From: a bacterium
GTDB lineage: Bacteria; Patescibacteriota; Minisyncoccia; Phycocordibacterales; VMGT01
Direction: 5' to 3'
Length of the DNA stretch: 32,313 nt
Assembly: GCA_030697645.1 (NCBI GenBank)
Contig: JAUYPI010000004.1
Location: 65,141-97,453 of the forward strand
The notes below the pieces were generated by a model, which ran no database searches, was not told where the DNA came from, and worked only from the letters and a program-made list of their open reading frames with translations. Both the position numbers and the translations under genes were made by a program. This document shows, one piece after another, positions 1 through 32,313 of the stretch; positions within the stretch are counted from its first letter, which is position 1; every line of letters begins with the position of its first letter.

Positions 1-27
1 AGACGCACGCCACCAGCTTACTTACCA

Positions 28-504
28 ATGCTTTTGCGTATGATCCAAAACAACCCGGTTATAGAAGAAACGACTGCACTCCGCTCGGGCAGGAGGGGAT
101 TAAAGCTGGGCAAGATTGTTCTCGCGGTCGCGGTGGTGATCGTACTGATGCTCGTCGTGATCCAATACCTGAACGCCGCAAAGTACGCGGCGTTGGTGCA
201 GGTGACCGAGGAAGACACAATCGGCGTCAATCCCACCGGGGACGCGCTTGACTTCGGGGACTTGCCGCACAATAAATCAGCAGTTCGCACCGTCACCCTC
301 GAGAGCGCTGGCGATACCCCAAGCTACATTATCGTGTGGAAATTCGGCGACGTTTCTGACCTGATCAAAGTGGATAAAAATTATTTTACCCTCGCGCCGC
401 ACACCACTGAGAAAGTTGAATTTTCCCTGTACGTTCCCAATTCCGCCGCGTACCGCTATTACCGAGGCCGCGTCATTATTTTCCAGATTCCGAAACTATG
501 GTGA
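28..504 (+). CDS. Membrane-anchored beta-sandwich protein, unknown function
   Basis: The 158-aa product has a basic cytoplasmic N-terminus, one hydrophobic segment at about residues 29-50 and an extracellular part of about 105 residues. That part reads like an Ig/ASPM-Hydin or DUF1573-type beta sandwich: 'LDFGDLPHNKS' followed by alternating beta strands and a C-terminal 'YRGRVIIF' strand. The 'FG..P.....' opening resembles the one in the SdrD-B-like protein at 3400-4215. An internal ATG at 40 is an alternative start. The stop overlaps the ATG of the signal peptidase gene (498) by 7 bases, so the two are translationally coupled. No enzyme motif is visible. It may be a subunit or partner of the secreted-protein system encoded downstream. 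The membrane topology is well supported; the function is not known. Confidence 0.75.
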   Translation: MLLRMIQNNPVIEETTALRSGRRGLKLGKIVLAVAVVIVLMLVVIQYLNAAKYAALVQVTEEDTIGVNPTGDALDFGDLPHNKSAVRTVTLESAGDTPSYIIVWKFGDVSDLIKVDKNYFTLAPHTTEKVEFSLYVPNSAAYRYYRGRVIIFQIPKLW

Positions 505-944
505 GGAGACTGCTTATTCGCCTAATCAAGGTCGCCGCCTATGTCGCGTTTGTTGTTGCTGCGATTTACTTTACCCCGAAAATTTTGGCGAAAGTCCTCG
601 ACACGCCGTACCCCCTCGCAACGATCACATCGGGCTCCATGTGGCCGGTACTCAAAGTAAACGACTTGATTTTGATGAAGGGTATAGCGGGTAGTGAGGC
701 GAGCGTGGGAGAGATCATTGTCTATCGCAATCCGAGAGGGTTTACGATCCACCGGCTGGTAGAGAGGGAGGAGGGGAAACTGATCACCCGAGGAGATGCG
801 AATGATACGGATGATCAGCCGATTCTCGAGAGCGACGTGATAGGCCGGATTGTCTCAATTGGCACATGGCCGGTACGCATTCCGCATTTTGGCATAATTG
901 CTCGTAAACTCGGCCCGAAAATTCAAAAATTTTCAGACATGTAA
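498..944 (+). CDS. Signal peptidase I, Sec11/SipW (Ser-His) type
   Basis: This 148-aa membrane protease (family S26B) would cleave signal peptides on the outer face of the cytoplasmic membrane. An N-terminal TM segment (about residues 9-31) is followed by box B 'SGSMWP' with nucleophile Ser47. The general base is His85 in 'TIHRL', where the usual bacterial LepB has Lys. Then comes box E 'RGDAND' (Asp100) with Asp106 nearby. The Ser-His pair places it with archaeal, ER and SipW-type peptidases. It overlaps the upstream gene by 7 bases. It sits directly before two exported proteins, one of which has the signal peptide ending 'ISAYEAH', so a dedicated role in maturing the neighbours is a reasonable inference. 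Length is in the normal range for the short SipW class. Confidence 0.92.
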   Translation: MVRRLLIRLIKVAAYVAFVVAAIYFTPKILAKVLDTPYPLATITSGSMWPVLKVNDLILMKGIAGSEASVGEIIVYRNPRGFTIHRLVEREEGKLITRGDANDTDDQPILESDVIGRIVSIGTWPVRIPHFGIIARKLGPKIQKFSDM

Positions 945-958
945 GCAGTGTTTAAAAA

Positions 959-3400
959 ATGAGCGCTTCGTATACGACAAAAATATTTTCAGTGGACGGC
1001 ATTGTGCGGTCGCCGGAGATCGGCTGTGCGCATACCCTTGATCTTCGGCCCGGCGCGGCCGAGCGGCGCATGCTCGCGGTTTCAACACAGCGGGCACTCT
1101 CTGCCTCGGGGGATACGCGCGGTAGCATATTCGACACGGGCCGGGTATTTTCAAGAATGTCTCAGCTCACGGCTGTGGTACTCGTAGCGATGCTCGTCGG
1201 GGCGCCCACGATATCAGCGTACGAAGCGCATATCGCGAATGTTACGGCAACGTTCGTTCAGATTGATCCGCCGGTATTGACCCCGCCGGGACCCGACGCC
1301 CTGTGGAATGAGACGAGCGGCGGCAGCGATCTTCGCGGTAGTGTGGAGGTAGACATGACGGATGCGGATCCGGACGCGCACTATATTTTCTTCACTTCAG
1401 CCTCCGGCAGCGATCCCTCGAGCGTTCTCGATCCGGCATGCGGCGAGCCGTCCGTTCCGGGAGAGAGCGGTGGCGGGGCGATCGAGACCGAAATGGTCGA
1501 GCTCTCCTTGACGAGTACGACGGTCATCAAAGCAATCGCCTGCGACGGTGACACAGCAAGCGCGCACCGAAGCGTGACGAATACCAAAATTTATTATTTT
1601 GCCGATGTGGACGATCCGGTTGCAGATTCGTATTCTCCGATCGCGGATGCGTATGTGCAAGAAAGTGACGCAGGTGGTAATCATGGAACCGAAAATACAC
1701 TTTTTATAGCATCGCGTCATAGCGCGAGAGACAGAAGAATCTACATTCGATTCGATTTCCATTTTCCGGCGAGCACCATAATCAATGCTTCCTCCCTGAA
1801 GTTATTTATGAGTAGCGCTCCGAGCGCCGCGAGGAGCTATGAGGCACGGCACGTGACGGGCGCGTGGACGGAGAGCGGCATCACCTGGAATAATCAACCC
1901 TGCGGCACCGGCCTCGCGAGCTGTGCGACCCTCACCGATGCGACCACCAGCCCTGCGATGAGCAATGTCACTCTCGCGTGGGATGTTACACCAGACGTTC
2001 TCGATTTCGTCTCCGGAGCGTCCGCTAATAACGGCTGGGAGCTCAACGATTCAGCTGAAGGAGCAGAGGGTGGCGGGTTTATCGCTCTGTTTCGCTCGCG
2101 TGAGACCACCGGTGTGAGTGAACCGAATCGTCCGTACCTCGAGGTTCATTTCACCCCGCCGCAAGCCGCAACGGACCACCTCGTCATTAATGAAGTGTAC
2201 CCGAATATCGGCAACGGCAAAGGAACCGAGGTAAGCAACGAATGGGTGGAAATTTATAATCCCACCAGTGCGTCAGTAGACATCTCCGGCTGGCAGCTCT
2301 GTGACAGCGGCTTTGCCTGTGACACCATTGCCGCAAGCACGCCGGTCATTCCATCCCACGGTTTTGCGCTCATCGCGAATGCGACGACGACATGGTCGTC
2401 ATTCTGGACAGGAACTCCGGAGGCAGCAGCGGCAGTGCAAATCGGCTTGGGCACGGCGATCGGCAGCAATGGTCTCAGCGACGCCGGCGACAGGGTTATA
2501 TTGCGCGATGGCACCGGGGCGCACGCCCTTGTTGATGCGATGAGTTACGGCACCGACGTCACCTATATGAGCTTGTCTGCTCCGAGGCCCGGTATTTCAC
2601 TCTCGCGGATTGTAAAGGGGTACGATACCGACGCCGCTGATGATTGGGTGTTGAATAATACGCCAAACCCCGGGACGAATCCCTCAGAGGACGGCACTGA
2701 AGTGATGCGATTTACCAGCGATGGCGTCGAAATTGGGGCAACCGAGGCGGACCTGCCGCCGATCCCGGATTCTTCAAGCCGAGAGAGCGCGTCGGACGAT
2801 GGGCCCCTCGAGGAGGAAGTGACAGATGAAGGCGCTGCGGCTAGTTCAGCAGGCGCTTCCGCAGTGCCGGCGAGCGAGAGCGAAGGCGAGATTACACCCG
2901 ATACCACCGAGATCTTGATTGAAACGGCGAGTGGTACTGCGACGAGTGGAGAGAGCGGCGCAATGAGCGAAGCAACCGTCACTGATTCTTCTTCTCCCGT
3001 TCAAGTGGATACCGAAGCTGCGGATACTGATGCTGCTTCCCTGTCGAATGATTCTCCCGCAGCAGAGGCGACAGGTGAGGTGGGCGATGCGGGCGCGGTC
3101 TCGCAAGACATTCCCCCGGTCCCGGCGGATGCCACCGCCGACACGACTGATGATGCACCCCTCGACAACACGGCTCCAGCCGGTTCTGCCGACTCTGACG
3201 AAGCCCCGAGCGAGGGTGGCCCACCGACCCCGTCCGATGCTACCCAAGATCAGGCAATTCTCCCAAAGCCAGATGAGCAATTAGAGACGATACAGCCTAC
3301 AGATGAGCCACCAGATGGCAGCGCGCCGCCCCCGCCGCCCGAGACTGATTCAGCGAGTACTCCGTCCGAGCCTCTAGGAGATGCGAGTGCGAATGAATAA
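959..3400 (+). CDS. Large surface protein: signal peptide, DNRLRE domain, lamin-tail domain, acidic low-complexity tail
   Basis: 813 aa from the first ATG. A hydrophobic signal segment at residues 67-87 ends 'TISAYEAHIANVTA', a motif seen in exported Parcubacteria proteins. Met67 (ATG at 1157) is therefore an alternative start that would give a classical signal peptide. In order: a chitobiase-C/Fn3-like beta domain (about 98-217), a DNRLRE/carbohydrate-binding-like module (about 222-399, with 'ADAYVQ', 'YIRFDF' and 'WDVTPDV'), and a lamin-tail domain (about 406-575, starting 'VINEVYPN' and containing 'NEWVEIYNP' and 'DISGWQLCD'). A Ser/Thr/Ala/Asp/Glu/Pro-rich tail of about 230 residues ends in a PPPPP run without a membrane anchor. 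The tail is strongly acidic and probably disordered. Its stop overlaps the next ATG by one base (TAATG). Role: likely cell-surface or extracellular binding protein; ligand unknown. Confidence 0.85.
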   Translation: MSASYTTKIFSVDGIVRSPEIGCAHTLDLRPGAAERRMLAVSTQRALSASGDTRGSIFDTGRVFSRMSQLTAVVLVAMLVGAPTISAYEAHIANVTATFVQIDPPVLTPPGPDALWNETSGGSDLRGSVEVDMTDADPDAHYIFFTSASGSDPSSVLDPACGEPSVPGESGGGAIETEMVELSLTSTTVIKAIACDGDTASAHRSVTNTKIYYFADVDDPVADSYSPIADAYVQESDAGGNHGTENTLFIASRHSARDRRIYIRFDFHFPASTIINASSLKLFMSSAPSAARSYEARHVTGAWTESGITWNNQPCGTGLASCATLTDATTSPAMSNVTLAWDVTPDVLDFVSGASANNGWELNDSAEGAEGGGFIALFRSRETTGVSEPNRPYLEVHFTPPQAATDHLVINEVYPNIGNGKGTEVSNEWVEIYNPTSASVDISGWQLCDSGFACDTIAASTPVIPSHGFALIANATTTWSSFWTGTPEAAAAVQIGLGTAIGSNGLSDAGDRVILRDGTGAHALVDAMSYGTDVTYMSLSAPRPGISLSRIVKGYDTDAADDWVLNNTPNPGTNPSEDGTEVMRFTSDGVEIGATEADLPPIPDSSSRESASDDGPLEEEVTDEGAAASSAGASAVPASESEGEITPDTTEILIETASGTATSGESGAMSEATVTDSSSPVQVDTEAADTDAASLSNDSPAAEATGEVGDAGAVSQDIPPVPADATADTTDDAPLDNTAPAGSADSDEAPSEGGPPTPSDATQDQAILPKPDEQLETIQPTDEPPDGSAPPPPPETDSASTPSEPLGDASANE

Positions 3401-4215
3401 TGCTCAACGCCCACAAAATTTTGCTCATGAAATTTTTATTACACAAGTCGATTGTGAGAAAAGTGTCGCTCGTGGCACTGACCGCGATTGTGGTATTGAT
3501 CGGCAGCGTGCTGCAAACGCAGGTGTTGCGGGTGAGGGCGGCAGTTGATGTACTTTTAGTGAGCGACACCGCGATTCCTTTTGGCACCGTGTTCCCCGGC
3601 GAAATGTTGAGTAAAACATATACGGTGCAATTGGACACGTCGGTGAGTCATGATGCATACACGACAACTTTGACGCCGGTCGCCGGCCAGCTCGACTTAT
3701 GCCCCCTCCTTCAAGTGACGAGTGTTGACGTGCCGGCAGAGGCAGATACGTTGGGGTCCGCCACCTTAAGCCGACCGGGCGACAGTGCGGATAATTGGCA
3801 AGTGCAGCTCATGGTGCCGGGGATTCAAGGACACATCTCTCAAAATCATGAGGGTGAGATTGTGATCAGCGGCGGTGATTATGGCTGTCGTATCACGATC
3901 AGCACCGGAGAAGGGGGAGAAATTACTGGAATGAAGTTCAACGATCTTAATCGCAATCGGAGGAAAGATTTAAATGAGCCGGGCCTCCCGGGTTGGACGA
4001 TTCGTTTGGATGAGTTGAACGGCGGCCTCGCGACAACGACGGTAACCGCCTCGGACGGCACCTATTCATTTGTCAATTTGCCCGATGGAACCTATAGTGT
4101 TCGAGAGGTGGCCCAGATAGGATGGAGACGGACCACAAGAAATCCGAGGCCGATTGTGATCGAAGAAGGCAACACAGTGAGAAATGTAGACTTCGGCAAT
4201 ATTGAGAGGCGGTGA
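3400..4215 (+). CDS. Exported SdrD B-like domain protein
   Basis: This 271-aa protein has a basic N-terminus and one hydrophobic segment (about residues 22-45), which is a signal peptide or anchor. The middle beta-rich region (about 48-165) begins 'IPFGTVFPGE', echoing the 'FG' opening of the protein at 28-504. The C-terminal domain (about 173-268) is a SdrD B/Cna-B-like repeat: 'ITGMKFNDLNRN', 'EPGLPGWTIRL', 'DGTYSFVNLPDGTYSVREV', closing with 'VDFGN'. Such domains form stiff stalks in adhesins. ATG at 3400 overlaps the previous stop by one base; an ATG at 3427 (MKFLLHK) is an alternative. It is the last gene of the operon with the signal peptidase. No sortase motif is visible. Confidence 0.82.
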   Translation: MLNAHKILLMKFLLHKSIVRKVSLVALTAIVVLIGSVLQTQVLRVRAAVDVLLVSDTAIPFGTVFPGEMLSKTYTVQLDTSVSHDAYTTTLTPVAGQLDLCPLLQVTSVDVPAEADTLGSATLSRPGDSADNWQVQLMVPGIQGHISQNHEGEIVISGGDYGCRITISTGEGGEITGMKFNDLNRNRRKDLNEPGLPGWTIRLDELNGGLATTTVTASDGTYSFVNLPDGTYSVREVAQIGWRRTTRNPRPIVIEEGNTVRNVDFGNIERR

Positions 4216-4345
4216 CGGGCGCCGGAAGGTGCAGCGCTTGATGACGAGCGGGATAAAATAGTTGAGACAGGGAAGTGTATGCGCAGTAACTGGTCTCAGC
4301 AAAGTAGTCTACCTTGCATGGTATAGTAACAGTATTACTCATAAT

Positions 4346-4469
4346 TAGGACTTACGCGTTTGGATGCAGTTCGAGGCGGAATCGAGCAACGGAGCGAGGC
4401 GTACTCGAAGCTACGACGAGCGAGTAGCGGAGATTCCAACGAAGAAATGCGCCAAACGCGTAAGTCCTA
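4346..4469. mobile_element. MITE-like element, 124 bp, with near-perfect terminal inverted repeats
   Basis: The left end at 4344-4363 (attaggacttacgcgtttgg) is the exact reverse complement of 4452-4471. With the element taken as 4346-4469, the flanks carry a 5-bp direct repeat ATAAT (4341-4345 and 4470-4474), as expected for a target-site duplication. The flank is AT-rich, so this is not certain. The interior is largely a second imperfect palindrome centred near 4410-4415. No transposase is encoded, so it would move only in trans. 'TTAGGACTTACGC'-like termini are familiar from MITEs and insertion sequences of other bacteria, but the family cannot be assigned here. Only one copy is in the window. 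Confidence 0.65.
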
Positions 4470-4505
4470 ATAATAATAGAATTCCCGACGGGGAAACCGG
4501 GATAT

Positions 4506-4868
4506 ATGAAGTATTTATTTTTTCTGCTTGCAGGTGCATTTTTCTTACCTGCGACAGTAGTAGCAGCAGACGTCGTCGTTACGAACAACAACGAGGCGAC
4601 GATACGGACGAGCATAAGCGCATTTGCGAGCACCGGAGGCAATAGCGGGGGCAGTGTGACGACGGGCGACGCCTCAGCCGAAGTACGCGTCTTTACCCGC
4701 GCTAACGATGGCGATGTGGAATGCGACGTTGCTATCACTGAAACAGGTGGCGCTTCCGCCTCTGTGGAGGTTACCACCGACAGCACAGGATGTTCGTCAA
4801 CATCGGCGTCAGGGCCGTTTGGCTCGTCTTTCTTTGCGCGTCTCAGAAGCGGGCCTAAAGCGCGTTAA
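4506..4868 (+). CDS. Small secreted protein of unknown function
   Basis: The 120-aa product has a clear signal peptide (MKYLFFLLAGAFFLPATVVAA). It is followed by a Thr/Ser/Gly/Ala-rich beta-type region with 'VVTNNNEATIRTS', 'STGGNSGGSVTTGDASAEVRV' split over residues 24-60, and 'GGASASVEVTTDS'. Such 'TGGNS..TGDA' secreted proteins recur in Parcubacteria genomes and have no assigned function. The C-terminus is basic (RLRSGPKAR) and lacks an anchor. It has its own short leader after the MITE-like element and is followed by a hairpin at 4888-4918, so it is probably transcribed alone. Two cysteines (in 'VECDV' and 'TGCSS') could form a disulfide. Confidence 0.78.
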   Translation: MKYLFFLLAGAFFLPATVVAADVVVTNNNEATIRTSISAFASTGGNSGGSVTTGDASAEVRVFTRANDGDVECDVAITETGGASASVEVTTDSTGCSSTSASGPFGSSFFARLRSGPKAR

Positions 4869-4887
4869 ATGTAGCATTTTTGTAGAC

Positions 4888-4918
4888 AACCCCCGCTTTC
4901 GAGTAGGAAACGGGGGTT
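4888..4918 (+). terminator. GC-rich hairpin after the small secreted-protein gene
   Basis: AACCCCCG (4888-4895) pairs perfectly with CGGGGGTT (4911-4918); a further TTT/AAA pairing extends the stem past a bulged C. No clear U-tract follows, so it is a weak or Rho-assisted terminator at best. It separates the secreted-protein gene from uvrC. Confidence 0.5.
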
Positions 4919-4987
4919 AGTTGTGTTGGGCAACCTACATATGATTTGTCAAACCTTAAGTTTTTGCGTACAGTGAAGTATCTTTGC

Positions 4988-6412
4988 ATGAAAAGTCAAG
5001 AGGTTACACAGCTCAAGCTCCCCGATACGCCCGGGGTGTATTTTTTCGTCAAAGGTATCGGGACGGGACGGGAAGTGCTCTACATCGGCAAAGCGACCTC
5101 GCTTGCGGACAGGGTGAAAAGCTATTTTAGCGCGGACGTACTTGCCGCGCGCGGAGAGCACATCGCGCGGATGGTTGCGGAGGCGGACACGATTGAATGG
5201 GAGCAGACGGATTCCGTGCTTGAGGCGCTGCTCCGGGAAGCCGCACTTATCAAAAAATATCAGCCGCACGGGAACGTAATCGGCAAGGACGACAAGAGTT
5301 TTAATCATGTCGTCATTACGGATGAGCCGTTCCCACGTATCTTGACGCTTCGCGGCAAAGACCTTGCGGAGGTCCTCGCGGGAAGGATGGCACACAAGCT
5401 CACGCGCCGTGACATTAAGTGGACATTCGGCCCATTCACCTCGGGTAGCTCGCTGAAAGAGGCTCTGAAGCTCGTGCGCAAAATTTTCCCTTTCCGCGAC
5501 CAGTGCGTGCCATGCGAGGAGCACACCGATCGCCGAAGTCAAAAAGGAAAGCTACTCTCTCGCGCGCCTCGTCAGCCGACCGTCCCCAGTTACCCTCTAC
5601 CAGTTACTGATCCCTCGTGCACTCCCTGCTTCAACGTCCAAATCGGCCTCTGCCCGGGGGTGTGCTCCGGCGTGATTAACCGGAAAGACTACAATCGAAT
5701 CGTGCAGCACATCAAGCTATTTTTTGACGGCAAGAAAAAGACACTCCTCGGCGAGCTTGAGCGCGACATGAAAGTATTCGCGCGGCAGCAGGAGTTTGAA
5801 AAGGCCGCGGAGGTGCGGCGCGAGCTTCACGCGCTGCGGCACATCCAGGACATCGCTCTGCTCAAGCGCACGACAGAGGCGGACACTGTGCGGACTGAAC
5901 ATGGGCAGGGCGCGGAACCGGCTGTTCGCCGCGCGTACCGGATCGAAGCCTACGATGTGGCGCACCTTGGCGGGGAAGAAACGGTGGGGGTGATGGTGGC
6001 GATTGTGAATGGAGAGCGAGAGACGACAGAGTATCGGCAATTCCGTGTCCGCGGCAATACGCGCGGGAGCGACATCGACGCGCTCCGCGAAGTGCTGGAG
6101 CGTCGGTTCGCGCACGATGAGTGGCCGCTGCCGCAGCTCATCGTCGTTGATGGCGGCGAGGCGCAGATCGGCACTGCGGAGCGGGCGCTTCGAGCGCACT
6201 TTGGCCCGGACGTGCCGCCGATCCCTCTCATCGGCGTGGTGAAAGACGCGCGCCACAGGCCGCGGGAGATCCGCGGGTTGAAAAATACTCCGGCGCAAAC
6301 GACGCGCGCACTGATAGCGAAGCATGAGCGAGCGATTCTCCTCGCAAACAGCGAGGCGCATCGGTTTGCCATCAACTTTCACCGCAAACGTCGCAGAAAA
6401 AATATTGTATAA
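4988..6412 (+). CDS. uvrC: Excinuclease ABC subunit C, short form
   Basis: UvrC makes both incisions in nucleotide-excision repair. The 474-aa product shows the GIY-YIG nuclease (G16-V-Y, Y32-I-G). A cysteine cluster follows ('CVPC' near 172, 'CTPC' near 210, 'GLCPGVC' near 220), matching the metal/Fe-S site of UvrC. Next are the UVR coiled-coil (about 255-290, 'FEKAAEVRRELHAL') and the RNase-H-like nuclease with Asp in 'AYDVAHLGG' (about 320), Asp in 'VVDGGEAQ' (about 387) and His in 'EAHRF' (about 457). It ends soon after that His, so the C-terminal (HhH)2 DNA-binding part of the usual ~600-aa protein is missing. An extra ~35-residue segment lies between the first two Cys pairs. ATG at 4988 is preferred to the upstream TTG at 4946 because GIY-YIG starts close behind it. 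Confidence 0.93.
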   Translation: MKSQEVTQLKLPDTPGVYFFVKGIGTGREVLYIGKATSLADRVKSYFSADVLAARGEHIARMVAEADTIEWEQTDSVLEALLREAALIKKYQPHGNVIGKDDKSFNHVVITDEPFPRILTLRGKDLAEVLAGRMAHKLTRRDIKWTFGPFTSGSSLKEALKLVRKIFPFRDQCVPCEEHTDRRSQKGKLLSRAPRQPTVPSYPLPVTDPSCTPCFNVQIGLCPGVCSGVINRKDYNRIVQHIKLFFDGKKKTLLGELERDMKVFARQQEFEKAAEVRRELHALRHIQDIALLKRTTEADTVRTEHGQGAEPAVRRAYRIEAYDVAHLGGEETVGVMVAIVNGERETTEYRQFRVRGNTRGSDIDALREVLERRFAHDEWPLPQLIVVDGGEAQIGTAERALRAHFGPDVPPIPLIGVVKDARHRPREIRGLKNTPAQTTRALIAKHERAILLANSEAHRFAINFHRKRRRKNIV

Positions 6413-6420
6413 AACAACAG

Positions 6421-6455
6421 CGGCTTCCCATACATATGGGAAGCCGTGATTTGTT
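6421..6455 (+). terminator. Terminator of uvrC
   Basis: An 11-bp perfect stem, CGGCTTCCCAT (6421-6431) with ATGGGAAGCCG (6436-6446), and a 4-nt loop ACAT lie directly after the uvrC stop. The following TGATTTGTTTG is only moderately T-rich. On the other strand it would lie just past the end of the convergent membrane-protein gene (6492). Confidence 0.6.
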
Positions 6456-6491
6456 TGACGTTCGAGGAAGAGAAGGCGTATGGCTTTCTAG

Positions 6492-7172
6492 TTACCTCCC
6501 CATGGCTCGCCACAACCTCTCAAGCAATGATGGGGAGGGAAGTCGTATCAGCATTGCTTCAGAAGTAGGGATTGACTCGTATTCGTCGTGTATCTGGTCT
6601 TGTCGTTCTCTGGAGGAGCGGATGACGCGCCAGTCGTACTCGTGTCTCCTTTGCTGTGTTGCGATGTACCTGCTCATCTGAGTAAAAAACAAGACTTCAA
6701 GAGACCCAATGAAAATCGCCCGAATCATGCTCCATCGGTCTTCAATAGAAATCGAATTTAGGAGGTGGATCAGAAACCCAACAACTATGAGCGTCAAGAC
6801 GGCATAGGTGAGTTGTGCGGCAAACGCAAGTAGACCTCCTCGTGCTCCCCGTCGGTTGAATCTATGCCATTTAAGGCGTCGGTCGGGGTCGCGGGATTCC
6901 CAAAATACCGCGATATACCCGCCGATGCGAAGCGCCTGGCTCAAGTTGTTTGCGTAAACCAAGCTTGAGGCGAACAGTACAACATCCAGGAAAATCGCAA
7001 GTGCGGCAGGACTGATGTGCGGCGGTTCCACTTTTCCCATGTACCATGACAGGGCTCCAAGAACCAATAAGCTGGTAACATACAGAATGAATCTTCCGTG
7101 AGCGAGCGCTTCCCTCAATTCGTCGCGAAGGGTAATGAACTCTTCAAACCTGTTCGAGTCAATTTGACGCAT
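6492..7172 (-). CDS. Polytopic membrane protein, unknown function
   Basis: 226 aa from the ATG at 7172, which has a good Shine-Dalgarno sequence (AAAGGGGA, 6 nt upstream); the frame extends further upstream but without such a site. Four hydrophobic segments are visible: 'ILYVTSLLVLGALSWY', 'AALAIFLDVVLFASSLVY', 'FAAQLTYAVLTLIVVGFLIHLL' and 'AIFIGSLEVLFFTQ'. Between TM2 and TM3 is an Arg-rich cytoplasmic loop ('RDPDRRLKWHRFNRRGARGG'). The C-terminal ~55 residues are hydrophilic and basic. No family is recognised. It lies 70 bp downstream of a 72-aa membrane-protein gene on the same strand, with a hairpin (7208-7235) between them, so the two are probably one transcript. Confidence 0.72.
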   Translation of the reverse strand: MRQIDSNRFEEFITLRDELREALAHGRFILYVTSLLVLGALSWYMGKVEPPHISPAALAIFLDVVLFASSLVYANNLSQALRIGGYIAVFWESRDPDRRLKWHRFNRRGARGGLLAFAAQLTYAVLTLIVVGFLIHLLNSISIEDRWSMIRAIFIGSLEVLFFTQMSRYIATQQRRHEYDWRVIRSSRERQDQIHDEYESIPTSEAMLIRLPSPSLLERLWRAMGR

Positions 7173-7207
7173 GGAATTTCCCCTTTCGAATCTCGGTAGA
7201 GATAGGT

Positions 7208-7235
7208 AGGTGGTGGTCCATAAAAACCACCACCT
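7208..7235 (-). other. Intercistronic hairpin between the two membrane-protein genes
   Basis: AGGTGGTGGT (7208-7217) and ACCACCACCT (7226-7235) form a perfect 10-bp stem with an 8-nt loop. On the minus-strand transcript it lies between the 72-aa and 226-aa genes, just before the ribosome binding site of the latter. There is no U-tract, so it looks more like an RNA-processing or translation-control element than a terminator. Confidence 0.5.
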
Positions 7236-7242
7236 GTTTGCC

Positions 7243-7461
7243 TTACTTATCGTAATCTCCTCGCATAAACCGGAGCTGAAATCTGAGGCCCAGCATAAGG
7301 GCCGCACCATAAAGACTATACCTCCATGTGCCAGCGGGGTCATTCGGAACAAAAACGAGAAGGCGTACCATATCCGCCAAAAAGAGCACCGCTGCCACGG
7401 TTAGCCCATGCAGAAATATTCGATCAAGCGTTTCAGGACGAAGTTCGGGCAAGATTCTCAT
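7243..7461 (-). CDS. Small two-TM membrane protein
   Basis: This 72-aa protein has two hydrophobic segments, 'IFLHGLTVAAVLFLADMVRLLVFV' (split around residues 15-38) and 'WRYSLYGAALMLGLRFQ' (about 46-62), and a charged C-terminus (RFMRGDYDK). The ATG at 7461 has a good ribosome binding site (AAAAAGGAGA) and lies about 50 nt downstream of a promoter-like sequence (7510-7538). It is probably co-transcribed with the 226-aa membrane protein that follows. No family is recognised; a small membrane partner of its neighbour is a plausible guess. Confidence 0.7.
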   Translation of the reverse strand: MRILPELRPETLDRIFLHGLTVAAVLFLADMVRLLVFVPNDPAGTWRYSLYGAALMLGLRFQLRFMRGDYDK

Positions 7462-7509
7462 GTCCGTGAGTCTCCTTTTTCGAGTTTCGTAATGTACTTA
7501 ACCGCGTTT

Positions 7510-7538
7510 ATGTTACTACCTTTTATCGTGAATGTCAA
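7510..7538 (-). promoter_or_regulatory. Sigma70-type promoter for the two membrane-protein genes
   Basis: Read on the minus strand: a perfect TTGACA (-35, at 7533-7538), a 17-bp spacer, then TAACAT (-10, at 7510-7515, 4/6 match). Transcription would start near 7503, about 40 nt before the ATG at 7461. Confidence 0.55.
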
Positions 7539-7616
7539 ATTTGTGCCCGCTGTGTGTCGCTTTCCTGCGCGTATGGCTTTAACCCCAACACTTCGCAGAC
7601 CTGCTGCGATGAGGTG

Positions 7617-7622
7617 TATAAT
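7617..7622 (+). promoter_or_regulatory. -10 box giving a probably leaderless mRNA for the ATP-grasp gene
   Basis: A perfect TATAAT (7617-7622) ends 6 nt before the ATG at 7629, so the transcription start would fall on the start codon. No Shine-Dalgarno sequence precedes that ATG. The same spacing is seen at lexA and at the SRAP remnant. Confidence 0.5.
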
Positions 7623-7628
7623 AAGTTA

Positions 7629-8573
7629 ATGGCATTCCTTAACATCGGCATTATCCGCGGCGGAGCGGGGAGCGGTTACGAAGAATCGCTGTGTTCGGGA
7701 GCTACGGTGTCTGCGGCGCTCGGCGAAGCGGCGGAGGAGCGAGAGTGGCAGGTGCACGACATCTTTATTGATCGGAATGGAGTGTGGCATCGCGGTGGTG
7801 TCGCGCGCAGTCCAGAGCGCTCTCTTCGGATGCTCGATGTTGCAGTAAACGCACTCCATGGCGAGGGCGGAGAAGACGGGGCGCTTGCGCGCACTCTGGA
7901 GAGTTTCGGCGTTGCGCATACCGGGACACTCTCGTCGAGCGCGTCAGCGCTTGCGGATCGTGGCCGCGCGCGAGCGCTTGCGCAGCAGTCGGGCGTGCGC
8001 ATTCCGCTCGCATACACGATCCGCGCAGGAGAGGAGGCTGATGCGCTCGGGGCGGCGCTCTTTCGCACTGTCTCACCTCCGGCTCTCGTTCGCGCCAAAG
8101 ACAGCGCGCTCGTGACGCCGGTTTTTGCGGGCGACGATGCGGCGCTTGCTATCGCACTCCGGCAAGTGCTGCTCTACAGTCCTGCGACGGCAGTACTCGT
8201 CGAAGAGCATATTCCCGGGCAGCGCCTGGCGCTCGGCGTGCTCGAGCGCTTCCGTGGCGAGTCGCTCTATGTGCTCCCGTTCGCTGAAACAGAGCCGGGT
8301 GGAGAAATAGTGTGCCCCGCGCGCATAAAACGCGCGGTGAAAGAAAAAATGGTCTCTGCCGCGCGTGGACTTTTTGCGGCTTTCGGATTGCGCCACTACG
8401 CGCTTTTTGAGTTTGCCGCGTCAGAGAATGACACATTTTTTTTAGATGTGCGAACACTCCCGGCGCTCCGCGAAAACGCTTGTTTCCAGCGCTCCCTCGC
8501 GAGCGTCGGCGCAACACTCGGCGAGTTCGCGGAACATATGATCTCACTTGCGCTCATGGAGAGCCACGCGTAG
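7629..8573 (+). CDS. D-alanine--D-alanine ligase-like ATP-grasp protein, degenerate active site
   Basis: This 314-aa protein has the layout of D-Ala-D-Ala ligase, which makes the dipeptide for peptidoglycan. The N-terminal domain has 'NIGIIRGGAGSGYEESLCSG' and 'NALHGEGGEDGALARTLESF' (canonical 'LHG..GEDG'), followed by 'AHTGT'. The ATP-grasp part contains 'RARALAQQSGVRIP', 'VEEHIPGQRLALGVL' and a C-terminal 'FFLDVRTLPAL'. In active ligases this last strand reads 'E-V-N-T-x-P-G', with Glu and Asn as Mg ligands; here they are Asp and Arg and the Gly is Ala. Either the metal site is altered or the protein has another substrate. The start chosen is the ATG at 7629, 6 nt after TATAAT (leaderless); an in-frame upstream extension has no support. 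Confidence 0.8.
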   Translation: MAFLNIGIIRGGAGSGYEESLCSGATVSAALGEAAEEREWQVHDIFIDRNGVWHRGGVARSPERSLRMLDVAVNALHGEGGEDGALARTLESFGVAHTGTLSSSASALADRGRARALAQQSGVRIPLAYTIRAGEEADALGAALFRTVSPPALVRAKDSALVTPVFAGDDAALAIALRQVLLYSPATAVLVEEHIPGQRLALGVLERFRGESLYVLPFAETEPGGEIVCPARIKRAVKEKMVSAARGLFAAFGLRHYALFEFAASENDTFFLDVRTLPALRENACFQRSLASVGATLGEFAEHMISLALMESHA

Positions 8574-8651
8574 GATGAGCACTCTGTCGGGCCATTAGCT
8601 TAGTGGTAGTGCACCCGCCTTGTCCCGATTTTGTTTAAATTTTAATCGCTT

Positions 8652-8918
8652 ATGTTTTACACTTATATTTTGAAATCCCAGAAATCGGGTATATATTATA
8701 TTGGCTACACGGGGAATCTTCGTAAACGTTTGAACGAACACAATACTGGACGGGGCAGGGCAACCAGGATAAATCGTCCGTGGGAACTCTTTTATTTTGA
8801 AGAGTTCCGTATCCATCGAGATGCTGTCCAACGAGAGAAACAACTTAAATCCTGGAAAAGTCGTAAGGCTTTGGAGCGATTAAAATTTAAAACAAAATCG
8901 AGGATCCTCGATAAATAA
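8652..8918 (+). CDS. GIY-YIG nuclease, small single-domain type
   Basis: This 88-aa protein is essentially one GIY-YIG nuclease domain of the UPF0213/YhbQ kind. It has 'YTYIL' (residues 3-7) as the GIY strand, 'YYIGYTGNLRKRLNEHNTG' (15-33) with YIG at 16-18, Arg26 and His30. 'VQREKQLKSWKSRKALE' supplies the likely metal-binding Glu62. These proteins cut DNA through a single Mg ion, and some family members act as homing endonucleases. The gene lies inside the interrupted tRNA-Ala and its stop codon is 4 bp before the intact tRNA-Ala. AT-rich leader and codon choice differ from the GC-richer neighbours. No Shine-Dalgarno sequence is seen. Homing into the tRNA anticodon loop is inference from position. 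Confidence 0.85.
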   Translation: MFYTYILKSQKSGIYYIGYTGNLRKRLNEHNTGRGRATRINRPWELFYFEEFRIHRDAVQREKQLKSWKSRKALERLKFKTKSRILDK

Positions 8919-8922
8919 TACC

Positions 8923-8995
8923 GGGCCGGTAGCTCAATTGGTAGAGCACCCGCCTTGCACGCGGGAGGTTGTGAGTTCGAGCCTCATCCGGTCCA
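8923..8995 (+). tRNA. tRNA-Ala(UGC), intact
   Basis: 73 nt. Acceptor GGGCCGG/CCGGTCC with the G3:U70 identity pair of alanine tRNA; D stem GCTC/GAGC; anticodon stem CCCGC/GCGGG with loop CTTGCAC, anticodon TGC; T arm GTGAG-TTCGAGC-CTCAT; discriminator A73. CCA is not encoded. It lies within the insert that interrupts another tRNA-Ala(UGC), 4 bp after the nuclease stop codon. Confidence 0.9.
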
Positions 8996-9094
8996 CTAAC
9001 GGTCCGGTATTATTTATCGGGACACGCGGGGTACGGGAGTTCGATTCTCCCTAGGTCCACAGCGTGTCGGTTTTGACCGAGGAGAGGAATAGCG

Positions 9095-9145
9095 AAAAAG
9101 TGAGGCGCCGCGGGTTGAATGAATCAACTCGCGGCGCACTTTTTA
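9095..9145. terminator. Bidirectional terminator between the tRNA locus and spoVR
   Basis: A long near-perfect hairpin: AAAAAGTG, then GCGCCGCG and GTTGA on the left, and TCAAC, CGCGGCGC, ACTTTTT on the right, loop ATGAA (interruptions of one base). A-tract left and T-tract right make it a rho-independent terminator in both directions: for the plus-strand tRNA transcript and for spoVR, whose TAA (9143-9145) overlaps it. Confidence 0.8.
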
Positions 9146-11359
9146 GAACGGCGCGCGAAACTTTATTGTCTCGAGCGTTTTTTCTTGGTAGCCTTGTGGC
9201 GTCCAGGAGTAGAGGACCTTCTCGCCGGTGAGCTCTTCAAGCTCGTCAGTGGTGGTCTCCTGCGTACTGTGCCAGTCAAACCACCACGGCCGCTCTTCGG
9301 GCTTTTTTGTCTTGATCGTCTCAAGATGGACTGATCGCCCACCCCACATCTTAAAGAGTCGCTCAAGAACATCGCGCATGAACATCCCGTTCTCCGACCA
9401 TGAGTCAAGATCTACGCCGGCATGCTCATGTCTGAGGTAGAGCTCACCGTTCTTGTTGTAGTTGCCGTTAACAACGGTGATGCGCGGCGCATAGAAGTTC
9501 GTGTAACGGAAGAGAAGCGAGCGCTTAATGCGCTCAAAGGAACGATTTTCAAAAAAGTAATGTTCCTGTTTCACTTCCGGATACTTACTCCAATCCCACA
9601 CGGGCTTGGCTTTATAGAGAAAGTAGTTGTTTTCGAGACAAAACTCCGGCGTGAAGAACTCGTCAATAATCATGAGATCGTCGTAGAGTTCGCACACCTC
9701 AAATACTTTCTCTCGGCCTTTCCCGACCGGGATCAGGCCGGGAACCATGCGCGAGAACGTGAACCAGTCCTCCGGGATAGGGAGCGCAGCATCTCGGCCC
9801 ACGGTGCCCTGCTCAAAACGTTCGCGGAAATTCCGCAGCGTCTCAAGCGCTTTGAGCTCACGGAGTATTTCCTCAAGCGTCCAGAGGTAGAGGTCGTCCC
9901 GTCCCGCTTCTTCATAGACGTCTCTGCGGACCTTCGAGAGCCGCAATTCTTGCATCGTGGCATCCTCGTCGGTACGCAACACTTCCCCGAGGCGTGCCGA
10001 TACGATGGCCTCAAACGGCAGCATCTCTTTGAAGCGCTGCTTTAGCGCTGTGTATTCCTGCTCGGCGTTTGCATAACGGATCCAGGCCGGAATGAGCTCG
10101 CGACTGGTGTAGAGGTTGCGGATGAAGAACTCTTTGGGGAAACCGAGCTCTCCTCGGACGAGCGCCGTTTTGAATGCGGAAAATTCCCGCCAGCGCTCGG
10201 CAAATGTCGTCATATTTCCACTCGCTTCTTCGAGCAGATTTTTGCATATGGCGAATTCGTCCCAACGGCTTTTCACACTCTCATACTCGCACTCCTCCCA
10301 GACTTTGCCATGCCGTCCGGTATCCCAGCGACGCCACACGTCACGCAGAAGCTCATAGAAAAATCGGTACGGATTCAAATCGCCGCGATGTCGGCGTTGG
10401 ACACCTGCGAGCTCCTCCGCGTACGTGAGCACTTCGGAGTCCTGTAAGACTCCATGCTCGCTCATGATGTCCTCCTCGACGAGCGACGCCCAGCCTTCAT
10501 GCAGGCCCTTGGTTCGCATCTGCGGCGCGAAATAGTATGCCTCGCGGCGTACAATCGCGATCAGCGCGCGTTCATACGGCTCAAGTGGCGCAGCGTACTC
10601 GAGGAATTCGAGGAGATCAAACATGGGCTCCGGCGGGATTTTGAGGCCTTTCTGAATGATGCGCTCAAGCTCCTTTCGTTCGGTAATCTTGGTGCGCTGC
10701 CACTCGATCCACTCGGGCGGGTTCAGCCACTCATCGAAAGATTCAGGGAGACCTTCCGGAACCTGTATTCGTTTCGGTACCAACTCTTCACGCCGCTCGA
10801 TCTCTTGCTCTGCATTAGAAAGCGGGCGCGCTCTCCTGCGCAGGTACGGAGCGTGGGCATCAATGCACCAGCGGAAAGAGAGCACCGTGTCGTAAAATTG
10901 TTTGACCTTCTCTTCGCCGTGCTCTTCGACGAACCGCTCAAAGAGCATCCTATGGTCCGCCATGACGTTGTGCATGTTGCGGTTGGTCGGAGAGAAGTAC
11001 GCGTTGCGCTTATAGAGGTCGACGTGACCCGTAACGTGTGCCATAACCGACTTGTTCGTTATGAGCGAGTTTGGACGCAACAAACATGCATGGACGACCG
11101 GCAGTGTGTTCACGACGATTTCCATCACGCGGCCGAGGCCATAGCGCGAACGTTTTTTGTAATGGATTGCCGTCTGGCCGTGCTCCCAGTGCGGGAGAAC
11201 GACCGGGAAGCCGTGCGTCGCCACTATTTCGCTCATTTCATCAAAGTCGACGATCGTATACACCGTTGGCGAGAGGTCGAGGCCGTAGCGGAGCGCTCGA
11301 CGCTCTATCTCATACTTCCAGAGCTTCAATTCTGTCGGAAATACATATTCTTCAATCAT
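9143..11359 (-). CDS. spoVR: SpoVR family protein
   Basis: 738 aa, longer than B. subtilis SpoVR and E. coli YcgB (about 470-510 residues). Family signatures include the N-terminal 'YEIERRALRYGLDLSPTVYTIVDFDEM' region (first 45 residues), 'FPVVLPHWEHG' and 'KRSRYGLGRVMEIVVNT'. 'MAHVTGHVDLYKRNAYFSPT' and 'ALIAIVRREAYYFAPQMRTK' follow, then 'HEGWASLVEEDIM' and the C-terminal 'PRITVVNGNYNKNGELYLRHEH'. SpoVR works with PrkA and the YeaH VWA protein in stress adaptation or spore-cortex formation; its biochemistry is unclear. Conserved His and Glu ('HEGWASLVEE') suggest a metal site, which is inference. ATG at 11359 follows GAGAGGGTG. The gene is third in the prkA-yeaH-spoVR order but is separated from yeaH by a strong terminator, so it may have its own promoter. 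Confidence 0.92.
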   Translation of the reverse strand: MIEEYVFPTELKLWKYEIERRALRYGLDLSPTVYTIVDFDEMSEIVATHGFPVVLPHWEHGQTAIHYKKRSRYGLGRVMEIVVNTLPVVHACLLRPNSLITNKSVMAHVTGHVDLYKRNAYFSPTNRNMHNVMADHRMLFERFVEEHGEEKVKQFYDTVLSFRWCIDAHAPYLRRRARPLSNAEQEIERREELVPKRIQVPEGLPESFDEWLNPPEWIEWQRTKITERKELERIIQKGLKIPPEPMFDLLEFLEYAAPLEPYERALIAIVRREAYYFAPQMRTKGLHEGWASLVEEDIMSEHGVLQDSEVLTYAEELAGVQRRHRGDLNPYRFFYELLRDVWRRWDTGRHGKVWEECEYESVKSRWDEFAICKNLLEEASGNMTTFAERWREFSAFKTALVRGELGFPKEFFIRNLYTSRELIPAWIRYANAEQEYTALKQRFKEMLPFEAIVSARLGEVLRTDEDATMQELRLSKVRRDVYEEAGRDDLYLWTLEEILRELKALETLRNFRERFEQGTVGRDAALPIPEDWFTFSRMVPGLIPVGKGREKVFEVCELYDDLMIIDEFFTPEFCLENNYFLYKAKPVWDWSKYPEVKQEHYFFENRSFERIKRSLLFRYTNFYAPRITVVNGNYNKNGELYLRHEHAGVDLDSWSENGMFMRDVLERLFKMWGGRSVHLETIKTKKPEERPWWFDWHSTQETTTDELEELTGEKVLYSWTPQGYQEKTLETIKFRAPF

Positions 11360-11403
11360 CGGTTCACCCTCTCTACTATATGTGCACTGCGCTCAAGCAG
11401 TGT

Positions 11404-11418
11404 GTTCGTTTAACGAAC
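11404..11418. promoter_or_regulatory. 15-bp palindrome upstream of spoVR
   Basis: GTTCGTT-T-AACGAAC, a perfect 7-1-7 inverted repeat, lies 45-59 bp before the spoVR start, between the yeaH terminator and the gene. Its position and symmetry suit a binding site for a dimeric regulator controlling a separate spoVR promoter. It is not the lexA-type site (GAAC-N4-GTTC) found at 18323. Confidence 0.4.
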
Positions 11419-11460
11419 CATCAGTTTCCGTCGTGTCTTCTGCTAGAAACTATAGCATAC

Positions 11461-11500
11461 AAAAAAAAGTTTGCCAGTGGGAAGTGATCCCACTGGCAAA
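11461..11500 (-). terminator. Rho-independent terminator after the YeaH-type gene
   Basis: A perfect 13-bp stem, TTTGCCAGTGGGA (11470-11482) with TCCCACTGGCAAA (11488-11500), and a 5-nt loop. On the minus strand it is followed by C and eight T (complement of 11461-11468). It lies 28 bp after the YeaH-type stop and before spoVR, so most transcripts from prkA-yeaH should end here. Confidence 0.85.
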
Positions 11501-11527
11501 TAGCGTGTACACGCATGACTCCATGAC

Positions 11528-12712
11528 TCAGTGACCTTTTTTAAAGTATGTCTTGATCGCGTCGATCACCGAGCTGTACATATCGTCGCCGCTTTTAATC
11601 TCCGCAAGCGCAACGGTCTCGACGTCCTTGAATTTCTCCTCGAGCAGCTTCCCAATCGTTCCCGGCGCAGAAAAGATCGATGCGCCTGAACGCTCGTACG
11701 CCCCCCAAAAGTCACGACCAGCGGTGATTTCGCCATAGCTATATTGATTTGCGATCGGCAGCAGTTGGTCGCGCAGGATGCGCTCGTATTGAGCGTTGTC
11801 GTTGCTCGCATTAAAACCGTCCGAGAGGTATAGGAAGTAGATGTTCCAGTCCGCGACCGGGTAGTGCTTGTCGACCAGGCGGTGTGCTTCCACGTGGCCC
11901 GAAGACGCCTCGGTGCCTCCGCCCGAGCGGATCGTAAAGAACTCCTTTTCATCGACCTCCCAGCCCTCACCGTGGTGGACCACGTAGCGCACCTCGATGC
12001 CGTCGTAGTTTCTCGACAGCCACCACTGGCAGAGGCCACAGAGGTAGCGTGCCGCACGCGTTTCTTCGGGTCCCATAGAACCGGAAATATCGCGGATAAA
12101 GAATACAGCCGCGTTATTTTTTGGCTCACGAATGACCGTCCAGGACTTGAAACGGAAATCTTTCGGGTGTGGAACGACGACGAGCTTATCTGGTGGCCGA
12201 TAGAGTCCCTCAGCGATCGAGCGCTTCATCGCCTCCTCAAAGGTGCGGTCCTCATGGAGCTGCGATTTTGGCCCGACGCGCGAAATCGTATTGTACTTTT
12301 CGCGCTCCTCGCTAATGCTCCGGTCGCCTTTGGGCTTGATACGCGGAAGTTCAAGCGCCTCCTGGAAGAAAGCCTCGAACTCCTCCGGCGTGACGTCCAC
12401 GTCTATTGATATGGGGCCACCGCCAGTTGCGCCGGGTTCTTTGCATCCATCGCCGTCGTCCTCATCTGGCTGCGTCGGTCCCAGGTCGTCTCCGGGTTTA
12501 CCTTCACCTTGCCCGACGCCCGTTTTGGGGAAGCCGTAGCGCCACGAAGGGATTTCAAACCAGTCCATGGCGATGGTGATGCGCTTCTTGCCGTGCAAAT
12601 TCGCGGGTATTGTCCCGCGGCGTAGGTACTTAGCAAGATCGCTCCGCGCCCGCCGTTTTGCCATCTTGAGAAATTCTTCTTCGTCGTGTTGTATGCCAAA
12701 GAGCCGACTCAT
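11528..12712 (-). CDS. yeaH: YeaH/DUF444 family VWA-domain protein
   Basis: 394 aa, close to E. coli YeaH. The N-terminus is basic and helical ('FLKMAKRRARSDLAKYLRRG'), followed by 'ITIAMDWFEIPSWRYG' and a Gly/Asp-rich linker (about 64-100). The VWA domain carries a MIDAS site: D208-I-S-G-S212 ('FFIRDISGSMG'), Thr in 'RSGGGTEASSG' and Asp in 'YLYLSDGFN'. 'CGLCQWWL' lies just after the MIDAS. ATG at 12712 has a good GGAGG site. The protein is encoded between prkA and spoVR, the order in many bacteria, where YeaH is believed to work with the PrkA kinase in starvation and stress responses. VWA-MIDAS proteins often act as adaptors for AAA+ ATPases, which fits PrkA. Confidence 0.92.
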   Translation of the reverse strand: MSRLFGIQHDEEEFLKMAKRRARSDLAKYLRRGTIPANLHGKKRITIAMDWFEIPSWRYGFPKTGVGQGEGKPGDDLGPTQPDEDDGDGCKEPGATGGGPISIDVDVTPEEFEAFFQEALELPRIKPKGDRSISEEREKYNTISRVGPKSQLHEDRTFEEAMKRSIAEGLYRPPDKLVVVPHPKDFRFKSWTVIREPKNNAAVFFIRDISGSMGPEETRAARYLCGLCQWWLSRNYDGIEVRYVVHHGEGWEVDEKEFFTIRSGGGTEASSGHVEAHRLVDKHYPVADWNIYFLYLSDGFNASNDNAQYERILRDQLLPIANQYSYGEITAGRDFWGAYERSGASIFSAPGTIGKLLEEKFKDVETVALAEIKSGDDMYSSVIDAIKTYFKKGH

Positions 12713-12781
12713 CAGAGTGTCCTCCCTGTTCTACGGGTTTACAGTGTCTACTAATACTAACCATACGCCAGGTAATAGGAA

Positions 12782-12813
12782 ACGTCCAGCAGTGTATAAC
12801 TTCTGCTGGACGT
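12782..12813 (-). other. Hairpin between prkA and yeaH
   Basis: ACGTCCAGCAG (12782-12792) and CTGCTGGACGT (12803-12813) form a perfect 11-bp stem with a 10-nt loop. It lies 18 bp after the prkA stop. On the minus strand only TTTCC follows, so it is a weak terminator or a 3'-end stabiliser that would set the ratio of prkA to yeaH mRNA. Confidence 0.5.
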
Positions 12814-12830
12814 GTGCGGAGGTGGTCCTC

Positions 12831-15005
12831 TTAACCCTCCTTTTTTCTGGTGCGAACAAGCGCCGATGCGAAGTATACTAATACTTCCTGAGCGCACACT
12901 TCACAGTATGTCTCGCGTTCCGGCCCGAACTTTTGGGTCATGAGGTTCTGCCGTACGCGATCTATAACGCGCTCACTCTCAGTCGCCTCACTCTCTTCGC
13001 CGGCTCGAGCGCGAGTATCGACAATAGTCTTTCGTGCGATGAGCCGTTCCCAGTTGATCCGCTCCTTCACCTGGTCAAAGAGGAAGAGCCGGAGCGCACT
13101 ATAGAGGCGTTCGTCGGTGCGGTAGTCGAAGGGCGATTTCGTCTTATCGCGTTCGCGCTGGAATGAATGCCGCTGCATCTGGTTGAGGACCTTCTGCCGG
13201 AAGTCTGCATGGTCGGTAATGCCGATCTTATTCTCGATCGACTCCAGCCAGCTCGTCTCCGGTTGCTCATCCTCATCCGTGATGGGATTGCGGATGCGCT
13301 CCTTGTTGATGAACGCCGCCGTGTGGCTGATGTAGCGTTCAAAGAGTTCGACCATTTCGTCCTCGCTACCCGACGCAGCCTCTTGGATATCGCCCGCAAT
13401 ATGCTCTTCCATTTCAGCCATTGCGGCCGCGTGCAAGTTCTCATACCGCTTGCGCTGGTCCTCGCTCGTGATGTGCTGGTGGTGCTTAAGGCCGTCACGC
13501 AGCTCGCGGAGTACGGAAAAGAAGTTGACGCACTTCTCACCCTCCTCGGCCATACACGCGGCTGAGATTTTGTCGTTAATATAGCGCGGCGATATTGCCG
13601 GTTCGAGCCCCTCGCGTTCCGCTTCTTTCTGGAGCTCAGGGATTGAGTCCTCGCTGAAGCCCACTACCTGCCGGCCGTCATAGAGCTTAATTTTGTCGCG
13701 AAGCGTGAGGTTTGCCTTTTTCGGCTCCTCAAGCCGCGTCGCAAGCCCGTAGTACGAGGCATAATAGATGGTCCGCGGAGCCATATGCTTGCCACCGGTG
13801 CGCTCTGGGGTAAAGAATTTTCGGTAAATCTTTACCTCGTCGGAGAGCCGAAGGATATAGGGGATATCCACCACGATCATTCGATCCCGCAGCGCCTCCA
13901 TCTTGTCATCCTGGAGGAGCCTTTTATACTCCGGCTCATTCGTGGTGCCGAGGATAAAGAGATCAACGTCGACCTCGGTGAACCCTCGGGGCTGCACGCG
14001 GTGCTCTTGCGACGCGCCGAGACAGTCATAGAGAAATTGGAGCGCGAATTTGAGCTGTTCCTCGAAGAGGAGCCCGCCGCGGTTTGCCGCCATGTAGTGT
14101 CCGGCCCAGTCAAAAGTGCGCGGGTCAGTCGGCGAGCCAAAAGCACCGAGGTTCGCGTAGTCAGTCGAGCCGAGAAACTCGGTGACGTCTTGGTCTTTTT
14201 CTGACTTCGGCCGCGTGATCACGATACCTTGCCGGAGCGTCTTTGAGAGCACATACCGCTGTGTGCGCAGGTGTTTTTCCACGACGGTTTTCCAGTTATG
14301 GTTGTACCGCCGCATGAACTTGCGGAAAATCGAGTTGCAGAGCGTACAGGGATTTCCCTCGACGGAAAAGAGATTCGGTACTTTCTCCGCGGCTCTACCA
14401 GCGATGTAGCTGCGTACTTGTTCTCGGATATCGAGCGGCAGGACACGCAGCGGCTCCTCGTGAAGGGGACAGTCACGTCGATTTCTCTCGAAGCGACGTG
14501 TGGATGTACCGAGGATCTCGATACCTTCCTCGTCGTCCGGTTCGACGATCCAGTAGGGGCTAAAGAGCTGCCCTTCCGGCTTGCGCGTATAATCTTCAAG
14601 CGTGAGCGCAATGAGTTCCGCAAAGGTACTCTTTGCAGTACCTACCGGGCCACGCAAGAGATACATACGTCTCTCCTGCCCGAGGCCGTGCGCGGCGGCT
14701 TGAAACACCCGCATGATGCGCATGAGTGAGAGGTCCACATTCCTGCCGTAGATGGCGTGGCGGTGGTCGGGCGTAAATGGATCGTCAAAGACGTTATAGC
14801 GCACCACTTTTCGGCGCAAGAAAGTATATTCTTCCCTGCCGTAATGCGCGAGCGAGTCTGCGAGGCGCTGGTGTGCAGTGCGGATAGTCGGGGGGTAGTC
14901 AACGCATTTGTAAAGGTACTCAGCGAAGTCTCCCTCCCACACGAGTTCTTCCGGTACTGAAATTTCTGGTAGGGCATCCATGTCCAACCGTTCTTGTGCG
15001 TCCAT
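12831..15005 (-). CDS. prkA: PrkA family serine protein kinase (AAA+ type)
   Basis: 724 aa; E. coli PrkA/YeaG has about 640. The N-terminal AAA+ domain starts with 'YNVFDDPFTPDHRHAIYG' (70-87) and has Walker A 'GPVGTAKST' (119-127). It also has the PrkA-specific 'CPLHEEPLRVLPLD' and 'NPCTLC' cysteine motifs and 'KDQDVTEFLGSTDYANLGAF'. 'GLLFEEQLKFALQFLYD' and 'LILGTTNEPEY' or similar ('LFILGTTNEPEY') correspond to Walker B and sensor regions. The C-terminal kinase-like region includes 'SPRYINDKISAACM'. PrkA autophosphorylates and phosphorylates substrates during nitrogen, stationary-phase or sporulation stress. RBS AAAAGGAT precedes the ATG at 15005. It heads the prkA-yeaH-spoVR cluster, and palindromic repeats lie just upstream (15048-15071). 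Confidence 0.93.
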   Translation of the reverse strand: MDAQERLDMDALPEISVPEELVWEGDFAEYLYKCVDYPPTIRTAHQRLADSLAHYGREEYTFLRRKVVRYNVFDDPFTPDHRHAIYGRNVDLSLMRIMRVFQAAAHGLGQERRMYLLRGPVGTAKSTFAELIALTLEDYTRKPEGQLFSPYWIVEPDDEEGIEILGTSTRRFERNRRDCPLHEEPLRVLPLDIREQVRSYIAGRAAEKVPNLFSVEGNPCTLCNSIFRKFMRRYNHNWKTVVEKHLRTQRYVLSKTLRQGIVITRPKSEKDQDVTEFLGSTDYANLGAFGSPTDPRTFDWAGHYMAANRGGLLFEEQLKFALQFLYDCLGASQEHRVQPRGFTEVDVDLFILGTTNEPEYKRLLQDDKMEALRDRMIVVDIPYILRLSDEVKIYRKFFTPERTGGKHMAPRTIYYASYYGLATRLEEPKKANLTLRDKIKLYDGRQVVGFSEDSIPELQKEAEREGLEPAISPRYINDKISAACMAEEGEKCVNFFSVLRELRDGLKHHQHITSEDQRKRYENLHAAAMAEMEEHIAGDIQEAASGSEDEMVELFERYISHTAAFINKERIRNPITDEDEQPETSWLESIENKIGITDHADFRQKVLNQMQRHSFQRERDKTKSPFDYRTDERLYSALRLFLFDQVKERINWERLIARKTIVDTRARAGEESEATESERVIDRVRQNLMTQKFGPERETYCEVCAQEVLVYFASALVRTRKKEG

Positions 15006-15047
15006 ACGATTATCCTTTTTCTAGTGGGGAAGTACATCGAGGACACG

Positions 15048-15071
15048 AGGTCTAGACAGAGGTCTAGACAG
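15048..15071. repeat. Tandem 12-bp palindromic repeat upstream of prkA
   Basis: AGGTCTAGACAG occurs twice in direct tandem (15048-15059, 15060-15071). Each copy holds the perfect palindrome GTCTAGAC, so the two sites face the same side about one helical turn apart. It lies 43-66 bp upstream of the prkA start codon and is a good candidate operator for the stress-kinase operon. Its binding protein is unknown. Confidence 0.5.
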
Positions 15072-15257
15072 ATAGCTTCTTATCGCAGAATACCTTAAAT
15101 TGTTTAGTCTGTATCGTTGACACAATAGCCAAATTGTATAGCAGTTTTGATGTTTAAGCACCCCCGCTCCACACAGCAGTATGTTCAGTTCAGTTGTATT
15201 TTCATAGCGACAGTCTATACTGTGCGTATAACTGATTCAAACGATTTGCCGTGTTCT

Positions 15258-15278
15258 GTTCAACACTCGGTGTTGAAC
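15258..15278. other. Hairpin/palindrome before tRNA-Ala(GGC)
   Basis: GTTCAACAC (15258-15266) and GTGTTGAAC (15270-15278) form a perfect 9-bp inverted repeat with a 3-nt loop, 20 bp before the tRNA. It may be an operator or a structure in the tRNA precursor leader. A TATACT at 15215-15220 is a possible -10 box upstream. Nothing else is recognised between prkA (15005) and the tRNA. Confidence 0.4.
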
Positions 15279-15298
15279 GGTATCGAGCACGGCGATAC

Positions 15299-15374
15299 GG
15301 GCCGTTAGCTCATTTGGTAGAGCGCCTCCATGGCATGGAGGAGGCGACCGGTTCGAATCCGGTACGGTCCACCA
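15299..15374 (+). tRNA. tRNA-Ala(GGC)
   Basis: 76 nt including an encoded CCA (15372-15374). Acceptor GGGCCGT/ACGGTCC with the G3:U70 alanine identity pair; D stem GCTC/GAGC; anticodon stem CCTCC/GGAGG with loop ATGGCAT, anticodon GGC; T arm ACCGG-TTCGAAT-CCGGT; discriminator A73. Unlike the tRNA-Ala(UGC) copies at 8589 and 8923 it encodes its CCA end. Confidence 0.92.
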
Positions 15375-15393
15375 ACGATGATTTTGTGCCGTC

Positions 15394-15519
15394 AAAGACG
15401 GCATTAAGCTCGTAGATTAGCCCTAGTTTTGCGGTTCGAAAACCTTTTTCCCGATCATACGGCAGTCCGGCAGGGAACAGCAGTTTTTGGAACCGCGGCC
15501 GGAGGTCCTGCGAGAGATC
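15394..15519 (-). pseudogene. Probable C-terminal remnant of a serine site-specific recombinase
   Basis: The minus-strand frame reads 'DLRPRFQKLLFPAGLPYDRE' and then 'KGFRTAKLGLIYELNAVF'. This resembles the conserved end of large serine recombinases ('..RKLQKLLFPEGI.YD....YRTPK.N.IF'). No catalytic N-terminal or recombinase domain is present upstream, and downstream the frame runs into the antisense of tRNA-Ala(GGC). It is read as the leftover of an element that used this tRNA region as a landing site. The identification rests on a short motif and is tentative. Confidence 0.4.
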
Positions 15520-15670
15520 AAAGCAGTGCCACCGGAAATTTTTGATAGATTGACAAATCTTGTAGATATGATACGCTACTGTCATCAAACGCAGTTCTTT
15601 TCATGTAGACCACCCTTTCCTGAACAACATGTGAAAGTCATAGCGGGTTCTTCTTATCGACTGTAATGAG

Positions 15671-15676
15671 AGGAGG
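15671..15676 (+). promoter_or_regulatory. Strong Shine-Dalgarno that fixes a TTG start
   Basis: AGGAGG lies 5 nt before TTG at 15682, the first codon of the 142-aa gene. No ATG in frame is as well placed. Confidence 0.7.
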
Positions 15677-15681
15677 TTATC

Positions 15682-16110
15682 TTGCCAAAAGAAACCAACA
15701 GCAGTAGTCATAACCCCAACCCTTTTGCTAAGGGAATCACTCCACGCGAGGTCCTCAATCATTTAGTGCTTGAGGAGCCATCACCCGAAGCCTTTAAGCG
15801 ATACAAGGCTAGCAAATGGTACACGATCACGCGGGCTTTGAAGCTGCGGGCTAACCGTTGGTATCGCATACAAGTCTATGCGAAGCCAAGCGCTGCTGGT
15901 GATGCCATGACCAGGCTCAAGAAAGAGTTTGGCAAAGAAGGATTCGAGTTCGTGCACCACGACGGCAAACTATGGGGGAGATATGTGGCCACAAACAACA
16001 ATGAAGTCACGGACACTCAAGGCCGTTCCAGTGCAGCCTCAGTTCTCAAAGGCAAGCAGGACGATCATGGTGACGAAGAGGACCGGAGCGCTACCGGAGG
16101 GGAACGTTAG
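15682..16110 (+). CDS. Hypothetical protein, TTG start
   Basis: 142 aa. The start is TTG, chosen for the AGGAGG 5 nt upstream. The N-terminal ~20 residues are polar (Ser/Asn/Pro), then comes a helical part ('TPREVLNHLVLEEPSPEAFKRY'). A basic alpha/beta core follows: 'WYTITRALKLRANRWYRIQV', 'AAGDAMTRLKKEFGKEGFEF', 'GKLWGRYVA'. The last ~35 residues are charged and probably disordered. No signal peptide or TM segment is visible, so it is cytoplasmic. The core has the look of a small nucleic-acid-binding or ferredoxin-like fold, but no family is recognised. It stands alone between the tRNA-Ala/recombinase remnant and the SOS operon and may be part of the same acquired segment. Confidence 0.65.
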   Translation: MPKETNSSSHNPNPFAKGITPREVLNHLVLEEPSPEAFKRYKASKWYTITRALKLRANRWYRIQVYAKPSAAGDAMTRLKKEFGKEGFEFVHHDGKLWGRYVATNNNEVTDTQGRSSAASVLKGKQDDHGDEEDRSATGGER

Positions 16111-16242
16111 AAGGAAAGTCGCTTCCAAATCACGTACGCGATGGAACTCGACTGTTCCGTTTGGGCCAGTCCTAAACTGGTGCACACTTTAATACAGCCC
16201 GCAAGGTGTCTCAAAGGGTGGTCACAACTTGTTGGGTCAACC

Positions 16243-16278
16243 AAAAGCAACCATGCTTCACAGCCTCTGGTTGCTTTT
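16243..16278. terminator. Bidirectional terminator between the convergent 142-aa gene and dinB
   Basis: AAAAGCAACCA (16243-16253) pairs with TGGTTGCTTTT (16268-16278), an 11-bp perfect stem with A- and T-ends that serves both strands. The rest of the 16111-16422 interval shows no supported gene. Confidence 0.65.
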
Positions 16279-16422
16279 CTCTTTCCATGTCTAAGAGAAA
16301 CCCCCTTGGAGGTCTGACTCACATGGGTATGATGCAGTAGATATATTGTCCCAAATCGAGTGATGCACGCTATACGCCACACGTTTTTTTGGGTTAGCTG
16401 CACCGACTTTTTACGAAGCGCA

Positions 16423-17733
16423 TCATCTCACCTCCCCGAGCATCGGTATCCCGAGCCGACGGCGGGGGCATTCTCCTCTGAAAAGCATCGTGCTGCGGCG
16501 TGCGCTCTCGGCACGCTCGCCGCAGTGTTGCTGCCCCGCGATAGCTTTGAAGCTCGAACCGAGAAACACCGTGTGTTTGCCATACTTGCGATCTACTGCA
16601 TCAACCGCGTCGTATACTTTCGAGAGTGTGAGCGCGTGGAGAGTGTCGCCAAAGAGATCCATCTGCCGCACAGAGCTCGCGATGAGGTCTGAGAGAACGA
16701 CGCCGGTGAGACGGTATCTCTCGTGCGGCGAGTACACGCGGTTGAGCTCGGCGTCTATCAGGGCCACGATCTCCTGCGGAAGCGCCGTGGGGCGGGAGAG
16801 GCGGATTTCGTAGCCCACGTGTCGGTACACCTCTGTGCGGAGCAGGAAAAACACGCGCCGCGCCGCAAGGCCGTGCCGCCTCGCTTTTATGCACGCGTTC
16901 TCCGTGTTTTTCGAGAGCTGTGCGAGGATAAACGCCCGCTCGGAAGTTGGCGGAGTAAACGTCTTGGTTTTGCTGATGCTCTTGTAGTCGTGCTTCTCCT
17001 CAAGCTCAAGTGGGAGCACGGCAGTGCCGCGGAGCTCGTGCCATATCTCCCGATGGGGCTTCGTTACTGTAGCCGCGATCCATCGCTCGTCTCTTCGAGC
17101 GAAGTCGAGCGCGGTCTTGATGCCAAACTGCGCGAGGTAGGCGGTGGTCTGTTCACCTATACCCCACACGTCACCTATCGGTACATTCGCGAGAAACTCA
17201 TGCAGATGCTTGCCGGAGATAACGACAAGGCCGGCGGGCTTGCGCAATTTGGAACCGATTTTCGCCACCACTTTCGTCGGCGCGAGGCCGAGAGAGAATG
17301 TAATCCCAAGCTCTGTTTCGAGGTCGTGCTTGATGCGCTGCGCTATCTCTATGTACGTCATGCGTAGCGGCCTGCGCAGGCCGGTAATCTCTGCGAAGCA
17401 CTCGTCTATGCTGTACTCCTCGACGAGCGCGGTATAGCGCCGCACAATCGAAAACATCCGCTTTGAGAATAGACTGTACGTCTCGTAGTCGGACGGTAAG
17501 TGGATGATGCCGGGACAAATCTGTTTGATCTCCCGTATGCTCATGCCGCGCTTGATGCCGAGCGCCTTCGCCTCGTAGCTCACCGCAGAGGCGATGCCGC
17601 GCTCTTTTCCCGTGATGATGGGCTTCCCTTTGAGCGCGGGATTCACCGCCTGCTCGCAGGAGGCAAAGAACGCGTCCGCGTCTATGTGGAGAAAAGCGCG
17701 CGGGAAGCTCTGAAGTGAGAGCGGCTGTTCCAT
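16423..17733 (-). CDS. dinB: Y-family error-prone DNA polymerase (DinB/UmuC type)
   Basis: This 436-aa translesion polymerase shows catalytic acidic residues Asp18 ('HIDADAFFASCEQ') and Asp110-Glu111 ('YSIDECF'), plus 'SYEAKALGIKRGM' and 'GLAPTKVVAKIGSKLRKPAG' in palm and fingers. A helix-hairpin-helix ('VWGIGEQTTAYLAQFGI', about 189-206), the little-finger domain and a beta-clamp-binding motif 'QMDLF' (357-361) follow. The last ~45 residues are basic. The ATG at 17733 is 2 bp after the lexA stop; a TTG at 17739 would overlap it. It is the second gene of a lexA-dinB operon, so induction by DNA damage through the LexA-type site at 18323-18338 is expected. Confidence 0.92.
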   Translation of the reverse strand: MEQPLSLQSFPRAFLHIDADAFFASCEQAVNPALKGKPIITGKERGIASAVSYEAKALGIKRGMSIREIKQICPGIIHLPSDYETYSLFSKRMFSIVRRYTALVEEYSIDECFAEITGLRRPLRMTYIEIAQRIKHDLETELGITFSLGLAPTKVVAKIGSKLRKPAGLVVISGKHLHEFLANVPIGDVWGIGEQTTAYLAQFGIKTALDFARRDERWIAATVTKPHREIWHELRGTAVLPLELEEKHDYKSISKTKTFTPPTSERAFILAQLSKNTENACIKARRHGLAARRVFFLLRTEVYRHVGYEIRLSRPTALPQEIVALIDAELNRVYSPHERYRLTGVVLSDLIASSVRQMDLFGDTLHALTLSKVYDAVDAVDRKYGKHTVFLGSSFKAIAGQQHCGERAESARRSTMLFRGECPRRRLGIPMLGEVR

Positions 17734-17735
17734 GC

Positions 17736-18308
17736 TCAATACTTGCGCACCACGGCTTTTACAACGGCGACGATGCGCAAGGCCTCCTTCGGCACGATTG
17801 GTTTGTACGCCTTGTTTGCCGGTTCAAGGTAGAGCCTCTCGCCGCGCTTGCGCAAATACTTCATGGTCCACTCGCCGTCAACCTCGGCGATCACAATACT
17901 GCCGACTTTCGGATTTTCCGTCCGCTCCACGATCACCATGTCGCCCTCGCAGATGCCCGCGTCTATCATAGAGTCGCCTTTCACCTTGAGGATGTAGCTC
18001 GCTTCTTTGTTTTCAATCAGGTAGTCATCGAAGCTCATGGTGTCCACAAGCTCCTCCTCGGCAGGCGAGGGGAAACCCGCCTCTACAAGCCCGAGAAGCG
18101 GCGTCTCGCCATAGAGCCGCGCGGGGAGCAGCCTTCCGGAGCTATCGCGCGTGATCACTCCGGCGTCAATAAGCCGCCACGCGAGACGGTACGCCGCGTT
18201 CTTGGACTTATAGCGCATAAGCGCGGCAATCTCCGAGTATGACGGCATCCGCCGGTGCGTGCGGTAAAACGCGGCGATTTTGTTGCGCTGTTGATTGAGC
18301 GTAGTCAC
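17736..18308 (-). CDS. lexA: LexA repressor
   Basis: 190 aa from the GTG at 18308. The N-terminal winged-helix domain has 'RMPSYSEIAALMRYKSKNAA' (20-39) as the HTH. Cleavage site Ala77-Gly78 ('LVEAGFPSP'), catalytic Ser113 ('KGDSM') and Lys150 ('EWTMKYL') give the self-cleaving S24 protease of LexA. RecA filaments trigger the cut and free the SOS genes. The GTG is favoured over an upstream in-frame GTG at 18338: it falls 7 nt after the -10 TATACT, i.e. at the expected transcription start, making the mRNA leaderless, while the upstream one would lie inside the promoter. The palindromic operator fills the -35/-10 spacer, so LexA represses itself and dinB. Confidence 0.9.
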   Translation of the reverse strand: MTTLNQQRNKIAAFYRTHRRMPSYSEIAALMRYKSKNAAYRLAWRLIDAGVITRDSSGRLLPARLYGETPLLGLVEAGFPSPAEEELVDTMSFDDYLIENKEASYILKVKGDSMIDAGICEGDMVIVERTENPKVGSIVIAEVDGEWTMKYLRKRGERLYLEPANKAYKPIVPKEALRIVAVVKAVVRKY

Positions 18309-18315
18309 GCTACAG

Positions 18316-18345
18316 AGTATACGTGAACGCTCGTTCACCTGTCAA
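18316..18345 (-). promoter_or_regulatory. lexA-dinB promoter
   Basis: Minus strand: perfect TTGACA (-35, 18340-18345), 18-bp spacer, TATACT (-10, 18316-18321). The start codon GTG at 18308 lies 7 nt after the -10 box. The LexA-type operator occupies the spacer. Confidence 0.75.
18323..18338. promoter_or_regulatory. LexA-type SOS box
   Basis: GTGAACG-CT-CGTTCAC is a perfect 16-bp inverted repeat with the GAAC-N4-GTTC core of Gram-positive-type SOS boxes (CGAAC-N4-GTTCG). It fits exactly between the -35 and -10 boxes of lexA and lies 23 bp upstream of the divergent -10 box at 18361, so one site could repress both directions. Confidence 0.75.
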
Positions 18346-18360
18346 AGCAGCGGGGGTGTG

Positions 18361-18366
18361 TATAAT
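18361..18366 (+). promoter_or_regulatory. -10 box of the divergent (SRAP) transcript
   Basis: A perfect TATAAT ends 6 nt before the ATG at 18373, again predicting a leaderless mRNA. No good -35 is seen; a TTCACC (18334-18339) overlaps the SOS box. Confidence 0.5.
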
Positions 18367-18372
18367 TGCGCT

Positions 18373-18432
18373 ATGTGCGGCCGATATACCATTTTCACCA
18401 AAGCAGAGGCTCTGGTTGCCACTTGGAGATAA
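18373..18432 (+). pseudogene. Truncated SRAP/HMCES (YedK) gene start
   Basis: The 19-residue frame begins MCGRYTIFTKAEALVATWR and then stops (TAA). 'MCGRYT' is the invariant start of SRAP proteins. There Cys2 becomes the N-terminal nucleophile that crosslinks to abasic sites in single-stranded DNA. The remaining ~200 residues, including the RYN.AP motif and catalytic Glu and His, do not follow in any frame. SRAP genes are SOS-associated, which fits the position across from lexA under the shared operator. The gene has evidently been cut off by a deletion or by arrival of the AT-rich segment that follows. Confidence 0.65.
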
Positions 18433-18495
18433 TTGGAGCATCGCCATTGAGGATGTGTTTATCTCCGTTATCCGTCCCTAATTGCGTGCGACTAT

Positions 18496-19140
18496 ATGTT
18501 CAAAGATTACTGGGAGCAAAAGAAACATCTCATTCAGCTCGTAGGGATATTGACTGGCGTTGGAGCATTGTTTTTATCAATTACCCCTCCAGAAAATGTT
18601 GACGCACGACAGGCTCTATCCAACATCCAATTCGTATGGTTGGTCGTCATTACTTTTAGCTGCAGCGTTCTCTTTATCAGCTTCCTTAATTTCTCGGTTG
18701 ACGTTGAGAAGCATTACGGATCAAAGTGGGCTGTAAATTTGAAAGAAACTCTCTCATTGGTAATTTTTCTTTCGTTGTTATACTTCCTAAAAAATCTGTG
18801 GGCCTACATCATTGGGCTATACTCGTCGTCGTTTTGGGATTTTCTCCAAGGAATCTATGTCGGTATCTTTATAACAGTTGGTGTCATCTTTTTTCACTTC
18901 TCTCACAAACTTGTTGCAAAAATCAATCGCACCTTTCACCGGACCATGTTACTGCTTGTCTCTTATGTTGTGTTTAGTTCACTAGCGGGATTCATGTCAT
19001 TATTTATCAATAATAAGGGAATCACTTTTAACTTCTCGACACTGCTATTTTTTACAGGATTTGTATTCGTACTATTACTAGCGATTACGTTCTTTGATGA
19101 GCTCATACGTTGGAAGAAAAAAGTGGCGAATGAAAAATGA
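18496..19140 (+). CDS. Polytopic membrane protein in an AT-rich segment, unknown function
   Basis: 214 aa with about six hydrophobic segments: 'LIQLVGILTGVGALFLSI', 'FVWLVVITFSCSVLFISFLNF', 'TLSLVIFLSLLYFL', 'GIYVGIFITVGVIFFHF', 'TMLLLVSYVVFSSLAGFMSLF', and 'LLFFTGFVFVLLLAITFF'. Phe content is high and the C-terminus is basic (RWKKKVANEK). The gene is markedly more AT-rich than lexA, dinB or the other genes here, suggesting recent transfer. It begins 63 bp after the truncated SRAP frame and ends in a good terminator (19199). No family is recognised. Whether it is read from the SRAP promoter, and so under SOS control, is an open possibility. Confidence 0.7.
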   Translation: MFKDYWEQKKHLIQLVGILTGVGALFLSITPPENVDARQALSNIQFVWLVVITFSCSVLFISFLNFSVDVEKHYGSKWAVNLKETLSLVIFLSLLYFLKNLWAYIIGLYSSSFWDFLQGIYVGIFITVGVIFFHFSHKLVAKINRTFHRTMLLLVSYVVFSSLAGFMSLFINNKGITFNFSTLLFFTGFVFVLLLAITFFDELIRWKKKVANEK

Positions 19141-19198
19141 AAAATTTGGAACAGTCAACAAAAATGGGAACAACAAGGATTTTTTTGTTAGCTGAAAT

Positions 19199-19243
19199 GC
19201 CGCTACGGTCTTTGAAACCGTAGCGGCTCGTCCCTTTCTTTTT
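19199..19243 (+). terminator. Rho-independent terminator of the AT-rich membrane-protein gene
   Basis: GCCGCTACGGT (19199-19209) pairs with ACCGTAGCGGC (19217-19227), 11 bp, loop 7 nt, followed by a T-rich run (TTTCTTTTT) ending at 19243. Confidence 0.8.
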
Positions 19244-19282
19244 AGCGCGCACGCATGGCAAACACGAGCGCGCTATCAGGGA

Positions 19283-19345
19283 GCATCATCGTTGCTCGTG
19301 CTCCGAGGTTATGCTCTGTTGAGACTCTAGGAACTCGCGGGCTTC
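19283..19345 (-). pseudogene. Partial duplicate of the C-terminus of the 84-aa gene
   Basis: On the minus strand the bases just past the 119-aa gene stop can be read as 'SEARE FLESQQ' and 'EH'. This matches 'NKAREFLESQQNTTTEHRSE', the end of the 84-aa protein at 19769-20023. At DNA level 19313-19341 (ending gaactcgcgggctt) and the region around 19797-19826 (gaaactcgcgggctt) are near-identical. It is a leftover of a tandem duplication, without a start. Confidence 0.5.
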
Positions 19346-19346
19346 A

Positions 19347-19706
19347 CTAACGCTTGAATACTTTATACCCGCCGCGATGGAGTTGTAACCCATACTCAAT
19401 GCGAACCGGATCACGAAAGTCCCGATATCCGAGCGGCTTTCTGTTCAAAAGCTCCTCAAACCGTTTCGCTCTTTCCCGCTTCCAATAACTTATTGCTCCT
19501 TTCTTGCACGCAGAATCCAGTGAAGGTTCTAATCCACTGAATTGATCTCGCGCGTTATCGATAATACATAGGAGAAGTTCTTCAATCCGATTGTCCGGAT
19601 CAGCGAGAAGTTCATCCTCGGTCTCATAGGAACGGTAGATTGCACGGAGCATATCCCATGCCTTTGGCGAAAGTCGGGGCGGCAGTTCGTCTGGATGTTC
19701 CGGCAT
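19347..19706 (-). CDS. Hypothetical protein, third gene of an unknown operon
   Basis: This 119-aa soluble, mostly helical protein contains 'PRLSPKAWDMLRAIYRSYET', 'NRIEELLLCIIDNARDQF' and 'AISYWKRERAKRFEELLN'. The basic C-terminus 'YGLQLHRGGYKVFKR' resembles a beta hairpin. ATG at 19706 has an AAAGGGAG site. It follows the 84-aa gene by 62 bp on the same strand. No signal or TM segment is seen and no family is recognised. A charged, helical regulator or a toxin-antitoxin-like partner are guesses only. Confidence 0.65.
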   Translation of the reverse strand: MPEHPDELPPRLSPKAWDMLRAIYRSYETEDELLADPDNRIEELLLCIIDNARDQFSGLEPSLDSACKKGAISYWKRERAKRFEELLNRKPLGYRDFRDPVRIEYGLQLHRGGYKVFKR

Positions 19707-19768
19707 GTACGACTCCCTTTCTAAGTTTGCACACTATAGGACTTACTTGCCTCCTTTTCATCACACAA

Positions 19769-20023
19769 TCACTCCGACCTGTGTTCTGTAGTTGTGTTCT
19801 GCTGCGACTCTAGAAACTCGCGGGCTTTATTGAGAGATCCATCAAAAAAAGAAAACTCGACGGTCAACCCAAGCGTGGCAGAAATCTCCCGTAAATCCGA
19901 CCTCATCCTGTTCAGTAACGCCACGAGACATACTTCCGGTTCCGCTTCTGCCTTTTTCCTCTCTCTCTCCCCGATGAGCCTTGCGAGTTCAACCACAAGC
20001 TGTGCGATCTCCGGTGAAATCAT
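19769..20023 (-). CDS. Hypothetical small helical protein, second gene of an unknown operon
   Basis: The 84-aa product has a long amphipathic, charged helix ('IAQLVVELARLIGERERKKAEAE', residues 6-28) that could form a coiled coil, then 'LLNRMRSDLREISATLGLTVEFSFF' and a polar tail. ATG at 20023 overlaps the stop of the 267-aa gene by 4 bases (ATGA) and has a GAGGAGG site inside that gene, so translation is coupled. The C-terminal part is duplicated at 19283-19345. No family is recognised. Confidence 0.65.
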   Translation of the reverse strand: MISPEIAQLVVELARLIGERERKKAEAEPEVCLVALLNRMRSDLREISATLGLTVEFSFFDGSLNKAREFLESQQNTTTEHRSE

Positions 20024-20823
20024 ACCTGCCTCCTCTCGATCACGGTTCTCTGTGGTGACTTCCGTACCACGTTCAGCGTCATATCAAAGAAACTCATCAC
20101 CCATATCTCCTCTTCGATGCCCGCGATATCAAGGACGTGTTGTGGTTGCGAGAATTTTCTCACCAGATACCCGAAGACAAACAGCGCACAATCGTCTATC
20201 CATTTTCCCACGTCCTGACAAACACGGGTAAAGTACCGCTCCACGAATCTCCTCTTCCCCTGATCCTCCCACGGCTCGTGCGCCGCAAGGTAACGCTCTC
20301 TGCTTGCTTCGCCCCACACTTCTTCGGTGGCGAGCAACCCGCGCTCGCCGATGGCGAGGAGCAAAATAGAGCGAAGTGCATCAGTCGCGTTCGCCTGCCG
20401 TGCTTGGCGCACATACCTACTCCTGAACCGGAACATGAGGCGGATCACTTGCGTCCTTTCTTCGTAAATCCGTCCTCGGCGGTTAAAGAACATCCCGTCA
20501 ACCTCGTACATAGACCACCCACGAAATGGCGATCGGTACATCGCGATGCGTTTTTTGACTCGCTCAAGTGATGACTCCGGAGCTTCCGGCCGTTCCATCG
20601 TACCATATTGATACGGATCAAAAAGGTTTATATAAGCGGCCAGCTCTATGAGAAGCCCTTCTGCGTTTTCGTCCAGATACGTCTTTACCTCTTGTTCTTG
20701 ATACCCAACTCTCAGACTGTCAAAAATTCTCGCCTGATACTCAACTTTTTTTGGAAAGTACACTTCTGCGAATATACCGCCTTCGCCTCGGGTAAACAGG
20801 TACATCGGCTGGGGTTCTGCCAT
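20020..20823 (-). CDS. Hypothetical protein, first gene of an unknown operon
   Basis: 267 aa, soluble and rich in Arg, Glu and aromatic residues. Notable stretches are 'MYLFTRGEGGIFAEVYFPKK', 'EGLLIELAAYINLFDPYQYG', 'GWSMYEVDGMFFNRRGRIYE', and a basic helical region 'LMFRFRSRYVRQARQANAT'. The C-terminus includes 'ALFVFGYLVRKFSQPQHV' and ends basic. It has an AAGGAGG site 7 nt before the ATG at 20823. A possible promoter (TTAGAC, 18 bp, TATATA on the minus strand, about 20862-20891) lies upstream. No domain is recognised. It heads a tight three-gene unit, 267-84-119 aa, found between an AT-rich insertion and a MITE-like element, i.e. in an accessory region. Confidence 0.68.
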   Translation of the reverse strand: MAEPQPMYLFTRGEGGIFAEVYFPKKVEYQARIFDSLRVGYQEQEVKTYLDENAEGLLIELAAYINLFDPYQYGTMERPEAPESSLERVKKRIAMYRSPFRGWSMYEVDGMFFNRRGRIYEERTQVIRLMFRFRSRYVRQARQANATDALRSILLLAIGERGLLATEEVWGEASRERYLAAHEPWEDQGKRRFVERYFTRVCQDVGKWIDDCALFVFGYLVRKFSQPQHVLDIAGIEEEIWVMSFFDMTLNVVRKSPQRTVIERRQV

Positions 20824-20911
20824 TAGGCGTCCTCCTTATGCAAGGTATTTCAATCCTCCTTAATCCGTATTGTATATAGCATACAAATTATGGTTTGTCT
20901 AATCTTCGCAA

Positions 20912-21059
20912 AGTAACCACTCACACCCGTCTTTGCGAGCGACTGAAAGGAGCGAAGCAATCCAGGGGTTTTGCGTACTGACTCTGGATTGCTTCGTCGC
21001 TCCGCTCCTCGCAAAGACGGCTCTATGACACAGCATTGTGATAGGTGTGAGCGATTACT
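20912..21059. mobile_element. MITE-like element, copy 1
   Basis: 148 bp. Terminal inverted repeats AGTAACCACTCACACC and (reverse complement of the right end) AGTAATCGCTCACACC match in 14 of 16 positions. The inner stem is CGTCTTTGCGAGC...GAAGCAATCCAG with CTGGATTGCTTC...CTCGCAAAGACG. A 6-bp direct repeat TCGCAA flanks it (20906-20911, 21060-21065). It matches copy 2 at 27671-27840 in ends and arms. The 'GCGAAGCAATCC' core is of a kind widely scattered in bacterial genomes. No protein is encoded. Confidence 0.75.
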
Positions 21060-21065
21060 TCGCAA

Positions 21066-21457
21066 ATTTGCTGACTCTGTATCGTCGGGCTGGGGATGGC
21101 TACGTCCGCGTTCTTGGGTCCCACATGCTTTTGTATGGTGAAGGAAGCAGGTACCCGATTTTTGGGTCTGGGGGTCGGTTCGAAAAAGTAGAAAGAAAAT
21201 AGAAAATCTCCCCAGTACGGCAAGCGCACGGAAGCGATGGCTGCGGAAGCGGGGAAGCGCTGGCGTGGGTAGTATGCGCGGCGGTCCTTATTTTAAGCCA
21301 CCAAATCAACACCGATCTCCATTTTCAACTGGTGCCACCACTGCAATTCCTGTATAATTTGGTTCAAGCTAAATCCTCGGTAGTCCACCTTCTTCATCGG
21401 CGACACGGTACTGTCTTCGTAGCTTAGAACGACCGCGTTTCTTCTCTCGTCTGACGG
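21066..21457. other. Unassigned intergenic region
   Basis: About 390 bp between MITE copy 1 and the SGNH hydrolase gene. Minus-strand frames across 21023-21312 are open but show no recognisable domain and unusual composition (Pro/Ser/Thr/Arg), and none has a ribosome binding site. A TATAAT at 21353-21358 could be a promoter element reading towards the SGNH gene, but no -35 is visible. Confidence 0.4.
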
Positions 21458-21478
21458 ATGCTGTTTTCTAAAAAACCC

Positions 21479-22102
21479 ATGGCGACAAAAAACATCTGTA
21501 TTTGGGGAGACAGTATCACCTACGGCGCGTGGGACACTGAAGGCGGCTGGGTGGACCGGCTTCGCCGTCATCTTCACGAGCGAACGATTGCTTCCGGGTT
21601 TGATGAATACTTCTGGGTGTATAATTTGGGCATTCCGGGAGACACGACCGATGATATACTTCAGCGGATTGATGCGGAATGTAGAGCGCGCGAACCGCAC
21701 ATCAGCATTTTTGCCGCGGGTATCAATGACAGCTCGCGCCTCGCGGAGACGGGTCTCCCGCGGGTTTCGGTGGAGCGTTTGCGGAAAAACGCATCGGCGC
21801 TGATACGCCGCGTGCGAGAGGTTTCGGAAGCTGTTTTTTGGATCGGCCTCGGTATAATTGATGAATCTGCGGTCGCCGCAGAGCAGGAATCCAGCGCTGA
21901 TTTTCGCCACCAAAGCGTCATAGAGCATCACGAAGCGCTCGCTCGCGTCTGTCTCGCGGAGCATGTTCCGTACCTCGACATGCTCAATGTGCTTGCGCCG
22001 GAAGATTTGATCGACGGCCTGCACCCGAACGCCGTTGGTCACCAGAAAATGTTTGAACACATCCGAGATTTCTTGGTAGCGCAGGGCGTGCTCGCGAGAT
22101 AG
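21479..22102 (+). CDS. SGNH/GDSL-family hydrolase
   Basis: 207 aa. Block I 'ICIWGDSITYG' carries the nucleophile Ser12, block II has Gly in 'NLGIPGDTT', and block III has the Asn of 'FAAGINDSS'. Block V 'DGLHPNAVGH' has Asp179 and His182, so the catalytic set is complete. Such enzymes hydrolyse esters of lipids, acetylated sugars or peptidoglycan. No signal peptide is present, so it acts in the cytoplasm. ATG at 21479 is chosen because the conserved first strand follows directly; an ATG at 21458 adds seven residues. No ribosome binding site is evident for either. Confidence 0.88.
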   Translation: MATKNICIWGDSITYGAWDTEGGWVDRLRRHLHERTIASGFDEYFWVYNLGIPGDTTDDILQRIDAECRAREPHISIFAAGINDSSRLAETGLPRVSVERLRKNASALIRRVREVSEAVFWIGLGIIDESAVAAEQESSADFRHQSVIEHHEALARVCLAEHVPYLDMLNVLAPEDLIDGLHPNAVGHQKMFEHIRDFLVAQGVLAR

Positions 22103-22170
22103 CCCGTAGCTTAGGCCCCATCCATAAATAACTTCCCCATCTCGCACCCACTCGGCACCCTTATGCAACT

Positions 22171-22261
22171 CGTGCTCAATCGCGAATCCTCATCGTATCT
22201 CGATCGGGTTTCGGATTCGCTCATTCCGCGCCAAGCTGCATCAGGGCACGCATTGAGCACG
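22171..22261 (+). other. Candidate structured RNA element after the SGNH gene
   Basis: Nested perfect pairings: CGTGCTCAAT (22171-22180) with ATTGAGCACG (22252-22261), and inside it GCGAATCC (22182-22189) with GGATTCGC (22213-22220). It lies in a 270-bp interval (22103-22372) between the SGNH gene and the MBL-fold gene that has no convincing coding region. It could be a cis-regulatory RNA or small RNA; strand is assumed from the flanking genes. Confidence 0.35.
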
Positions 22262-22372
22262 ATGTCGGTGAATTTATTTATGGACGGGGCATTGGTTGTT
22301 TCCTGACTCAAAACCTTTTGGGCGGTGCGTGCGTGTTGCGCCGTGATGTTTTTTTTGCGAGAATGATGGCGT

Positions 22373-23005
22373 ATGGTGATTACGTATTACGGACACGAGT
22401 GTTTCAAGGTGCAGTTCGGGGATGTCGTCATTGCGATAAATCCGATAGCAAAGAGTTCGCGGTACAAGAGCGCGCGTTTCGGCGCGGACATCGTCCTTAT
22501 CGGGATGAATGACGCGGACCACAACGGCGCCTCGGAGGTTGCCTTTGGCGGCAAGGAGCCGTTCGTTGTGCGCGGCCCCGGGGAGTACGAGATCCGTGAT
22601 ATTGCGATTAAAGGATTTGAAGCGCCGCGCGCGCCGGACGGCTGTAGCCGCACGATTTATTTTCTTACCCTTGAGGGTGCGAATCTCTGCATACTGACCG
22701 GACTCCATACGGCGAGTCTCCCTGCGCCCGTGCTCGAGACTCTTGCTGACGTTGACGTCCTATTCATACCGATAGCGGGCGGCGAGGTGCTCTCTCCTGC
22801 GGATGCTTACAAGCTCGCCGTCTCGCTCGAGCCGCGGATCATCATCCCCATGCGTCACGGCGAGCACAAAGACGCGGTGAAAACTTTTCTGAAGGAGGGT
22901 GGCGTCGAAAAAACGCAGATGGAATCAAAGCTCACGGTGCGCCGGAAGGACATCGCGGACAGCGCTGGCCAGATCGTCGTGCTTGCGCCGGTCGGAGGAG
23001 AATAA
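22373..23005 (+). CDS. Metallo-beta-lactamase-fold protein (UlaG/COG2220-like), metal site reduced
   Basis: 210 aa with the start 'MVITYYGHECFKVQFGDVVIAINPI' (residues 1-25) typical of the UlaG-like branch, then 'ADIVLIGMNDADHNGAS' and 'VRGPGEYEIRDIAIKGF'. 'LTGLHTASLP', 'VDVLFIPIAGGEVLSPADAYKLA' and 'IIIPMRHGEHKD' complete the alpha-beta-beta-alpha fold. In active members the metal motif is T-H-x-H-x-D-H; here it reads M-N-D-A-D-H, so the first two His are lost while Asp-His remain. The protein may bind one metal, or none, or act non-catalytically. It is cytoplasmic. No operon partner is evident; an AT-rich palindrome follows. Confidence 0.85.
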   Translation: MVITYYGHECFKVQFGDVVIAINPIAKSSRYKSARFGADIVLIGMNDADHNGASEVAFGGKEPFVVRGPGEYEIRDIAIKGFEAPRAPDGCSRTIYFLTLEGANLCILTGLHTASLPAPVLETLADVDVLFIPIAGGEVLSPADAYKLAVSLEPRIIIPMRHGEHKDAVKTFLKEGGVEKTQMESKLTVRRKDIADSAGQIVVLAPVGGE

Positions 23006-23011
23006 TTTTGT

Positions 23012-23162
23012 CGAATTTCCAAGTTCCAAGCGTACAATTTCCAAGTAATTTCCAAATCTCAAAGCTTCAATTTCCAAACCCGAACGTTTGCCGTGTTTGA
23101 GATTTAAAAATTTGGAAATTGGAATTTGTTTGGAAATTGATTATTTTGAAATTGGAAATTCG
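23012..23162. repeat. AT-rich palindromic repeat, TTCCAA/TTGGAA type
   Basis: 151 bp bounded by CGAATTTCCA (23012-23021) and its exact reverse complement TGGAAATTCG (23153-23162). The left arm consists of repeated AATTTCCAA-like units and the right arm of TTGGAAATT-like units. The centre (about 23080-23096, CCCGAACGTTTGCCGTG) is GC-richer. CCAAATCTCAAA and TTTGAGATTT pair inside. The same architecture occurs at 29411-29534, and the left-arm units occur inside secA at 24529-24589. Confidence 0.65.
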
Positions 23163-23169
23163 GTCTTTT

Positions 23170-23631
23170 ATGCTCGACCGCCTCTACGATCTCCCTGAAG
23201 AAAAACGCCGCGGCGTGGCGCTGGTCTGCGCCGGAGTCCTAGCGATGCTTATCGTGGGCGCTTGGTTTGTTGGTTTTATGCAGCCGCTATCGGGCGCCCG
23301 CAGAGCGGATGTGGGCAGCGTCAGCACGAGCGCGCAGACGGTGAAGGACACACTTTCACCGCTCCGCGCGCTTAGCCAAAGTTTCAGCGCGCTCACGCGG
23401 AGCGTGCGCGGTGAGCTCGGCGGCGTGCTGCTCGGAATCGAGGGGCAGAGTGATGAGAAAAAAGATACGAGAGTAGAGAACGAAACGTCGAGCGTAGAAA
23501 GTGTAGAGTCGACTCTTGATGCGTCGATGAGTTCTTCGACGCCAGAAGCGAAAGCGGAAAACGGCGAGCAAATAGAAAATGAAAATTTAAATGAAGAGAG
23601 TGGAGAGTGGAAAGTAGAGAGTGGAGAGTAG
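23170..23631 (+). CDS. Single-TM protein with disordered acidic tail
   Basis: 153 aa from the ATG at 23170, which directly follows the AT-rich palindrome. A short cytoplasmic N-terminus (MLDRLYDLPEEKRRG) precedes one TM helix (about 16-36, 'VALVCAGVLAMLIVGAWFVGF'). A Ser/Thr/Ala extracytoplasmic part is followed by a very acidic tail. The last ~25 residues come from a DNA microsatellite of GAGAGTGGA-like units (about 23597-23630), giving 'EESGEWKVESGE'. An upstream in-frame ATG (23119) lies inside the repeat and is not preferred. No family is recognised; a small membrane anchor of unknown role. Confidence 0.68.
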   Translation: MLDRLYDLPEEKRRGVALVCAGVLAMLIVGAWFVGFMQPLSGARRADVGSVSTSAQTVKDTLSPLRALSQSFSALTRSVRGELGGVLLGIEGQSDEKKDTRVENETSSVESVESTLDASMSSSTPEAKAENGEQIENENLNEESGEWKVESGE

Positions 23632-23642
23632 GCGCGCCAAAA

Positions 23643-23651
23643 GTTATCCAC
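23643..23651. other. Isolated perfect DnaA box
   Basis: TTATCCACA matches the DnaA-box consensus exactly. It is alone: no cluster, no AT-rich unwinding region and no dnaA or dnaN nearby, so it is not evidence for an origin. Confidence 0.25.
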
Positions 23652-23678
23652 ATTTTTTGAAAAAGTAATTTGTGTTTT

Positions 23679-23731
23679 CGATGTTCGTGCAGGATACTGT
23701 ATGTATCACGCGCGACATCAAAGTAACATCG
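23679..23731 (+). other. Nested stem-loop upstream of the basic-peptide gene
   Basis: CGATGTT (23679-23685) pairs with AACATCG (23725-23731). Inside, CGT plus GATAC (23686-23688, 23693-23697) pairs with GTATC plus ACG (23703-23710), loop TGTAT. It may be a structured leader or small RNA. Confidence 0.3.
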
Positions 23732-23813
23732 TGCAGAGCGCTCGGATAAATTTTTTTATTGCGCGTATGCATATGGTCGGTAATTGTCGCGCCCCTTACC
23801 AGTCAATCTTTCC

Positions 23814-23897
23814 ATGATCATGGCAAAACGACGCAAGGCGCCCGCGGCGAAGAAGGTTGCACCGAAACGAAAGACCTCATCGAAGCGCAGGAAGTAA
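23814..23897 (+). CDS. 27-aa highly basic peptide
   Basis: The ORF reads MIMAKRRKAPAAKKVAPKRK followed by TSSKRRK and TAA. 15 of 27 residues are Lys, Arg or Ala in the alternating style of histone-H1-like C-terminal tails, pointing to nucleic-acid binding (inference). The second ATG (23820) would give MAKRRK, a common start. A good terminator (23941) follows at 44 bp, so this is a compact transcription unit before secA. No ribosome binding site is clear. Confidence 0.5.
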   Translation: MIMAKRRKAPAAKKVAPKRKTSSKRRK

Positions 23898-23940
23898 GAA
23901 GTCTCAGAGCCGCCACATCTGCGGCCTGCGACGCATCATA

Positions 23941-23975
23941 ACACCCTCCATTCTCATGGAGGGTGTGCCGTTTTT
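23941..23975 (+). terminator. Rho-independent terminator upstream of secA
   Basis: ACACCCTCCAT (23941-23951) and ATGGAGGGTGT (23956-23966), 11 bp, loop TCTC, then GCCG and TTTTT (23971-23975). It isolates secA from the upstream basic-peptide unit. Confidence 0.85.
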
Positions 23976-23995
23976 GTGTTACGATAGAGTCCGCG

Positions 23996-26701
23996 ATGTC
24001 TCTCCTTAAAACATTATTTGGCGGCGATACCGAGCGCCGCGTGCGAGCGGAATATGCCTCACGCGTCGAGCGGATTAACACACTCGAGGAGACGTACCGG
24101 GCGCTCGGCGAGGCTGATTTCGCGGCTCAAACCGCTCTGTTTCGAGAACGGCTCGAGAGGGGCGAGGCGCTCGGGTCGCTTCTTCCCGAGGCGTTTGCGG
24201 TAGCGCGCGAGGCCGCGCGGCGCACTCTCGGCCAGCGGCACTTTGATGTGCAGCTCATCGGCGGTATTGCGATGCACGAGGGTAAGATTGCCGAGATGAA
24301 GACCGGCGAGGGGAAGACGCTCGTTGCGACCCTGCCAAGCTATCTCAATGCGCTTCCAGGGCGCGGCGTGCATATTGTGACGGTGAATGACTATCTCGCG
24401 CGAAGAGATGCGGTGTGGATGGGACAAATACACCACCTGCTTGGGCTCTCTGTCGGATGCATCACGAGTGATGCGAGCTACCTTTATGATCCTCTGCATC
24501 GCAGTGATAGCGCGAATCGAGCAGGTGGAATTTCCAATTTCCAATTTCCAATTTCCAATCAAATTCCAAATTCCAAAAAACAAATTTCAGACAGTGGTGA
24601 CGCGTTGGATGAAGAACGCGACATCGAAGGATATTTTCGGGTGGTGCATGAATTTTTGCGGCCGGTGAGTAGACGCGAGGCGTACGCCGCGGACATCACG
24701 TACGGGACGAACAGCGAATTCGGTTTTGATTATCTGCGCGACAATACCGCGCTCGCTGCCGCGGAGCTTCGGCAGCGCGGCCACGTCTTTGCGATCGTTG
24801 ACGAAATTGATTCGGTGTTGATAGACGAGGCGCGCACGCCGCTGATCATCTCAATGCAGGTCGCGGAATCCGAGCGGCTGTACGATCGCTTTGCCGCGAT
24901 TGCGCGCGATCTTATCGAGGGTGAGGATTACACGCTCGATGAAAAGTTCCGATCAATCGCGCTCACCGAGAGCGGCATCGAGAAGGCGGAGCGCGCGCTT
25001 GGTGTCGGGAGCATTTACACGGACGCCGGTATCGCCTATGTACACCATCTCGAGACCGCGGTGCGGGCGCGAGCACTCTACCAGAAAGACCGCGAATATG
25101 TCGTGCGCGACGGAGAGGTGATCATCGTGGATGAGTTCACCGGCCGGATGCTCCCCAGCCGCCGCTGGAGCGAGGGACTGCACCAGGCGGTCGAGGCGAA
25201 GGAGGGCGTGCGCGTGAAGGAGGAGACACGCACCGCAGCTTCAGTCACGTATCAGAATTACTTCCGCATGTATGAGAAGCTTGCGGGCATGACTGGCACG
25301 GCTTTCACGTCTGCCGAGGAGTTTTATAAAGTCTACGGCCTTGAAGTCGTGGCAGTGCCGACGAACCAGCCTATTGCCCGAGCGGATCGGAATGATCTTA
25401 TCTTCCAGACCGAGCGCGGCAAATTCAGAGCGATCGCACAAAGGGTGAAAGAGCTCCACGAGCGCGGACAGCCCGTCTTAATCGGCACGGTTTCAATCGA
25501 GAAAAACGAACTTCTTTCCGCGCATCTCAAGCAGGCGGGCGTACCACACGAGATCCTCAATGCGAAGAATCATGAGCGTGAGGGTGAGATTATCGCTGAG
25601 GCCGGCGGGCGGGGGAGTGTCACTGTTGCGACGAACATGGCTGGACGCGGCGTCGACATTAAACTCGGCGGCGCTGCGGCAAGTCCCGAGGCTGCGGCGG
25701 AGATCAAAAGTTTCGGTGGGCTTTTCGTGCTCGGTACCGAGCGGCACGAGGCACGTAGAATTGACAATCAGCTCCGCGGCCGCGCGGGGAGGCAAGGAGA
25801 CCCGGGGGAAACTGAGTTTTACATTTCACTCGAGGACACGCTGATGCGCGTTTTTGCCTCGGACATGATTAAAAATATGATGGGGCGTTTCGGCATCCCC
25901 GAAGACGAACCGATCGAGAACAAGCTCATCTCACGGGCGCTCGAGTCGGCACAGACCAAGATCGAGGGCTTTCACTTCGATGCGCGTAAGCGGATCCTCG
26001 AGTACGACGACGTGCTCAACAAACAGCGCCAGGCGATTTATGCGCGGCGGCACACCGTGCTCGAAGGGAGCGCGGAGGAGCTTCGGGGACTTCTCGACGA
26101 GGTGGTCGGCGAGGGTGAAGAGCTTGCGGGCTCACTCCAAACCAAGCGCGAGGAGTTCGGCGAGGAGCAGTTTTTCGCCGCGCTCCGGCGGCTCATGCTC
26201 CAAACGGTAGATTATTTTTGGATGCAGCATCTTGAGGTGATGGACTACATGCGCTCGAGTGTGGGGCTTCGAGCCTACGGCCAGCGTGACCCGCTGGTCG
26301 AGTACAAGAAAGAGGGAACGCGGCTCTTCCGCGAGATGCTCGCGGCGACGAACGACCACATCGCAGAACTTCTGCCGCACCTTGCGCCGCAAGCCTTCGC
26401 CCTGAGTGAGCGCGCCGCCCGCGCGGCGCGCTCACGAATCCAGCTTTCCGGCGGCGGCGTGATCGGCCTCGCCGATACGGCGCGTGAGCTCGCCGGGGAA
26501 GTAGTGCAAAGTGCACCCACGCCTACGTTTACTCGCGAGGTGCGCCTCTCGCCGCAGGCGGCTCTCGTGTCTCGTCTCGGAGCGCAACGAGGAGGCGGGG
26601 GCAAAACAAACGTGGGCCGCAACGACCCCTGCCCGTGCGGAGCGAAACACCCTGATGGCCGTCCGATAAAATACAAACACTGCCACGGCAAAGATGCTTG
26701 A
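23996..26701 (+). CDS. secA: Preprotein translocase ATPase SecA
   Basis: 901 aa; SecA drives preproteins through SecYEG by ATP hydrolysis. ATG at 23996 gives the family start 'MSLLKTLFGG'. Walker A is 'KTGEGKT' (102-108). Then come 'VNDYLARRDA', 'DITYGTNSEFGFDYLRDN', DEAD-like 'VDEIDSVLIDEARTPLII', 'EFTGRMLPSRRWSEGLHQA', 'MTGTAFTSAEEFYKVYGL', 'ATNMAGRGVDIKLGG' and 'QLRGRAGRQGDPG'. The C-terminal zinc-binding SEC-C motif is 'NDPCPCGAKHPDGRPIKYKHCHG'-like, with CPCG and CH. An insert of about 50 residues sits between the GLSVG strand and 'RREAYAADITYG'. Part of it is encoded by the AATTTCC repeat (24529-24589). A second SEC-C-like tail lies in frame after the stop. Confidence 0.96.
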   Translation: MSLLKTLFGGDTERRVRAEYASRVERINTLEETYRALGEADFAAQTALFRERLERGEALGSLLPEAFAVAREAARRTLGQRHFDVQLIGGIAMHEGKIAEMKTGEGKTLVATLPSYLNALPGRGVHIVTVNDYLARRDAVWMGQIHHLLGLSVGCITSDASYLYDPLHRSDSANRAGGISNFQFPISNQIPNSKKQISDSGDALDEERDIEGYFRVVHEFLRPVSRREAYAADITYGTNSEFGFDYLRDNTALAAAELRQRGHVFAIVDEIDSVLIDEARTPLIISMQVAESERLYDRFAAIARDLIEGEDYTLDEKFRSIALTESGIEKAERALGVGSIYTDAGIAYVHHLETAVRARALYQKDREYVVRDGEVIIVDEFTGRMLPSRRWSEGLHQAVEAKEGVRVKEETRTAASVTYQNYFRMYEKLAGMTGTAFTSAEEFYKVYGLEVVAVPTNQPIARADRNDLIFQTERGKFRAIAQRVKELHERGQPVLIGTVSIEKNELLSAHLKQAGVPHEILNAKNHEREGEIIAEAGGRGSVTVATNMAGRGVDIKLGGAAASPEAAAEIKSFGGLFVLGTERHEARRIDNQLRGRAGRQGDPGETEFYISLEDTLMRVFASDMIKNMMGRFGIPEDEPIENKLISRALESAQTKIEGFHFDARKRILEYDDVLNKQRQAIYARRHTVLEGSAEELRGLLDEVVGEGEELAGSLQTKREEFGEEQFFAALRRLMLQTVDYFWMQHLEVMDYMRSSVGLRAYGQRDPLVEYKKEGTRLFREMLAATNDHIAELLPHLAPQAFALSERAARAARSRIQLSGGGVIGLADTARELAGEVVQSAPTPTFTREVRLSPQAALVSRLGAQRGGGGKTNVGRNDPCPCGAKHPDGRPIKYKHCHGKDA
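24529..24589 (+). repeat. AATTTCC repeat inside secA
   Basis: Four tandem AATTTCC units are followed by related AAATTCC units. It stays in frame overall and encodes 'ISNFQFPISNQIPNSKKQIS'. The units are those of the intergenic palindrome at 23012-23162. It lies in a surface insertion of the nucleotide-binding domain 1 region, so the protein tolerates it. Confidence 0.75.
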
Positions 26702-26716
26702 GAAAAGGGGCAGTGA

Positions 26717-26794
26717 GCGGAGTCCGCCAAAGCCCGAGTATGGGCGTCGGCGGACGGCAGCGGTAAGAAATATAAAAAGTGCCATGGGCAATAA
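26717..26794 (+). pseudogene. Orphan SEC-C-like tail after secA, with palindromic insert
   Basis: In the same frame as secA, after its TGA (26699-26701) and a second TGA (26714-26716), the bases 26756-26794 read 'GSGKKYKKCHGQ' and stop. This is the textbook end of a SecA SEC-C motif (CPCGSGKKYKKCHG). Between them sits a hairpin: GTCCGCC (26722-26728) with GGCGGAC (26749-26755) and inner GCCC/GGGC. The likeliest history is a duplicated or older SecA end cut off by the palindrome. The hairpin may also act as the secA terminator. Confidence 0.55.
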
Positions 26795-26883
26795 AATAAG
26801 GAAGGAGTAGTTTTTAGACGACTATCCTGATGAGGGTGTATCGCATTGGTTGCATAATCAATCCAAGCGTATACAATGAGACC

Positions 26884-27108
26884 ATGAAGCAACGAGAATT
26901 TACTGCAATTTATCAAAAACGAGGCAGGGGGATAGTAGCGTGGGTGGAAGAAGTTCCAGGCGTCAATACACAGGGACGAACCCTACAGGAGGCCAAAGAG
27001 AATCTTAAAGAAGCGCTCCAATTGATTTTTGAGACCAATCACGCCCTTGCCATTGGCAAGGCTGTGGATGCGCTTCGCGAATCCATTCGCATCGCAGTTC
27101 CCGCCTAA
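26884..27108 (+). CDS. hicB: HicB family antitoxin
   Basis: This 74-aa protein has the HicB/UPF0150 partial RNase-H-like fold: 'EFTAIYQKRGRGIVAWVEEVPGVNTQG' (5-31), then 'TLQEAKENLKEALQLIFET' (33-51). There is no obvious C-terminal DNA-binding domain, so autoregulation would need another factor. HicB proteins neutralise the HicA mRNA-interfering toxin. A hicA reading frame follows 5 bp downstream but is frameshifted. ATG at 26884 is chosen because the conserved strand begins right after it; the upstream in-frame ATG (26830) adds residues of no family resemblance. Confidence 0.85.
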   Translation: MKQREFTAIYQKRGRGIVAWVEEVPGVNTQGRTLQEAKENLKEALQLIFETNHALAIGKAVDALRESIRIAVPA

Positions 27109-27113
27109 GTTTT

Positions 27114-27307
27114 ATGAGGCGCGTTATATTTTTGCGCTATCTGCACGAGCAAGGGTGCCTCTTGGTCCGTGAAGGAAGGAGGCATTCTGTTTTGTTAACC
27201 CGAAAGAAGAGCGAAGTTCGACAGTTCCACGGCATAACGAGATTAACAGCTTTCTTGCAAAAAAGATTTGTAGAGACCTCGGTATCCAGATAATTCAGAA
27301 AAAATAG
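27114..27307 (+). pseudogene. hicA: HicA toxin gene with a one-base frameshift
   Basis: From ATG 27114 the frame gives 'MRRVIFLRYLHEQGCLLVRE' and 'GRRHSV', the HicA dsRBD-like start with its catalytic His. After 27191 the family sequence continues only in another frame: 'FVNPKEERSSTVPRHNEINS', 'FLAKKICRDLGI', ending at TAG 27305-27307. The run TTTT at 27190-27193 is one T short of what is needed for H-S-V-F-V-N-P. Either the toxin is dead, or the run slips, or it is a sequencing error. Without the shift the pair hicB-hicA would be complete and about 64 aa long for HicA. Confidence 0.75.
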
Positions 27308-27335
27308 ATCGCCACACAATTCTGCAGAGCCGTTT

Positions 27336-27668
27336 TTGATTTATGAAAAAAAATTGTTTCTCACATCTTCTGCTGGCATGGTCATGGATAGCGTTGTGCG
27401 GCATTTCGACAAGCCGGTCGCTGGCCAGAAGTGCGCGTTTATCCTAACCGCCTCGGAAGCGGAGCAGGGTGACAAATGGTGGCTGCGAGAAGATCGCGAC
27501 GCGCTCACGAGCGCGGGGTTTGACGTGTTTGATTACACGCTCACTGGAAAAACTTCGGAGGATGTTGCACAGGCGCTCAAAGACGCAGACGTACTTTTCG
27601 TCGCTGGCGGTAAGACCTTTTATTTGCTCGGACAGGCGCAGAAAAATCGAAAAGTGTCACGGGCGTAG
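27336..27668 (+). pseudogene. Truncated peptidase S51 (dipeptidase E-like) gene
   Basis: The open frame gives 'KKLFLTSSAGMVMDSVVRHF', 'AFILTASEAEQGDKWWLRED', 'ALKDADVLFVAGGKTFYLL', the N-terminal half of S51/PepE-type proteins. It stops after 110 residues of about 200, before the nucleophile Ser motif. The natural start looks like ATG 27343 ('MKKKLFLTSS'), but the A-run behind it has eight A instead of nine, putting that ATG out of frame; in the present frame only TTG 27336 is available. A MITE-like element starts 3 bp after the stop, and ftsA ends just beyond it, so the 3' half is gone. Confidence 0.7.
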
Positions 27669-27670
27669 AG

Positions 27671-27840
27671 AGTAACCGCTCACGCTCGTCATTGCGAGCG
27701 CAGCGAAGCAATCCAGTTGTTGAGCCGTAATTCTGGATTGCGGAGCCTGTCCAGAGCACAGCGTGGGATCGCTCCACTCCGTTCCACTCCTCGCAATGAC
27801 GGCTTTGTTACGAAGTCTTGGGATAGGTGTGAGGAATTAC
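27671..27840. mobile_element. MITE-like element, copy 2
   Basis: 170 bp, related to copy 1 (20912-21059). Left end AGTAACCGCTCACGCTCGTC, inner arms ATTGCGAGCGCAGCGAAGCAATCCAG-like and CTGGATTGCGGAGCC..CTCGCAATGACGG-like, right end GATAGGTGTGAGGAATTAC. It is flanked by a perfect 7-bp direct repeat CGTAGAG (27664-27670 and 27841-27847). It lies between the truncated S51 gene and the ftsA stop codon. No protein is encoded. Confidence 0.78.
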
Positions 27841-27853
27841 CGTAGAGAAGGCC

Positions 27854-29035
27854 TTACGGCAAAAATTGTTTGAGCCAGTCGAGGAGTTTGTTTTTGGCGC
27901 GGCGGGCGACGCGGATACCCATGGGCTCCTCGTCGCTCTCTGCGGCAAGCCCCCAGAGGCATAGGCCATAGGCCACGGACCACGTGGTATCTCGGAGTTC
28001 ACCCTGTGTGTTTCCAGGCAGGTTCGGCACCGCGACGCGCGAGGGGAGGCGGAGCGCGTTTTTCGCGAGCTCTTCAATAGACGCAAATGCCGAGCCGCCG
28101 CCGGTGATGAGGATTCCTGCGGGGAGTAAGCCGGCGCGGCCAATTTTTTTGAGGTGTGCTTCGATGAGCGCGAACATGTCGCTGAGCCGAGAGCGGATGA
28201 TTGTATGAAGCTCCCGCTCGGGGTAGGCGAGCGAGCCCGTGCCGCTGCGCTTCACTTCCTCGGCGTCTTCAAGTGATATTTTGAAGCCGAGCGCGATGTC
28301 GTTCGTGACGTCGGTCGAGCCGATAGGGAAGACGTGAAGCGAGATTGGGATGCCGCTCTCAAAGATCGCGATCGAGAGCGTCTCAGCACCGATGTTCGCG
28401 AGGACGCAACCCGCGATTTTCTGCGCTGAGGTGAGCGTCACGAAGCTTGCCGAGAGCGGCGAAGCCATCACGTCGAGCACTTCGACGCCTGCCTGTTCCA
28501 CCGCCTCGATGAGGTCGTTCACATGCTGCTCGAGCGCGGTAATAAAGAGAAGCTTTACCTCGAGTTTCATGCCGTGCATGCCGAGTGGCCTCCCGAGCAC
28601 CTCTCTGTTGTCAATTTTATACTGGAGCGGCACCGCGTGGATTACTTTGCGGTTTGCCGCAAGTGGCGCGGGGATATTATTCTCGGCGGCCTCGTGTGCG
28701 AGCTTGACGTCCACTTCAGTGATCTCGGAATCCGCGCGGGTGACAATGGTGCTACCGCTCGCGACAGCGCCTTCGAGCCCGACGCCGCCGACCGCAAGGT
28801 AGGCGCCGCGCACGGAGGTTTTGGCGGTGTGGTTGGCGGTGGCGAGTGCTGCGCGGACGCTCCGCACGACGTCGGGGATGTTGATGATGTAGCCGTGACG
28901 CAGGCCTTTCGACTCCGCGCTTCCGCGGCCGATGATGTGCGGCGCGCTCTTTCCCGGTACGCGCTCGGCAATCACCACGCGTACGTGGCGCGAGCCGATA
29001 TCAATTCCGGTGACGAGTGACGGACGGCGAGACAT
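27854..29035 (-). CDS. ftsA: Cell division protein FtsA
   Basis: This 393-aa actin-like ATPase tethers FtsZ to the membrane. ATP-binding motifs: 'VTGIDIGSRHVRVVIAE' (phosphate 1), 'GCVLANIGAETLSIAIFE' (phosphate 2), 'GILITGGGSAFASIEELA' (adenosine). Subdomain 1C is included ('IINIPDVVRSVRAALATA'). The C-terminal amphipathic helix 'ARRAKNKLLDWLKQFL' is the membrane-targeting sequence. ATG at 29035 is preferred because the conserved strand begins a few residues behind it; an in-frame upstream start at 29080 is inside ybeY. It overlaps the end of ybeY by 35 bp. No ftsZ is adjacent in the window. Confidence 0.93.
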   Translation of the reverse strand: MSRRPSLVTGIDIGSRHVRVVIAERVPGKSAPHIIGRGSAESKGLRHGYIINIPDVVRSVRAALATANHTAKTSVRGAYLAVGGVGLEGAVASGSTIVTRADSEITEVDVKLAHEAAENNIPAPLAANRKVIHAVPLQYKIDNREVLGRPLGMHGMKLEVKLLFITALEQHVNDLIEAVEQAGVEVLDVMASPLSASFVTLTSAQKIAGCVLANIGAETLSIAIFESGIPISLHVFPIGSTDVTNDIALGFKISLEDAEEVKRSGTGSLAYPERELHTIIRSRLSDMFALIEAHLKKIGRAGLLPAGILITGGGSAFASIEELAKNALRLPSRVAVPNLPGNTQGELRDTTWSVAYGLCLWGLAAESDEEPMGIRVARRAKNKLLDWLKQFLP

Positions 29036-29426
29036 AGTGCGCGATGAGCGTCTGCTCCAGTTTGTCCATTCTACGCCCATGTGCGAGTCCCTTCAAATGG
29101 AGCAATCCGTGGATAAACAGGGTAGCGACCATGGCGCGGTATGTTCGAGCGAAGCGCGGCGCATCCATCCGCGCCGCGCGTAGATTCAGCACGATCTCGC
29201 CTGCGCTCTCTCCGAGCGGAAACGAGAGCACGTTCGCTGACTTGTCCTTGCCGCGGTAGCGGCGGTTCAGCGCGCGAGAGCGCGCGTCGCCGACAAGAGC
29301 GACGCTGAGATCATAGCGCGCGCCAAGTACCTTCTCGGCAAGAGCGCGGTAGGGGAGCGGCGGCCGCTGCGAGCGGGTCGTATTGGCGAGAGAGAAAGGC
29401 ACAGGAGTCAAATTTTCAATTTTCAA
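29001..29426 (-). CDS. ybeY: Endoribonuclease YbeY (16S rRNA maturation)
   Basis: 141 aa. The zinc site is 'HGLLHLKGLAHG', matching HGxLHLxGxxH with all three His. Family motifs 'LNRRYRGKDKSANVLSFPL' and 'GEIVLNL' precede it. YbeY acts in 16S rRNA 3'-end processing and ribosome quality control. The start is unusual: TTG at 29426 lies in the AAAATTG repeat tract. An ATG at 29433 is out of frame by exactly one 7-bp repeat unit. The 3' end overlaps ftsA by 35 bp, so the two are co-transcribed. Confidence 0.9.
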   Translation of the reverse strand: MKIENLTPVPFSLANTTRSQRPPLPYRALAEKVLGARYDLSVALVGDARSRALNRRYRGKDKSANVLSFPLGESAGEIVLNLRAARMDAPRFARTYRAMVATLFIHGLLHLKGLAHGRRMDKLEQTLIAHYVSPSVTRHRN

Positions 29427-29534
29427 TTTTCATTGAATTTTCAATTCCTCAATTTTCAAACACGACGACGTTCGTCACTCAGTCATTGAAACATTGAAAA
29501 TTGATTGAAAATTGCAAAATTGAAAATTGGAAAT
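29411..29534. repeat. AT-rich palindromic repeat, TTTTCAA/TTGAAAA type
   Basis: The left arm (29411-29460) is made of AATTTTC units and the right arm (about 29483-29534) of GAAAATT units, an imperfect long inverted repeat. The centre 29461-29482 (CACGACGACGTTCGTCACTC) is GC-richer. It has the same layout as 23012-23162. It covers the space between the exonuclease gene and ybeY and includes the ybeY start region. It could be a transcript-end structure or a slippage-prone site. Confidence 0.65.
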
Positions 29535-29546
29535 TTTTTCTTGCAG

Positions 29547-30128
29547 CTACCACGGCATCGTCATGGTCATCGGCGCCGCGGCTGCAGCTGGCGCTTCCCA
29601 GCTTGAAACGTCGAGCGAGATTGAGCGCTTTTCGCCGCCAGTCTCGAAGGCAAGGGCGCCGTGCGACAGCGCGTGATCATAAAGTTCTTTCGTGATGCGC
29701 ACGTCGTCGAGGCAGTAGCGGCGGATTTTTTCGATCTCGCCCGTTCGCCACCAGCGGATCGCGTCCATGCCGTGCGCACTTTTATTTGTGCCAAGGGTTG
29801 CGTGCGCGAGCGCGTCGAGGCCGATGCGTCGTCCGAGGACACCCTCGACCTCGCGAAGGAGGTCGAGGGTGCGGAGCGAGCGAAGATTTCCGTGGTAGTA
29901 CTTGTCGAGAATCGGGATGTCGAAATGGATTATGTTGAAGCCGATGAGCAGGTCTGCGCGCTCGAGGATCGGCCAGAGTCGTGGCAACTCATCCTCAAGG
30001 AAGCTCTGGTAGGAGTCGGTCGCGCTCTCGTAGATCCCCACAAGGGAGAGATCGAGTGCTGCAGGGTCGCGTCGTCCAATGTCTTGAAACGAGTTTTTGG
30101 TTTCGAGATCAAGAACAATCTTTCTCAT
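29547..30128 (-). CDS. DEDD-type 3'-5' exonuclease (RNase H-like fold)
   Basis: 193 aa. Exo I 'VLDLETKNSF' with Asp7 and Glu9, Exo II 'LLIGFNIIHFDIPIL' with Asp, Exo III 'YCLDDVRITKELY' with the Tyr-x3-Asp of the DEDDy subclass. It resembles the RNase_H_2/YprB-like exonuclease group that acts on single-stranded DNA or RNA ends. The C-terminal ~25 residues (Ala/Pro/Met-rich 'APAAAAAPMTMTMPW') are not part of the fold. ATG at 30128 begins directly before the first strand. It is on the same strand as hisS and ybeY, separated from ybeY by the AT-rich palindrome. Confidence 0.87.
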   Translation of the reverse strand: MRKIVLDLETKNSFQDIGRRDPAALDLSLVGIYESATDSYQSFLEDELPRLWPILERADLLIGFNIIHFDIPILDKYYHGNLRSLRTLDLLREVEGVLGRRIGLDALAHATLGTNKSAHGMDAIRWWRTGEIEKIRRYCLDDVRITKELYDHALSHGALAFETGGEKRSISLDVSSWEAPAAAAAPMTMTMPW

Positions 30129-30222
30129 AAGTTCAACGCGTATTTTGTATATCGTATCTTGTATTTGGAACGAATTTAAGTTTCGCAGTCGTTATACAAG
30201 ATACAATGTATGAGCTTTTATA

Positions 30223-31548
30223 TTACATGTGGAGTTGTACTATTGCTCGAGCTAGTTCATGTTCCCGTAGCAGCGTTTCTTTCCCAGTCGCCAACTCTTT
30301 TATTTTGTATTGCTTCGTTTTCACCTCCTCCTCTCCGAAGCATAGGATGTACGGCACGCCGTCCTTCACAGCCTTTTTAATCTGGTCTCCAATTTTACGG
30401 CTGGTGTAGTCTACGACGGTGCGTACGCCAGCCGCCCGCAGGCTGCCGGCGAGCGTCGTCGCCTCCGCAAAAAAGCGATCGTCGAGGGGGCAAACACAAA
30501 GTTGCGCCACGGAGCTGCTGCGCAAGTCTTTCGGAAACAGTTGATACGTCTCAAGCACGTCGCGGATCGTAACGTCCCCCATGCCAAAGCCGACCGCGCG
30601 GACTCCCTCGACACCAAAGAGCGCGGTAAGGTCGTCATACCTGCCGCCGCCAAAGAGTGAGCGACGGTTCTCGCCGCCGGTGTCGAAGACCTCGAAAATC
30701 ATGCCGGTGTAGTAGTCGAAACCGCGCACGAGGTAGGGGTCGTGCTCGATATTTTCGATGCCGCGCGCGCGCAGTACCTCAAAAAGTTCACGGAAACCCT
30801 TGCCTTCCTCGGTTGCAAGGATCGTCTCTTGCACGCGCTCGTCCGTATAGCGATCAAGTATCACTCGCGCGAGCGTCGAGCCAACGATCTCGTCGAGCGC
30901 GGTTTCGTATTTTTCCACTTCGAGTTTGCCACGTTTGTCGAAGAGCGCGATGAGCTGTGCTGTTTTTTCCGGCTCAAGCGCGATCCCGCTATCGGCCGCG
31001 AGCTTCTCCAACACGCGCGGCACAATGCGGCGGTTGTTGAGCTTGATTGAGAACTGTTTTTGCGTGAGGCCGAATTCGAGGAGAATGCGTTGCGCGATTT
31101 CGATGATCTCGGCCTCGGCCGCAACGCCGCCTTCGCCGAGGTAGTCCACATTGAGCTGCCAGTGTTCGCGCAGCCGCCCTTTCTGCGGCCGCTCGTAGCG
31201 GAACATGTTGGCGATCGTGTACCAGCGTAGGGGAAGCGCGAGCTCGCGCCGCCGCCCTGCAACGAGGCGCGCGAGCGAGGGCGTCATCTCGGGCCGGAGC
31301 GCGACCTCCCTGCCGCCGCGGTCGGTAAATACATACATCTGCTCCCCTATGAGTTCCTCCCCCGACTTCGCGCGGTAGAGCTCGGCGGGCTCCAGCACCG
31401 AGGCGCTGTAGGCACTGTAGCCGAATGACTCGGCTACCCGCCGCATCACGCCAAATATATAGTTCTGCACCCGCTCGTCCTCCGGATAAAAATCCCGCAC
31501 GCCCTTGTAGGGGTCGGTGGAGAGTTTTTCGCGTTTCTTTTCGTGCAT
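30223..31548 (-). CDS. hisS: Histidine--tRNA ligase
   Basis: This 441-aa class II synthetase charges tRNA-His. Motif 1 region 'GVRDFYPEDERVQNYIFGVM', motif 2 'NMFRYERPQKGRLREHWQLN', the His-specific 'RGFDYYTGMIFEVF', motif 3 region 'RSLFGGGRYDDL' and 'AVGFGMGDVTIRDVLE'. The C-terminal anticodon-binding domain (about 345-441) is present ('VCPLDDRFFAEATTLAGSLRA'). The length is typical. The gene stands as its own unit between the zinc-ribbon gene and the exonuclease gene. Confidence 0.96.
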   Translation of the reverse strand: MHEKKREKLSTDPYKGVRDFYPEDERVQNYIFGVMRRVAESFGYSAYSASVLEPAELYRAKSGEELIGEQMYVFTDRGGREVALRPEMTPSLARLVAGRRRELALPLRWYTIANMFRYERPQKGRLREHWQLNVDYLGEGGVAAEAEIIEIAQRILLEFGLTQKQFSIKLNNRRIVPRVLEKLAADSGIALEPEKTAQLIALFDKRGKLEVEKYETALDEIVGSTLARVILDRYTDERVQETILATEEGKGFRELFEVLRARGIENIEHDPYLVRGFDYYTGMIFEVFDTGGENRRSLFGGGRYDDLTALFGVEGVRAVGFGMGDVTIRDVLETYQLFPKDLRSSSVAQLCVCPLDDRFFAEATTLAGSLRAAGVRTVVDYTSRKIGDQIKKAVKDGVPYILCFGEEEVKTKQYKIKELATGKETLLREHELARAIVQLHM

Positions 31549-31610
31549 GTTTCTGATTGTAGCGGAAAGAGGCGCGGGTCACAATGTGTGCCCTCGATTT
31601 ATCAAGGGGA

Positions 31611-31634
31611 AAGGCGATGCCGGAGCATCGCCTT
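31611..31634 (-). terminator. Hairpin between the zinc-ribbon gene and hisS
   Basis: AAGGCGATGC (31611-31620) and GCATCGCCTT (31625-31634) form a perfect 10-bp stem with a 4-nt loop, 19 bp after the zinc-ribbon stop. No U-tract follows on the minus strand (TCCCC), so termination strength is doubtful. Confidence 0.5.
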
Positions 31635-31652
31635 GTGCTGACTAAAAGTAAT

Positions 31653-32313
31653 TTATTTCACTCGGTTCCTCCTTCGGGTTTCCCGGGCTTTTTTTATCCC
31701 GCACAGTGGACAACCATGGCCTCGAATACGTGAGCTTCCCACCGCCTCCCACGGATACGCGCACTTCTTGCATACCCACTTGAGCTTCTTTTCTGTCTCT
31801 GCGACAACCTCATCCGCTGGCAGGTCGTTCTCAGGAGCGTATTCGGCAAACAGGTCGGGATACAGATATGCAAGAGAGTTTGATTTGTCGGGTTTGACAG
31901 CTTTGTTGTCGCAAGCACGGCAACCGTCACCCCGTGCGCGTTTATTTCCTGGAACTACCCACCTATACCCACATGTGTGACACTTCCATTTGAGTTTTGC
32001 CGAGGTGTGAGCGACAACCTCATCTGGTAGCTGTTCATTATCGTCGGCATAATCCTCAAGTAATTCTGGATACATGCGAGCGAGAGAATTGGACTTGTCG
32101 GGCTTGACAATGTGGTTGGCACAAGCTCGGCAGCTCTTACCTGCCACTCGATTACTTCCCATTGATTCCCATCTGTACCCGCATTTCTTGCAGACCCACT
32201 TTAGTTTTTTATTGGTCCCCGCGACCACCTGATCGGCTGGTAGCTCGTTATCATCAGCGTACTCGGCAACCAGATGCGGATGGGTATGCGCAAGAGAGTT
32301 CGATTTGTCGGGC
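31653..32313 (-). CDS. Zinc-ribbon (treble-clef, DUF4379-like) repeat protein, 5' end outside the window
   Basis: At least three repeats of 70 residues. Each has 'KLKWxCxxCxYxW', then 'GxxCxxC', then 'KPDKSNSLAxxYPxLxxxYAxxN.LPxxEVVA'. Two CxxC pairs per unit make a zinc knuckle. The frame is open to the window end, and the last visible codons (PDKSNSLAHTHPHLVAEYA) belong to a further unit, so the start lies beyond 32313. The C-terminus is basic (KKARETRRRNRVK). Proteins with this repeat occur in many bacteria and phages and are thought to bind nucleic acids or be tied to restriction-type nucleases; the function here is unknown. Near-identical repeat DNA allows unit-number variation. Confidence 0.82.
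   Translation of the reverse strand, partial: PDKSNSLAHTHPHLVAEYADDNELPADQVVAGTNKKLKWVCKKCGYRWESMGSNRVAGKSCRACANHIVKPDKSNSLARMYPELLEDYADDNEQLPDEVVAHTSAKLKWKCHTCGYRWVVPGNKRARGDGCRACDNKAVKPDKSNSLAYLYPDLFAEYAPENDLPADEVVAETEKKLKWVCKKCAYPWEAVGSSRIRGHGCPLCGIKKARETRRRNRVK

Follow-up and report, generated by a model that had tools for sequence, protein, structure and literature searches.

A two-hairpin GIY-YIG element of Patescibacteria that splits tRNA-Ala(UGC) and carries an intact tRNA-Ala(UGC)

Introns and inteins are the well-known means by which a homing gene can inhabit an essential gene. Carrying a replacement for the interrupted gene is a third way, known mainly from the ends of mitochondrial protein genes. 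Integrative elements that use tRNA genes as integrase att sites restore the 3' end of the tRNA, the DNA brought by the element making the insertion harmless, and they restore the same gene by 3'-end identity. In the element described here, by comparison, the gene is destroyed in its anticodon loop and a second, whole gene would replace it. REPINs and REP-associated transposases, like the present element, cause no target duplication.

The nearest precedent comes from fungal mitochondria, where mobile endonuclease ORFs (mORFs) replace gene ends (PMC3630166); those with replacement C-termini are described for atp6 of Allomyces and for atp6, atp9, cox2 and nad3 of Glomus (PMC3630166). As in our case, an essential gene houses a homing endonuclease gene and, with it, a divergent working substitute for the part that was interrupted, and the native remnant left behind resembles that of close relatives. 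Those targets are protein-gene ends in mitochondria and the nucleases are mostly LAGLIDADG, whereas the present element is bacterial, has a whole tRNA gene inside, has two-hairpin ends and occurs in ORF-less forms with cargo. GIY-YIG insertions matching neither group I nor group II introns have been reported in rRNA genes of CPR bacteria (PMC11270868); they too occupy sites atypical for homing, in or near stem-loops, but no replacement gene copy was reported and tRNA is not mentioned in the text. REPINs and their IS200/IS605-like REP-associated tyrosine transposases (PMC3116915, PMC2817692) share mobile paired short hairpins, ORF-less forms and a single enzyme gene, although that enzyme is of the HUH/Y1 type and there is neither tRNA cargo nor an anticodon-loop target. 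The double-hairpin elements of fungal and sponge mitochondrial DNA (PMC2800124) likewise consist of tandem hairpins, insert repeatedly and enter rRNA genes, but have no gene inside and no cargo tRNA. Engineered cleave-and-rescue and home-and-rescue drives (PMC7968924) also destroy an essential gene and carry a divergent working copy in the same element; unlike ours, they are CRISPR-based, operate in sexual animals and have a rescue recoded against cutting, which is not evident in the present element. We found no report in the open-access literature of bacterial elements carrying a replacement tRNA.

We analysed a window of 32,313 nt (the whole stretch of DNA under study), in which tRNA-Ala(UGC) is interrupted by 400 bp of inserted DNA (8623-9022) that lie between bases 35 and 36 of the anticodon. 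This is probably a two-hairpin element of Patescibacteria that inserted precisely into tRNA-Ala, whose cargo tRNA-Ala took over and which became indispensable. We lean slightly towards a broader reading as well, in which it is a natural bacterial home-and-rescue selfish element: a nuclease would direct it to an essential single-copy tRNA, a foreign tRNA would be supplied and the host would become dependent, within a wide family that has lineages for different tRNAs and essential protein-gene ends. Here such a replacement strategy seems to operate in bacteria, involving whole tRNAs of numerous target species.

The insert is a dimer of two hairpin units (Table 1). The general plan of the family is TCCCGAT-(loop 1)-TCGAGRATYCTCGA-(loop 2)-ATCGGRA, where loop 1 may hold a GIY-YIG gene and loop 2 may hold a tRNA; the palindrome TCGAGGATCCTCGA is shared by the two units, closing the first and opening the second. 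Unit 1 begins with TCCCGATTTTGTTTAAATTTTAATCGC, followed by the GIY-YIG gene and then the complementary arm, and the last codons of the gene are encoded by the palindrome. In unit 2, 24-nt arms (8909-8932 and 8996-9019) enclose the start and end of tRNA-Ala(UGC). The reversed form of the palindrome core occurred in none of the 397 genomes of the order. The same element ends were found at L054, L055, L190, L304, L325 and other loci. The initial annotation had described 7-bp inverted termini (TCCCGAT/ATCGGGA); these are present, and the description was incomplete, with a 22-25 bp pair around the ORF, the palindrome and a 24-bp pair at the tRNA to be added. Its inventory of one GIY-YIG gene and an intact tRNA-Ala(TGC) of the same specificity held, as did its figure of about 60 nt left over (59 nt after subtracting 267 and 74 nt). 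It had also judged a group I or II intron unlikely, and we agree: Rfam gave no intron match in the window, nor at a relaxed threshold over 8560-9100. With no ribozyme core and 59 nt outside ORF and tRNA, both intron types were rejected.

Table 1. Features of the interrupted tRNA-Ala gene and of the element inside it (positions in the window).
Feature	Position	Strand	Remarks
5' part of broken tRNA-Ala	8589-8622	+	Ends at anticodon base 35 (..CTTG); joined with 9023-9059 gives tRNA-Ala(TGC)
Whole mobile element	8623-9022	+	400 bp; two-hairpin dimer; ends TCCCGAT / ATCGGGA; no target duplication
Hairpin unit 1, 5' arm	8623-8650	+	Inverted repeats I2/I3 with 8875-8900; one long stem on folding
GIY-YIG nuclease gene	8652-8918	+	88 aa; loop of unit 1; PF01541 E 6.5e-19
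Hairpin unit 1, 3' arm	8875-8904	+	Inverted repeat
Central palindrome TCGAGGATCCTCGA	8898-8911	.	Where the two units meet; core found exactly in 10 of 397 genomes of the order
Hairpin unit 2, 5' arm	8909-8932	+	Inverted repeat I1, 92% complementary; extends into tRNA acceptor strand
Intact cargo tRNA-Ala(UGC)	8923-8996	+	Loop of unit 2; ARAGORN; Rfam 69.6 bits
Hairpin unit 2, 3' arm and terminal GGGA	8996-9022	+	Inverted repeat
3' part of broken tRNA-Ala	9023-9059	+	Starts at anticodon base 36

The flanks joined without the insert form tRNA-Ala(TGC) (ARAGORN) with a 5-bp anticodon stem and, as the initial annotation had stated, the loop CTTGCAC. Among 169 shifted junctions the exact junction alone yields this tRNA, and about 400 deletions of 400 nt at random places elsewhere in the window never produced a tRNA. 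The assumption that both halves come from one gene also stood: joined, they make a single alanine tRNA with a G3:U70 pair, the identity pair of alanyl-tRNA synthetase. An origin from two different tRNAs was considered, as the T-arm resembles that of Gly tRNAs, and rejected, as G3:U70 is kept; the same type of T-arm also occurs in genuine tRNA-Ala of the relatives L134, L322 and L324. Three mismatched pairs had been noted in the broken copy, and we located them by eye at 6-67, 7-66 and 12-23. Its T-arm is fully paired and of a different type from that of the cargo, so the broken copy did not arise by decay of a cargo duplicate. A search for a syntenic empty site via the neighbouring SpoVR gene (four relatives with SpoVR, 31-35% identity) found none, as the nearest relatives have other genes around the site. 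The neighbours of the locus encode a D-Ala-D-Ala ligase-like protein (7554-8573) and a SpoVR-like protein (9143-11359), the latter 31-35% identical to the SpoVR of the few relatives that have one.

Anticodon-loop insertions, which the initial annotation had proposed to seek in related genomes, were found with TCCCGA/TCGGRA ends at 15 loci in 14 genomes from 11 families, all at the same bond. Twelve loci are of the UGC type (the window, L190, L220, L304, L305, L310, L319, L321, L322, L323, L324 and L335) and three of the CGC type (L325, L336 and L338). Cargo and broken gene have matching anticodons in 15 of 15, and unit 2 carries the full tRNA-Ala at the same place. The nuclease gene is intact in six (the window, L220, L304, L321, L323 and L325), broken in L336 and L338, and absent from the other seven. 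For the window, L190, L304, L310 and L336, ARAGORN read the joined halves as a tRNA-Ala with the anticodon expected there; at the remaining loci the halves are decayed, hold further insertions or have lost the 3' part. The 3' half is decayed or missing in L305, L319, L322 and L338, where the cargo is intact, and in L304, L305 and L310 the cargo has another anticodon stem than the broken copy. Of 384 genomes of the class, 10 had the palindrome-plus-tRNA pattern (reversed control, 0); among 380 genomes drawn for the phylum sample, the window's own was the only one with it. As a description of anatomy, "break and replace" is well supported, with the anatomy, precise insertion, recurrence, matching anticodons, sole detected cargo and the ties between GIY-YIG lineage and tRNA (the last two given below) all read directly from the sequences.

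A separate observation concerns L305, L322 and L338, where the broken tRNA lacks its 3' part and similar DNA follows the cargo; in L322 the start of a serine-recombinase-like gene lies downstream of the cargo tRNA. Perhaps a larger element uses the tRNA end as an attachment site there.

We investigated whether the cargo is the sole tRNA-Ala(UGC) of its host, reading the tRNAs of the window's own genome from stretches of an assembly that is 96.5% complete. ARAGORN read 34 of the 40 tRNA matches, and the cargo is the only Ala(UGC); five further matches, at 84-87 nt, have the length of Leu or Ser tRNAs, and the last (L177) has, by eye, the anticodon loop TTTGGTA. The other alanine tRNAs of this genome are Ala(GGC) (15299) and Ala(CGC). 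The initial annotation had named further intact tRNA-Ala(UGC) genes as evidence that would count against it; none was detected in the same genome (ARAGORN, Rfam and pattern search) or in 11 others (pattern search), and one missed by the 96.5% complete assembly is unlikely. In 12 of 12 UGC-type genomes one pattern match was the cargo and the rest lacked the G before TTC, unlike a T-arm, so that by this pattern, which would overlook tRNAs with an unusual T-loop, the rescue copy is the sole working copy detected in all 12, as in a cleave-and-rescue design. GCA codons are read by tRNA-Ala(UGC) alone under the decoding rules, and therefore loss of the cargo should be lethal.

In the window, cargo and broken copy are 78% alike and their T-stems differ by compensated pairs, which would not be expected from the drift of a dead copy. 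In L304 the two are 70% alike, with different anticodon stems, and the broken copy is 96% like the native tRNAs of relatives. Both loci thus hold a divergent working cargo, and L304 a native-like remnant, as in replacement of the mORF type, and at both the cargo is too divergent for a recent duplicate of the broken copy. In L321 cargo and broken copy are nearly identical. The cargo can thus be foreign, and local copying or gene conversion also occurs. The anticodon arm of the cargo is the same as that of the target in the window, in a different body, and it is the same at several loci, leaving the cargo without visible protection from re-cutting; repeated insertions in some loci (L027) suggest that it is not always spared.

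The 88-aa protein of the window is a minimal GIY-YIG domain (PF01541, residues 1-71), and similar structures are those of UPF0213, 1ywl and 1zg2 (E 2e-6 and 1e-5). Against six relatives, codon position 2 is the best conserved and position 3 the worst, a sign of selection on the protein. This GIY-YIG gene is the sole gene of the element, which has no HUH (Y1) transposase of the REPIN or IS200/IS605 kind; as in a homing element, it encodes a nuclease of a homing family and the conserved target is interrupted at one bond, in 15 loci of which six have an intact nuclease gene. Its closest proteins, at 57-59% identity, are in Sungbacteria genomes (L054 and L055), and on the protein tree it lies outside the Ala clade, adjoining the gatB and uvrB elements. 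A search of plasmids for the element gave tRNA matches only, and no viral contig had a gene for a relative of the protein.

The L054 and L055 elements have the same ends and palindrome as the window and no tRNA. L054 lies at the start of gatB (downstream gene GatB_N, 1.5e-106), with the remnant MAEKYEPVIGLE upstream and a new start, MKLDPIIGLEIHAEL, that continues into the gene; L055 lies at the end of uvrB, where AKEMNFELAARIRDRIKMYKQQK closes the gene and, past the element, this end is present a second time in a divergent version. In both, the second version of the gene part lies immediately beyond the hairpin ends. One end each of gatB and uvrB appears to have been replaced by related elements, so replacement of the interrupted gene part would reach beyond tRNAs. 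We also found ORF-less dimers of 48-86 nt (TCCCGA..GAGGATCCTC..TCGGGA), small copies with paired hairpins as in REPINs, in the D-loops of tRNA-Ala and tRNA-Glu and elsewhere, and related elements in intergenic DNA and at coding genes, with loose ones that have no tRNA at neutral sites. At L041 (G011) a GIY-YIG gene lies within the first variable region of the 16S rRNA gene, in a hairpin. At L241 and L088 GIY-YIG genes lie between direct repeats of coding sequence (by eye the starts of a glycosyltransferase and an epimerase), possible further cases of duplicated or replaced gene ends.

A wider survey, drawing on 60 relatives and on named genomes, covered 161 distinct small GIY-YIG genes. An intact tRNA lay at most 300 bp away in 66 of the 161, with 88 tRNAs on the same strand and 3 on the other. 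More generally, small GIY-YIG genes are found next to both a broken and an intact version of the same tRNA (Ser, Leu, Thr, Gln and others). Direct repeats linked the upstream and downstream flanks at 49 of 159 loci, compared with 1.7% of mismatched pairs. Partial tRNA copies lay near 49 of 87 GIY-adjacent tRNAs and 25 of 143 others (Fisher 2e-9), and on both sides in 15 and 4 cases respectively, with neighbouring intact tRNAs masked and the control loci taken from tRNA-Ala and tRNA-Gly searches rather than from a random sample. At many non-Ala loci the two tRNA copies are nearly identical, consistent with local duplication. The tRNA species were strongly clustered on the protein tree (30 label changes v 43.0 when shuffled; none of 200 shuffles gave so low a count). 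Clades are pure for Leu, Thr and Ser, and that of Thr spans several phyla. This match between clade and tRNA suggests that the protein carries the target specificity.

Local duplication, in which insertion duplicates part or all of the target tRNA or strikes a tandem duplicate, insertions persist only if one good copy is left, and the intact copy is a by-product seen through survivor bias, we consider unlikely. The long perfect repeats beside many GIY-YIG genes (60 bp in L036), a 3' part that is 100% identical in L218 and copies that are 96% alike in L048 and nearly the same in L321 are what it would produce, but the copies in the window and L304 differ too far and in a compensated manner, the tRNA occupies the same place of unit 2 in 15 loci, and cargo and broken copy have different anticodon stems in L304, L305 and L310. 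Passive hitch-hiking, with two tRNA-Ala(UGC) genes of which one was hit and the other picked up, and with no selected drive or dependence, is quite improbable. It has to set the loose elements without tRNA at neutral sites, which are in its favour, against one bond and a matching anticodon in 15 loci and 11 families, a cargo within the element every time, and protein lineages that track tRNA species.

We regard intron-like splicing, by which the halves would give a working tRNA and the inner tRNA would be independent, as very improbable: although the anticodon loop is the usual position of tRNA introns and the element ends can pair, Rfam shows neither a group I nor a group II match, four loci that keep an intact cargo (L305, L319, L322 and L338) have a decayed or lost 3' half, and related elements lie in intergenic DNA and at coding genes. 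A chance resemblance or assembly artefact is less credible still, being ruled out by recurrence at 15 loci in 14 separate genomes, and no tRNA resulted from any of the roughly 400 random deletions.

Under the favoured reading, insertion with takeover by the cargo, the GIY-YIG protein most likely recognises the hairpin ends and a hairpin-shaped target. Insertions in the loops of tRNA and rRNA hairpins, together with the two-hairpin design, suggest that it may recognise folded single strands. The protein would make the cut that directs insertion, the element would be placed in the anticodon loop between bases 35 and 36 without duplication, and ORF-less forms may be moved by the protein in trans. 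The cargo tRNA would arrive together with the element, so that insertion would destroy the resident tRNA and be survivable by takeover; as the broken halves decayed the element would become hard to lose, and its loss would be lethal. We infer nuclease-driven homing and this lethality, and the correlation of GIY-YIG lineage with target offers what appears to be indirect support for cutting of the uninterrupted allele. Several points stand against the main reading: the nuclease gene is absent or broken in 9 of 15 loci, the protein of the window falls outside the Ala clade, the anticodon arm is often common to cargo and target, the copies in L321 are near-identical, no syntenic empty site was found and the genome is incomplete. 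If true, the reading would provide a natural counterpart of engineered rescue drives, explain the split and doubled tRNAs beside GIY-YIG genes in Patescibacteria and Bacteroidota, and offer a route for swapping an essential tRNA for a foreign one. The element also makes testable how an 88-residue nuclease locates one bond in one tRNA.

Three further observations were made beside these loci. At L072, L220, L239 and L243 the stop codon of the GIY-YIG gene lies inside the 5' part of the next intact tRNA (..CTAG, ..TTAG, ..ATAG), so that gene and tRNA overlap. From L099 to L125 (Bacteroidota, Pseudomonadota and Campylobacterota) small GIY-YIG genes are flanked by REP-like palindromes, CGTCATTCC..GGAATGACG, which GIY-YIG proteins may move. 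At L281, L283 and L294 (G012, G018 and G047) a different insert of ~130 nt, which had no Rfam match, begins in the D-arm of a broken tRNA-Ala copy, at most ~185 nt upstream of an intact tRNA-Ala(TGC). It is conserved and structured-looking (GTGAGG..GGGACCC..CCGCAAGGYCGGAAGC..GGTCGNGAAAATTTT) and could be an unknown RNA element; similar stretches are seemingly present in L213, L033, L043 and L261.
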